Below, piece by piece: positions 1 to 64,000 of a stretch of DNA of 64,000 bases (position 1 is its first letter; each line of letters starts with the position of its first letter). The stretch is from Aromatoleum aromaticum EbN1 (GTDB lineage Bacteria; Pseudomonadota; Gammaproteobacteria; Burkholderiales; Rhodocyclaceae): the NCBI RefSeq assembly GCF_000025965.1, contig NC_006513.1, forward strand, positions 2,232,001 to 2,296,000. Reading direction: 5' to 3'. The translations under genes and the position numbers were made by a program. The notes below the pieces were generated by a model. The model was given only the letters and a program-made list of their open reading frames with translations. It had not been told where the DNA came from and made no database searches.

Positions 1-814
1 GCGCGAATTCGTCTTCACCGGCGCGCGCGACCGCCCGTCCCTCGCCGGCAAGCTGCGACAGGCGTCTGGCCATCTCCTGCACCAGCAGGTCCGCCTCCTC
101 GTAGCCGAGCGTGTCGCTGATCTCCTGGAAGTGCCCGATCTTGATGAGAAGCAGCGCGAGCGGGTTATGCGCAGTGTGCAGCGTCTCGATCGCACTCGTC
201 AGCTCCTGCTGCAGCGACGTGCGGTTCGGCAGGTCGGTGAGCGAGTCGTAGAAGGCCATGCGCCGGATCGTTTCCTCGGCGCGCCGGTGCCCCTCGCGCA
301 CGCGCAGCGTCGCGATGCCGAACGAGAGATCCTCGGACATCTCGCCGAGCAGCTCGAGCTCGCGCGCGTCGAAGGCGTCGTGCTCGGCGGCGAAGATCGT
401 CAGGTTGCCGATGGTCGCGCCGTCGAGGATCAGCGGGAACGCCGCGACCGAGCCGTAGCCGCGCTTGGCCACCTCGGACAGCGCCATCGGCAGGTGGGTC
501 GCGATGACTGCGGTCGCATTGGGCGCCATCGCCGGCTTGCCGGTGCGCACAGCCTCCGCAGTCGGCCCGCCCTCGTCATCGGCCCAGGTGTAGTGGGCGA
601 CTTCGAAGAAACCATCTTCGAAGCCGTAATGGGCGATGGGGCGCAGGGTCTTGCCCTCGTCGTGCTGGGCGAAGCCGACCCATGCCATGCGGTAGCCGCC
701 CTGCTCGACGATGACACGACACATCTCCTGCAGCAGGCTCGTTTCGTTCTCGGCCCGCAGCAGTGTCCGATTTCCGGCGCTCAGCGTGCGCAATGCACGT
801 TCGGCATAATTCAT
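1..814 (-). CDS. GAF-GGDEF signalling protein, 3' part missing
   Basis: The first 271 codons of a gene that runs off the left edge. The start ATG at 814 follows a good ribosome site (AAGGAAG). Residues about 15-170 look like a GAF sensor domain (WVGFAQHDEGKTLRPIAHYG, then a run on adjusting access to nucleotides or ligands). Next comes the diguanylate cyclase entry motif YDSLTDLPNR. The active-site loop reads RAGEDEF instead of RxGGDEF, so cyclic-di-GMP synthesis is doubtful. Such degenerate loops are common in GGDEF-EAL proteins, and an EAL domain may follow outside the window. The product is probably cytoplasmic because no membrane segment is visible. Confidence 0.8.
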   Translation of the reverse strand, partial: MNYAERALRTLSAGNRTLLRAENETSLLQEMCRVIVEQGGYRMAWVGFAQHDEGKTLRPIAHYGFEDGFFEVAHYTWADDEGGPTAEAVRTGKPAMAPNATAVIATHLPMALSEVAKRGYGSVAAFPLILDGATIGNLTIFAAEHDAFDARELELLGEMSEDLSFGIATLRVREGHRRAEETIRRMAFYDSLTDLPNRTSLQQELTSAIETLHTAHNPLALLLIKIGHFQEISDTLGYEEADLLVQEMARRLSQLAGEGRAVARAGEDEFA

Positions 815-830
815 GATCTTCCTTTTGTAC

Positions 831-851
831 CCGCGCCCTGGGGAGGCGCGG
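831..851 (-). other. Stem-loop upstream of the GGDEF gene
   Basis: CCGCGCC and GGCGCGG form a perfect 7-bp stem with a 7-nt loop, 17 bp upstream of the GAF-GGDEF start. There is no T-tract. It lies in the 254-bp gap after the DedA gene, so it may be part of the leader of the next gene or a weak DedA terminator. I see nothing else in the gap. Confidence 0.3.
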
Positions 852-1068
852 TTTCGCTGGATCCGATCGTGGCTGTCCCTCACGACGCTGCGATGGTTTG
901 CCAGTGCGTCGTCCAACCGACAATAAGACCGCAGCTCTCGCAGATCGTGCCACCTCCTGTCTTCAGGGTAGTGCCCGGAATGTTCTGCCGCAACGACGGT
1001 AGATTGCCGGGTGCAGGGCGGCGCCAGAGGGCTGCGCGAGGGCGATCGCCAGGAGCGCCGGCCCCGCC

Positions 1069-1707
1069 TTACGCAGCCGAGCGTGATTTCCACGCGCCGA
1101 TCGCGACCGGCACCAGCGACAGGACGATGATTGCGACGATGACGAACGTAAGGTTCTGCTTGATCCACGGCATGTTGCCGAACCAGTAGCCGGCGAACGT
1201 CAGCGATACGACCCATGACAGCGCGCCGATGACGTTGAAAAGCGTGAAACGTGCATACGTCATGCTGCCGATGCCGGCGACGAACGGGGCGAACGTGCGG
1301 AACAGCGGCAAAAAACGCGAGATGACGAGTGTCTTGCCACCGTGCTTCTCGTAGAAAAGGTGCGTCTTCATCAGCGCTGCCTTGTTGAAGAGGCGCGAGT
1401 TCTCCCACTGGAACACCTTTGGCCCGAAGTAGCGGCCGATGGCGTAGTTAACGGTGTTGCCGAGCACCGCGGCGATCGTCAGCGCGGCAATCAGCAGCCC
1501 GATGTCCATGCCGCCGACTGCCGCGAGCGCGCCGGCGACGAACAGCAGCGAGTCCCCGGGCAGGAACGGCGTGACGACGAAACCCGTCTCGCTGAAGATC
1601 ACCGCGAACAGGATTGCGTAGATCCATATCCCGTAAGCCTGGACGAGCGCCTCCAGGTGCTTGTCGAGATGCATCACGATGTCGATGAGGAAGTTGATGA
1701 TTTCCAT
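1069..1707 (-). CDS. DedA family membrane protein
   Basis: A 212-residue integral membrane protein of the DedA/SNARE-associated family. These proteins act in the inner membrane in lipid carrier recycling (undecaprenyl phosphate or phospholipid scrambling) and proton-motive-force maintenance. The family signatures are visible: E-T/S-G near residue 40 (SETGFVVTPFLPGDSLLF), the N-Y-x-I-G-R-Y-F-G segment near 87, and the F-x-R-[FIL]-P motif (SRFLPLFRTFAPFVAG) near 130 that contains conserved arginines. At least four hydrophobic segments are present and the length is normal for the family. The start ATG has no strong ribosome site. The gene is monocistronic as far as can be seen. Which lipid it moves cannot be told from sequence. 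Confidence 0.9.
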   Translation of the reverse strand: MEIINFLIDIVMHLDKHLEALVQAYGIWIYAILFAVIFSETGFVVTPFLPGDSLLFVAGALAAVGGMDIGLLIAALTIAAVLGNTVNYAIGRYFGPKVFQWENSRLFNKAALMKTHLFYEKHGGKTLVISRFLPLFRTFAPFVAGIGSMTYARFTLFNVIGALSWVVSLTFAGYWFGNMPWIKQNLTFVIVAIIVLSLVPVAIGAWKSRSAA

Positions 1708-1779
1708 GGGCGGGGGCGCATGCGCCGGTGGGTGAAGTGCGGGATTTTACCCGACGCGCCGGTCTCGCCCTACGGCGTT

Positions 1780-2238
1780 TCACCGGAGTCGCTCGGCGCG
1801 CCGGCACTCGAAAAATTCCCGCTCCGACAGCTTTTCCGCCGCCTCCCTTTCGCGCCGGGCATTGTCCGGGTGCCGCAGCGCCCTGGCCCTGTCTTTGCGG
1901 ATCTGCAGACAGTGGTCCGATTCCGCCTTCCGCCGTAACTCGTTCTCGGCGGTAGCGTCGCGACGCCTCGCCGCCCGCTCGTCGTCGATGCGCTTCAGTT
2001 CGACCCGGCCCGCTTCGGTTCGCAAGCGCGCCCGCAGATCGTCGGGCTGGCTGTAGTCTCCCGCCGCCGGTTTTACTTCGAGCGGTGCTGAATCGGCCTC
2101 GCAGGGGATGCCGGAAAACACTGTCCTGCTGCCTTCCCGGCATTCGTAGACCTGCGCTTGGGCAGGTGTATGGAGCGCCAGCACGGCGGCGCCGAGGCAT
2201 AGCGAAAGGAGATGGAGGGTGAATGGATGTTCCTGCAC
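1780..2238 (-). CDS. Secreted DUF4124-type protein
   Basis: A 152-residue protein from a GTG start at 2238; the frame stays open further upstream but a signal peptide begins here. Residues 1-28 form a typical export signal (LLSLCLGAAVLAL, then cleavage near AQA-Q). The mature protein opens with the DUF4124 pattern: Val-Tyr-x-Cys, a short glycine or serine turn, then FSGIPC, with paired cysteines at 33 and 46. The rest is strongly charged (Arg/Glu-rich) and probably helical, ending in a second cysteine pair. The function of this family is unknown; a periplasmic location is inferred. The ribosome site is poor, so the start is the least certain part. Confidence 0.65.
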   Translation of the reverse strand: MQEHPFTLHLLSLCLGAAVLALHTPAQAQVYECREGSRTVFSGIPCEADSAPLEVKPAAGDYSQPDDLRARLRTEAGRVELKRIDDERAARRRDATAENELRRKAESDHCLQIRKDRARALRHPDNARREREAAEKLSEREFFECRRAERLR

Positions 2239-2658
2239 GGTCGTTCCGTTCGGGGGGCGCGTTCGGTCGGCCTCGTCGCTCGCTCGCCGGGGAGATCGCC
2301 CTTTGGCAAAACCCGATTCTAGCGATGGAAAACCATCAATGATATTCCATGAGGTTTTATTTTCGTGCGGTGTGACGTTGTGCACGGCTTGCGGCGCGGC
2401 CCTGAGGTCAGGCGTGCGCCTCGTCGTCGGCAAACCGGTCTCAACGAGCGCATGCTCCTGCATTGCAAGGTCGAGCAGGCCCAAGCGGGCCTCGATGCGG
2501 TGCTTGCGGCGAGGTGAGCTGCGTGCCCGGCAGCCTGGTCAAGAACGGCAAGGTCATCGATGACATGTGCGCGTGCGAGTGAGCATCGCGGTCCGGAACG
2601 AGCGCTGCGGCGGGCTAGAATGGTGCCTCCGATCCCTTTCCGGTGATACACGCAAAGC
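2239..2658. other. Intergenic region with a possible gene relic
   Basis: A 420-bp gap between divergent genes. The half next to the DUF4124-type gene should hold its promoter, but no clear -35/-10 pair was found. An AT-rich patch lies around 2334-2380. Positions 2440-2582 contain two short coding-like stretches in different frames, listed separately. Confidence 0.5.
2440..2582 (+). pseudogene. Possible frameshifted remnant of a small gene
   Basis: Frame 1 gives LNERMLLHCKVEQAQAGLDA then VLAAR and a stop at 2515-2517. The overlapping frame continues as GEVSCVPGSLVKNGKV followed by IDDMCACE and a stop at 2580-2582. Joined, the two pieces would form one plausible Cys-containing C-terminus, so a single indel near 2500 may have broken a small gene. 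I do not recognise the family. It could also be chance in GC-rich DNA. Confidence 0.25.
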
Positions 2659-3825
2659 ATGCGACCGAAACCCCTGCACGGCCTGCGAATCCTCGACCTC
2701 ACGCGCCTTCTGCCCGGCCCGCTCGCGACCCAGCACCTGGCCGATTATGGCGCCGAAGTCATCAAGATCGAGGACACCTGCGCCGGCGATTACGCGCGCA
2801 CGATGGGCGCGATGAACGGCGCGACGAGCTATTTCTACCAGGTCGTCAATCGCGGCAAGAAGAGCCTGCGCCTCGACCTCAAGAACGAGGCGGGGCGCGC
2901 GCTGTTCCTGCGCCTCGTGGCGAGCGCCGACGTCGTCGTCGAAGGCTTCCGCCCGGGCGTGATGGACAAGCTCGGCCTCGGCTACGCCACGCTCGCCGAG
3001 GCAAAACCGGCGATCGTCTACTGCAGCATCTCCGGCTACGGCCAGACCGGCCCGTACGCGCAGCGCGCCGGCCACGACATCAACTATCTGGGCTATTCCG
3101 GAGTGCTCGACCAGATCGGCGCGCCCGGAGGGCCGCCGGCGATCCCGAACCTGCAGATCGGCGACCTGCTCGGCGGCAGCCTGTCCGCGCTGCTCGGCCT
3201 GCTCGTCGCCGTCATCGACGCGAAGGCGACCGGGCGCGGCCGCCATGTGGACGTCGCGATGACCGACGCGGCGCTCGCCCATGCGATCTTTCCGCTCGTC
3301 GAAGTGCTCGCGCACGGCGGCGTGCGCCCGCGCGGCGAGGATCTGCTGACGGGCGGCGTGCCGTGCTACGGCGTGTACGAGACTGCCGACGGGCGCCACA
3401 TGGCGGTCGGCGCGCTCGAGGAGAAGTTCTGGCTGCTGGTGTGCGACACGCTCGGCCGCCCGGACCTCAAAGCGGCCCACCTGGCGACAGGCACGGACGG
3501 GAGGCAGGCGCGCAATGAGGTCGCAGCGATCTTCCGCAGCCGCACGCAGGCCGAATGGGTGGACATCTTCGACGCCGTCGATTGCTGCGTGACGCCGGTG
3601 CTGCGGCTCGAGGAAAGCCTCGCGAACCCTCACATCATCGCGCGCGGCATGGTCGTTGAAGTCGGTGGTGTGCGCCAGTTCGCGCCGCCGGTCCGCCTGT
3701 CGGAGTTCGAGCCGGAAGCGGCGACGGCAGTGCCCGAGGCAGGCGGGAATAGTGATGAAATCCTTGCGGGACTCGGGCTCAATGCAGCGCAGATTGCGCG
3801 ACTGCGAGCCGATGCCGTGATCTGA
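2659..3825 (+). CDS. CaiB/BaiF family (class III) CoA-transferase
   Basis: A 388-residue cytoplasmic enzyme that moves CoA between acyl donors and acceptors, or racemises alpha-methylacyl-CoA. The N-terminus GLRILDLTRLLPGPLATQHL followed by LADYGAEVIKIE is the family signature (CoA-binding Rossmann half). The R-G-K-K-S-L-x-L-D-L segment at 65-74 and GYGQTGP at 126-132 also fit. The catalytic aspartate should be D203 in the VAMTDAALAH segment, as in formyl-CoA transferase. The length resembles that of alpha-methylacyl-CoA racemases more than formyl-CoA transferases. It stands alone, so the substrate is open. The ribosome site is weak but the start matches family N-termini. Confidence 0.88.
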   Translation: MRPKPLHGLRILDLTRLLPGPLATQHLADYGAEVIKIEDTCAGDYARTMGAMNGATSYFYQVVNRGKKSLRLDLKNEAGRALFLRLVASADVVVEGFRPGVMDKLGLGYATLAEAKPAIVYCSISGYGQTGPYAQRAGHDINYLGYSGVLDQIGAPGGPPAIPNLQIGDLLGGSLSALLGLLVAVIDAKATGRGRHVDVAMTDAALAHAIFPLVEVLAHGGVRPRGEDLLTGGVPCYGVYETADGRHMAVGALEEKFWLLVCDTLGRPDLKAAHLATGTDGRQARNEVAAIFRSRTQAEWVDIFDAVDCCVTPVLRLEESLANPHIIARGMVVEVGGVRQFAPPVRLSEFEPEAATAVPEAGGNSDEILAGLGLNAAQIARLRADAVI

Positions 3826-3900
3826 CGCGGCCCGCCGTGCCGGTCGGGTAAGCGCAGGGCATGCAGCTGCTCCAGACCGGTGCCCGGGGCCGCCGGCTGC

Positions 3901-4335
3901 CTACTTCGGCTGCGTCGTCGACTTGGCCGTCGCGGCGGAAGGCTTCGGTTCGGCCTTCTTCCGCTCAGGCGGCGGCGACGGCTCATCGGCTGCAGGCGGC
4001 GTTCCCCCCATCAGGTTCCACGGCCACATCGCCGCCGCGGCGAACGGGTTGTCCCCCTGCTGGCCGGGATTTTCCGTCGCCTCGCGCGCCTGCTGCGTCA
4101 TGGCCTGCATCGTGGCGATCGCGACGCGCTGCATCTCCAGCCCTTGGATCGTCATCTGCAGCATGTTCAGGTTCATCTTGAGCCAGTTTTCGACCGCCTT
4201 CAGGTCGGCGATCCGCTTGTCGAGTTCATCGACGTCGAGCGTCGGCGTGACCATCCCGGGCAGCGAAAACCCCATGCTGCTCCACATGCCGCGCACGAAC
4301 TCGAGCGGATCCTTGGCTGACGTTTCTTTCGACAC
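3901..4335 (-). CDS. PhaM-like polyhydroxyalkanoate granule protein
   Basis: A 144-residue protein starting with GTG behind AGGAGACTCCC. The core PGMVTPTLDVDELDKRIADL and the following AVENWL, MLQMTIQGLEMQ segment (residues about 26-70) resembles PhaM of Ralstonia, which activates PHA synthase and tethers granules to the nucleoid. The tail from about 110 is rich in Pro, Lys and Ala (PPPERKKAEPKPSAATAK), like the DNA-binding tail of PhaM. It lies convergent to the CoA-transferase gene with a 75-bp gap. No other PHA gene is in the window. Recognition is from memory of the family, so the name is moderately secure. Confidence 0.7.
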   Translation of the reverse strand: MSKETSAKDPLEFVRGMWSSMGFSLPGMVTPTLDVDELDKRIADLKAVENWLKMNLNMLQMTIQGLEMQRVAIATMQAMTQQAREATENPGQQGDNPFAAAAMWPWNLMGGTPPAADEPSPPPERKKAEPKPSAATAKSTTQPK

Positions 4336-4399
4336 GGGAGTCTCCTGCAGCGGATCGACAAGCGCCGATCTTACCCTACTCCGTGCGGAGCGCGCGGCC

Positions 4400-6331
4400 T
4401 CAGAAGTCCCGCTCCGGGTGGGACAGGCGGTTGAGCAGCGCCCGCAGGCGCGCCGGCCGCACCGGCTTATGGAGCAGCGCCAGGCTTTCGCCCTGCGCCA
4501 GGCGCAGCGTTTCGGGGGCGGTGTCGCCGCTGATCAACGCCGCCGGGAGGTTTTCGCCGTATCGTGCACGCGTCACGCGGATCGCATCGATGCCGTTCGA
4601 GTTGCCGTGCAGGCGGTAATCGCTGATGATCAGCTGCGGTTCATGGCCGGATCGCGCGAGCGTCTCCAGCACGCTTTCGATGTCGCTGCCGGCGGTTACT
4701 TCACACCCCCAGGACGTCAACAGGCTGCGCATGCCCGACTGCGCGAGCGGATCGTCATCGACGAGCGCCACGCGTATGCCGGCCAGGTCTCCCGGCTGCC
4801 TGCAGGTCTCGCCCGGCTCGGCGTATTCGACCGGTTGCGCGACCGGGACTTCGATCGCAAACACCGACCCCCTGCCCGGACGGGAGCGGACCGCGAGGCG
4901 ATGACCGAGCAGGTCAGTGAGGCGCCGCACGATCGCGAGCCCGAGCCCGAGTCCCTTGTCGCGCGAGCGGGCCGGATTGTCGAGCTGGATGAACTCCTGG
5001 AAGATGATTTCGTGCGCCTCGGCAGCGATGCCGACGCCGTTGTCGCGCACTTCGATCCGCACCCGCTCGCCTCGCCGCCGGCACGCGACGAGGATGTGGC
5101 CCTTGCGCGTGTAGCGCACCGCGTTGCTGACTAGGTTGCCGATGATCCGCTCGAACAGCACCGGATCGCTCTCGACCCACAGCGGCGTCGGTCGGGTTCT
5201 GAGCAGCAGGTCCTGCGTCCCCAGTCGCGGACGCTGTTCGGCGGCGATGCGGTCAAGGATCGGTTGCAGTGGAAAGACGCTGATGTGCGGCTCCAGCACG
5301 CCGGCATCGAGTTTCGAGATGTCGAGCAGGCTATCGAGCAGGTTCTCCATCGCTTCGGCCGAGGCCGCGATGCGCTCGACGAGGCGACGCGACGCCGGTG
5401 CGTGCGTGTGTTGCGACAGCTCGGCGATGAACAGGCCCAGCGCATGCATCGGTTGGCGCAGGTCGTGACTGGCGGCGGCGAGGAAGCGTGACTTCGACAG
5501 GGTCGCGCGCTCGGCTTCGTCCTTGCGTGCCCGCAGCTCCGCCGTGGCGTCCGCGATCTGGCGACTCATGTCCTCGTGCGCACTCGCGAGCTTCGCCGCC
5601 ATCTGATTGACTCCTTCGGCGAGGGTGCGCAGGGTACCGCCGCCGATATCGGACAGCCGCGCGGAAAACTGGCCCCGCCCGATGCGTTCGACGGCGGACG
5701 CGACGCGCCGGATTGGGCCGGTGACGCCGCGGCTCATGTAGTGCGCAAGCACGAGGCTGCCGATCAGCACCATGAGGATCGCGGCGCTCCCGATGACCAA
5801 CAGTTCGTTCTGCCGCGCGTTGAGCTGCGCGCGCGAGATGTCGACGACGACGGTGCCCAGCATCGGCGGAGTTCCGGCCCCGGACAGCGTGTCGAGGGCC
5901 GCTCCGTCGAAACCGTCGTCGAGATCGAGCGACGTCGGCAATACCGGCTCGATAACCCGCAGCGTCCCGCTCGCGGTAACGAGGCCCCGCGTCCATGCCG
6001 CGCGCGGCGGCAGCGGTAGCGTCGCATCGAGCTGTCCGCTTTGTGCGAGCGCGTCACCGTTGCGGTCGATGATCATCACGCCGAGGACGTCGGTTTCCGC
6101 GAGCATCGCTCCCGCAAGGCGCCGCAACGATTCCCTGTTGCCGGAGAACACTGCATATTCGCTCGCTGCCGCGAGTTGCCGCGCAAACGCCTGGCCCCGG
6201 GCAACATGGGCTTCACGGTGATCGGTGACCCGGGAGCCGGTGTAGAACGCGGTGAGCACGATTGCCAGCACGAGGGTCGGCAGCACTGCGACCAGCATCA
6301 CGCGCGACCGGATGCCCCAGTTCCTGATCAT
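4400..6331 (-). CDS. Hybrid sensor histidine kinase with receiver domain
   Basis: A 643-residue inner-membrane kinase. Two membrane segments (about 10-30 and 175-197) flank a 145-residue periplasmic sensor. A HAMP linker follows (about 198-250) and then the HisKA domain with phospho-acceptor H289 in AASHDLRQPMHAL. The ATPase domain has the N-box N403, DNGVGI at 430-435 and GLGLGLAI at 460-467. A C-terminal receiver (518-640) has D525-D527, phospho-acceptor D571 and K622. The start ATG at 6331 overlaps the stop of the upstream binding-protein gene by 4 nt (ATGA), so the two are translationally coupled. The HDLRQP box groups it with kinases that often pair with LuxR-type regulators, and one lies divergently nearby. 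Confidence 0.92.
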   Translation of the reverse strand: MIRNWGIRSRVMLVAVLPTLVLAIVLTAFYTGSRVTDHREAHVARGQAFARQLAAASEYAVFSGNRESLRRLAGAMLAETDVLGVMIIDRNGDALAQSGQLDATLPLPPRAAWTRGLVTASGTLRVIEPVLPTSLDLDDGFDGAALDTLSGAGTPPMLGTVVVDISRAQLNARQNELLVIGSAAILMVLIGSLVLAHYMSRGVTGPIRRVASAVERIGRGQFSARLSDIGGGTLRTLAEGVNQMAAKLASAHEDMSRQIADATAELRARKDEAERATLSKSRFLAAASHDLRQPMHALGLFIAELSQHTHAPASRRLVERIAASAEAMENLLDSLLDISKLDAGVLEPHISVFPLQPILDRIAAEQRPRLGTQDLLLRTRPTPLWVESDPVLFERIIGNLVSNAVRYTRKGHILVACRRRGERVRIEVRDNGVGIAAEAHEIIFQEFIQLDNPARSRDKGLGLGLAIVRRLTDLLGHRLAVRSRPGRGSVFAIEVPVAQPVEYAEPGETCRQPGDLAGIRVALVDDDPLAQSGMRSLLTSWGCEVTAGSDIESVLETLARSGHEPQLIISDYRLHGNSNGIDAIRVTRARYGENLPAALISGDTAPETLRLAQGESLALLHKPVRPARLRALLNRLSHPERDF

Positions 6332-7260
6332 TGCCTGGCATCCCTGCGGATCATCCGTGCGGCGATGTCCTCGGCCGGTTCGATGGTGATGCCCAGCGCG
6401 CGCGCGACGTTCTGGTTGATGCCGACCTCGAACTGGCGTGGCGGCTGTGGCGGCGGCAGTGCTCCGCCGGCGAGCACGGCACGGATCGCCTCCGCGGCCT
6501 GTGCGCTGATTTGCGCCGGTGTCGAGAACAGGCCGAGCAGCGCGCCCGCCCGAACATAGGCGGGCGAAAAACCGATCAGCGGCGAGCGGTGGCGGTAGCT
6601 CGTGAGCAGAATGTTCTGGATCGTATAGCTGTTGAACACGACGCGGTCGGGCAGTGCAAGCAGGATCGCGCGTTCGGCCAGCAGCCGCTCCAGCGCCGGA
6701 TAGATTTCGCGGTCGGAGACAATGTTCTCGATCGTCACCACCATCTGCTGCTCGCGCGCGGCTGTGGCGAGCCGGGCGGCGAGATGCTGGCTGCGCGGTC
6801 CGGCGAGCAGCGCGAGCTGGCGCCACTCGGGAAGGGCTTCGGCAAGCAGCGCGATCTGCCGCTGCACCGGCTGGTCGAGGAACACTGCGGAGCGTCGGCC
6901 GGCTTCCGGCGCCGGGGCAGGGAGGTTCTCGAAGCTCTCGCGCGGCAACAGTGTGTGCAGCACCGGTTGACGCGGCGCCTGTTCGGCCACCGCCTGCGCC
7001 GCTTCGGCGCCGACCGTGACGATGATGCGGCTGTCGGCGATCGCGCCCGGGCTCACATCTTGCGTCTCCACGACTGCGATGTCGGCCGCCGCGACGTCCG
7101 GGGCGAGCGCTGCGCTGATCGCCGCGATCGTCTCTTCGTATGCTCCGCTGCGTTCACTGCTCACGAACAGCACGGCTGCAGCCGCGACGGCTTCTCCCCG
7201 GCCGAGGGTGGCGGCGAGGAAAAGCAGGGTGGCAAGGAAAACGCGGGGGCCGCGGGGCAT
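6328..7260 (-). CDS. Periplasmic ABC-type substrate-binding protein, sensory partner
   Basis: A 310-residue protein with an N-terminal export signal (FLATLLFLAATLGRGEAVAA). The mature part has the two-lobe pattern of the ABC_sub_bind family: VLFVSSERSGAYEETIAAI near residue 30, IIVTVGAEAAQAV near 77, a central LALLAGPRSQ strand near 148, and SYRHRSPLIGFSPAYVRAGA near 220, where ligand-lobe residues usually sit. No transporter permease or ATPase gene is adjacent. Instead its stop overlaps the start of a hybrid histidine kinase. The likely role is therefore as a ligand sensor for the kinase rather than for uptake; this is inference from context. Confidence 0.8.
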   Translation of the reverse strand: MPRGPRVFLATLLFLAATLGRGEAVAAAAVLFVSSERSGAYEETIAAISAALAPDVAAADIAVVETQDVSPGAIADSRIIVTVGAEAAQAVAEQAPRQPVLHTLLPRESFENLPAPAPEAGRRSAVFLDQPVQRQIALLAEALPEWRQLALLAGPRSQHLAARLATAAREQQMVVTIENIVSDREIYPALERLLAERAILLALPDRVVFNSYTIQNILLTSYRHRSPLIGFSPAYVRAGALLGLFSTPAQISAQAAEAIRAVLAGGALPPPQPPRQFEVGINQNVARALGITIEPAEDIAARMIRRDARQ

Positions 7261-7792
7261 GATCGGTATCGGGTCGAAACTCAGGTACGCCGCCTGGACG
7301 CGGTCGAGTGGTTGAAGTAAGGCGCTGCCCCGCGCCGGGTTCCGGATGCAGCCGTCGATCTCGACGGCTGCATCCGGACGGAGAACGGAAGCGGGGCGAG
7401 ATGGTGCCCGAAAAATCCTCTCGTGCCTTCCTCGGGGGGCATGCGGGCCGGATTTTTGTTGCCGCCGGGAAGGTCGGTGAATTTCGTCGTCGCGGGATGC
7501 GTCTTATGCATGAGGAATCACTCGCGGCTGGTCTTTGCGGATTCGTCATAGCATGCCGCGGCCTATGACGCCATGCCTCGAGCCTGGACGGACGGGGGCC
7601 GCCATCGCGGTTTCCCCCTGCCGGCCGGGGTGATGCCATAACGCGGCCTCCGGCGATCGTGCCGTAATTCGCTGTTCCCGCATCCCACAGTGCTGCGGCC
7701 CGCAGTCGTCCCGCGCCGGGTCGTGCAAAACGTTTCGTTACATCTGCGCGTGCTATGCTTTCCGCCTGTTGCCGCCGCCTCCGGAGCAAGCA
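7261..7792. other. Divergent promoter region of the sensory genes
   Basis: A 532-bp gap between the binding-protein gene (minus) and the response regulator gene (plus). Besides the 38-bp palindrome listed separately I see no convincing gene; short open frames here lack ribosome sites and normal codon use. The AT-rich patch TTTCGTTACATC...TATGCT just before the regulator may contain its promoter, but the -35 is weak. Confidence 0.5.
7341..7378. repeat. Perfect 38-bp palindrome (18-bp arms)
   Basis: The arm TCCGGATGCAGCCGTCGA at 7341-7358 is followed by TC and then by its exact reverse complement at 7361-7378. It sits 80 bp upstream of the binding-protein start. No T-tract follows on either strand and both flanking genes point away from it, so a terminator is not expected. 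An operator, cruciform or RNA leader hairpin are the options. Confidence 0.85.
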
Positions 7793-8419
7793 GTGACCCG
7801 AATACTCATCGTCGAAGACCATGCGCTCGTGCGCGAGGCGCTGGCGCATACTCTTGCCCGACTCGGAGAAGGGGTGGAATGCGTCGAGGCGAAAGGCTCG
7901 GAAGAGGCACTTGCCCAACTCGAGGAAAGTGCGGACTGGGACCTCGCGGTGATCGACCTGATGTTGCCCGACCTCAACGGTTTCGGTCTGCTGGCGGTGC
8001 TTGCACGGCGTTTTCCCGACGTGCCGGCGATCGTCGTGTCGGCGCTCGACGATTCGGCGACGATCAGGCGCGCGATGAGAGGCGGAGCTTCTGGCTTCGT
8101 GTCGAAGGCGAGTTCGGGCGAAGTGCTGAGAAGCGCGGTCAGATGCGTGCTCGAAGGCGGCATCTATGCGCCCAGTGAGCCAGAGGGCGGCGCGAAGCGC
8201 TCCGGTGCGCCGGCCAGCGAGCGTTTCGGGCTCACTGCAGGGCAGACGCGGGTCATGGAATTGCTGGCGCAGGGAAAATCCAATCGCGAGATTGCCGATC
8301 TGCTCGGATTGTCGGAAGGGACCGTCAAGGTGCATATGTCGGCGATCTTCCGTGCATTGCACGTCAGCAGCCGGGCGCAGGCACTGATCGTCATCGCCCG
8401 CCACGGACCGCGACTGTAG
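7793..8419 (+). CDS. LuxR/NarL family response regulator
   Basis: A 208-residue two-component regulator. The GTG start at 7793 follows GGAG by 6 nt and puts the receiver motif TRILIVEDHALVREAL directly at the N-terminus; an upstream TTG would add eight unlikely Pro-rich residues. The receiver spans 1-120 with acidic E8-D9, phospho-acceptor D55 in LAVIDLMLPD, and the lysine of GFVSKAS. A LuxR-type helix-turn-helix follows from about 140 (LTAGQTRVMELLAQGKSNRE, then LGLSEGTVKVHM). It is divergent from the binding protein and hybrid kinase and probably is their output regulator, though partnership is inferred from position. Confidence 0.9.
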   Translation: MTRILIVEDHALVREALAHTLARLGEGVECVEAKGSEEALAQLEESADWDLAVIDLMLPDLNGFGLLAVLARRFPDVPAIVVSALDDSATIRRAMRGGASGFVSKASSGEVLRSAVRCVLEGGIYAPSEPEGGAKRSGAPASERFGLTAGQTRVMELLAQGKSNREIADLLGLSEGTVKVHMSAIFRALHVSSRAQALIVIARHGPRL

Positions 8420-8484
8420 TTCGCGCCCGCGATGACGCAGCCGGCGAGCTGAGCAAGCAGGGCCTTCAGGGCAGCAGGCATGAG

Positions 8485-8509
8485 TCGGCGGCTGTGGCGG
8501 AGCCGCCGA
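8485..8509. terminator. Stem-loop between convergent genes
   Basis: TCGGCGGCT and AGCCGCCGA form a perfect 9-bp stem with a 7-nt loop in the 136-bp gap between the response regulator and the oppositely oriented FAD enzyme. There is no T-tract, so it is at best a weak bidirectional terminator. Confidence 0.45.
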
Positions 8510-8555
8510 TGATAACCGGGTGGTCGCCGACGAATCGCTTCGCAGGAGCCTTGCT

Positions 8556-9965
8556 TTATCCGGCGGGCACGATTTTCCCCGGGTTCAGCAGGCCGTCCGG
8601 GTCGAGGGCCCGCTTGAGTGCGCGCATCGCATCGACCGCGTCGCGGCCATGTTCGGCGACGAGGAAATCCTGCTTGCCGAAGCCGATGCCGTGCTCGCCG
8701 GTGCACGTGCCGCCCATCGCCAGCGCGCGCTCGACGATCCTGCGGTTGAGCGCCTCGGCGCGCAGGATCTCCGCGTCGTCGTCCGGGTCGACGAGGACGA
8801 CGGTATGAAAGTTGCCATCCCCGACGTGGCCGACGATCGGCGCGATCAGCCCGCTCGCGGCGATATCCTCGCGTGCGCCGGCGATGCAGTCGGCGAGCCG
8901 CGAGATCGGCACGCACACGTCGGTCGTCAGCCCACGGCAGCCCGGGCGCAGCGCGATGCACGAGAAATAGACGTCGTGGCGCGCCGCCCACAGTCGGGTG
9001 CGGTCCTCCGGATGCGTCGCCCAGTCGAAATCCTGGCCGCCGTTGTCACGGGCGATTTCCTGGACCATCTGCGCCTGCTCCTCGACGCTCGCCTTTGATC
9101 CGTGGAACTCGAAGAACAGCATCGGCGACTCGCGCAGCGTCGTCTTGCTGTAGCGGTTGATCGCCTGCACCGTCAGTTCGTCGAGCAGTTCGATGCGGGC
9201 GACCGGCACGCCGAGCTGGATCGTCTGGATCACGGTGCGCACCGCGCTGCCGACGTCCGGAAACGCGCAAACCGCTGCCGACACCGCCTCGGGCAGCGGA
9301 TGCAGCCGCACGATCAGTTCGGTGATCAGCCCGAGCGTGCCTTCGGAGCCGATCATCAGGCGCGTCAGGTCGTAGCCGGACGACGATTTTCGCGCGCGTC
9401 CGCCGGTGCGTATGACGCGCCCGTCGGCAAGCACCACCTCCATGCCGAGAACGTTGTCGCGCATCGTCCCGTAGCGCACCGCATTGGTTCCCGACGCCCG
9501 CGTCGCGGCCATCCCGCCGAGGCTCGCGTCCGCTCCCGGATCGACCGGAAAGAAGAGTCCGCTGCCGTGCAGCGCGGCGTTGAGCTGCTTGCGCGTGATT
9601 CCCGGCTGAACGACCGCGTCCATGTCTTCGCCATGTACTGCGAGTACCTTGTTCATTTCGGAGAAATCGACGCTGATGCCGCCATGAAGCGGCAGGATGT
9701 GTCCCTCGAGCGAGCTGCCGGCGCCGAACGGAACGATCGGCACGCGATGTCTGCGGCAGGCGTCGACGATCGCAACGACTTCGGCCGTGTCATGAGGCCA
9801 GACGACGGCATCGGGCAGCATGTCCGGGAAATGCGATTCGTCGTGGCCGTGATGCGCGCGCACCGCGTCGGCGGTCGAAAAACGCGTACCGAAACGCGCG
9901 CCGAGCTCGCCGGCGAATGCGGCGGGCAACGGCTGGCGGGCGGCCGGAGCGTGGGGCAGGTTCAT
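8556..9965 (-). CDS. FAD-linked oxidase, D-lactate/glycolate dehydrogenase type
   Basis: A 469-residue flavoenzyme that should oxidise a D-2-hydroxyacid such as D-lactate or glycolate and pass electrons to the respiratory chain. The start ATG at 9965 has a GAGGAG ribosome site. The FAD-binding domain shows VPIVPFGAGSSLEGH (about 88-102), HGEDMDAVVQPG, and the FFPVDPGADASLGGMAATRA flavin loop. The C-terminal FAD-oxidase domain has the VGHVGDGNFH metal/substrate motif and ends with GGTCTGEHGIGFGK and LDPDGLLNPGKI. It resembles D-lactate dehydrogenase (cytochrome, LDHD type) and GlcD. The divergent Lrp-type regulator 120 bp away is a likely regulator. Confidence 0.88.
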   Translation of the reverse strand: MNLPHAPAARQPLPAAFAGELGARFGTRFSTADAVRAHHGHDESHFPDMLPDAVVWPHDTAEVVAIVDACRRHRVPIVPFGAGSSLEGHILPLHGGISVDFSEMNKVLAVHGEDMDAVVQPGITRKQLNAALHGSGLFFPVDPGADASLGGMAATRASGTNAVRYGTMRDNVLGMEVVLADGRVIRTGGRARKSSSGYDLTRLMIGSEGTLGLITELIVRLHPLPEAVSAAVCAFPDVGSAVRTVIQTIQLGVPVARIELLDELTVQAINRYSKTTLRESPMLFFEFHGSKASVEEQAQMVQEIARDNGGQDFDWATHPEDRTRLWAARHDVYFSCIALRPGCRGLTTDVCVPISRLADCIAGAREDIAASGLIAPIVGHVGDGNFHTVVLVDPDDDAEILRAEALNRRIVERALAMGGTCTGEHGIGFGKQDFLVAEHGRDAVDAMRALKRALDPDGLLNPGKIVPAG

Positions 9966-10085
9966 GCAGCTCTCCTCGTGATCGTGCGGCTCGTGCCGCA
10001 TGCAATTATTGCTTCCGTGACGGATCTGTCCAATCTGCGCGATCATTCGCTCCATTTCAAAGCCGGGACGCGGCGCGGAGCAGTC
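9966..10085. promoter_or_regulatory. Divergent promoter region, FAD oxidase / Lrp regulator
   Basis: A 120-bp gap between the two start codons. It is more AT-rich than the genes (patches around 10000-10060), as expected for two promoters and an Lrp site. I could not fix a -35/-10 pair or a clear dyad. Confidence 0.35.
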
Positions 10086-10565
10086 ATGAACGAATCGATC
10101 GACCGGACCGACCTGCGCATTCTCGAGCTGCTGCAGCGCGACGGGCGCCTTTCGAACGCCGACCTGGCGCAACAGGTAGCGCTGTCGCCGTCGCCGTGCC
10201 TGCGGCGCGTGCGCCAGCTCGAGCAGTCGGGTGTGATCCGCGGCTATGCCGCGCTGCTCGACTCACGGCGCCTCGGGCTGGGCCTGCAGGCCTTCGTCAC
10301 GGTGACGCTCGAGAAACGGCGCGACACGCCGATGCATGCGTTTCATGCTGCCGTGCAGTCCGCGCCCGAAGTGCTGTCGTGCTTCGCACTGACCGGCGAG
10401 ATGGATTACCTGCTGCACGTCGTTGCCGAGGATCTGGAGCATTTTTCGCGTTTTCTGATGGACCGCCTGCTCAAGCTCGACGGCATCGCGAACGTGAAAT
10501 CCTCGTTCGTGCTCCAGTCGATCAAGAACACGACCGAGATGCCGCTCGCGCAGATCGCGCGCTGA
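10086..10565 (+). CDS. Lrp/AsnC family transcriptional regulator
   Basis: A 159-residue regulator. The N-terminal winged helix-turn-helix (IDRTDLRILELLQRDGRLSN, then LAQQVALSPSPCLRRVRQLE) is characteristic of Lrp/AsnC, and SPSPCLRRV is the recognition helix. Residues 65-150 form the RAM ligand-binding and oligomerisation domain (ALTGEMDYLLHVVAEDLEHF is the usual GEYDYLL-type core). It is divergent from the FAD-linked hydroxyacid dehydrogenase and probably controls it, perhaps in response to an amino acid or 2-oxo/2-hydroxy acid. The tRNA-tufB transcription unit starts just downstream. Confidence 0.92.
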   Translation: MNESIDRTDLRILELLQRDGRLSNADLAQQVALSPSPCLRRVRQLEQSGVIRGYAALLDSRRLGLGLQAFVTVTLEKRRDTPMHAFHAAVQSAPEVLSCFALTGEMDYLLHVVAEDLEHFSRFLMDRLLKLDGIANVKSSFVLQSIKNTTEMPLAQIAR

Positions 10566-10584
10566 ACTGATTCTCGAAAAATAT

Positions 10585-10613
10585 TTGACAGAGGCCGTTT
10601 GGCCCTCTATAGT
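10585..10613 (+). promoter_or_regulatory. Sigma-70 promoter of the tRNA-tufB operon
   Basis: TTGACA at 10585-10590 and TATAGT at 10608-10613 are separated by exactly 17 bp. A GC-rich stretch (CCAGCGC) follows the -10, as in stringently controlled stable-RNA promoters. The first tRNA begins 14 bp after the -10. This is the strongest promoter I can see in the window. Confidence 0.9.
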
Positions 10614-10627
10614 CCAGCGCTTCGCTT

Positions 10628-10712
<85 letters not shown>

Positions 10713-10785
10713 GCAAGTTTTGTTGCCGGCTTCAGTTCGGTCTGATGACTGGCATCGGGTGTAATGCGGTTCGTCTGCGTTGTAT

Positions 10786-10859
10786 GCGGGTGTAGCTCAA
10801 TGGTAGAGCAGAAGCCTTCCAAGCTTATGACGAGGGTTCGATTCCCTTCACCCGCTCCA
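10786..10859 (+). tRNA. tRNA-Gly (TCC)
   Basis: The acceptor arms GCGGGTG and CACCCGC pair, the discriminator is T and CCA is encoded. The anticodon TCC is at 10818-10820. The D-arm (AGCTCAATGGTAGAGC) and T-arm (GAGGGTTCGATTCCCTT) are normal. It is cotranscribed with its neighbours. Confidence 0.97.
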
Positions 10860-10885
10860 GGTTCGGCGGTGAGTTGTTTATCGGA

Positions 10886-10960
<75 letters not shown>

Positions 10961-11031
10961 CAGCTTTTCTGCCGGCCTGGCGTAGCAGTCGATCGGTCCG
11001 GTTTTTCTGATTCTGAATATGAGGTGGCGGC

Positions 11032-12222
11032 ATGGCGAAAGGCAAGTTTGAGCGGACGAAACCGCACGTAAACGTCGGGACGATCGGTCACGTCGACCAC
11101 GGCAAGACCACCCTGACGGCGGCGATCACGACGATCCTGTCGAAGAAGTTCGGCGGCGAGGCGAAAGCCTACGACCAGATCGACGCGGCGCCCGAAGAGA
11201 AAGCGCGCGGCATCACGATCAACACCGCTCACGTCGAGTACGAGACGGCCAACCGTCACTACGCGCACGTCGACTGCCCGGGTCACGCCGACTACGTGAA
11301 GAACATGATCACCGGTGCCGCGCAGATGGACGGCGCGATCCTGGTGTGCTCGGCTGCCGACGGCCCGATGCCGCAGACGCGCGAGCACATCCTGCTCGCG
11401 CGCCAGGTCGGCGTGCCGTACATCATCGTGTTCCTGAACAAGTGCGACATGGTCGACGACGAAGAGCTCTTGGAGCTCGTCGAGATGGAAGTGCGCGAGC
11501 TGCTGTCGAAGTACGACTTCCCGGGCGACGATGTGCCGATCATCAAGGGCTCGGCGCTCAAGGCGCTCGAAGGCGACCAGAGCGACATCGGCGAGCCGGC
11601 GATCTTCCGCCTGGCCGAAGCGCTCGACAGCTACATCCCGACTCCGGAGCGCGCGATCGACCGCCCGTTCCTGCTGCCGATCGAAGACGTGTTCTCGATC
11701 TCGGGCCGCGGCACGGTGGTGACCGGCCGCGTCGAGCGCGGCATCGTCAAGGTCGGCGAGGAAGTCGAGATCGTCGGCATCAAGGCGACGGTCAAGACCA
11801 CCTGCACCGGCGTCGAGATGTTCCGCAAGCTGCTCGACCAGGGCCAGGCGGGCGACAACGTCGGCGTGCTGCTGCGCGGCACCAAGCGCGAGGACGTCGA
11901 GCGCGGCCAGGTGCTGTGCAAGCCCGGTTCGATCAAGCCGCACACGCATTTCACCGGTGAAGTGTACGTGCTGTCGAAGGAAGAAGGCGGGCGCCACACG
12001 CCGTTCTTCAACAACTATCGTCCGCAGTTCTACTTCCGCACGACCGACGTGACCGGTTCGATCGAGCTGCCCGAAGGCACCGAGATGGTCATGCCGGGCG
12101 ACAACGTGTCGATCACCGTCAAGCTGATGGCGCCGATCGCGATGGAAGAAGGCCTGCGGTTCGCGATCCGCGAAGGCGGTCGTACCGTCGGCGCCGGGGT
12201 CGTCGCCAAGATCATCGAGTAA
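11032..12222 (+). CDS. tufB: Elongation factor Tu, first copy
   Basis: EF-Tu (396 residues) carries aminoacyl-tRNA to the ribosomal A site in a GTP-dependent way. The GTPase motifs are intact: GHVDHGKTT near 18-26, DCPGHADY near 81, NKCD near 136 and SALKAL near 174, followed by beta-barrel domains 2 and 3. The open frame starts after GAGGTGGCGGC. Gene and protein are identical to the second copy at 27484-28674; the identical block runs from the ATG to 12226, including 4 nt past the stop, and ends sharply on both sides. That indicates ongoing gene conversion. It is cotranscribed with the upstream tRNAs. Confidence 0.98.
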
Positions 12223-12258
12223 TTGCATATTGTCCTCATAGCGATTGCTTGATCGGAA

Positions 12259-12280
12259 GGCGTCTCGGAACAGAGACGCC
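12259..12280 (+). terminator. Stem-loop after tufB
   Basis: GGCGTCTC and GAGACGCC form a perfect 8-bp stem with a 6-nt loop (GGAACA), 37 bp after the tufB stop and just before tRNA-Trp. No T-tract follows, so it is more likely a processing or 3'-protecting hairpin, or a partial attenuator, than a full terminator. Confidence 0.5.
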
Positions 12281-12296
12281 TCGTAGTCTCTGCTGC

Positions 12297-12372
12297 AGGG
12301 GCATAGCTCAATTGGCAGAGCGTCGGTCTCCAAAACCGAAGGTTGGGGGTTCGATTCCCTCTGCCCCTGCCA
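12297..12372 (+). tRNA. tRNA-Trp (CCA)
   Basis: The acceptor arms AGGGGCA and TGCCCCT pair, the discriminator is G and CCA is encoded at 12370-12372. The anticodon CCA is at 12330-12332. It lies between tufB and secE, a common position in beta- and gammaproteobacteria. The secE start is 26 nt downstream. Confidence 0.97.
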
Positions 12373-12397
12373 CTCCTTTCCGGGTATTCATATTTCG

Positions 12398-12745
12398 ATG
12401 GCCGATAAGTTGAAGGTTGCGCTGGCTCTCGCGCTGATTGCGGCCGGTGTGGTCGGCTTTTACCTGCTTTCCGAGCAGGCGCTGGTTCTCCGCGTGCTGT
12501 CGGTTCTCGCCGGAGTCGCTGCCGGCGTGGCGGTCGCCTGGCAGTCCGAGCCGGGGCGGCGTTTTGTCGCGTTCGCGCGCGAGTCGATCACCGAAACCAA
12601 GAAAGTCGTCTGGCCGTCGCGCAAGGAAACGGTGCAGACCACGGGTCTGGTGTTCGCCTTCGTTGTCGTGATGGCGGTTTTTTTGTGGGTCACGGATAAG
12701 AGTCTGGAATGGGTGCTGTACGACCTGATCCTGGGGTGGAAGTAA
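12398..12745 (+). CDS. secE: Preprotein translocase subunit SecE
   Basis: A 115-residue inner-membrane subunit that clamps SecY in the protein-export channel. Three hydrophobic segments are visible (about 7-25, 29-46 and 84-105), as in the proteobacterial three-helix form. The conserved amphipathic helix [20 protein letters not shown] lies before the last membrane segment. The nusG start follows after 2 nt, the classical secE-nusG pair. Confidence 0.96.
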
Positions 12746-12747
12746 TC

Positions 12748-13281
12748 ATGACGAAGCGCTGGTACGTGGTACATGCCTATTCGGGCTTCGAGAAGTCCGT
12801 CCAACGCGCCTTGGTGGATCGGATCAATCGCTCCGGAATGCAGGATTTTTTCGGTCAGATTCTAGTGCCGGTCGAAGAAGTCGTCGAAATGAAGAGCGGC
12901 CAGAAGAGCATTTCCGAGCGGAAATTCTTCCCCGGCTACGTCCTCGTCGAAATGGAAATGAACGACGAGAGCTGGCACCTCGTGAAGTCGACGCCAAAAG
13001 TCACCGGTTTCGTCGGCGGCACGGCAAACAAACCGTCCCCGATTTCCGAAAAGGAAGTCGAGAAAATCATGCAGCAGATGCAGGAAGGCGTGGAGAAACC
13101 GCGCCCGAAAGTGCTGTGGGAACTGGGCGAAGTCGTGCGCGTCAAGGAAGGCCCGTTCACCGATTTCCACGGCGCGGTGGAAGACGTTAATTACGACAAG
13201 AGCAAGCTGCGGGTGTCCGTGACGATTTTCGGTCGTGCGACGCCTGTCGAACTGGATTTCAGTCAGGTCGAAAAGACCTGA
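12748..13281 (+). CDS. nusG: Transcription termination/antitermination factor NusG
   Basis: A 177-residue factor that binds RNA polymerase through its N-terminal domain and links it to Rho or to ribosomal S10. The start at 12748 gives the canonical [18 protein letters not shown]. The NGN domain includes [12 protein letters not shown]. The C-terminal KOW domain begins near 125 ([20 protein letters not shown]). A longer frame starting 39 nt upstream overlaps secE and is not the family start. Confidence 0.97.
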
Positions 13282-13383
13282 CGCAGGCGGGCCTCCGGGC
13301 CCGGACGTGCCCGATGAACCGGGCGTAGCGAGGAGCGCCGGCCGTGGCCGGTGCGTTTGTACTCAAGACAGGAGCTAGCCGCA

Positions 13384-13815
13384 ATGGCGAAGAAAATCAC
13401 CGGCTATATCAAGCTGCAGGTGCCAGCTGGTAAAGCCAACCCCAGCCCCCCGATCGGTCCCGCACTCGGTCAGCGCGGCCTGAACATCATGGAATTCTGC
13501 AAGGCGTTCAACGCCCGGACCCAGGGGCTCGAGCCCGGTCTGCCGATTCCGGTGGTGATCACGGCGTTCGCCGACAAGTCCTTCACCTTCATCATGAAGA
13601 CGCCGCCGGCGACGATCCTGATCAAGAAGGCTGCGAAGATCACGAAGGGTTCGCCGAAGCCGCACACCGACAAGGTCGGTTCGATCACGCGCGCCCAGGT
13701 CGAGGAAATCGCCAAGACCAAGATGGCCGATCTGACTGCTGCCGACATGGAAGCCGCGGTGCGCACCATCGCCGGTTCCGCCCGCAGCATGGGCATCACC
13801 GTGGAGGGGCTGTAA
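13384..13815 (+). CDS. rplK: 50S ribosomal protein L11
   Basis: A 143-residue protein of the GTPase-associated centre that binds 23S rRNA with L10-L12. The family N-terminus [20 protein letters not shown] and the helix [12 protein letters not shown], plus KKAAKI and the RNA-binding C-terminal [14 protein letters not shown], are all present. The start ATG at 13384 is preceded by AGGAGCTAGCCGCA. The rplA start is 3 nt downstream, giving the usual L11-L1 unit in which L1 represses translation in other bacteria. Confidence 0.97.
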
Positions 13816-13817
13816 TC

Positions 13818-14516
13818 ATGACGAAGCTTTCCAAGCGTGTTCAGGCGCTGCGCACCAAAGTTGACCGCAACCGCACTTATCCCGTGACCGAAGCACTGGC
13901 GCTGGTCAAGGAATGCGCGACGGCCAAGTTCGACGAGTCGATCGACATCGCCGTGAACCTCGGCATCGATGCGCGCAAGTCGGACCAGCTGGTGCGCGGT
14001 TCCGTCGTGCTGCCCGCCGGTACCGGCAAGAGCGTCCGCGTCGCGGTCTTCGCGCAGGGCGACAAGGCTGAAGCGGCACGTGCAGCGGGAGCCGACGTGG
14101 TCGGTTTCGAAGATCTCGCCGAGCAGGTCAAGGCCGGCAACATCGATTTCGATCTGTGCATCGCCACGCCGGACGCAATGCGCGTCGTCGGCCAGCTGGG
14201 CCAGATTCTCGGCCCGCGCGGGCTGATGCCGAACCCGAAAGTGGGAACCGTGACGATGGACGTGACGACCGCGGTGAAGAACGCCAAAGCCGGTCAGGTG
14301 CAGTACCGCACCGACAAGGGCGGCATCATCCACGCGACGATCGGCCGGGCATCGTTCAGCACCGAAGCCCTGCAGCAGAACCTCGGCGCGTTGGTCGATG
14401 CACTCGTGAAAGCCAAGCCGGCCGCGTCGAAAGGTATTTACCTGCGTCGGGTGGCGCTGTCGAGCACGATGGGTTCGGGCGTTCGCGTCGAGCCGTCGAG
14501 CATCAACGCCGCCTGA
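13818..14516 (+). CDS. rplA: 50S ribosomal protein L1
   Basis: A 232-residue L1-stalk protein that also represses its own operon translationally in E. coli. Family motifs are seen: [32 protein letters not shown] near 135 and the C-terminal [19 protein letters not shown]. It sits 3 nt after rplK. A structured leader to rplJ follows. Confidence 0.97.
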
Positions 14517-14751
14517 CAAGGCTGAAACTAGAACTTTGGGTCGCCCCGGCGCTGCGGTGCCGGGGCGAATCGTCAAAGACCGCAGGTGTGGTCGCTCTGT
14601 GACCGCTTAAGCATTCGACAATGGCCTGCGCAGACGGTGTACCCAGAACAGGATTCTGGCTGATTTTTCGGCCGCGCTCCTGATCCAGGTCGCCGTGGGT
14701 GCGAATCGCAGTTTTGCGGTTCGCGTGTGGACTTGAAAGGAGGAAAGGCCT
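14517..14751 (+). promoter_or_regulatory. rplJ (L10) leader with several hairpins
   Basis: A 235-nt untranslated stretch between rplA and rplJ. It holds a perfect 9-bp hairpin (CGCCCCGGC 14542-14550 with GCCGGGGCG 14559-14567). A short stem (CCAGAA 14643-14648 with TTCTGG 14654-14659) is followed by CTGATTTTT. A bulged stem (14701-14710 with 14715-14724) lies just upstream of the ribosome site. In E. coli the equivalent region is bound by the L10-L12 complex to repress translation; the same role is inferred here. No clear separate promoter was found. Confidence 0.6.
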
Positions 14752-15252
14752 GTGGGTCTCAATCTCGATGACAAGAAAGCCGTAGTGGCAGAGGTGTCGG
14801 CACAAGTGGCCAACGCACAGACCATCGCGGTGGCCGAGTATCGCGGCATAGCGGTGGGCGATCTCACCGGGCTGCGTGCCAAGGCCCGCGAATCTGGCGT
14901 TTACCTGCGTGTGTTGAAAAACACACTGGTACGCCGCGCGATCGCCGAAACGCCGTTTGCCGGGCTGTCGGACCAGCTGGTCGGTCCGCTGATCTATGGT
15001 ATTTCGGAAGATCCGGTCGCTGCAGCCAAGGTGCTCAACGACTTTGCGAAGGGTAACGACAAGCTGGTGCTGAAAGCCGGTTCCTATGCGGGCAATACGC
15101 TCGACAAGGCCGGCGTGCAGGCGCTCGCATCGATCCCGAGTCGCGAAGAGTTGCTCGCCAGGCTGTTGGGCGTGATGCAGGCGCCGGTGACCGGTTTCGC
15201 TTGCACGCTGGCTGCCCTCGCGAAGAAACGCGAGGAAGAAGTGGCTGCCTGA
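14752..15252 (+). CDS. rplJ: 50S ribosomal protein L10
   Basis: A 166-residue base of the L7/L12 stalk. The start is GTG at 14752 behind a very strong ribosome site (AAAGGAGGAAAGGCCT). The N-terminal rRNA-binding half has [17 protein letters not shown] and the [11 protein letters not shown] motif; the C-terminal helix ([12 protein letters not shown]) binds L7/L12 dimers. It is followed by rplL after 39 nt. Confidence 0.97.
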
Positions 15253-15291
15253 GCGTTTTCCGAATAGTTTTCGATTTAGGAGTGTTTTGAA

Positions 15292-15666
15292 ATGGCAATC
15301 AGCAAAGAAGACATCCTCGAAGCCGTCGGCTCGATGACAGTGATGGAACTGAACGACCTGGTCAAGGCGTTCGAAGAGAAGTTCGGCGTTTCCGCTGCCT
15401 CGATGGCCGTGGCCGCTCCGGGTGCCGGCGCTGCCGCTGCCCCGGTCGAGGAAAAGACCGAGTTCGACGTGATCCTGCTTGCCGCGGGCGAGAAGAAGGT
15501 CGAGGCGATCAAGGTCGTCCGTGCCGCCACCGGCCTGGGCCTGAAGGAAGCGAAGGACCTCGTCGACGGCGCGCCGAAGGCCGTCAAGGAAGGCATCTCG
15601 AAGGCCGACGCCGAAGCGATCAAGAAGCAGCTGGAAGACGCCGGCGCCAAGGTCGAGATCAAGTAA
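15292..15666 (+). CDS. rplL: 50S ribosomal protein L7/L12
   Basis: A 124-residue stalk protein that recruits translational GTPases. The N-terminal dimerisation helices ([20 protein letters not shown]) are followed by the Ala/Pro-rich hinge ([17 protein letters not shown]). The C-terminal globular domain contains [16 protein letters not shown], the factor-binding face. The ribosome site is TTAGGAGTGTTTTGAA. An attenuator-like hairpin follows before rpoB. Confidence 0.98.
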
Positions 15667-15683
15667 TACCCGTTTGTTTTTCG

Positions 15684-15714
15684 GGGCTGGCGTTCTCCGG
15701 AGCGCCAGCCCTTT
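15684..15714 (+). terminator. Attenuator hairpin between rplL and rpoB
   Basis: GGGCTGGCG (15684-15692) pairs perfectly with CGCCAGCCC (15703-15711), followed by TTTCGTGCTTTG. The short T-run suggests partial termination. A rplL-rpoB attenuator that lowers polymerase synthesis relative to stalk proteins is known in E. coli, and this hairpin occupies the same place. Confidence 0.75.
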
Positions 15715-15843
15715 CGTGCTTTGTAACGCCAAGAAGCCAGAACCCAGTGCGAGCGCAGGTGTCTACACGCCTCCCGCCCGATCCGCACCCCACGGGGCGC
15801 TGCGTTCTGTCTCTTTGACGTCCGACCTCTACCCGGAGCATCC

Positions 15844-19977
<4,134 letters not shown>

Positions 19978-20011
19978 ACCGGGCGCTCTCCAGCCCCGGA
20001 CGGAGTGATAT

Positions 20012-24241
<4,230 letters not shown>

Positions 24242-24323
24242 CGCAGAACCGCATTTCAGGATAACATCCGGCCTCTTTTTGTGGGCTGACCAATCGTAGT
24301 CAGTCGCAGCCGGAATCAACCGC

Positions 24324-24355
24324 CCGAGGCGGCCCGTGGGGCGCCTCGGTATAAT
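24324..24355 (+). promoter_or_regulatory. Hairpin directly followed by TATAAT before rpsL
   Basis: CCGAGGCG (24324-24331) and CGCCTCGG (24342-24349) form a perfect 8-bp inverted repeat. The consensus -10 hexamer TATAAT (24350-24355) begins at the next base and lies 16 nt before the rpsL ATG. No matching -35 is found at 16-18 bp, so promoter activity would need an activator or is absent. The rest of the rpoC-rpsL gap has only a T-run at 24277. Confidence 0.4.
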
Positions 24356-24371
24356 GGAAAATTCTCAAGCT

Positions 24372-24749
24372 ATGCCAACAATTAATCAGCTCGTCCGCAA
24401 ACCGCGGCAACTGGCCGTCATCAAAAGCAAGGTGCCGGCGCTCGATGCATGCCCGCAAAAGCGCGGCGTATGCACACGGGTCTATACGACCACTCCGAAG
24501 AAGCCGAACTCTGCATTGCGGAAAGTCGCCAAGGTTCGCCTGACCAACGGCTTCGAAGTCATCTCCTATATCGGCGGTGAAGGCCACAACCTGCAGGAGC
24601 ACTCGGTGGTCCTGATTCGTGGTGGCCGGGTCAAGGATTTGCCGGGTGTGCGTTACCACATCGTGCGCGGTTCGCTTGACCTGCAGGGCGTCAAGGATCG
24701 TAAGCAGTCCCGCTCGAAGTACGGCGCGAAGCGCCCGAAGAAAGCTTAA
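24372..24749 (+). CDS. rpsL: 30S ribosomal protein S12
   Basis: A 125-residue decoding-centre protein. The start at 24372 gives the canonical [19 protein letters not shown]. The residues that decide streptomycin response, lysines in TPKKPNSAL and in [10 protein letters not shown], are the sensitive type. An in-frame ATG 18 nt upstream would add MENSQA and overlap a TATAAT; neither start has a good ribosome site. It is the first gene of the str group and rpsG follows after 32 nt. Confidence 0.97.
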
Positions 24750-24781
24750 TTGTCGGCATTCAGAAATAGCTAGAGGTTGTC

Positions 24782-25252
24782 ATGCCCCGTCGTCGCGAAG
24801 TACCGAAGCGTGAAATCCTGCCCGACCCCAAATTCGGTTCGCAGGACGTATCCAAGTTCATCAATGTGATCATGCAGGCCGGCAAGAAGTCCGTCGCCGA
24901 GCGTATCGTCTATGGCGCGTTTGCGCAGATTTCCGGCAAGGCCGGCAAGGATCCGCTCGAGGTGTTCTCGTCGGCAGTTGCCAATGTCAAGCCGGTGGTC
25001 GAAGTCAAGAGCCGCCGCGTCGGCGGCGCGAACTACCAGGTTCCGGTCGAAGTGCGTCCGTCGCGCCGCATGGCGCTGTCGATGCGCTGGCTGCGTGAAG
25101 CGGCACGCAAGCGCGCCGAGAAATCGATGGCCCAGCGTCTGGCCGGGGAACTGCTCGAGGCGGCCGAAGGCCGCGGCTCGGCGATGAAGAAGCGCGAAGA
25201 AGTCCACCGCATGGCCGAAGCGAACAAGGCATTCTCTCACTACCGTTTCTGA
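24782..25252 (+). CDS. rpsG: 30S ribosomal protein S7
   Basis: A 156-residue primary 16S rRNA-binding protein at the tRNA exit site. Family features: [34 protein letters not shown] and the beta-hairpin region [14 protein letters not shown]. The ribosome site is AGAGGTTGTC. S7 is the translational repressor of the str operon in E. coli. An attenuator-like hairpin follows. Confidence 0.98.
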
Positions 25253-25270
25253 GATTCCGGAACGGTGGTT

Positions 25271-25300
25271 AATCGGGCCCTGGCAAGGGCTCGATTGTTT
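25271..25300 (+). terminator. Attenuator hairpin between rpsG and fusA
   Basis: Positions 25271-25281 (AATCGGGCCCT) pair with 25286-25296 (AGGGCTCGATT) through an 11-bp stem with one G-T pair and the tetraloop GGCA. GTTTTGTG follows. This looks like an intrinsic terminator of moderate strength inside an operon, i.e. an attenuator setting the fusA level. Confidence 0.7.
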
Positions 25301-25358
25301 TGTGACAACACAATTGGATTTTCGCGCAGCGCGCGAATTCTCGAAGGCAGGGTAGACC

Positions 25359-27455
25359 GTGGCTCGCAAGACTCCCATTGAGCGTTACCGCAACATCGGT
25401 ATTTCGGCTCACATTGACGCCGGCAAGACAACGACGACCGAGCGCATCCTTTTTTATACCGGCGTGAACCACAAGATTGGTGAAGTTCACGACGGCGCGG
25501 CGACGATGGACTGGATGGAGCAGGAGCAGGAGCGGGGGATCACGATCACCTCGGCTGCGACGACCTGCTTCTGGAAAGGCATGGAAATGTCCTTCCCCGA
25601 GCATCGCTTCAACATCATCGATACGCCGGGACACGTCGATTTCACGATCGAAGTCGAGCGTTCGATGCGCGTTCTCGATGGCGCGTGCATGGTCTACTGC
25701 GCGGTCGGCGGCGTCCAGCCGCAGTCCGAAACCGTGTGGCGGCAGGCGACGAAGTACAAGGTGCCGCGGCTCGCGTTCGTCAACAAGATGGACCGCCAGG
25801 GGGCGAACTTCTTCAAGGTCGTCGAGCAGATGAAGCTGCGCCTCAAGGCCAATCCGGTGCCGATCGTGATTCCGATCGGAGCGGAGGAGAATTTCGTCGG
25901 CGTCGTTGACCTGGTCCGCATGAAGGCCATCTACTGGGATGAAGCGTCTCAGGGCATGAAGTTCGACTATCGCGAGATTCCGGGCGAGCTTCAGGCGACG
26001 GCCGAGGAATGGCGCGAGAAGATGCTCGAAGCCGCTGCCGAAGCCAGCGAAGAGCTGATGAACGAATATCTCGAGAATGGCGATCTGTCGCACGAGAAGA
26101 TCGTTGCCGGCCTGCGTCAGCGCACGATCGCCTGCGAAATCCAGCCGATGTTGTGCGGCACGGCATTCAAGAACAAGGGCGTGCAGCGCATGCTCGACGC
26201 CGTCATCGAACTGCTTCCGTCGCCCGTCGATATTCCTCCGGTTGCCGGCATCGATGACTACGAAAAGCCCGTCGAGCGGCGCGCGGACGATTCCGAGAAG
26301 TTCGCGGCGCTTGCGTTCAAGCTGATGACCGACCCGTTCGTCGGCCAGTTGACGTTCGTGCGGGTGTATTCGGGAGTGCTCAAGTCGGGCGAGACGGTGC
26401 TGAACTCGGTCAAGGGCAAGAAGGAGCGCATCGGCCGGATTCTGCAGATGCATGCGAACGAGCGCCAGGAGATCAAGGAAGTCCTTGCGGGCGACATCGC
26501 CGCGTGCGTCGGTTTGAAGGAAGTGACAACCGGGGAGACGCTGTGCGATCCCAGCGCTCCGATCATCCTCGAGCGCATGGTGTTCCCGGAGCCGGTGATC
26601 CACGTCGCCGTCGAGCCGAAGACCAAGGCCGACCAGGAAAAGATGGGTATTGCGCTCGGCCGTCTCGCTGCGGAAGATCCCTCGTTCCGTGTCCGGACCG
26701 ACGAGGAGTCGGGCCAGACGATCATCTCCGGCATGGGCGAGCTGCACCTCGAAATTCTCGTTGACCGCATGAAGCGCGAATTCAACGTCGAAGCAACGGT
26801 CGGCGCCCCGCAGGTGGCGTACCGCGAAGCGATCCGCAAGCCGGTAGAGCAGGAAGGCAAGTTCGTCAAGCAGTCCGGCGGTCGCGGCCAGTTCGGTCAC
26901 GTGTGGATCAAGCTCGAGCCGAACGAAACGGGCAAGGGCTACGAATTCATCGACGCCATCAAGGGCGGTGTCGTTCCGCGCGAGTACATCCCGGCGGTCG
27001 ACAAAGGCCTGCAGGAGACGCTGCCGAACGGCGTGCTGGCCGGCTTCCCGGTCGTCGACGTCAAGGTCACGCTGTTCGACGGTTCGTACCACGACGTGGA
27101 TTCGAACGAAAACGCGTTCAAGATGGCCGCTTCGATGGCGTTCAAGGACGCGATGCGCAAGGCGAGCCCCGTGCTGCTTGAGCCGATGATGGCAGTGGTC
27201 GTCGAAACTCCCGAGGACTACATGGGCAACGTCATGGGAGATCTTTCCGGTCGCCGCGGCATCGTCCAGGGCATGGACGATCTGCCCGGGGGCATGAAAG
27301 AGGTCAAGGCCGAAGTGCCGCTCGCCGAGATGTTCGGTTACGCGACGCAACTGCGGTCGTTGACGCAGGGTCGCGCGACGTATTCGATGGAATTCAAGCA
27401 CTATTCCGAGGCGCCGAAGAGCGTGGCGGAAGCGGTGATCAACAATCGCAAGTAA
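25359..27455 (+). CDS. fusA: Elongation factor G
   Basis: A 698-residue GTPase that drives translocation. The start is GTG at 25359 ([20 protein letters not shown]). The GTPase motifs are [17 protein letters not shown] and NKMD; the switch region contains [12 protein letters not shown]. Domains III-V follow, with the tip loop [16 protein letters not shown] and the C-terminal [20 protein letters not shown]. It lies between rpsG and tufA with 28 nt to tufA. Confidence 0.98.
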
Positions 27456-27483
27456 TCAACGAACCGAAGCGAGGAATTGAGCA

Positions 27484-28674
27484 ATGGCGAAAGGCAAGTT
27501 TGAGCGGACGAAACCGCACGTAAACGTCGGGACGATCGGTCACGTCGACCACGGCAAGACCACCCTGACGGCGGCGATCACGACGATCCTGTCGAAGAAG
27601 TTCGGCGGCGAGGCGAAAGCCTACGACCAGATCGACGCGGCGCCCGAAGAGAAAGCGCGCGGCATCACGATCAACACCGCTCACGTCGAGTACGAGACGG
27701 CCAACCGTCACTACGCGCACGTCGACTGCCCGGGTCACGCCGACTACGTGAAGAACATGATCACCGGTGCCGCGCAGATGGACGGCGCGATCCTGGTGTG
27801 CTCGGCTGCCGACGGCCCGATGCCGCAGACGCGCGAGCACATCCTGCTCGCGCGCCAGGTCGGCGTGCCGTACATCATCGTGTTCCTGAACAAGTGCGAC
27901 ATGGTCGACGACGAAGAGCTCTTGGAGCTCGTCGAGATGGAAGTGCGCGAGCTGCTGTCGAAGTACGACTTCCCGGGCGACGATGTGCCGATCATCAAGG
28001 GCTCGGCGCTCAAGGCGCTCGAAGGCGACCAGAGCGACATCGGCGAGCCGGCGATCTTCCGCCTGGCCGAAGCGCTCGACAGCTACATCCCGACTCCGGA
28101 GCGCGCGATCGACCGCCCGTTCCTGCTGCCGATCGAAGACGTGTTCTCGATCTCGGGCCGCGGCACGGTGGTGACCGGCCGCGTCGAGCGCGGCATCGTC
28201 AAGGTCGGCGAGGAAGTCGAGATCGTCGGCATCAAGGCGACGGTCAAGACCACCTGCACCGGCGTCGAGATGTTCCGCAAGCTGCTCGACCAGGGCCAGG
28301 CGGGCGACAACGTCGGCGTGCTGCTGCGCGGCACCAAGCGCGAGGACGTCGAGCGCGGCCAGGTGCTGTGCAAGCCCGGTTCGATCAAGCCGCACACGCA
28401 TTTCACCGGTGAAGTGTACGTGCTGTCGAAGGAAGAAGGCGGGCGCCACACGCCGTTCTTCAACAACTATCGTCCGCAGTTCTACTTCCGCACGACCGAC
28501 GTGACCGGTTCGATCGAGCTGCCCGAAGGCACCGAGATGGTCATGCCGGGCGACAACGTGTCGATCACCGTCAAGCTGATGGCGCCGATCGCGATGGAAG
28601 AAGGCCTGCGGTTCGCGATCCGCGAAGGCGGTCGTACCGTCGGCGCCGGGGTCGTCGCCAAGATCATCGAGTAA
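27484..28674 (+). CDS. tufA: Elongation factor Tu, second copy
   Basis: It encodes the same 396-residue EF-Tu as the gene at 11032-12222. The two are identical at the DNA level from the ATG to 4 nt past the stop (28678), and diverge at once outside that block. The ribosome site GCGAGGAATTGAGCA belongs to this copy alone. It ends the str group (rpsL, rpsG, fusA, tufA) and is followed by an intrinsic terminator, so its expression is partly separated from rpsJ. Confidence 0.98.
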
Positions 28675-28687
28675 TTGCTCGTCTCCG

Positions 28688-28712
28688 CCCGGGGTTCGTT
28701 GCCCCGGGTTTT
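28688..28712 (+). terminator. Intrinsic terminator between tufA and rpsJ
   Basis: CCCGGGG and CCCCGGG form a perfect 7-bp stem with a 7-nt loop, followed by TTTTCGCTCTTT. It separates the str and S10 groups. Because no separate promoter for rpsJ is obvious in the 21 bp left before it, termination is probably partial. Confidence 0.8.
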
Positions 28713-28733
28713 CGCTCTTTCAGGATTTCATCC

Positions 28734-29045
28734 ATGCAAAACCAGAAAATTCGCATCCGTTTGAAGGCGTTCGACTACCGGCTGATCGATCAGTCCGCTC
28801 TCGAGATCGTCGATACCGCCAAGCGCACGGGTGCGGTGGTCCGCGGCCCCGTGCCGCTGCCGACCCGTATCGAGCGTTTCGACCTGCTGCGCTCGCCGCA
28901 CGTCAACAAGGCATCGCGCGACCAGTTCGAGATTCGTACCCACCAGCGCCTGATGGACATCATCGACCCGACCGACAAGACGGTCGATGCGCTGATGAAG
29001 CTGGATCTCCCCGCCGGGGTTGATGTCGAGATCAAGTTGCAGTAA
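28734..29045 (+). CDS. rpsJ: 30S ribosomal protein S10
   Basis: A 103-residue protein, the same length as in E. coli, that also serves as NusE in antitermination and as the NusG contact. Signatures: [40 protein letters not shown] and [14 protein letters not shown]. First gene of the S10 group. The gap to rplC is unusually long (113 nt) and structured. Confidence 0.98.
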
Positions 29046-29055
29046 GCCGCGCTAG

Positions 29056-29110
29056 TTGCGGAGCTTTGCGAAAGGCCGGTATAATCCGGCCTTTGCGCCT
29101 TTGGGCGCAA
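29056..29110 (+). promoter_or_regulatory. Two adjacent hairpins and promoter-like boxes before rplC
   Basis: AAAGGCCGG (29071-29079) and CCGGCCTTT (29086-29094) form a perfect 9-bp stem whose 6-nt loop is exactly TATAAT. A second stem, TTGCGCC (29093-29099) with GGCGCAA (29104-29110), follows directly. TTGCGG at 29056-29061 lies 18 bp upstream of TATAAT, so the DNA may also act as a promoter for rplC. Regulation by a ribosomal protein is another option. Confidence 0.5.
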
Positions 29111-29158
29111 TTTACGTGATAGGGCCCGGTCAATCGTAACCGGGGACAGGAGAAGAAG

Positions 29159-29803
29159 ATGAGTCTAGGCCTTGTGGGACGCAAGGTTGGCATGACTCGC
29201 ATCTTCGCCGAGGACGGCAGGAGTGTCCCGGTGACGGTGCTTGACGTGTCCAACAATCGCGTAACCCAAATCAAGACGCCTGAAAGCGACGGTTACGCCG
29301 CCGTGCAGGTGACTTTCGGCAAGCGTCGCGCGAGTCGGGTTGGAAAGCCCCTTGCCGGGCACCTTGCCAAGGCCGGCGTCGAAGCCGGTCACATGCTCAA
29401 GGAATTTCGTGTCGAAACCGAGCAGGTCGCTGGCTTCAAGGCCGGTGACGTCGTCGGGGTTGACCTCTTTGCAGTCGGGCAAAAGGTGGATGTCACCGGT
29501 ACGTCGATTGGCAAGGGTTTTTCCGGAGTGGGCAAGCGGCACAATTTCTCGTCGAACCGCGCGTCGCACGGCAACTCCGTGTCGCATAACGCGCCGGGCT
29601 CGATCGGCATGGCTCAGGATCCGGGTCGGGTCTTTCCCGGCAAGCGGATGGCCGGACAGTACGGCAACACCACGTGCACCACTCAGGGTCTCGAAGTGGT
29701 TCGCGTCGATGTTGAGCGTCAGTTGCTCCTGGTGAAGGGGGCGGTACCCGGCTCGAAGGGCGGCGACGTGATCGTCCGCCCGGCGGTCAAGGCCCGTGGC
29801 TGA
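29159..29803 (+). CDS. rplC: 50S ribosomal protein L3
   Basis: A 214-residue protein that reaches the peptidyl-transferase centre. Motifs: [20 protein letters not shown] at the N-terminus and the conserved loop [20 protein letters not shown], which carries the methylated glutamine found in other bacteria. Its ribosome site is ACAGGAGAAGAAG. The rplD start follows after 11 nt. Confidence 0.98.
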
Positions 29804-29814
29804 GCGAGGGCGTA

Positions 29815-30435
29815 ATGGAACTTAAATTATTGAATGATCAGGGTGCGCAGTCGGCAACGCTGCAGGCCTCTGATGCGCTGTTCGGGCGCGACTACAACGA
29901 AGCCCTGATCCATCAGGTCGTTGTGGCGTACATGGCCAATGCCCGCTCGGGCAATCGCGCGCAGAAAGGTCGTGCGGAAGTTTCCAAGTCGACGCGCAAG
30001 CCGTGGCGCCAGAAAGGCACCGGCCGCGCTCGTGCCGGTATGGCGTCGAGCCCGTTGTGGCGCGGAGGTGGCCGGGTTTTCCCGAATTCGCCCGAAGACA
30101 ACTTCTCGCAGAAGCTGAACCGCAAGATGTACCGCGCCGGCGTGGCGTCGATCCTTTCGCAGCTTGCGCGTGAAGACCGTCTGGCGATCGTCGAGAATTT
30201 CAGCGTCGAGGCGCCGAAGACCCGCCTGCTGTCGCAGAAGCTCAAAGGCATGGGGCTCGATTCGGTGCTGGTCATTACCGACGAGTTCGATGAAAACCTG
30301 TTCCTGTCGTCACGGAACCTGCACAAGGTGCTGGTTCTCGAGGTCAGCGAGACGGATCCGGTGTCGCTTGTGCACTACGACCGGGTCATCGTGACCAAGG
30401 GTGCGCTGGCCAAGATGGAGGAGGCCTGGCAATGA
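29815..30435 (+). CDS. rplD: 50S ribosomal protein L4
   Basis: A 206-residue exit-tunnel protein, and in E. coli the repressor of the S10 operon. The tunnel extension [20 protein letters not shown] and [10 protein letters not shown] is intact. The stop overlaps the rplW start by 4 nt (ATGA), giving translational coupling. Confidence 0.98.
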
Positions 30436-30737
30436 GCGGATTTAGCCAAGAGCGTCTGATGCAGGTGCTGCTCGCGCCCCAGATCTCCGAAAAGGCGACG
30501 TATGTCGCCGACAAGAACGAGCAGGTTGTGTTCAAGGTTGCGTCGACCGCGACCAAGCCCGAAGTCAAGGCGGCTGTCGAGTTGCTCTTCAAGGTTGAAG
30601 TGAAGTCGGTGCAGATTGCGAACGTGAAAGGCAAGGTCAAGCGTTTCGGCAAGATGACCGGCCGCCGCAAGGACTGGAAGAAGGCGTTCGTCTGCCTCAA
30701 GCCGGGCCAGGAAATCAACTTCGCGGCCGGGGAGTGA
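30432..30737 (+). CDS. rplW: 50S ribosomal protein L23
   Basis: A 101-residue protein at the tunnel exit that docks trigger factor and SRP. Motifs: [40 protein letters not shown] and [17 protein letters not shown]. It overlaps rplD by 4 nt and lies 6 nt before rplB. Confidence 0.98.
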
Positions 30738-30743
30738 GGAATC

Positions 30744-31571
30744 ATGGCACTGGTAAAACTTAAGCCTACGTCTGCCGGCCGTCGCGCGATGGTCAAGGTC
30801 GTCAATGCGGATCTCTACAAGGGGCGTCCGCATGCCGCGCTGGTCGAGAAGCAGTCGAAGAACGCCGGCCGCAACAACAGCGGCCGCATCACCGTCCGTC
30901 ACCAGGGTGGTGGGCACAAGCAGCATTACCGTCTGGTGGATTTCCGTCGCAACAAGGACGGCATCGCAGCTCGCGTCGAGCGTGTCGAGTACGACCCGAA
31001 CCGTTCCGCGAACATTGCGCTGATCTGCTACGCCGACGGCGAGCGCGCCTACATCATCGCGCCGAAGGGGCTCGAAGTGGGGCAGACGGTCCTCAGCGGA
31101 CCGGAAGCGCCGATCAAGGCGGGCAACGTGCTGCCGATCCGGAATATTCCGGTCGGTTCCACGATTCACTGTGTCGAGCTGATGCCGGGCAAGGGGGCAC
31201 AGATCGCGCGTGCTGCAGGCACTTCGGTGCAGCTGCTCGCCCGTGAAGGCGCATACGCTCAGCTCCGGTTGCGCTCCGGCGAAGTTCGCCGGGTGCACGT
31301 CGAGTGCCGTGCCGCCATCGGCGTCGTCGGCAACGAAGAGCACGGCCTGCGCAAGATCGGCAAGGCGGGCGCGAACCGCTGGCGCGGTATCCGTCCGACG
31401 GTCCGCGGTGTAGCGATGAATCCGGTCGATCACCCGCACGGTGGTGGCGAGGGCCGGACCGGCGAAGGCGGCGTGGCGCGCAGCCCGTGGGGTCAGCCGG
31501 CGAAGGGCTACCGCACGCGCAGCAACAAGCGCACCGACACGATGATCGTGCAGCGTCGTCACAAGCGTTAA
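30744..31571 (+). CDS. rplB: 50S ribosomal protein L2
   Basis: A 275-residue core protein needed for subunit association and peptidyl transfer. The central [17 protein letters not shown] and the C-terminal [15 protein letters not shown], which holds the conserved histidine near the active centre, are present. Ribosome site: GGGGAGTGAGGAATC. Confidence 0.98.
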
Positions 31572-31581
31572 GGGGTAACAA

Positions 31582-31857
31582 ATGGCACGTTCTATTAAAA
31601 AAGGCCCGTTTGTCGACGCGCATCTGCTCAAGAAGGTCGACGCCGTGCGGACGAGCAACGACAAGCGCCCGATCAAGACCTGGTCCCGTCGCTCGACGGT
31701 GTTGCCGGACTTCGTCGGCCTGACGATTGCGGTCCATAACGGTCGGCAGCATGTTCCGGTCTTCGTGTCGGAAAACATGGTTGGTCACAAGCTCGGCGAG
31801 TTCGCCCTGACCCGTACGTTCAAGGGGCACGCGGCGAGCAAGAAGGCGAAGAGGTAA
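31582..31857 (+). CDS. rpsS: 30S ribosomal protein S19
   Basis: A 91-residue head protein that works with S13. Signatures: [39 protein letters not shown] and [17 protein letters not shown]-type sequence (here [20 protein letters not shown]). It sits 10 nt after rplB and 9 nt before rplV. Confidence 0.98.
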
Positions 31858-31866
31858 GGAGTCATC

Positions 31867-32196
31867 ATGGAAACCAGAGCAATTCTCCGCGGCGTTCGCC
31901 TGTCGGCCCAGAAGGGGCGGCTGGTGGCGGACCAGGTGCGGGGCAGGCCGGTTGATCAGGCACTCAACATCCTTGCCTTCTCGCCGAAAAAGGGCGCGCA
32001 GATCATCCGCAAAGTGATGGAGTCGGCGATTGCCAATGCAGAACACAACGATGGCGCAGATATTGACACCCTCAAGGTCAAGACGATCTACGTCGAGGAA
32101 GGCATGTCGCTGAAGCGCTTTGCGGCGCGGGCAAAGGGACGCGGGGCCCGCATTCTCAAGCCGACCTGCCACATCTACGTGACCGTCGGGGAATAA
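31867..32196 (+). CDS. rplV: 50S ribosomal protein L22
   Basis: A 109-residue protein lining the exit tunnel and the macrolide site. The N-terminal [20 protein letters not shown] and the tunnel hairpin region [20 protein letters not shown] are intact, with no insertion or deletion typical of erythromycin-resistant forms. Confidence 0.97.
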
Positions 32197-32205
32197 GGGG
32201 TACAT

Positions 32206-33042
32206 ATGGGTCAGAAAATTCATCCGACCGGGTTCCGCCTTGCGGTCACTCGTGATTGGAATTCCCGTTGGTTCGCATCGAGCGGTGATTACTCGAGAAT
32301 GTTGCACGAGGACCTGAAAGTCCGCGATTTTCTCAAGAAGCGTCTTGCTCACGCATCGGTGGGGCGCGTTGTCATCGAACGCCCGGCGAAGAACGCACGG
32401 ATCACCCTTTTCAGCGCACGCCCTGGTGTCGTGATCGGCAAGAAGGGCGAGGACATCGAACTGCTCAAGCGCGAGCTTCAGAAGATCATGGGCGTGCCGG
32501 TGCACGTCAATATCGAAGAAGTGCGCAAGCCGGAAGTCGATGCCAAGCTGATCGCCGACTCGATCGCCCAGCAGCTCGAAAAGCGGATCATGTTCCGCCG
32601 CGCCATGAAGCGCGCAATGCAGAATGCAATGCGGCTCGGCGCACAGGGCATCAAGATCATGAGCGCCGGACGACTGAACGGCGCCGAAATCGCTCGCACC
32701 GAGTGGTACCGCGAAGGCCGCGTTCCGCTGCATACGCTGCGTGCCGATATCGACTATGGCGTATCCGAAGCGAAGACCACCTACGGCATCATCGGTATCA
32801 AGGTGTGGGTGTACAAGGGTGAGATGCTCGGGCGCAACGAGCGGCCTGCGGTCGTCGAGAACGAGAACGAGGCTCGTCGCGGTCGCCGCGCGCCTCGCAA
32901 TGATGCCGGTGACAACCGCGGCGCCAAGCGCCCCGCACGTCGCACGGGTGCCGAACAAGCGGGAGCTGGCGACAAGGCCGGCACCCGGACCAGGAAAGCG
33001 GGAGTAGACGATGCTGCAGCCGTCGAGAAGGAAGTATCGTAA
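32206..33042 (+). CDS. rpsC: 30S ribosomal protein S3
   Basis: A 278-residue mRNA-entry protein, about 45 residues longer than in E. coli (233). The KH domain has [20 protein letters not shown], and [20 protein letters not shown] is the C-domain signature. The extra tail from about residue 220 is rich in Arg, Lys and Ala ([20 protein letters not shown]) and is usual in betaproteobacteria. Its last 32 nt overlap the rplP coding region in another frame. Confidence 0.97.
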
Positions 33043-33424
33043 GGAGCAGAAGGGCCGGAACACCGGGATCGCGACGCGCGGCGCCAAAGTCAGTTTCGGC
33101 GAGTTCGGGCTCAAGGCGATCGGCCGCGGTCGTCTGACCGCCCGTCAGATCGAGTCCGCACGACGGGCGATGACCCGGCACATCAAGCGGGGCGGGCGCA
33201 TCTGGATCCGGATTTTCCCGGACAAGCCGATCTCGAAGAAGCCAGCTGAAGTGCGGATGGGTAACGGCAAGGGGAACCCGGAATACTGGGTTGCCGAGAT
33301 TCAGCCCGGCAAGGTGTTGTATGAGATGGACGGTGTCGACGAGACGCTCGCCCGCGAAGCGTTCCGGCTTGCTGCTGCGAAGCTTCCGCTCGAGACGGTC
33401 TTTGTTCATCGTCAAATGGGGTGA
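33011..33424 (+). CDS. rplP: 50S ribosomal protein L16
   Basis: A 137-residue protein that binds the A-site tRNA elbow. The canonical start [19 protein letters not shown] begins inside rpsC, so the two genes overlap by 32 nt. [21 protein letters not shown] and the [20 protein letters not shown] loop are present. Confidence 0.97.
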
Positions 33425-33426
33425 GC

Positions 33427-33621
33427 ATGAAAGCGAGTGAACTCCGCGCGAAGAGCGCCGGTGAATTGAATCAAGAATTGCTCGAACTGCTGAAAGCGCA
33501 GTTTTCGTTGCGTATGCAACTTGCGACTCAGCAGCTCGGCAATACGAGCCAACTCGGGAAAGTGCGTCGCGACATCGCGCGCGTCCGCACGCTCCTGCAG
33601 GAAAAGGCGGTGCAGAAATGA
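33427..33621 (+). CDS. rpmC: 50S ribosomal protein L29
   Basis: A 64-residue two-helix protein at the tunnel exit. The ATG at 33427 gives [23 protein letters not shown] 6 nt upstream that overlaps the rplP stop is a possible but less likely start. The stop overlaps rpsQ by 4 nt. Confidence 0.96.
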
Positions 33622-33887
33622 CCGAGCAGATCGAAAAAGTCAGGCGCGCGCTCGTTGGACGTGTGGTCAGCGACAAGATGCAGAACACGGTGACGGTTCT
33701 CGTCGAGCGCCGTGTGAAGCACGAGCTCTACGGCAAGGTGATCACGCGGTCCGCGAAGTATCACGCGCACGTCGAAGACGGTGGAGCAGCGGCCGGCGAT
33801 CTGGTTGAAATCGAGGAATGCCGTCCGATTTCAAAGACCAAGTCGTGGCGTGTGGCCAAGGTGCTCGAGAAGGCTCGGGTCATCTGA
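33618..33887 (+). CDS. rpsQ: 30S ribosomal protein S17
   Basis: An 89-residue OB-fold 16S rRNA-binding protein. Signatures: [40 protein letters not shown] and [20 protein letters not shown]. It starts inside the rpmC stop (ATGA). Last gene of the S10 group; the spc promoter follows. Confidence 0.97.
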
Positions 33888-33906
33888 GCGTAGTGTAGGT
33901 TTTCGG

Positions 33907-33947
33907 ACAGCTTGGCAATGCAGCGCCAAGCTGTTATAGTTTTTATC
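33907..33947 (+). promoter_or_regulatory. spc operon promoter embedded in an attenuator hairpin
   Basis: TTGGCA (33912-33917) and TATAGT (33935-33940) are spaced by 17 bp, each matching the sigma-70 consensus at 5 of 6 bases. The same DNA is a perfect 10-bp hairpin, ACAGCTTGGC (33907-33916) with GCCAAGCTGT (33925-33934), followed by a T-rich tail. In E. coli the spc promoter occupies the same rpsQ-rplN gap. As RNA it could end transcripts from the S10 group. Confidence 0.8.
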
Positions 33948-34029
33948 TTTGCTTTTCGCTCTTCGGGGCTTTCTACCCGTACGGGTTCCAAGACTGACCG
34001 CTGTAGCGGGGCAAGTTGGAGATAAATTC

Positions 34030-34398
34030 ATGATTCAAATGCAGTCCAGGCTGGACGTTGCCGACAATACCGGTGCGCGTTCAGTGATGTGCATCAAGGT
34101 CCTTGGTGGTTCCAAGCGCCGCTACGCGGGTATCGGCGACATCATCAAGGTCACCGTCAAGGATGCCGCGCCCCGTGGGCGCGTGAAAAAGGGCGATATC
34201 TACAGCGCCGTCGTCGTGCGCACCGCCAAGGGCGTGCGTCGTCCCGACGGTTCGCTCGTCAAGTTCGATGGCAATGCCGCAGTGCTGCTCAACAACAAGC
34301 TCGAGCCGATCGGTACGCGCATCTTCGGGCCGGTGACGCGCGAGCTGCGCACCGAGCGCTTCATGAAGATTGTTTCGCTCGCGCCTGAAGTGCTCTAA
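34030..34398 (+). CDS. rplN: 50S ribosomal protein L14
   Basis: A 122-residue protein at the subunit interface. The start ATG at 34030 follows TTGGAGATAAATTC. Signatures: [40 protein letters not shown] and [21 protein letters not shown] longer frame upstream begins in the promoter region and is not used. First gene of the spc group. Confidence 0.98.
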
Positions 34399-34410
34399 GG
34401 AGGGCGTGAG

Positions 34411-34728
34411 ATGAACAAGATCCGCAAAGGTGATGAAGTGGTGGTTCTGGCCGGCAAGGATCGCGGCCGGCGCGGCGTCGTGCTGAGTCGCGTCGACGAC
34501 GAGCGGCTGCTCGTCGAAGGCGTGAATCGGGTCAAGAAGCACGTGCGTCCGAACCCGCTCAAGGGTGAAGTGGGCGGCATCGTCGAGAAAGAGATGCCTC
34601 TGCATATTTCCAACGTCGCATTGTTCAATCCCGCAGCCCAGAAGGGCGATCGCGTGGGAATCCGGGTGCTTGAGGACGGCCGCAAGGTGCGCTTCTTCAA
34701 GTCGAATGGCGAACTGGTGGACGCGTAA
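34411..34728 (+). CDS. rplX: 50S ribosomal protein L24
   Basis: A 105-residue assembly initiator. The KOW motif [20 protein letters not shown] opens the protein and [20 protein letters not shown] follows. It is 12 nt after rplN and 9 nt before rplE. Confidence 0.98.
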
Positions 34729-34737
34729 GGAGTGGCA

Positions 34738-35277
34738 ATGGCGCGCTTGCAGGAATTCTACAAAGAAACGGTGGCTCCGGACCTGCTCAAGCAGTTCGGA
34801 TACAAGTCCGTGATGGAAGTGCCGCGCATCACCAAGATCACCCTGAACATGGGTGTCGGTGAGGCTGTCGGCGACAAGAAGATTCTCGAACATGCGGTTG
34901 GCGACATGGTCAAGATCGCCGGGCAGAAGCCGGTGGTGACGAAAGCCCGCAAGTCGATTGCAGGATTCAAGATTCGTGACGGTTACCCGATCGGCTGCAT
35001 GGTGACGTTGCGTGGCGCGAAGATGTTCGAGTTCCTCGATCGCCTGGTGACCGTGGCGATGCCGCGGATCCGCGACTTTCGCGGCATTGGCGGCAAGGGT
35101 TTCGACGGTCGTGGCAACTACAACCTCGGCGTCAAGGAACAGATCATTTTCCCCGAAATCGAGTACGACAAGATCGATGCCCTTCGGGGGATGAACATCA
35201 GTATCACGACGACCGCCAAGAGCGATCAGGAAGCTCGGGCCCTGCTCGTCGCGTTCAAGTTCCCGTTCAAGAATTGA
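34738..35277 (+). CDS. rplE: 50S ribosomal protein L5
   Basis: A 179-residue 5S rRNA-binding protein, the same length as in E. coli. The ATG at 34738 sits 5 nt after AAGGAG; a GTG 6 nt upstream overlaps that ribosome site and is rejected. Signatures: [40 protein letters not shown] and [20 protein letters not shown]. Confidence 0.97.
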
Positions 35278-35284
35278 GGAAGTT

Positions 35285-35590
35285 ATGGCGAAACTGTCCC
35301 TGATCAATCGAGAAGAGAAGCGCCGCAAGACGGTCGAGAAATTCGCCGCCAAGCGGGCCGCGCTGATCGCTCAGATCAATGATTTCAAGCTGCCGGAAGA
35401 GGAGCGCATGGTTGCTCGTCTGAAGCTGCAGCAGTTGCCGCGCAATGCAAGTCCGGTTCGGGAGCGTAATCGCTGTGCCTTGACCGGGCGTCCGCGCGGT
35501 GTGTTCCGCAAGTTCGGATTGTGCCGTAACAAGCTGCGCGACCTGGCGTTCCGCGGCGAGGTGCCCGGCATGACCAAGGCGAGCTGGTAA
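35285..35590 (+). CDS. rpsN: 30S ribosomal protein S14
   Basis: A 101-residue protein of the long, zinc-free type: the C-x-x-C pairs of the short form are missing. Signatures: [20 protein letters not shown] and [20 protein letters not shown]. It lies between rplE and rpsH in the usual spc order. Confidence 0.98.
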
Positions 35591-35602
35591 GGAGATTATC
35601 GT

Positions 35603-35998
35603 ATGAGTATGTCCGATCCCATCGCCGACATGCTGACCCGTATCCGTAACGGTCAGCAGGCTCAGAAAGTGAGCGTGTCGATGCCTTGCTCGAAGCTGAA
35701 GGTCGCGATCGCGAAAGTCCTGCAGGACGAAGGCTATATCGACGGCTATTCCATTCGCGAAGCGGGTGGCAAGCCGGAACTGGATGTTGCACTCAAGTAC
35801 TATGCCGGCCGCCCGGTCATCGAGCGGATCGAGCGCGTCAGCCGCCCCGGTCTGCGCGTATACAAGGGTAGCGGCGATCTTCCCCGTGTCATGAACGGAC
35901 TGGGTGTCGCGATCGTGTCGACCCCACGCGGTGTCATGACGGACCGTGCGGCGCGTGCCGGCCGGGTCGGCGGCGAAGTCATTTGTTACGTCGCATAA
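35603..35998 (+). CDS. rpsH: 30S ribosomal protein S8
   Basis: A 131-residue 16S rRNA-binding protein; in E. coli it represses the spc operon at the L5 site. Signatures: [40 protein letters not shown] and [20 protein letters not shown]. Two in-frame ATG codons (35603 and 35609) could start it; the first is nearer the usual length. Confidence 0.97.
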
Positions 35999-36007
35999 GG
36001 GGGGATC

Positions 36008-36541
36008 ATGTCTCGTGTAGCTAAGAATCCGGTGGCAATCCCCCAGGGCGTCGAGATCACGATCGGGGCCGATGAAGTTTCCGTCAAGGGGCCGCTGGGC
36101 GCCGTGAAACAGTACATCGGCAATGCGGTGACGCTCGAGCGCGACGGTGATGCGCTGGTGTGCAAGGCGCGCGAAGGTGTCGCAAACAGCCGGGCGATGT
36201 CCGGCACGGTGCGCGCCCTCGTCAACAACATGGTTACCGGCGTGACGAAAGGCTTCGAGCGCAAGCTCACGCTGGTCGGCGTCGGCTATCGGGCGCAGGC
36301 CCAAGGCGACAAGCTCAACCTGACGCTCGGTTTCTCCCACCCGGTGGTGCATCAGATGCCGGCCGGCGTGAAGGTGGAAACTCCGACTCAGACCGAGATC
36401 GTCATCAAGGGCATCGACAAGCAGCAGGTCGGTCAGGTCGCAGCCGAGGTGCGTGCATACCGCGAACCCGAGCCGTACAAGGGCAAGGGCGTCCGTTATT
36501 CGGACGAAGTGGTTGTGCTTAAGGAAACCAAGAAGAAGTAA
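36008..36541 (+). CDS. rplF: 50S ribosomal protein L6
   Basis: A 177-residue protein with two repeated domains near the sarcin-ricin loop. Signatures: [40 protein letters not shown] and [20 protein letters not shown]. Same length as E. coli. Confidence 0.98.
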
Positions 36542-36553
36542 GGGCGGTTCGTC

Positions 36554-36907
36554 ATGAACAAGAAAGAAGTTCGTCTGCGTCGTGCTCGTAAAACCCGAGC
36601 CAAAATCGCGGAGCTGAAGTCGGTGCGCCTAACCGTGTTCCGTACCAACTCCCATATCTACGCCCAAGTCATTGACGGTAGCGGTTCGCGGGTGTTGGCG
36701 GCGGCATCGACCGTCGAGGCCGACGTGCGCTCGCAACTGCCGAACGGCGGCAACAAGCAGGCCGCGCAAGTCGTCGGCAAGCTCATCGCCGAGCGGGCGA
36801 AGGCCGCCGGGGTCGAAGCGGTGGCGTTCGACCGCGCTGGCTTCCAGTATCACGGTCGCGTCAAGGCGCTGGCCGAGGCCGCCCGCGAAGGCGGACTCAA
36901 GTTCTAA
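36554..36907 (+). CDS. rplR: 50S ribosomal protein L18
   Basis: A 117-residue 5S rRNA-binding protein. Signatures: [40 protein letters not shown] and [20 protein letters not shown]. It sits 12 nt after rplF and 12 nt before rpsE. Confidence 0.98.
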
Positions 36908-36919
36908 GCGAGGTTTCGA

Positions 36920-37444
36920 ATGGCTAAGCAACAAAGCAAGCGACCGCAAGCGGCGGATGAGCGCGACGACGGCCTGCGGGAGAAAATGGTCGCGATCAAT
37001 CGCGTGACCAAGGTCGTCAAGGGCGGCCGGATCCTCGGTTTTGCGGCGCTTACGGTTGTCGGTGATGGCGACGGCGGCGTCGGAATGGGCAAGGGCAAGT
37101 CGCGCGAAGTTCCGGTGGCGGTGCAGAAGGCGATGGACGAAGCGCGTCGCAAGCTCAAGAAGATTTCGCTCAAGAACGGCACGTTGCAGCACGCGATCGT
37201 CGGCAAGCACGGCGCGGCCTCCGTGCTGATGCAGCCGGCTCCTAGCGGCACCGGCATCATCGCTGGTGGTCCGATGCGGGCGGTGTTCGAAGTGATGGGC
37301 GTGACCGACGTGACCTGCAAGTGCCTTGGCTCCGCCAATCCTTACAACGTCGTGCGTGCGACGCTCAACGGTCTTCTGGCGATCAACACGCCGGCCGAGA
37401 TCGCTGCCAAGCGTGGCAAGTCGGTCGAAGAGATCCTGGGGTAA
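36920..37444 (+). CDS. rpsE: 30S ribosomal protein S5
   Basis: A 174-residue fidelity protein. Signatures: [40 protein letters not shown] and the C-terminal [20 protein letters not shown]. The N-terminal loop has no change typical of spectinomycin resistance (VKGGRILGF is intact). The N-terminus is a few residues longer than in E. coli. Confidence 0.98.
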
Positions 37445-37447
37445 GCG

Positions 37448-37630
37448 ATGTCCGAGAAAACGATCAAGGTCACGCTCGTGAAGAGCGTGATCGGCACCAA
37501 GCAGTCGCACCGTGCAACCGTCCGTGGCCTTGGCCTGCGACGCACGAACCACTGTGTCGAACTGCAGGACACGCCCGAAATTCGCGGCATGGTGAACAAG
37601 GTGTCGTACCTGCTGAAGTGTGAGGGTTGA
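37448..37630 (+). CDS. rpmD: 50S ribosomal protein L30
   Basis: A 60-residue protein of the short bacterial type. Signatures: [40 protein letters not shown] and [17 protein letters not shown]. Separated from rpsE by 3 nt; rplO starts 1 nt after the stop. Confidence 0.97.
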
Positions 37631-37631
37631 T

Positions 37632-38069
37632 ATGCGACTCAATACGATAAAGCCCGGCGCCGGCTCGAAATCGGCGGCAAAACGCGTGGGCCGCGGCATT
37701 GGCAGCGGTCTGGGCAAGACCTGCGGGCGCGGCCACAAGGGCCAGAAGTCTCGTGCCGGTGGTTTCCACAAAGTCGGTTTCGAAGGCGGCCAGATGCCGC
37801 TGCAGCGCCGGCTTCCGAAGCGCGGCTTCGTGTCGCTGACGGCTGCGCGCAAAGTCGAGGTGCGCCTGTCGGAACTCGACAAGCTGCCCGTCGACGACAT
37901 CGATCTGCTGGTGTTGATGCAGGCGGGCGTCGTTCCGGCCGATGCGCTGTCGGCGAAAGTCGTGCTGTCCGGGACGATCGGACGCAAGATCACGCTGCGC
38001 GGCATCGGTGCGACCAAAGGCGCGCTGGCGGCGATCGAAGCTGCCGGCGGCTCGGTAGCGACCGCGTAA
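37632..38069 (+). CDS. rplO: 50S ribosomal protein L15
   Basis: A 145-residue assembly protein. The ATG at 37632 follows GAGGGTTGAT and gives [20 protein letters not shown]; a GTG 12 nt upstream lies inside rpmD and is rejected. The Gly/Arg-rich [20 protein letters not shown] core is present. Confidence 0.97.
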
Positions 38070-38084
38070 CCAAGGGAAAGCGAA

Positions 38085-39410
38085 GTGGCCAATCCTGCTG
38101 CGACGCTGGGGGCGTCCGGGCGTTTCGGGGATCTGAAACGCCGCGTCCTGTTCCTGCTCGGTGCACTCCTCGTGTACCGGATCGGCGGGCACATTCCTGT
38201 TCCCGGCATCGATCCGGCGCGACTGTCCGAGCTTTTCCAGTCGCAGGCGGGCGGCATCCTCGGCGTATTCAACCTGTTTTCCGGCGGTGCGCTGTCACGG
38301 TTCACGATTTTCGCGCTCGGCATCATGCCGTATATCTCGGCGTCGATCATCATGCAGCTGATGACGGTCGCAGTGCCGCAGTTGGAAGCGCTGAAGAAAG
38401 AGGGTGAGGCGGGGCGGCGCAAGATTACGCAATACACGCGCTACGGGACGGTCGCGCTGTCCCTCGCGCAGTCGCTCGGCATTGCGATCGCGCTCGAGAG
38501 CCAGCCCGGGCTCGTGCTCGATCCGGGGCTCATGTTCCGTTTCGTGACCGTCGCGACGCTGGTCACGGGCACGATGTTCCTGATGTGGCTGGGCGAGCAG
38601 ATCACCGAGCGCGGCATTGGCAACGGCATTTCGCTGATCATTTTCGCCGGTATCGCCGCAGGTTTGCCGAGCGCCATCGGCGGGCTGTTCGAGCTGGTGC
38701 GCACCGGAGCGATGCATCCTTTCACGGCATTGCTGATCTGTGTGCTCGTGGTACTGGTGACTGGCTTCGTCGTGTTCGTCGAACGGGGTCAGCGCAAGAT
38801 CCTGGTGAATTACGCAAAGCGCCAGGTCGGGAACAAGATCTACGGCGGGCAGAGTTCGCATTTGCCGTTGAAGCTCAACATGGCAGGGGTCATACCGCCG
38901 ATTTTTGCTTCGAGCATCATCCTGTTTCCGGCGACGCTGGGGCAATGGTTCGGCGCCAGCGAAGGCATGACCTGGCTTCGCGATATCTCCTCGACCCTGG
39001 CACCAGGACAGCCGATCTACGTGATGCTTTATGCTGCGGCGATCATGTTTTTCTGTTTCTTCTATACGGCGCTGGTGTTCAACGCCAGGGAGACGGCGGA
39101 CAACCTGAAGAAGAGCGGTGCTTTCGTTCCGGGAATTCGACCCGGCGACCAGACCTCGCGCTATATCGACAAGATCCTTACGCGGCTGACTCTCGTGGGA
39201 GCGGTGTACATCACTCTGGTGTGCCTGCTGCCCGAGTTCCTGATCCTTCGCTGGAACGTTCCGTTCTACTTCGGCGGGACATCGCTGCTGATCATCGTCG
39301 TCGTGACGATGGATTTCATGACACAGGTGCAGGCTTACGTGATGTCCCATCAATATGAGAGTTTGCTGAAGAAGGCCAACTTCAAGGGCGCGGGCCTTCC
39401 CACCAGGTAA
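38085..39410 (+). CDS. secY: Preprotein translocase subunit SecY
   Basis: A 441-residue channel of the Sec export system with ten hydrophobic segments. The start is GTG at 38085 ([20 protein letters not shown]). Signatures: [18 protein letters not shown] at membrane segment 1, the plug region [20 protein letters not shown], and the ribosome/SecA-binding loops [20 protein letters not shown] and [20 protein letters not shown]. It is cotranscribed with rplO (15 nt). The broken infA begins 3 nt after the stop. Confidence 0.98.
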
Positions 39411-39413
39411 CTC

Positions 39414-39634
39414 ATGGCGAGAGGGATGTAATCGGCGAGATGCAGGGCGAGATGACCGAGAACCTGCCCGACGCAATGTTCCGCATCCGGCTCGAGAACT
39501 GACAGGTGGTTCTCGGATACACCTCGGGAAGAATGCGGATGCACTGCCTCCACGTTCTTCCCGGCGACAAGGTCACTGTGCAACTGACGCCCTACGACCT
39601 GACAAAGGCCCGGATCGTTTTCCGGACCAGGTAA
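39414..39634 (+). pseudogene. infA: Broken translation initiation factor IF-1 gene
   Basis: This occupies the normal infA place between secY and rpmJ. The ATG at 39414 reaches a stop after five codons (TAA 39429-39431). One base is missing around codons 3-4; in the shifted frame the IF-1 sequence resumes as VIGEMQGEMTENLPDAMFRI then RLEN. A TGA at 39500-39502 stands where IF-1 has a conserved glycine (ENG). It continues as [20 protein letters not shown] and [20 protein letters not shown] to the TAA at 39632. There is also an in-frame Gly insertion (VIGEM for VIEM) and unusual changes (HCLHV for HYIRI). Two independent disabling lesions plus substitutions indicate real decay. A second infA must exist elsewhere because IF-1 is essential. 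Confidence 0.93.
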
Positions 39635-39655
39635 TCAAGAAACTGGAGTAACAAA

Positions 39656-39769
39656 ATGAGAGTTCAGGCTTCGGTAAAGCGGCTTTGCCGCAACTGCAAA
39701 ATCGTGCGTCGTAAAGGCGTGGTTCGCGTGATCTGCATCGACCCGCGTCACAAGCAGCGCCAGGGTTGA
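39656..39769 (+). CDS. rpmJ: 50S ribosomal protein L36
   Basis: A 37-residue protein too short for many gene finders. [20 protein letters not shown] is the family N-terminus and [11 protein letters not shown] the end. The zinc ligands C11, C14, C27 and H32 are all kept, so it is the zinc-binding form. Its ribosome site is TGGAGTAACAAA, independent of the broken infA. The -35 box of the next promoter overlaps its stop codon. Confidence 0.97.
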
Positions 39770-39794
39770 TTCGCTGGCGTTCACGTATTATTAT
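39766..39794 (+). promoter_or_regulatory. Alpha operon promoter (rpsM-rplQ)
   Basis: TTGATT (39766-39771) and TATTAT (39789-39794) are spaced by exactly 17 bp in an AT-rich stretch unusual for this DNA. The -35 covers the rpmJ stop. The rpsM ATG lies 28 nt after the -10. A promoter in this place agrees with separate expression of the alpha group in other proteobacteria. Confidence 0.75.
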
Positions 39795-39822
39795 TTAATG
39801 TTTCGCTTTTTGGGGTAATCGA

Positions 39823-40185
39823 ATGGCCCGTATTGCTGGGGTAAACATTCCCAACCACAAGCATGCCGAGATCGCGCTGACCGCCATCTATGGAATTGGC
39901 CGTTCGCGTGCTCAGAAGATTTGCGATGCTGCCAACGTCGTGCGTTCCGTCAAGATGAAGGATCTCACCGAGTCCGACATGGAACGGTTGCGTGATGAAG
40001 TGGCGAAATTCATTGTCGAAGGTGATCTTCGTCGCGAGACGACGATGAACATCAAGCGACTGATGGATCTTGGTTGCTATCGTGGGGTTCGTCATCGTCG
40101 CGGCCTGCCGCTTCGTGGCCAGCGCACCCGCACCAATGCGCGTACCCGGAAAGGGCCGCGCAAGGCAATCGCCGGCAAGAAGTGA
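39823..40185 (+). CDS. rpsM: 30S ribosomal protein S13
   Basis: A 120-residue head protein that contacts the P-site tRNA. Signatures: [35 protein letters not shown] and the basic tail [20 protein letters not shown]. The start ATG is preceded by TGGGGTAATCGA. First gene of the alpha group. Confidence 0.98.
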
Positions 40186-40197
40186 TAGGAATAGATA

Positions 40198-40587
40198 ATG
40201 GCTAAAACTGCTGCGAAAGTTCGCAAGAAGGTCAAGAAGAACGTCGCCGAGGGCATCGCCCACGTGCACGCGAGCTTCAACAACACGATCATCACTATCA
40301 CCGACCGCCAGGGCAATGCGTTGTCCTGGGCGACCTCTGGTGGTGCCGGCTTCAAGGGCTCACGGAAAAGTACCCCGTTTGCCGCCCAGGTCGCGGCCGA
40401 AGCTGCCGGCAAAGCTGCACAGGAATGTGGCGTCAAGAACCTGGAGGTCCGCATCAAGGGCCCGGGGCCCGGGCGCGAATCCGCTGTCCGTGCACTCAAT
40501 GCGCTGGGCATGAAGATCTCCAGCATTACCGACATCACGCCGATCCCGCATAACGGCTGCCGCCCGCCGAAAAAGCGCCGCATCTGA
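40198..40587 (+). CDS. rpsK: 30S ribosomal protein S11
   Basis: A 129-residue platform protein with the E. coli length. Signatures: [40 protein letters not shown] and [18 protein letters not shown], whose C-terminus is invariant. 12 nt after rpsM. Confidence 0.98.
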
Positions 40588-40600
40588 CAAGGAGTTTAAC

Positions 40601-41230
40601 GTGGCTCGTAATCTGGATCCCAAGTGCCGTCAGTGCCGTCGCGAGGGCGAAAAGCTGTTTCTGAAGGCCGAGAAGTGCTTCACCGATAAATGTGCAATCG
40701 AGCGCCGGGCGTACGCGCCCGGCCAGCACGGTCAGCGTTCCGGTCAACGGATGTCCGGCTATGGCGTGCAGTTGCGCGAAAAGCAGAAGATCCGTCGCCT
40801 GTATGGCGTGCTCGAAGCGCAGTTCCGCAAAGTCTATGCCGAGGCCGAGCGCCGTCGTGGCCAGACCGGTGAGAACCTGCTGCAACTGCTCGAAGGGCGC
40901 CTGGATTCGGTCGTCTATCGTATGGGCTTTGGCGGTTCGCGTGCCGAATCGCGCCAGCTCGTGCGGCACAACGGCATCCTCGTGAACGGCAAGCGGGTGA
41001 ACATCCCGTCGTATGTCGTTCGGCCGGGTGACGTCGTCGAACTCACCGAAGGGTCGCGCGGCCAGCTGCGCGTCAAGGCTGCGCTCGAAGCAGCTGCTTC
41101 CCGTGGTTTCCCGGAATGGCTGGATGTCGATGCAAAGGCCGGCAAGGGCACCTTCAAGGCATATCCGCAGCGCGCTGAACTGCCGCCGACGATCAATGAA
41201 GGCCTGGTCGTCGAACTGTATTCCCGCTAA
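40601..41230 (+). CDS. rpsD: 30S ribosomal protein S4
   Basis: A 209-residue assembly initiator and, in E. coli, repressor of the alpha operon. The start is GTG at 40601 behind AAGGAGTTTAAC. Signatures: [40 protein letters not shown] and the S4 RNA-binding domain [20 protein letters not shown]. The N-terminal Cys pair (CRQC) may bind zinc, as in some S4 types. Confidence 0.98.
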
Positions 41231-41269
41231 CGGGTTTGCCTGAAGAATCAAAGATCCGAGGAACTGCTG

Positions 41270-42250
41270 ATGCAAAGCAATTCGCTGCTGAAACCCCGCA
41301 TCATCGACGTCCAGAGTGTGTCGCCGGTCCAGGCCCGCGTCACGATGGAGCCGTTCGAACGCGGTTTCGGCCATACCCTGGGGAATGCGCTGCGGCGCAT
41401 TCTCCTGTCCTCGTTGCCGGGCTATGCGCCGACCGAAGTGTCCATCGAAGGCGTGCTGCATGAGTATTCCACTCTTGACGGCGTGCGCGAGGACATCGTC
41501 GATCTGCTGTTGAACCTCAAGGGCGTGGTGCTCAAGCTCCATAGCCGCAGCGAGGCGACGCTGCGCCTGGCGAAGTCTGGCGATGGTGTGGTCACCGCGC
41601 GCGACATCGAGGTTGGGCACGACGTGGAAATTATCAACCCGGATCATGTGATTGCGCACCTCGCGCCGGGCGGAAAGCTCGACATGCAGATCAAGGTCGA
41701 GGAAGGCCGCGGTTACGTGCCGGGCAACGTTCGTCCGGCTGCCGGCGACACCAAGACCATCGGCCGCGTCGTGCTCGATGCATCCTTCAGCCCGGTGCGG
41801 CGCGTGAGTTACCTGGTCGAGAGCGCCCGGGTGGAACAGCGGACCGATCTCGACCGGCTGGTGATCGACATCGAAACGAACGGCGCAGTGGATCCCGAGG
41901 AGGCCATCCGCTATGCGGCGCGCGTCCTGATGGATCAGCTGTCGGTGTTCGCCGATCTCGAAGGCACTGCACCGGTCGTCGAACAGTCCGCGGCGCAGAC
42001 GATCGACCCGGTGCTGCTGCGCCCGGTGGATGATCTGGAGCTGACGGTTCGCTCGGCCAACTGCCTGAAGGCCGAAAACATCTACTACATCGGTGACCTG
42101 ATCCAGCGCACGGAGACCGAGCTGCTGAAGACGCCGAACCTCGGCCGCAAGTCGCTGAACGAGATCAAGGAAGTGTTGGCCTCCCGCGGGCTGACGCTCG
42201 GAATGAAACTGGAAAACTGGCCGCCGGCCGGGCTCGAGAAGCTCGGTTGA
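41270..42250 (+). CDS. rpoA: RNA polymerase subunit alpha
   Basis: A 326-residue subunit that starts polymerase assembly. The N-terminal domain has the dimer motif [20 protein letters not shown]. The C-terminal domain (about 245-320) has [20 protein letters not shown] and [20 protein letters not shown] for UP-element and activator contact. 39 nt after rpsD, with a GAGGAACTGCTG ribosome site. Confidence 0.98.
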
Positions 42251-42275
42251 GGCAGCCGGTGAGTGAGGAATAAAA

Positions 42276-42680
42276 ATGCGTCACCGCAGCGGTCTTCGCA
42301 AACTTAACCGTACCAGCAGCCACCGCCAGGCGATGTTCCGCAACATGGCCAACTCGCTGCTGCGTCACGAAGTCATCAAGACGACTCTGCCCAAGGCCAA
42401 GGAATTGCGCCGTGTGGTCGAGCCGCTGATCACCCTCGGCAAGAAGCCGAGCCTGTCGAATCGGCGTCTGGCGTTCAACCGGATGCGCGACCGCGAAATG
42501 GTGGTCAAGCTGTTCGACGTGCTGGGTCCGCGTTTTGCCGAGCGTAATGGCGGCTATCTACGCATCCTGAAGTTCGGTTTCCGCGACGGCGACAATGCGC
42601 CGCTGGCGTTGATCGAACTGCTCGACCGGCCGGATGAAGGCGAGGAAGGGGCGAACGTGAGCGAGGCGGCTGCGGCCTGA
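42276..42680 (+). CDS. rplQ: 50S ribosomal protein L17
   Basis: A 134-residue protein at the tunnel exit. Signatures: [40 protein letters not shown] and [20 protein letters not shown]. The extra acidic tail ([18 protein letters not shown]) is not in E. coli. It is the last gene of the supercluster, followed by a strong terminator. Confidence 0.98.
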
Positions 42681-42708
42681 GTCGGGTCGCCGTAACGTTT
42701 CGCAGATG

Positions 42709-42736
42709 AATGGGCCGGGAAACCGGCCCATTTTTT
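42709..42736 (+). terminator. Intrinsic terminator after rplQ
   Basis: AATGGGCCGG pairs with CCGGCCCATT around a GAAA tetraloop, and the 3' arm runs into six T residues (42731-42736). This is the strongest terminator in the window and marks the end of the ribosomal supercluster. Confidence 0.95.
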
Positions 42737-42887
42737 CGTCTCGATCCCGTTCCTGGGCACTGCGGCGGCAACGCCGTTCGGATCCCGGTTGGCCGGGGTG
42801 GGAAGGTGTCGCGATCGAGCCGAGTCGGTCGGGAGACGCTCGGCAACGCTCGTTCCGGGGCTGCGGAAGACAAGACAGGAGAAGGCG

Positions 42888-43907
42888 ATGGGCGTGGTGC
42901 TGGTGACCGGCGGGGCTGGATATATCGGCTCCCATACTTGCGTGGAACTGCTGCAGAGCGGCCATGACGTCGTGGTCGTCGACAACCTGTGCAACAGCAA
43001 GTCCGAGGCGCTCGCCAGGGTCGAGCAGATCGCCGGGCGCAGGCTCGCGGGGTTCCACGAGATCGATGTCCGAGAATCCGACGGCCTGAAAGCCGTTTTC
43101 GGCGCTTACCGGGTCGATGCGGTGATCCATTTCGCCGCCCTGAAAGCGGTCGGGGAGTCGGTGCGCGAGCCGCTCGAGTACTACGACAACAACATCGGCG
43201 GGACGATCGCGCTGACGCGGGCGATGGCGGAAGCCGGCGTGTACCGGCTCGTATTCAGCTCCTCGGCGACGGTGTACGGCGATCCGCGAAGCATGCCGAT
43301 CGCGGAAAGCGCGCCCGCTGCGCCGACCAACCCGTACGGCCGGACAAAGTGGATGACCGAGCAGGTGCTGTCGGACGTTGCCGCGTCCGACCCGCGCTGG
43401 CAGGTGGTGCTGCTGCGCTACTTCAACCCGGTCGGTGCCCACCGCAGCGGTCGAATCGGGGAGGATCCCCATGGAATCCCGAACAACCTGATGCCCTATA
43501 TCAGCCAGGTCGCGGTGGGACGCCTGCCGCAGCTGCAGGTATTCGGCGGCGATTACGCGACGCCGGACGGGACCGGCGTTCGCGACTACATCCACGTCGT
43601 GGACCTCGCGCGCGGCCACGTGCAGGCGGTCGAGCGCATCGAAGGCCTGCCCGGCGTGACGTGCCTGAATCTCGGCACAGGGCGGGGATACAGCGTGCTC
43701 GAAGTCATTCGCAGCTTCGAAGCTGCGTCCGGTCGGAGAGTTCCGTACCGTATCGTCGACCGCCGTCCTGGCGACATCGCCGCGTGCTGGGCGGATGCCG
43801 GCCGGGCGGAAAAGGTGCTGGGCTGGAAGCCGGAACACGACCTCGATGCGATGTGCCGGGATGCCTGGCGCTGGCAGACGGGCAACCCGGAAGGCTATCC
43901 GGGCTGA
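42888..43907 (+). CDS. galE: UDP-glucose 4-epimerase
   Basis: A 339-residue cytoplasmic enzyme that interconverts UDP-glucose and UDP-galactose with bound NAD, feeding cell-surface polysaccharides. The NAD-binding TGGAGYIG is at 7-14. The catalytic set is S124-S126 in FSSSATVYG, Y150 and K154 in NPYGRTK. The LRYFNPVGAHRSGRIGEDPH and GVRDYIHVVDLARGH segments are typical of GalE. The ATG at 42888 follows ACAGGAGAAGGCG. It stands alone after the ribosomal terminator and is convergent with uvrA. Confidence 0.95.
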   Translation: MGVVLVTGGAGYIGSHTCVELLQSGHDVVVVDNLCNSKSEALARVEQIAGRRLAGFHEIDVRESDGLKAVFGAYRVDAVIHFAALKAVGESVREPLEYYDNNIGGTIALTRAMAEAGVYRLVFSSSATVYGDPRSMPIAESAPAAPTNPYGRTKWMTEQVLSDVAASDPRWQVVLLRYFNPVGAHRSGRIGEDPHGIPNNLMPYISQVAVGRLPQLQVFGGDYATPDGTGVRDYIHVVDLARGHVQAVERIEGLPGVTCLNLGTGRGYSVLEVIRSFEAASGRRVPYRIVDRRPGDIAACWADAGRAEKVLGWKPEHDLDAMCRDAWRWQTGNPEGYPG

Positions 43908-43991
43908 CTGCAACGGGGCGAGGGCGAGGCGCAGGGCGGGACCTGGTCGTGATGCAGGACCGGTCGGCTGCGGCGCTCCGCCGCCGCCACG

Positions 43992-46862
43992 TCACGCACT
44001 GGATCGCGCGGCGATCCCCGTCGCCGCCGGGCGGGCCTCGTCCCGTGCCATCGCGTTCTTCAGGTAGAGGCCGGTGTGGCTCGCCGGGTGGGCAGCGACG
44101 GCTTCCGGGGGGGCGCTGCAAAGGATTTCGCCGCCGCGCCCGCCCCCTTCCGGACCCAAGTCGATCAGCCAGTCGGCAGTCTTGATGACATCGAGGTTGT
44201 GCTCGATGACGACGATGGTGTTGCCGTGATCGCGCAGGCGGTGCAGTACGCCGAGCAGCAGCTCGATGTCGCGAAAGTGCAGGCCGGTCGTCGGCTCGTC
44301 GAGGATGTAGAGGGTACGGCCGGTGTCGCGTTTCGACAGCTCGAGCGCGAGCTTGACGCGCTGCGCTTCGCCGCCCGAAAGCGTCGTCGCGCTCTGCCCG
44401 AGGCGAATGTAGCCGAGGCCAACGTCCACGAGCGTTTCGAGTTTGCGCGCGACCGCTGGAACGGCGCGGAAGAACTCCAGCGCGTTTTCGACCGTCATGT
44501 CGAGCACTTCGAAGACCGTCTTGCCCTTGTAGCGGATTTCCAGCGTCTCACGGTTGTAGCGCTTGCCGTGGCAGACGTCGCACGGCACGTACATGTCGGG
44601 CAGGAAGTGCATCTCGACCTTGATCAGCCCGTCGCCCTGGCAGGCTTCGCAGCGCCCGCCCTTGACGTTGAACGAGAAGCGCCCCGGCCCGTAGCCGCGC
44701 GCACGCGCTTCGGGCACGCCGGCAAAAAGTTCGCGCACGGGGGTCAGCAGGCCGGTGTACGTCGCCGGATTCGAGCGCGGCGTCCGGCCGATCGGCGACT
44801 GGTCGACACTGATGACCTTGTCGAAGAACTCCAGCCCGTCAACTGACGTATAGGGGGCGGGCTCGGCGTTCGATCCGTAAAGATGCTTCGCCGCGATCGC
44901 ATACAGCGTGTCGTTGATCAGCGTCGATTTGCCCGAGCCTGAAACGCCCGTCACGCACGTGAGCAGGCCGACCGGCAGCTCCAGGACGACATCCTTGAGG
45001 TTGTTCCCGCTGCAGCCGCGAAGTCTGAGCATGCGTTCCGGATCGGGTGCAGTGCGCCGCCGCGGGCTCGGGATGGCAAGGCGTCCCGCGAGGTACGCGC
45101 CGGTCAGCGACGTCTCGCTGGCGAGGATTTCCGCCGGCGTACCGCGGGCGACGATCTCGCCGCCATGCACGCCGGCGCCCGGGCCCATGTCGACGACGTA
45201 GTCGGCCGAGCGGATCGCGTCCTCGTCATGCTCGACGACGATCACCGTGTTGCCGAGGTCGCGAAGCTGGCGCAGCGTGCCGAGCAGCCGGTCATTGTCA
45301 CGCTGGTGCAGGCCGATCGACGGCTCGTCGAGCACGTACATGACGCCCGTCAGGCCCGAACCGATCTGGCTCGCGAGGCGGATGCGCTGGGCTTCGCCCC
45401 CCGACAGCGTATCGGCCGAGCGATCGAGCGACAGGTAGTCGAGCCCGACGTTGATCAGGAAGCTCAGGCGGTCCGAGATTTCCTTGACGATCTTGCCGGC
45501 GACGAGCCCGCGGTGGCCGCTCAGCGAAAGCTCGTCGAAAAAGCGTTTGCAGTCGCCGAGCGGCATCCGGCCCACGGCATGGATCGGCTGACCGCCGATC
45601 AGCACGTTGCGGGCTTCGGTGCGCAATCGCGTGCCCACGCAGCCGGGGCACGGGTGCGTTGCGCGGTACTTGGCGAGTTCCTCGCGCACTGCTGTCGAAT
45701 CGGTTTCGCGATAGCGCCGCTCGAGGTTCGGGATGATCCCTTCGAACGGATGTTCCTTGGTGACCGTACGCCTGTTGTCGGAGAGATAGCGGAAGGGGAT
45801 TTTGCGCCGCCCGGAACCGTGCAGCACGACTTCGCGCACTTCTTCGGGCAGCTCGCTGAACGGTGTATCGACGTCGAAACCGTAATGCGCCGCAAGGCTC
45901 GCGAGCATCTGGAAGTAGAACTGGTTGCGCCGGTCCCAGCCGCGGATCGCGCCGGCCGACAGCGACAGATCGGGATGCACGACGACGCGGGCAGGATCGA
46001 AGAAATCGACCTGGCCCAGACCGTCGCACTTCGGGCACGCGCCGGTGGGATTGTTGAACGAAAACAGGCGGGGTTCGAGTTCGGCGAGCGCGTAGCTGCA
46101 GACCGGGCACGCGAAGCGTGCGGAAAACAGGTGCTCGACGCCGCTGTCGATCTCGACTGCGATCGCGCGACCGTCGGCATGGGTCAGCGCCGTCTCGAAG
46201 GATTCGGCGATGCGCCCGCGCTGGTCGCCGCGCACCTTGAGCCGGTCGATGACCACCTCGACCGTGTGCCGCCGGCCTTTCTCGAGCGCGGGCAGGGCGT
46301 CGAGTTCGCTGACCGCGCCATCGACGCGCACGCGCACGAAGCCCTGCGCGCGTAGTTCGGCGAACAGGTCGTGCTGCTCGCCCTTGCGGTACGCGACGAC
46401 CGGCGCGAGGATCATCAGCCGCGTGTCCTGCGGCAGCGCCAGCACGTGATCGACCATCTGCGAGACCGTCTGCGCTTCGAGCGCCTGGTCCGGGTGGTCC
46501 GGGCAGTGGGGCGTGCCGGCGCGCGCGTACAGCAGGCGCAGGTAGTCGTGGATCTCGGTGACAGTGCCGACAGTCGAGCGCGGATTGTGGCTGGTCGCTT
46601 TCTGCTCGATCGCGATCGCCGGCGAAAGCCCCTCGATCAGGTCGACATCGGGCTTCTCCATCAGCTGCAGGAACTGCCTCGCGTAGGCCGAAAGCGACTC
46701 GACGTAGCGGCGCTGGCCTTCGGCGTACAGCGTGTCGAACGCGAGCGAGGACTTGCCCGATCCCGACAGGCCGGTGATCACGGTCAGCCGGTTGCGCGGC
46801 AGGTCGAGGCTGATGTTCTTCAGGTTATGGGTGCGGGCGCCGCGGATGCGGATTTCGTCCAT
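43992..46862 (-). CDS. uvrA: Excinuclease ABC subunit UvrA
   Basis: A 956-residue damage-recognition ATPase of nucleotide excision repair. The first Walker A is GLSGSGKS at 31-38; the second (GVSGSGKST) is near 650. Two ABC signatures ([20 protein letters not shown] and [20 protein letters not shown]) and zinc cysteine sets (CPVC with CPKC; CEAC with CDVC) are visible. The ATG at 46862 gives [20 protein letters not shown]; the longer upstream frame lies in the promoter region. It is divergent from an MFS transporter followed by ssb. No clear LexA box was seen. Confidence 0.97.
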
Positions 46863-46895
46863 GGGGCGGGGGAATTGCCGGAGGGGGAACGCGCC

Positions 46896-46924
46896 ACTAT
46901 ACGAGAGAACACCGGTCGATCCAA
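46896..46924 (-). promoter_or_regulatory. Putative uvrA promoter
   Basis: On the minus strand TTGGAT (46919-46924) and TATAGT (46896-46901) are spaced by 17 bp, with the -10 34 bp upstream of the uvrA ATG. On the plus strand an extended -10, TGCTAGAAT (46941-46949), could serve the MFS gene. No CTGT-N8-ACAG operator is present. Confidence 0.5.
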
Positions 46925-46977
46925 ACTGGATGACGGCGAATGCTAGAATCGCCGCTTTGATCCGCCACGTCCCCCTA

Positions 46978-48183
46978 ATGTCCCGATTCGAGCACGATTC
47001 CATGACCCCCGCGGAGAAGCGGGCCGGCATGAGCCTCGCGGCGATTTTCGCGCTGCGCATGCTCGGCCTGTTCCTGATCCTGCCGGTGTTCGCGGTTCAT
47101 GCCCACGAGATTCCCGGCGGGGACGACCTGACGCTCGTCGGGCTGGCGATCGGCGCATACGGGCTGACGCAGGCGTTCCTGCAGATCGCCTACGGCGCCG
47201 CATCCGACCGTTTCGGCCGCAAGCCGGTGATCGTGTTCGGCCTGCTGCTGTTCGTCATCGGCAGCGCCGTGGCCGCCTTGGCCGACAGCATCTACATCGT
47301 GATCGTCGGCCGGGTCCTGCAGGGCGCGGGCGCGATTTCCGCCGCCGTGACCGCGCTCGCCGCGGACCTCACGCGCGACCAGCACCGCACCAAGGTGATG
47401 GCGATGATCGGGTCGAGCATCGGCCTGGTGTTCGCGATTTCGATGGTCGCGGCGCCGCTGCTCTACACGATGGTCGGCATGAGCGGGATTTTCTGGCTGA
47501 CCGCGGTGCTGGCCTTCCTTGCGATCGGCGTCGTCGTCTACGTCGTGCCGACGGTGCCGGTCATTCCGCGCGCCGCCGGCGGCAGGCTCGTCGATGTCCT
47601 GCATAACGGGCAGCTGATGCGACTGAACGTCGGCGTGTTCGCGCTGCACCTGATCCAGACCGCGATGTGGGTGCTGGTGCCCGCCGCGATCGTCGCCGGC
47701 GGCGCATTGCCGCTGCCCGAGCACTGGAAAGTGTATCTTCCCGCGGTGCTGCTGTCGTTCGCGTTGATGGTGCCGGCGGTGATCGTCGCCGAGCGCCGCG
47801 GCATGATGAAGGTGATCTTCAATGCGGCGATCGCGCTGCTCGTCGTCGTGCAGCTCGGCCTGTATGCGTTCGGCGACAGCCTGCTGGCGCTCGGCTTGTG
47901 GCTGACGCTGTTTTTCGTCGCCTTCAACGTGCTCGAGGCGGTCCTGCCGTCGTGGATATCGAAGATCGCGCCGGCCCACGCGCGAGGCACTGCGCTCGGC
48001 GTCTACAATACGCTGCAATCCGTCGGTCTCTTTCTCGGCGGGATGCTCGGCGGCTGGATCGCGCAGAACTACGGACCGTCGGCCGTCAACCTGGCCTGCG
48101 GGTTGCTCGCGCTGGTCTGGCTGATGGTAGCGGCGACAATGAACTCGCCTCCCCGTCGTGCCGTGGCTCCGGTGGCACGTTAA
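46978..48183 (+). CDS. Major facilitator superfamily transporter
   Basis: A 401-residue, twelve-segment inner-membrane transporter, probably a proton-driven exporter. The MFS signature between segments 2 and 3 is [20 protein letters not shown]. Motif C-like glycines ([19 protein letters not shown]) in segment 5 point to the drug-proton antiporter group, resembling YajR. Start choice is open: ATG 46978 or ATG 47002 ([11 protein letters not shown]), neither with a strong ribosome site. It lies between uvrA (divergent) and ssb (21 nt downstream), an order common in betaproteobacteria. Substrate unknown. Confidence 0.88.
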
Positions 48184-48204
48184 CCCCTACATGAGGAGAA
48201 TCGC

Positions 48205-48696
48205 ATGGCATCCCTGAACAAAGTGATCCTGATCGGCAATCTCGGCAAGGATCCCGAAACACGCTATGCCCCCAGCGGCGATGCGATCTGCAACATCACG
48301 GTGGCGACGAGCGAAACCTGGAAGGACAAGGCGACCGGCGAAAAGAAGGAGCAGACCGAATGGCATCGCGTCGTGTTCTTCGGCCGGCTCGCCGAAATCG
48401 TGGCGCAGTACCTGCGCAAGGGCAGCCAGATCTACGTCGAAGGCCGGCTGCAGACGCGCAAGTGGCAGGACAAGGAAGGGCAGGACCGCTACACGACCGA
48501 GATCCGCGGCGACGAGATGAAGATGCTCGGTTCGCGTCAGGGCGCGGGTGATGCATCGGGTCGCCAGTACGACGCGGGCGGCTACGACGCGCCCGCCGCG
48601 TCGCGCCCGAGCCCGCAACCGGCCGCCCCGGCGAAGGCTCCGACGAAGAGCAGCGGCGCCGGTTTCGGCGATTTCGACGACGACATTCCGTTCTGA
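48205..48696 (+). CDS. ssb: Single-stranded DNA-binding protein
   Basis: A 163-residue tetrameric ssDNA-binding protein for replication, recombination and repair. The OB-fold covers about 1-110 ([60 protein letters not shown]). A flexible Gly/Pro/Ala linker follows and the acidic tip is DFDDDIPF, which docks partner proteins. Ribosome site: TGAGGAGAATCGC. An intrinsic terminator follows. Confidence 0.98.
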
Positions 48697-48719
48697 CATC
48701 CGGCTTTGACGCGGTGTCG

Positions 48720-48745
48720 ACCGTCCGCAAGGGCGGTTTTTCCTT
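48720..48745 (+). terminator. Intrinsic terminator after ssb
   Basis: ACCGTCC and GGGCGGT pair over 7 bp (one G-T pair) around a GCAA loop, followed by TTTTCCTTT. It sits between ssb and the convergent aminotransferase gene. Confidence 0.8.
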
Positions 48746-48749
48746 TCGC

Positions 48750-49895
48750 TCAGCTGCCCAGCGCCTGGCGCATCCGCTCAAGCGCTTCGGTAAGCAGCGT
48801 TCGGGTGCAGCCGAAATTCAGGCGCACGAACCCGGGCATTCCGAACGGCGCGCCGTCGGACAGGCCGACGCCGGCGGCTTCGAAGAACTTCGCCGGGTCT
48901 TCGAGCCGGGCACCGCGGCAGTCGATCCACGCGAGGTAAGTCGCCTGCGGTCGTGCCGCCTCGATTCCCGGCATCGTGTCGATCGCGGCCATCACGATGT
49001 CGCGGTTGCCGCGCAGGTAGTCGAGCAGCGCCGTGCGCCACGGCCCGCCGTCGCGGTAGGCCGCTTCGGCGGCGACCATCCCGAGCACGTTCGGATGCGG
49101 CACGATGCCATGCATAGCGTGACGAAAGCGCCGCCTCAGGCTGCTGTCCGAAATGACGGCGAAAGCACAGTACAGCGCGGGGATGTTCCACGTCTTCGAC
49201 GGCGCCATCAGCGTGATGGTGCGTTGCGCGACCGACGCATCGAGCGCGGCGATCGGGACGTGCGGGGCGTCGTCGTCGAGCACCAGGCCGCAGTGGATTT
49301 CGTCGGAACAGATCGTCAGGTCGTGCCGCTCGGCGAGGTCGGCGAGCCAGCGCAATTCGTCCCGGTCGAACACGCGGCCGACCGGGTTGTGCGGGTTGCA
49401 CAGCATCAGCAGGCGGCTGCGCGGGCTCAGCGCGGCTTCGAACGCGTCGCGATCCCAGCGCCAGCGACCGTCGGCGAAGGCGAGCGGACGCGTCACGAGG
49501 CGACGATCGCTGTTGCCCGGCGCAGCGAGGAACGGCGGGTAGACCGGCGTTGCGGTCAGCACTTCGTCGCCGGCTTCGCCAGTGATGCGGCAGGCGAGAT
49601 TGAAGCCGGTCACGACGCCGGGCAGCCACACCAGCCAGTCCGGTTCGATCCGCCACCCGTGGTCGCGCGCGAGGCCTTCGATCACCGCTTCGACCAGGCC
49701 GGGCCAGGCGTCGGTGTAGCCGAAGACGCGGTGGTCGAGGCGGCGCTGCAGCGCTTCGACGACCGGCGGCGGCGCGGCGAAATCCATGTCGGCGACCCAC
49801 AGCGGAAGGATGTCGCGCCCTGCATAGCGTCCCCATTTTTCGCCAGGAACGCGGCGCCGGTCTATCGGGGTGTCGAAATCGAAAATCGGATTCAT
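48750..49895 (-). CDS. MalY/PatB family PLP-dependent aminotransferase / cystathionine beta-lyase
   Basis: A 381-residue fold-type I PLP enzyme. The N-terminus FDFDTPIDRRRVPGEKWGRY and LPLWVADMDFAAPPPV is the MalY/PatB hallmark. The PLP lysine should be K234 in APSKTWNIPAL. N170 (CNPHNPVGRVF) and D198 (CSDEIHCGL) bind the cofactor. Members cleave cystathionine or other C-S bonds to a thiol, pyruvate and ammonia. It is divergent from a metallo-hydrolase gene 90 bp away. The precise substrate is not fixed by sequence. Confidence 0.9.
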   Translation of the reverse strand: MNPIFDFDTPIDRRRVPGEKWGRYAGRDILPLWVADMDFAAPPPVVEALQRRLDHRVFGYTDAWPGLVEAVIEGLARDHGWRIEPDWLVWLPGVVTGFNLACRITGEAGDEVLTATPVYPPFLAAPGNSDRRLVTRPLAFADGRWRWDRDAFEAALSPRSRLLMLCNPHNPVGRVFDRDELRWLADLAERHDLTICSDEIHCGLVLDDDAPHVPIAALDASVAQRTITLMAPSKTWNIPALYCAFAVISDSSLRRRFRHAMHGIVPHPNVLGMVAAEAAYRDGGPWRTALLDYLRGNRDIVMAAIDTMPGIEAARPQATYLAWIDCRGARLEDPAKFFEAAGVGLSDGAPFGMPGFVRLNFGCTRTLLTEALERMRQALGS

Positions 49896-49985
49896 CGTCG
49901 TCGGTCCTGGTGCGATGCCGGGCCTTTGTCCCGTGCAGCGGATACAATTGCGGAAAACTACCCGAATGTGCAGGAGGAAGACAAC

Positions 49986-50954
49986 GTGCAGCACGTCACC
50001 GCCCACCCCGACGGCATTCTTGCGGTCGATGCCGGCTACGGCCGGCCCGGCGTCGCGGCGATCCACCTGGTCATCCATCAGGGGCACGCCGCAGTGATCG
50101 ACGCCGGCACGAACGCGTCCGTGCCGCGCGTGCTCGGTGCCCTCGTCGCTGCCGGCATCCCTCCCGAAAACGTCGACTGGGTGATCCTCACCCACATTCA
50201 CCTCGACCACGCGGGCGGCGCGGGCAGCCTGATGTGCGCGTTTCCGAACGCCAGGCTGGTCGTCCATCCGCGCGGCGTGCGCCATATGGTCGACCCGGCG
50301 AAACTGTGGGAAGGCACTTCCGCCGTGTACGGTGCGGAGCGGGCGTTCGCGCTATACGGCCGGCTCGCGCCGGTGCCGCCGGAGCGTATCGTGGCCGCCG
50401 CCGATGGCACGGAAATCGATCTCGCGGGGCGCCGCTTCCTCGTCCTCGAGACGCCGGGACATTCGCGGCATCATATCTGCGTGTGGGACGAGACGGCGCG
50501 CGCGTTTTTCACCGGCGACACGTTCGGGCTTTCCTACCGCGAACTCGACGTCGACGGCCGCGCGTCGATTTTCCCGACGACGACGCCGACGCAGTTCGAT
50601 CCCGACGCGCTGCATGCGTCGATCGACCGCCTGCTGAGTTTCTTCCCCGAGACGATGTATCTGACCCACTACAGCCGCGTGACCGACGTCGAACGCCTCG
50701 CCGCGGACCTGCACCGCCTGATCGGCGCGCATGTCGCGGTCGCGGAGGCGGCGCGGGGCGAAGGCGTCGCACGTCACGTCGAGATCCTCGCGGGACTGGA
50801 GCAGATCGTGCGCGAAGAGGCCGAGCGCCAGGGCTGGACACACCCCGAAGCGGAAGTGCTCGAGCTGTTCCGGCAGGACCTGGAACTCAATGCGCAAGGG
50901 CTCGGAATATGGCTCGATTTCACCGCCGGGAAGGAGCCGGCGCCGACGCAGTAG
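49986..50954 (+). CDS. Metallo-beta-lactamase-fold hydrolase
   Basis: A 322-residue soluble hydrolase. The GTG start at 49986 follows GCAGGAGGAAGACAAC. The two-metal motif HxHxDH is H70-I-H72-L-D74-H75 (LTHIHLDHAGGAG). Further ligands are the histidine of LETPGHSRHHICV and the aspartate of FFTGDTFGLSY, then LTHYSRV. The C-terminal 90 residues are helical and lack a second known domain. The family includes lactonases, glyoxalases and other esterases; the substrate is unknown. It is divergent from the MalY-type gene. Confidence 0.85.
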   Translation: MQHVTAHPDGILAVDAGYGRPGVAAIHLVIHQGHAAVIDAGTNASVPRVLGALVAAGIPPENVDWVILTHIHLDHAGGAGSLMCAFPNARLVVHPRGVRHMVDPAKLWEGTSAVYGAERAFALYGRLAPVPPERIVAAADGTEIDLAGRRFLVLETPGHSRHHICVWDETARAFFTGDTFGLSYRELDVDGRASIFPTTTPTQFDPDALHASIDRLLSFFPETMYLTHYSRVTDVERLAADLHRLIGAHVAVAEAARGEGVARHVEILAGLEQIVREEAERQGWTHPEAEVLELFRQDLELNAQGLGIWLDFTAGKEPAPTQ

Positions 50955-50992
50955 TGTCGCCTGCGCCGAGGGCGCTCACGGCGTGGGGGTGC

Positions 50993-51658
50993 TCAAGGCG
51001 TGGGGGCCTCGATCTGCGACATCAGTGCAGCATGCTTCTCCCGCGCGAGCGTGTCACCCTGCTGGGCCGCCTGCAGGTACCAGTGCGCCGCCAGTCGCCG
51101 ATCCGCGGCAACGCCGTTGCCGGTCTCGTACAGGCCCGCGATGATGTGTTGCGCGCCGACGTGACCGGCGCGCGCAGCGGCAAGATACCAGCGTGCCCCA
51201 GCCGCAGCATCGAGCGGGACGCCGCCTCCGACGAAATACATCGACGCGAGGCTCACCTGCGCCTCGACGTGCCCCTGCGCGGCAGCGCGCCGATACCACT
51301 CCGCCGCGGTCGACAGCGACTTCGGGACGCCGTCGCCACGTTCGTACGATCGCGCCAGCGTGAACTGCGCCTGTGGCAGACCGGCCCCCGCAGCCCGTCG
51401 CAGCCAGCGCCACGCGGCGTTCGCGTCGTGCGACTGCGCTTCGTTGCGATACAGCATCATTGCGTAATTGAACTGGGCGAGCCGGTTGCCGGCGCGCGCG
51501 GCGCGTTCGAACAGCCGCGCCGCTTCGTCGTGGCGCCCCGCCTCGTAGGCGCCGATCGCGTTCTGCACGAGGGCCGCTGCCGGAATGTCCGCCACCGCCT
51601 GCGCGCACCCGAACGTCAGCGTGATGCAGAACAGTGCCCGGCATAGCGGTCGATGCAT
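50993..51658 (-). CDS. Secreted Sel1-repeat (TPR-like) protein
   Basis: A 221-residue protein. The ATG at 51658 behind GGGGGAGCGACC starts an export signal (PLCRALFCITLTFGCAQAVA). The mature part is a row of about five Sel1-like repeats, e.g. LAQFNYAMMLYRNEAQSHDA, PQAQFTLARSYERGDGVPKS, VEAQVSLASMYFVGGGVPLD and VGAQHIIAGLYETGNGVAAD. These form helical hairpins that scaffold protein contacts. A periplasmic location is inferred. It is convergent with the MBL gene and divergent from tcdA. Specific partner unknown. Confidence 0.85.
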   Translation of the reverse strand: MHRPLCRALFCITLTFGCAQAVADIPAAALVQNAIGAYEAGRHDEAARLFERAARAGNRLAQFNYAMMLYRNEAQSHDANAAWRWLRRAAGAGLPQAQFTLARSYERGDGVPKSLSTAAEWYRRAAAQGHVEAQVSLASMYFVGGGVPLDAAAGARWYLAAARAGHVGAQHIIAGLYETGNGVAADRRLAAHWYLQAAQQGDTLAREKHAALMSQIEAPTP

Positions 51659-51761
51659 GGTCGCTCCCCCTGTCGGCGGTTGGAGCAAGGCAGGTGCGAT
51701 TCAGTTCAGGCGGACGCCCGCTGAGGTAACATCGGCGCTCTCCCATCCGCTTGCAGGTTTC

Positions 51762-52583
51762 ATGTCGGCACCGATCACTTCCACCTTTCCGGACGTCGAC
51801 CGGGAACGACGCTTCGGCGGCATCGCCCGCCTTTATGGCAACGATGCGCTGCCGCGACTCGATCTCGCGCGCGTCTGCGTCGTGGGTATCGGCGGAGTTG
51901 GTTCCTGGGCGGCCGAGGCGCTCGCACGCAGCGGCGTCGGCCACCTCACGCTCATCGACCTGGACCACGTCGCCGAATCGAACATCAACCGGCAGAGCCA
52001 CGCGCTCGACGCCACCCTGGGGCAGGCGAAGGTGCTCGCGATGGCCGAGCGGCTGCGGGCGATCAATCCGCTCGTGAACGTCGCGATCGTCGAGGACTTC
52101 ATCGGCGAAGACAACGCGGCGGCGCTGCTGCGCGATTTCGACGTCGTCATCGACGCGATCGACAACGTGCGCGCCAAGGTCGCGATCGTGCTGGCGTGCC
52201 GCGCGCGCCGCATTCCGCTGATCGTCGCCGGCGGCGCGGGCGGCAAGACCGATCCTTCGAGGATCCGCGTCGACGACCTGTCGCGCACCGAGCAGGACCC
52301 GCTGCTGGCAAAAGTGCGCAAGCGGCTGCGCAGCGAGCACGGCTTTCCGCGCAACCCGAAACGGCCGTTCGGCATCGAGGCGGTGTATTCGAGCGAAGCG
52401 CTGCGCCTCGACGGAGCGGCGTGCGACCTGCCTCACGGGCCGCAGGGGCTCGCCTGTGCCGGCTATGGTTCGAGCATGATGATGACGGCCAGCGTCGGCT
52501 TGTTCGCCGCGGCACGCGCGCTCGAACGGCTGCTGGCGCGCCGGGCCGGCGACGTCCCCGACGCGCCGGAGGACCAGGCATGA
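51762..52583 (+). CDS. tcdA: tRNA threonylcarbamoyladenosine dehydratase
   Basis: A 273-residue E1-like enzyme that cyclises t6A37 of ANN-decoding tRNAs to ct6A, using ATP. RFGGIARLYGNDALPRLDLA then VCVVGIGGVGSWAAEALARS (nucleotide loop from G42) identify the TcdA/CsdL branch of the ThiF family. LTLIDLDHVAESNINRQSHA and DVVIDAIDNVRAKVA are the ATP and adenylate regions. The start at 51762 lacks a strong ribosome site. Its stop overlaps the next gene by 4 nt. Confidence 0.93.
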   Translation: MSAPITSTFPDVDRERRFGGIARLYGNDALPRLDLARVCVVGIGGVGSWAAEALARSGVGHLTLIDLDHVAESNINRQSHALDATLGQAKVLAMAERLRAINPLVNVAIVEDFIGEDNAAALLRDFDVVIDAIDNVRAKVAIVLACRARRIPLIVAGGAGGKTDPSRIRVDDLSRTEQDPLLAKVRKRLRSEHGFPRNPKRPFGIEAVYSSEALRLDGAACDLPHGPQGLACAGYGSSMMMTASVGLFAAARALERLLARRAGDVPDAPEDQA

Positions 52584-52966
52584 CTCATGACAGGGCAGTA
52601 GTGCTGTTCGGCCACGGCGCACGCGATCCGGCGTGGGCGCAGCCGATGGAGCGCGTCCGCGACACGCTGCGCGCGCTGGCGCCGGAGCTCGGGGTCGAGC
52701 TCGCGTTCCTCGAGTTCCTCGCGCCGACGCTCGATGAGGCGATCGATGCGCTGGTCGCGCACGGGGCACGGCGGATCGTCATCGTGCCGATGTTCATCGC
52801 CCGTGGCGGACACCTGAAAAACGATCTGCCGAAACTTGTCGCCGCGGCCTGCGAGCGCCATCCCGGGTGCGAGATCGTCCAGGTGCTTGCCGTCGGCGAG
52901 GCGGAGCCGGTCGTCGCGGCGATGGCGAGCTACGCGCGGCAATGCGCCATGGAAGGCGATGGCTGA
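52580..52966 (+). CDS. CbiX-type sirohydrochlorin chelatase-like protein
   Basis: A 128-residue single-domain protein like the small CbiX/SirB enzymes that insert cobalt or iron into sirohydrochlorin for cobalamin, siroheme or F430. The metal-binding histidines are H12 (VVLFGHGARDP) and H78 (IARGGHLKNDLP). Short members act as symmetrical dimers. It begins inside the tcdA stop (ATGA), a link with no known functional reason. No other tetrapyrrole gene is nearby. A short stem (GCCACC with GGTGGC, 52984-53001) follows. Confidence 0.85.
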   Translation: MTHDRAVVLFGHGARDPAWAQPMERVRDTLRALAPELGVELAFLEFLAPTLDEAIDALVAHGARRIVIVPMFIARGGHLKNDLPKLVAAACERHPGCEIVQVLAVGEAEPVVAAMASYARQCAMEGDG

Positions 52967-52983
52967 ACGCTGACGGCATCTTT

Positions 52984-53001
52984 GCCACCTTCGCGGGTGG
53001 C
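52984..53001 (+). terminator. Short stem-loop after the CbiX-type gene
   Basis: GCCACC and GGTGGC pair over 6 bp with a 6-nt loop, 17 nt after the stop. There is no T-tract, so termination is uncertain. Confidence 0.35.
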
Positions 53002-53020
53002 CTGCAATGGAGGAGAGGTC

Positions 53021-53056
53021 TTGACTCGCTTGAATATTAGCATAAACTGATATTCA
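53021..53056 (+). promoter_or_regulatory. Promoter overlapped by an ArsR-type operator dyad
   Basis: TTGACT (53021-53026) and TAAACT (53043-53048) are 16 bp apart. The dyad TGAATATTAG (53031-53040) / CTGATATTCA (53047-53056) matches at 9 of 10 positions around a 6-bp centre and covers the -10 and the base of the start codon. AT-rich dyads of this shape over the promoter are typical for ArsR/SmtB-family repressors. Transcription would begin about at the ATG. Confidence 0.7.
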
Positions 53057-54105
53057 TGATCGATCGGCTCCTCGTCCGCCTACTGCTGATTCCGCTGGCG
53101 CTTGTCGCGGCCGGAGTCGCGCACGCCGAATTGTCCACCGTCCGGGTCGAGGCTCGCGTCGTGGCGCGCTCCCACCCTGCGGAAGCCACGCTCGAAGCGG
53201 TTCATCAAGTTGCGCTCGCGGCGCAGGTGCCGGGCCGCATCGTCGCCTTGAACGTCGATGCCGGCGACCGCGTCGCGAAAGGCGAAGTGCTGTTGCGTAT
53301 CGACGCGGTCGAGGCGGCGCAGGCCGTTGCCGGCGCCGAAGCCGGCATTGCCGAGGCGCAGGCGAACCTCATCAATGCGAAAGCGGCACTGGAGCGTACC
53401 GTGCGTCTGCTCGAGCGCCGCTTCGTCAGCCCTGCCGCGCTGGATCAGGCGAAAGCGGTATACGACGCCGCCGAAGCGCAAATGCGCGCGGCACGCGCCG
53501 GGCGCGGCCAGGCGGGCGCGGTGCAGGGCTATACGACGATCGTCTCGCCCTTGACAGGGTTGGTCGCGGCGCGACACGTCGAGCCGGGCGACATGGCACA
53601 GCCCGGACGGGTGCTGCTGACCGTCCATGACCCGGCAGCGATGCGGGCGATCGTCGACGTGCCGCAATATCGCATCGCCGGCGTTACCGGCGAGCAGCTG
53701 ACGGCGCGCGTCGAACTGCCGGAGTCGGGGCGCTGGTTCGACGCGGCGCGCGTCGTCGTGCTGCCTGCGGCCGATCCGCGCACGCATACCGTCCGGGTGC
53801 GCGTCGATCTGCCGCCACAGGCGGGCGGGCTGGTGCCGGGAATGTTCGCGCGCGTCCATTTCACGACCGGCGAGGACCGGCGCATCGCGGTTCCGGCCGA
53901 AGCGATCCTGCGGCGCGGCGAGATCACCGGCGTCTATGTCGCGGACGGCAAAGGCGGCTTCGGCTTGCGGCAGATCCGCGCCGGCCAGGCGCTGGCCGAC
54001 GGCAGCGTCGAAGTGCTCGCCGGGCTCGTCGGCGGCGAGGAGGTCGCGCTCGATCCGGTCCAGGCAAGCATCGCCGGGCGCGCCACGCGCGCCGCGAGCC
54101 GCTGA
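53056..54105 (+). CDS. RND efflux periplasmic adaptor (membrane fusion protein)
   Basis: A 349-residue adaptor linking the inner-membrane pump to an outer-membrane channel. Residues 1-24 are a signal peptide (LLLIPLALVAAGVAHA). The lipoyl half-motifs GRIVALNVDAGDRVAKGEVL and GLVAARHVEPGDMAQPGRVL flank a coiled-coil hairpin (about 95-155, LERRFVSPAALDQAKAVYDA). The beta-barrel and membrane-proximal domains follow. There is no lipobox cysteine. The ATG overlaps the operator and has no ribosome site in the last 12 nt, so the message may be leaderless. The permease starts 10 nt downstream. Confidence 0.9.
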   Translation: MIDRLLVRLLLIPLALVAAGVAHAELSTVRVEARVVARSHPAEATLEAVHQVALAAQVPGRIVALNVDAGDRVAKGEVLLRIDAVEAAQAVAGAEAGIAEAQANLINAKAALERTVRLLERRFVSPAALDQAKAVYDAAEAQMRAARAGRGQAGAVQGYTTIVSPLTGLVAARHVEPGDMAQPGRVLLTVHDPAAMRAIVDVPQYRIAGVTGEQLTARVELPESGRWFDAARVVVLPAADPRTHTVRVRVDLPPQAGGLVPGMFARVHFTTGEDRRIAVPAEAILRRGEITGVYVADGKGGFGLRQIRAGQALADGSVEVLAGLVGGEEVALDPVQASIAGRATRAASR

Positions 54106-54115
54106 CGGGAACACG

Positions 54116-57363
<3,248 letters not shown>

Positions 57364-57367
<4 letters not shown>

Positions 57368-57588
57368 ACCTGACCGTCAACCAGTTCGTCCGCATCTTCG
57401 CCGGCGCCTTCGTGCTGATCTCGCTCGCGCTCGGCGCCGAAGCTTCGCCGCTGTTCGTCAACGCGAATTTCCTGTGGTTCACCGCCTTCGTCGGGGCGAA
57501 CCTGTTCCAGAGCGGCTTCACCGGCATCTGCCCCCTGGAAACGATCCTTCGCAAGTTCGGCGTCCGGGACGCGGTCGCGTGCCGGTGA
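57364..57588 (+). CDS. DUF2892 small membrane protein
   Basis: A 74-residue inner-membrane protein with two hydrophobic segments (about 8-27 and 33-52). NLTVNQFVRIFAGAFVLISL, LFVNANFLWFTAFVGANLFQ and SGFTGICPLETILRKFGV are the DUF2892 pattern, also found as the membrane part of the rhodanese YgaP. The Cys in TGICP and the Cys-Arg end could bind metal or react with sulfane sulfur. The GTG start overlaps the permease stop by 4 nt, so it is coupled to the pump. Function unknown; context suggests sulfur or metal stress. Confidence 0.8.
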
Positions 57589-57609
57589 GCGGCGGGCCGG
57601 GAGGGTGCT

Positions 57610-58110
57610 TCAGCCGCCGCGCTTGCGCGCGATCATCATGATCGCAAACACTGCGACGAGCGTCAGGCATACGAGCGACCAGTTCGCGATCGACAGGCCG
57701 AGGAAAGCCCAGTCGACTTTCGAGCAGTCGCCCGCGCCCTGGAAGATCATCGGCAGCGCGTCGGCCAGCGGAAAACTGCCGAGCATGAATTCGAGGTCGG
57801 GCCCGCATTCGGCGAACTCCGGCGGGTAGAGCTGCATCCACGTCTGGCGCAGCGCGACGCCCCCGCCGGCGAGCGCCAGCAGCAGGATCACGGCGGCGTA
57901 GGCGCGCGTGCCACGGCGTCCCGGCCCGTGCAGCCCGGCGACCAGCGCCGTCAGTGCGATCGCGACGAAAGCATAGCGCTGCATGATGCACATCGGGCAC
58001 GGTTCGAGCCCGACCGCGTGCTGCAGGTACAGGCCGAAGCCGAGCAGCCCGGCGCATACCGCGAAAAGGCCGAGGAAGAGCGCGCGGGTGGAAAAGGCGA
58101 AAGATTGCAT
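57610..58110 (-). CDS. dsbB: Disulfide bond formation protein B
   Basis: A 166-residue quinone-linked inner-membrane oxidase that re-oxidises DsbA. Four hydrophobic segments are seen. The first redox pair is C38-P-M-C41 in LEPCPMCIMQRYAF; the second is C102 and C129 in the second periplasmic loop. A quinone-site arginine (QRYAF) follows the first pair. The ATG at 58110 is chosen; a GTG 9 nt upstream would add three residues. It is convergent with the RND-DUF2892 operon. Confidence 0.94.
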   Translation of the reverse strand: MQSFAFSTRALFLGLFAVCAGLLGFGLYLQHAVGLEPCPMCIMQRYAFVAIALTALVAGLHGPGRRGTRAYAAVILLLALAGGGVALRQTWMQLYPPEFAECGPDLEFMLGSFPLADALPMIFQGAGDCSKVDWAFLGLSIANWSLVCLTLVAVFAIMMIARKRGG

Positions 58111-58269
58111 GGGCGGCACGCGAGTGGTTGGGCAGGCCGGATTGTAGGTCAGGACCAGCCTTCGTCGCTGCGCCGCACGAAAAGTTCGTTACCCGCCGCC
58201 GCTCAGACCCTGAAGCGCCCCACGGCGCCTTCCAGTGCACGCGACAGCTCTCGGCGCCTGAGGAAGCAG

Positions 58270-58282
58270 TGCAATTCTTGCA
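58270..58282. promoter_or_regulatory. Small dyad between dsbB and the azoreductase gene
   Basis: TGCAA-TTC-TTGCA is a perfect interrupted palindrome about 98 bp upstream of the azoreductase start, of a size usual for LysR- or MarR-type sites. The rest of the 269-bp gap is AT-richer than the genes and should hold both promoters; no clear -35/-10 pair was found. Confidence 0.3.
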
Positions 58283-58379
58283 ATAACAGGAACAGTGTTG
58301 TCAGGTTTCGTGGCTTTTCAGGCAACAGTTCAATCAATAAAGTAGACCCCGTAAACACTCAAACTCACTGGAGAACACA

Positions 58380-58979
58380 ATGAACATCCTGCAAATCAAT
58401 TCGAGCGCCCGCAGCGACGCTTCCAACTCCACCCGCGTCGCGAACAGCATCGTCGAGCGGCTGCGCGCGTCGCACCCGGGCGCCGCGGTCGTCGTGCGCA
58501 GCCTCGCGCAGAACCCGCACCCGGTGCTCGACGAAGCGGCGCTCGGCGCGCTGTTCACACCGGCCGACAAGCGCACGCCCGAGCAGACGGCCCGCGTCGC
58601 GCTCGATGACGTGCTGATCGCCGAGATCCAGGCCGCCGACGCCGTCGTCATCGGCGTGCCGATGTACAACTTCGGCGTGCCGGTGCAACTGAAGAACTGG
58701 ATCGACGCGATCACGCGCGTAAAGGTCACATTCCGCTACACGGCGAACGGCCCCGAAGGCCTGCTGAAGGACAAGAAGGTGTACGTCGCATTCGCCCGCG
58801 GCGGCCGCTATCGCGACACCCCGGCCGATACCCAGGTCCCGTACCTCAAGACGATTTTCGGTTTCCTCGGCATGACCGACGTGCATTTCGTCTTTGCCGA
58901 AGGTCTCGCGATGGGCGCCGACGCCGCAGAACAGGCTTTTGCCGAAGCCGAGCGCGATATCGAGGCGGCACTCGCCTGA
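58380..58979 (+). CDS. azoR: FMN-dependent NADH-azoreductase
   Basis: A 199-residue flavodoxin-like quinone/azo reductase acting as a dimer in the cytoplasm. The FMN phosphate loop is [20 protein letters not shown] near the N-terminus. The flavin ring contacts are [20 protein letters not shown] (about 93-112) and FARGGRYRD (about 139). AzoR two-electron reduction of quinones protects against thiol and quinone stress. Ribosome site: CTGGAGAACACA. A 9-bp stem (58988-58996 with 59008-59016) follows. The pirin gene comes next in the same direction. Confidence 0.93.
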
Positions 58980-58987
58980 CGGATCCT

Positions 58988-59016
58988 CGCAGCGCCGGCC
59001 TGACCCGGGCGCTGCG
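58988..59016 (+). terminator. Stem-loop after the azoreductase gene
   Basis: CGCAGCGCC and GGCGCTGCG form a perfect 9-bp stem with an 11-nt loop, 8 nt after the stop. No T-tract follows, so termination may be partial. Confidence 0.45.
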
Positions 59017-59116
59017 GCGTCGCGTCGCACCTTCATCGATCGCTTCCGCAAAGACGGATGCCGCCTGCCCGTGCGGGCGGCACGAGCGAACCCCCGACCC
59101 CATCAGGAGAACCGCG

Positions 59117-60001
59117 ATGCCTGCCGAACTCCCCGAAGCAACCGAACACGTCACGCACAGCCGCGCCGTCGAGCGCCTCGTTGCCGGACAGGCGACGTCC
59201 GACGGTGCGGGCGTGAAGCTCACGCGCGTGCTGACCCAGCCGCTGCAGCGCCGCCTCGACCCGTTCCTGATGCTCGATGCGTTCGGCAACGAGAACCCGG
59301 ATGATTACCTTGCCGGCTTCCCCGACCATCCGCATCGCGGCTTCGAGACGGTCACCTACATGATCGCCGGACGCATGCGCCACCGCGACAGCGCGGGCCA
59401 CGAAGGGCTGCTCGAGAACGGCAGCGTGCAGTGGATGACTGCCGGCCGCGGCGTGATTCACTCCGAAATGCCGGAGCAGGAAGAAGGCGTCATGGAAGGT
59501 TTCCAGCTGTGGCTGAACCTGCCGGCGCGCGACAAGCTGTGCGAGCCGTGGTACCGCGACTTCGCCGCTGCCGACCTGCCGCGGTTCACGAGCGCGGACG
59601 GTGTCGAAGTCCGGGTCATCGCGGGGGCGAGCCACGGTGTCGCCGGTGCGGTGACGCGTGAAGCGACTGCGCCGCTGTATCTCGACGTCCACCTGCCTGC
59701 CGGGACGCGCTTCGCGCAGACGCTGCCGCCGGCGCACAACGCGTTCCTGTATGTCTATCGCGGTGAAGTCGCGGTCGACGGCACGGCGGTCGCCGAACGG
59801 CGCATGGCGATCCTCGCCAACGCGCCGCAGGCCGACGGGGTCGTCATCGACGCGGGCACGGTGCCTGCGCGGTTGCTGCTGATCGCCGGTCGGCCGCTGA
59901 ACGAGCCGATCGCGCAGTACGGCCCGTTCGTCATGAACACCGAGGCCGAGATCCACGCGGCCCTCGGCGACTACCGCGACGGGCGCTTCGCCCCGCGCTG
60001 A
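59117..60001 (+). CDS. Pirin family protein
   Basis: A 294-residue bicupin. The N-terminal cupin carries the metal set H71, H73, H115 and E117 (FPDHPHRGFETVTYM and GRGVIHSEMPE). The C-terminal half has the pirin_C pattern (ARLLLIAGRPLNEPIAQYGP FVMNT). Some bacterial pirins act as quercetin dioxygenases; others bind metabolic enzymes. Ribosome site: CAGGAGAACCGCG. It follows the azoreductase gene, a pair often seen in redox or electrophile stress regulons; the role is inferred. Confidence 0.92.
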   Translation: MPAELPEATEHVTHSRAVERLVAGQATSDGAGVKLTRVLTQPLQRRLDPFLMLDAFGNENPDDYLAGFPDHPHRGFETVTYMIAGRMRHRDSAGHEGLLENGSVQWMTAGRGVIHSEMPEQEEGVMEGFQLWLNLPARDKLCEPWYRDFAAADLPRFTSADGVEVRVIAGASHGVAGAVTREATAPLYLDVHLPAGTRFAQTLPPAHNAFLYVYRGEVAVDGTAVAERRMAILANAPQADGVVIDAGTVPARLLLIAGRPLNEPIAQYGPFVMNTEAEIHAALGDYRDGRFAPR

Positions 60002-60010
60002 CGAGGCGGA

Positions 60011-60931
60011 TCAATCTTCCCGCGCGAGCTGCACGAGCGCCGCGACCTGGTCGAGGATCGGTTGCGGCGTCGCGACGCTGCCGGCGAGCATCGCGCGGAT
60101 CAGCACCGCGTTGGCGACGACGCCGGGTGCATCGGCAACGCCTTCGAGCGGCGGCGCACCACCGCTTTCGGCCGGCCACGCGACGCTGGCGACGCCTTCA
60201 CGGAACGCTTCCATCGCCGGACGCCGGCGCGGATTCGCGTAGGCTTCGCCTTCGGTGCCGCGCATCAGCATCGCCCGCCCGCCATCGACGAGCAGGAATT
60301 CGTGCATCCGTTCGAGATATTCGGGGTGCGTGACCGCGACGACGCGCACGCTGCGGCCGATGCACGGGTCGACCAGCTTCGCCATCGTGTGGCCGCTGCC
60401 GCGCACGCCGAGCCGTAGCCGCAGGCTGAGCAGGCGATCGAGGCCCGGCAGCAGCTGCGGCAGCGTCAGGCACGCGATGTGGCGCTCGGCGAGCGCGTGT
60501 GCCGCGTCGTCGGCGTTCGCGGCCGGGAGGATGTCGAGCGCGGCGAGGAGCGCGAACGGGCTGCTGCGCGACTCGAAGTCGTGCCGCCCTTGGATCAGCA
60601 CCGGCACGCCTTCGCGCGCGACGAGCAACGCGACGAGCGGCATCAGGTTCGCCTGGCGGCGCGCGCCGTTGTAGGTCGGCAGCACAACGCAGCGCGGTCC
60701 CGGCGGGACCTCTACGGCTTCGGTGCGAGCGTCCATCGCGCGCTTGAAGCCGACGAGCTCGTCGAGCGTCTCGCTCTTGATGCGCAGCGCGATCAGCATC
60801 GCGCCGAGCTCGAGATCCGGCACCTTGCCGTCGAGAATGTCGCCGAACAGCGCTTCGGCGCTGGCTGTGTCGAGGGAGCGCGCGCCCTTGGCGCCGCGTC
60901 CGATTTCCTTGATGATCGAGGCGTAGGTCAT
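60011..60931 (-). CDS. YbiB-like protein (TrpD2 family)
   Basis: A 306-residue protein with the fold of anthranilate phosphoribosyltransferase. YASIIKEIGRGAKGARSLDT and LGAMLIALRIKSETLDELVG are the helical N-terminal domain. The LPTYNGARRQANLMPLVALL and GVRGSGHTMAKLVDP segments replace the phosphoribosyl-pyrophosphate and anthranilate motifs, which are degenerate. E. coli YbiB binds nucleic acid without sequence preference and is LexA-controlled; enzymatic activity is unlikely. The ATG at 60931 is divergent from the dehydrogenase pair 52 bp away. Confidence 0.85.
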   Translation of the reverse strand: MTYASIIKEIGRGAKGARSLDTASAEALFGDILDGKVPDLELGAMLIALRIKSETLDELVGFKRAMDARTEAVEVPPGPRCVVLPTYNGARRQANLMPLVALLVAREGVPVLIQGRHDFESRSSPFALLAALDILPAANADDAAHALAERHIACLTLPQLLPGLDRLLSLRLRLGVRGSGHTMAKLVDPCIGRSVRVVAVTHPEYLERMHEFLLVDGGRAMLMRGTEGEAYANPRRRPAMEAFREGVASVAWPAESGGAPPLEGVADAPGVVANAVLIRAMLAGSVATPQPILDQVAALVQLARED

Positions 60932-60983
60932 GGCGCGATTATCCGTCGCCGTGCGCATTCCAGCCAGCCAGGAGCACAAGAGA

Positions 60984-61877
60984 ATGGAAGTCGGATTTAT
61001 CGGACTCGGCCTGATGGGCCGTCCCATGGCGCTGAACCTGATCCGCGCCGGTCACCGCGTGCACGTCTGGAGCCGGCGCCGCGAATCGATGCAGCCGCTG
61101 CTCGACGCCGGCGCGGGCGACTGCGCGAGCGCGGCCGGCGTGGCGTCGCGCGCCGAAATCGTCATCAGCATCGTCGCCGACGCACCCGACGTCGAAGAGG
61201 TCGCGCTCGGTCCGCAGGGCGTCGCCGATGGGGCGCGGCGCGGCCTCGTGTTCGTCGACATGAGCACGATCGCGCCCGGCGCGGCGCAGGCGATCGCGGC
61301 GCGGCTCGCCGAGCGCGGCATCGCGATGCTCGACGCGCCGGTGTCCGGCGGCGAAGTCGGCGCGGTTGGCGCGACGCTGACGATCATGGTCGGCGGCGAC
61401 GCCGCGGCGTTCGAGCGGGTGAAGCCGCTGTTCGACGCGATGGGTCGCACGGTGTCGCTGATCGGCGCCGTCGGCGCCGGGCAGGTCGCGAAAGCGTGCA
61501 ACCAGATTCTCACTGGTGTCGGCGTCGCGGCCGTCGCCGAAGCGATGAACTTCGCGCACAAGAGCGGCGTCGATGCGGCGAAAGTGCGCGAAGCGCTGCT
61601 CGGCGGCTTCGCCTATTCGCGCATCCTCGAAAACCACGGCCAGCGGATGCTGGAGCGCAACTTCAAGCCGGGCTTCAAGGCGTGGATGCACCAGAAGGAC
61701 ATGCGCATCGTCATGGAAGAGGCGCACCGCCTCGGCCTCGCGCTGCCGTCGGCGGCAGCGACTGCGCAGATGTTCAACGCGATGGTCGGCAGCGGGCTCG
61801 GCGACGACGATTCGGTGGCGATGCTGAAGCTCCTCGAACACATGAGCGGCGGCGAGAGCGGGCGGGAGGGCGAATGA
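60984..61877 (+). CDS. NAD(P)-dependent beta-hydroxyacid dehydrogenase, first of a tandem pair
   Basis: A 297-residue enzyme of the 3-hydroxyisobutyrate dehydrogenase / tartronate semialdehyde reductase family. The Rossmann motif GFIGLGLMGRPMA is at 4-16, the substrate loop DAPVSGG ends at 124, and the catalytic lysine is K170 in GAGQVAKACNQ. Typical substrates are tartronate semialdehyde, 3-hydroxyisobutyrate or short beta-hydroxyacids. It starts behind CCAGGAGCACAAGAGA. The second copy overlaps its stop. Which substrate is used cannot be decided. Confidence 0.9.
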   Translation: MEVGFIGLGLMGRPMALNLIRAGHRVHVWSRRRESMQPLLDAGAGDCASAAGVASRAEIVISIVADAPDVEEVALGPQGVADGARRGLVFVDMSTIAPGAAQAIAARLAERGIAMLDAPVSGGEVGAVGATLTIMVGGDAAAFERVKPLFDAMGRTVSLIGAVGAGQVAKACNQILTGVGVAAVAEAMNFAHKSGVDAAKVREALLGGFAYSRILENHGQRMLERNFKPGFKAWMHQKDMRIVMEEAHRLGLALPSAAATAQMFNAMVGSGLGDDDSVAMLKLLEHMSGGESGREGE

Positions 61878-62749
61878 TGGATGTGGGTTTCGTCGGCCTC
61901 GGCGTCATGGGCCTGCCGATGGCGCGGCACCTGCAGCAGGCCGGCCACCGCCTGCACCTGTGGGCGCGACGGCCGCAGAGCGTCGCGCCGTTCGCGGGCA
62001 GCGATGCAGTCGTGCACGACAGTCCGGCTGCGCTCGCCGCGGCGACCGAGGTCGCGTTCACCGTCGTCACCGCAAGCGCGGACGTCGAGCAGCTCGCGCT
62101 CGGCGCGGAAGGCTTGATCCACGGCGCACGGCCCGGCTGGGTGCATGTCGACATGAGCACGATCGCTCCGGCCAGCGCGCGTCGCATCGCGGCAGCTTTA
62201 GAGGCGCGCGGCGCAGCGATGCTCGATGCCCCGGTATCCGGCGGCGCGCAGGGGGCACAGGACGCGACGCTCGCGATCATGGTCGGCGGCAGTGCCGACG
62301 TGCTCGAACGGCTGAGTCCGCTGCTCGCGTGCCTCGGGCGGACTATTGTGCATGTCGGCGGCAGCGGCGCCGGGCAGGTCGCGAAAGCGTGCAACCAGAT
62401 GATCATGGTCGCCGCGATCGAAGCCTGCGCCGAAGCGATGCATCTGGCGAACGCGCACGGCGTCGATGTCGCGGCAGTTCGCAGCGCGCTGCTCGGCGGT
62501 TCGGCGGCGTCCCGGGTGCTGGAAGTGATGGGCGAGCGGATGGTGCGGCGAGACTTCGCCGCCGGCATCGAATCGCGGCTGCATCACAAGGATTTCGGCA
62601 TCCTCATGGGCGAAGCGGCAAGGCTCGGTGCGCCGCTGCCGATCGCTGCGCAGGTGTGGCAGCAGTTGAACGCGCTGATGGCGGGCGGTGGCGCGCGGGA
62701 CGACACGTCCGCGCTCCTGCGGGTGCTCGAAGCGACCTCGCGAGCGTGA
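61874..62749 (+). CDS. NAD(P)-dependent beta-hydroxyacid dehydrogenase, second of a tandem pair
   Basis: A 291-residue paralogue of the preceding gene, beginning inside its stop codon (ATGATG; both ATG codons are in frame). The Rossmann motif is GFVGLGVMGLPMA, the substrate loop is DAPVSGG and the catalytic lysine is K171 in GAGQVAKACNQ. The pair has clearly diverged in the N-terminal helix and in the C-terminal substrate helices (ESRLHHKDFGILMGEA versus KAWMHQKDMRIVMEEA), which suggests different substrates. Coupled translation suggests a shared pathway. Confidence 0.9.
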   Translation: MMDVGFVGLGVMGLPMARHLQQAGHRLHLWARRPQSVAPFAGSDAVVHDSPAALAAATEVAFTVVTASADVEQLALGAEGLIHGARPGWVHVDMSTIAPASARRIAAALEARGAAMLDAPVSGGAQGAQDATLAIMVGGSADVLERLSPLLACLGRTIVHVGGSGAGQVAKACNQMIMVAAIEACAEAMHLANAHGVDVAAVRSALLGGSAASRVLEVMGERMVRRDFAAGIESRLHHKDFGILMGEAARLGAPLPIAAQVWQQLNALMAGGGARDDTSALLRVLEATSRA

Positions 62750-62793
62750 CGTGAGGGTGACGGCGACTTCGGCGCAGCGACCGTAGATACAAG

Positions 62794-62821
62794 GGCGGAT
62801 GGGCCGCAGGCGTTATCCGCC
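62794..62821. repeat. Possible dispersed intergenic repeat element
   Basis: GGCGGAT and ATCCGCC pair around a 14-nt spacer, and the wider 62780-62893 stretch is dense in GCGGA/TCCGC and GGCGGGAAACGAAGTTT-like pieces that run into the stop codon of the aldolase gene. This resembles small dispersed palindromic elements found between proteobacterial genes. Only one copy is in the window. Confidence 0.4.
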
Positions 62822-62890
62822 GTGCCCGTGCCCGCGCCCGTTGGCGGAAGGCGCTGCGCTTTTGGCTGCGCCGAAACTTCGTTTCCCGCC

Positions 62891-63565
62891 CTACGGCTGC
62901 TGTTCCGCGGGCCTGCCGTACCAGCGGAAGCGCTCGACGACTTCTTGCATCTCTTCGTTCGACAGCAGCACCGGTTCGCCGAGCTGCCGCGTGCGCCAGT
63001 ATTGCTCGCACAGGCTCTCGAACTCGAGCGCGAGCGCGAGCGCGTTGGCGAGGTTGCGGCCGAACACGAGCATGCCGTGGTTCGCCATCAGGCACGCGCT
63101 GCGTCCTTCCATCGCCACCGAGATGTTGTCCGACAGCGCCTGCGTGCCGAACGTCGCATACGCGGCGCAGCGCACGGTAGGGCCGCCGAAGCGCGCGATC
63201 ATGTAGTGGAACGGCGGGATCTCGAGCCGCTGGCACGCCAGCGCGGTCGCGAACGGCGCGTGTGCGTGGATGATCGCGCCGGCTTCAGGTCGCAGCGCGT
63301 AGAGGTCATGGTGCAGCCGCCATTCGCTCGACGGCGCGAGCCGCCCGGTCGGCGTGCCGTCGGCGGCCCCGGCCACCATGGCGACCATGTCGTCGGCACC
63401 GCATGATTCGGGCGCAAGCCCGCTCGGCGTGATCAGCATGCCGCCGCGCGTGCGCACGCTCGCATTGCCCGAGCTGCCGGTGTTCAGGCGCGCCGCACTC
63501 GTCGCCAGCGCGGTCGCGAGGAGCTCGGCGCGCAGGTCCGCGCCCTGGGTGTCCGGCGGGCTCAT
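62891..63565 (-). CDS. FucA-type class II aldolase next to mtnA
   Basis: A 224-residue zinc aldolase. Its motifs match L-fuculose-phosphate aldolase point for point: [30 protein letters not shown] with catalytic E81, zinc ligands H100, H102 (IIHAHAPF) and H163 (LMANHGMLV), and [20 protein letters not shown]. The ATG overlaps the mtnA stop by 4 nt. With MtnA upstream the likely substrate is 5-methylthioribulose-1-phosphate, cleaved to DHAP and methylthioacetaldehyde (DHAP shunt). MtnB dehydratase belongs to the same superfamily and is the alternative. Confidence 0.88.
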
Positions 63566-64000
63566 GGTGCCTCCGGGAACAGGTCGCGCAGCCGGCCCGG
63601 GTGGCTCGCTCCACGCTCGGTGATGATGCTCGTGATCAGGCGGGCAGGCGTCACGTCGAACGCCGGGTTCGCGGCGCCGGTGGTGTCCGGCACGAGCGCG
63701 ACGTTCTGCACGCTGCCGTCGGCGGCAACGCCCTGCACGCTGCGCACTTCGGCCGGGCCCCGGTCTTCGATCGGGATCGCGGTGCCGTCCGGGCAGGCGA
63801 AGTCGATCGTCGACAGCGGCGCGGCGATGTGGAACGGCACGCCGTGTTCGCGCGCTGCGAGCGCTTTCAGGTACGTCCCGACCTTGTTCGCCGAGTCGCC
63901 GTTCGCCGCGACGCGGTCGGCGCCGGTGATCACGAGGTCGACTTCGCCGCGCGCGAGCAGAATTCCTGCGGCGTTGTCCGCGATCACGCTGTGCGGCACG
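63562..64000 (-). CDS. mtnA: Methylthioribose-1-phosphate isomerase, 3' part
   Basis: The last ~146 codons of a gene that starts beyond the right edge. [20 protein letters not shown] and [20 protein letters not shown] are the MtnA / eIF2B-like signature; the aspartate in TGADR is catalytic. [20 protein letters not shown] then RGPAEV is the MtnA C-terminal pattern. MtnA isomerises 5-methylthioribose-1-phosphate to the ribulose form in 5'-methylthioadenosine salvage. It overlaps the aldolase gene by 4 nt, so the two are coupled. Confidence 0.9.

Follow-up and report, generated by a model that had tools for sequence, protein, structure and literature searches.

Repeated decay of infA, the gene encoding initiation factor IF-1, is reportedly known from chloroplasts, where pseudogenes and parallel losses have been noticed and the spare copy is nuclear. 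For bacteria, the available part of a published analysis infers that infA was part of the spc operon in the ancestral proteobacterium, and describes losses of rpmJ and rpsN from the S10-spc-alpha cluster with a pre-existing homologue elsewhere (PMC8046335). For inverted repeats, the available parts of two other studies give arm homogenisation and spacer inversion as marks of template switching (PMC8604942, PMC8794818). We found no published account of infA operon loss in the bacteria considered here, a search that covered the open-licence literature and thus leaves novelty unproved.

The window that we analysed is a stretch of 64,000 nucleotides on contig C1 (4,296,230 bp) of the Aromatoleum aromaticum EbN1 genome (G000; 4,727,255 bp in three contigs). 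In it, a secY gene (38085-39410, + strand; GTG start, 441-aa ORF), whose product is 73-92% identical to 80 homologues among the matches listed, lies upstream and rpmJ, encoding L36 (39656-39769, + strand), downstream of the spc-operon copy of infA (39414-39634, + strand). A preliminary description, made from the letters alone, had presented this infA as a decayed pseudogene inside an otherwise intact operon, which is borne out for secY and rpmJ by their open reading frames and for infA by its frame lesions and in-frame stop. From 39414, the original frame reads ATG GCG AGA GGG ATG TAA and is thus closed after five codons (TAA at 39429-39431, + strand), as had been noticed. Intact relatives have ATGGCGAAGGAAGACGTNATC at the infA start and the window is one base shorter before GTAATC, which confirms the proposed one-base loss shifting the frame. 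The IF-1 frame (39434-39634) contains a single stop, the TGA (39500-39502, + strand) already seen to replace the conserved Gly of the ENG motif, for which relatives carry GGA. Comparison with relatives likewise recovered HCLHV instead of HYIRI and the extra Gly before EM, a 3-nt insertion ahead of GAGATG. A single open frame of about 72 codons, as expected of a functional infA, is absent from the locus. The remnant scores 65.6 bits against PF01176 (cut-off 30.2), so that its homology to IF-1 is not a matter of chance, and it combines family homology, a broken frame and relaxed selection, the last in its 5' part and not in its last 75 nt, as characteristic of pseudogenes. An Rfam scan of positions 37000-42500 produced two matches, one before rpsM and one at 40704, and none at 39400-39656, so a known Rfam element at the remnant was rejected; so was a sigma-70 promoter inside it, the sole match in 38900-39850 being located at 39766-39794. 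The match before rpsM, an Alpha_RBS-like leader (39788-39855, + strand; RF00140), lies just under the gathering score (35.6 bits versus 38, E 1.4e-05), and the alpha operon may here be controlled in such a manner.

Operon infA could be read in 17 of 17 Aromatoleum genomes, being intact in 11 and broken in six. Five of the latter (G000, G001, G002, G003, and G009) form one clade (support 100/100), and the comparison of the interval among sister species that had been suggested revealed a common altered 5' stretch: AAGGAAGA after ATGGCG is replaced by a shorter G-rich stretch of differing length, with further stops following. These stops vary, with TGA at the Gly codon (G000), TGA at a Ser codon (G002), TAG at the same Ser codon (G003 and G009), and TAG further on (G001); in G003, the start ATG once more shares the frame of the IF-1 body, as far as the later TAG. 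The sixth broken copy (G004) has a separate lesion, since it kept the normal start and lost one base mid-gene. Outside Aromatoleum, broken operon copies were found in G177, G257, and G259 (genus g37, Zoogloea), G082 and G163 (g67), G085, G222, G238, G115, G096, and Massilia aurea. Nine genera, Aromatoleum included, hold both intact and broken operon copies, which implies that the loss recurred. Genomes beyond Aromatoleum were chosen for their weak infA matches, so that no frequency of loss can be given; in one 30-genome set picked in this way, 16 of the 30 had no rpmJ match, possibly reflecting missing contigs. In the 30-locus set that yielded G096, seven failed the rpmJ pattern and the other 23 comprised 22 intact copies and one broken; among 20 newly read loci, two (L167 and L168) failed and 18 were intact. 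The 80 loci among the matches listed represent a spread of betaproteobacteria and not the closest relatives; eight are unclassified, of which four were read (Massilia aurea broken, two intact, and L152 without infA) and four dropped. Reduced secY-rpmJ intervals without recognised infA also occur among these 80 listed loci, measuring 18 nt in at least one and 73-144 nt in at least ten, and the interval of G083 is only 30 nt long, again without recognised infA. Visual inspection suggests that vestiges of the infA 3' end (...TYGTGTTYCG...) persist 5' of rpmJ in L105, L116, L138, L141, and L155. Four of 204 good-quality genomes of the family gave no infA match at all, possibly because of missing contigs. 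Judged from these genome comparisons, the loss of operon infA is old, clade-wide, and paralleled in other genera; the loss envisaged in the preliminary description therefore stands, and its picture of a snapshot taken in one genome does not.

The decay is uneven along the gene. By parsimony, the five-genome clade accumulated 42 changes in the 147 columns of the 5' part, four in the last 75 nt, and 92 in secY, compared with 52, 25, and 561, respectively, in the 11 intact Aromatoleum genomes, giving clade-to-intact ratios of 0.81, 0.16, and 0.16. The 5' part has changed at about five times the rate expected from secY (p 7e-11) and the 3' end has not (p 1.0), the two parts of the remnant differing from each other (p 0.004). 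Changes at codon positions 1/2/3 of the 5' part number 19/14/9 in the five remnants versus 2/0/50 in the 11 intact genes (Fisher 7.9e-15), so the 5' two-thirds of the clade remnants evolve without codon constraint; the last 75 nt of the Aromatoleum remnants show 0/1/3, just four changes in all. The relaxed selection that had been read from the extra substitutions is thus correct for the 5' two-thirds and not for the last third of the remnant. These observations also decide between decay and two ways of rescuing a live gene. That a sequencing or assembly error disrupted an intact infA has in its favour that the gene is short, and nothing else, whereas the same altered 5' stretch recurs in four sister genomes, which have stops of their own, and the codon-position pattern is neutral; as a stretch common to sister species is not a sequencing error, we reject this explanation, against which the earlier description had argued, and consider its probability negligible. 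Recoding, by which a programmed frameshift and stop read-through would yield full-length IF-1, could account for an IF-1 frame that keeps its 65.6 bits with one stop and for the restored start of G003. However, the stops differ among G000, G001, G002, and G003/G009, the frame offsets differ among remnants, and changes at codon positions 1 and 2 are unrestrained in the 5' part, so that full recoding is rejected as very improbable.

In the Aromatoleum, Zoogloea-genus, g67, G085, and M. aurea remnants, the final sixth of the gene matches that of an intact relative at an identity of 0.86-0.97, with G222 (0.68), G115 (0.70), and G238 (0.78) as exceptions; identity in earlier sixths drops to 0.65 (G009), 0.11 (G177), 0.50 (G257), 0.51 (g67), 0.05 (G085), and 0.64 (M. 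aurea). When identity was profiled by distance from the rpmJ start in 13 remnants, including two of the six from Aromatoleum and mostly using the best-matching relative as reference, every 20-nt bin from 0 to -60 was at least 0.85 identical to the intact relative in ten of them, G222, G238, and G115 failing to reach this value across the range. Because of the best-match references and because 6 of 13 intact pairs also reach 0.85 in all three bins, this profile tests a gradient and not an absolute level. The conserved run before rpmJ spans about 60 nt, and about 95 nt in Aromatoleum; in the window it corresponds to the 3' end of the infA remnant plus the spacer (39561-39655, + strand), including the 60 nt (39596-39655, + strand) kept in 10 of the 13 profiled remnants. 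We infer that this stretch is probably the translation-start region of rpmJ. In G096, the infA stop is situated at -79 (in L204) and the region from 0 to -60 is spacer, kept at 0.90/1.00/0.90 with the infA end eroded, although the same bins reach only 0.70/0.95/0.65 against another relative (L207); as the conserved part is here not infA, this case speaks against IF-1's own C-terminus as the cause of conservation. The 30-nt interval of G083 indicates that the conserved stretch is dispensable. A stable RNA fold as the cause of leader conservation was rejected, since no unusual fold of the rpmJ leader was detected in 17 sequences (z -1.6 to +2.4). This lack of a fold counts against the start-region reading, as does the scarcity of additional synonymous conservation over the final 12 codons of intact infA, which was absent from 38 Rhodocyclaceae-type sequences (p 0.55) and weakly present in 30 other intact sequences (p 0.018). 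The pattern of the last third in Aromatoleum is codon-like, and a translated C-terminal piece of IF-1, a mini-ORF coupling ribosomes to rpmJ, therefore stays a rival: from the 5' part to the last 75 nt, changes at positions 1 and 2 drop from 33 to one (p 2.6e-6) without a clear drop at position 3 (9 versus 3, p 0.74), these p values having been computed with 98 and 49 sites for a 5' part that has 96 and 48. Several remnants have an open frame that begins with GTG (VQLTPYDL.. or similar) and runs to the old stop, but short open frames arise by chance. Moreover, the g67 remnants have an extra base in the last codons and yet keep the nucleotides after it, the peptide is lost in G115 and M. aurea, and the G096 case applies here as well. 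Such a mini-ORF being distinctly unlikely, we favour the retention of this stretch as the probable start region of rpmJ.

The middle of the gene contains an inverted repeat, H2 (39524-39564, + strand), derived from the codons SGKMRMHYIRILPG (encoding MRMHYIRI), whose predicted folding energy is -24.7 to -32.0 kcal/mol in the clade's five remnants, compared with -13.3 to -24.0 in the remaining 12 Aromatoleum sequences. In nulls that used two composed ancestors and treated substitutions as independent, an equal number of random changes mostly weakened H2, the clearest case being G009 (observed -31.1, null -11.3, 0/2000); G002, with the same (first) ancestor as G009, was not significant (0.26). 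H2 was more stable than expected from randomly placed changes in 6 of 11 remnants (at or below 0.05; combined p 1.1e-5, and 0.0026 over the nine without G000 and G082), under a null that likewise takes substitutions as independent and with combined values that count G257/G259 of the Zoogloea genus and G000/G004 of Aromatoleum as separate. A second hairpin, H1, formed by intact infA codons 10-20 and more stable than a column null in 88 sequences, is nearly perfect with a GAAA loop in the dead copy of Massilia aurea (L127). Two sister remnants document how H2 changes. The loop of G001, TAGTG, is the exact reverse complement of the G002 loop, CACTA, between identical arms, and this inversion creates the in-frame TAG of G001; the arms are perfect in both (17 and 16 nt), and of only seven differences in 607 columns between these genomes three constitute the loop inversion. 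The left arm of G000, G001, and G002 is the reverse complement of CATCCGCATTCTTCC and differs by two to four changes from the left arms in the 12 Aromatoleum sequences outside the clade, and changes in H2 keep pairing in G000, G001, G003, and G009. The repeat thus displays arm homogenisation and, in one case, spacer inversion. Template switching at the DNA level is therefore strongly indicated by one clear event as the way in which this putative hotspot mutates, and the remaining changes are consistent with it; as the marks match, a perfect hairpin needs no selection here. The competing view that H1 and H2 are RNA elements held by selection after the death of the gene can invoke the combined H2 value together with that of H1 (3.5e-4 over 11 remnants), compared with 0.44 over nine for a control segment, as well as the 88 intact genes, where both hairpins beat the column null (z -5.0 and -3.6; other windows 0.2, -1.0, and -1.5). 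But the loop inversion of G001 is a mutational signature, the control segment of that same genome is itself at 0.010, H2 does not fall below 0.05 in five of the 11 remnants, and G000, G003, and G009 retain mismatches. In addition, the column null ignores relatedness, a null based on codon usage gave a deviation in a control window as well (z -4.7), and group-wise z values for H2 in intact genes are only -0.3 to -0.7. Local hairpins also occur at p at or below 0.05 in 6 of 17 loci, and z is below -1 in 7 of 13 reduced intervals, and we consider selected RNA elements unlikely, template switching being the reading that we retain. Among the 13 intervals left after infA loss, those of L107, L117, L134, and L152 contain strong hairpins (z -2.2 to -4.0, the interval length of L152 being a guess) and others contain none.

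As the preliminary description had anticipated, infA exists elsewhere in the genome: a whole-genome search detected two more full-length, stop-free frames, one with an ATG start (C1:3979430-3979618; PF01176 84.1 bits) and one with ATC at the start site (C1:1087496-1087687; 79 bits), which makes the operon copy redundant in gene content. Three infA-like places per genome were found in 17 of 17 Aromatoleum genomes, and ATG starts the equivalent of the first copy in the four genomes read. The second (L002, L211) adjoins what reads as a cold-shock protein frame, and a GGAG precedes its ATC by eight bases. ATC occupies the start site of this cold-shock-adjacent copy in 14 of the 15 genomes read, a count that leaves out G005 and G015 (the motif search gave no match for L249); the 15th, G012, has TTG, in what seems to be a different paralogue. 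Similar copies in G223, G177, and G109 (genus g37), their similarity judged by eye without a tree, start with ATG in all three. With the operon copy dead, the AUC-site infA and one ATG infA would be all that remains. A copy outside the operon can suffice, as G082 and G163 (g67; single-contig genomes listed as 100% complete) live with a sole, off-operon infA with an ATG start and a wrecked secY-rpmJ interval. The AUC site is also found in species with an intact operon copy and so did not arise because of the loss. The infC gene has an AUU start codon that is gated by initiation fidelity. We tentatively suggest, while holding it for somewhat doubtful, that IF-1 in Aromatoleum is supplied by extra-operonic genes, one of which would have a conserved AUC start and a translation gated by initiation fidelity in the manner of infC. 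The GTC start repressed by IF3 in Streptomyces, described in the available part of PMC5472188, is a precedent for such start-codon control. It would be unusual for the gene of an initiation factor to have a conserved AUC start, and no published account of a non-AUG start of infA was found in the open-licence literature. Were the AUC in use, IF-1 too would come under control by initiation fidelity.

Taken together, it is highly probable that operon infA is a pseudogene with spare copies, its 3' end kept for the start of rpmJ and its hairpin shaped by template switching. IF-1 would come from the two other copies, the last 60-95 nt or so would survive for the translation start of rpmJ and not because of IF-1, and arm homogenisation and loop inversion could perfect the hairpin without selection on RNA. 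Against this stand the facts that loop inversion was seen a single time, that the remaining compensations would agree with selection as well, and that one of the two spare copies is devoid of a standard start codon. The operon copy of an essential factor appears to be expendable once paralogues exist, which has happened repeatedly, and dead copies separate the needs of the next gene, visible as a conserved leader, from those of IF-1 and expose hairpin-driven mutation where protein selection is off. The loss itself is of a known, ordinary kind. It resembles that of chloroplast infA, said to have decayed repeatedly where another copy supplies IF-1, with the difference that the chloroplast spare is reportedly nuclear and the one found here is a chromosomal paralogue. 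With the losses of rpmJ and rpsN it shares the operon cluster and the explanation by a homologue elsewhere, although the available part of that work covers gammaproteobacteria and bacilli, whereas here infA is caught mid-decay in several genera of betaproteobacteria (PMC8046335). Finally, H2 resembles the template-switch sites described in the available parts of PMC8604942 and PMC8794818 in the exact inversion of a loop between perfect arms and in arms becoming complementary, and differs from them in its location within a pseudogene, which is no longer under selection for its protein.
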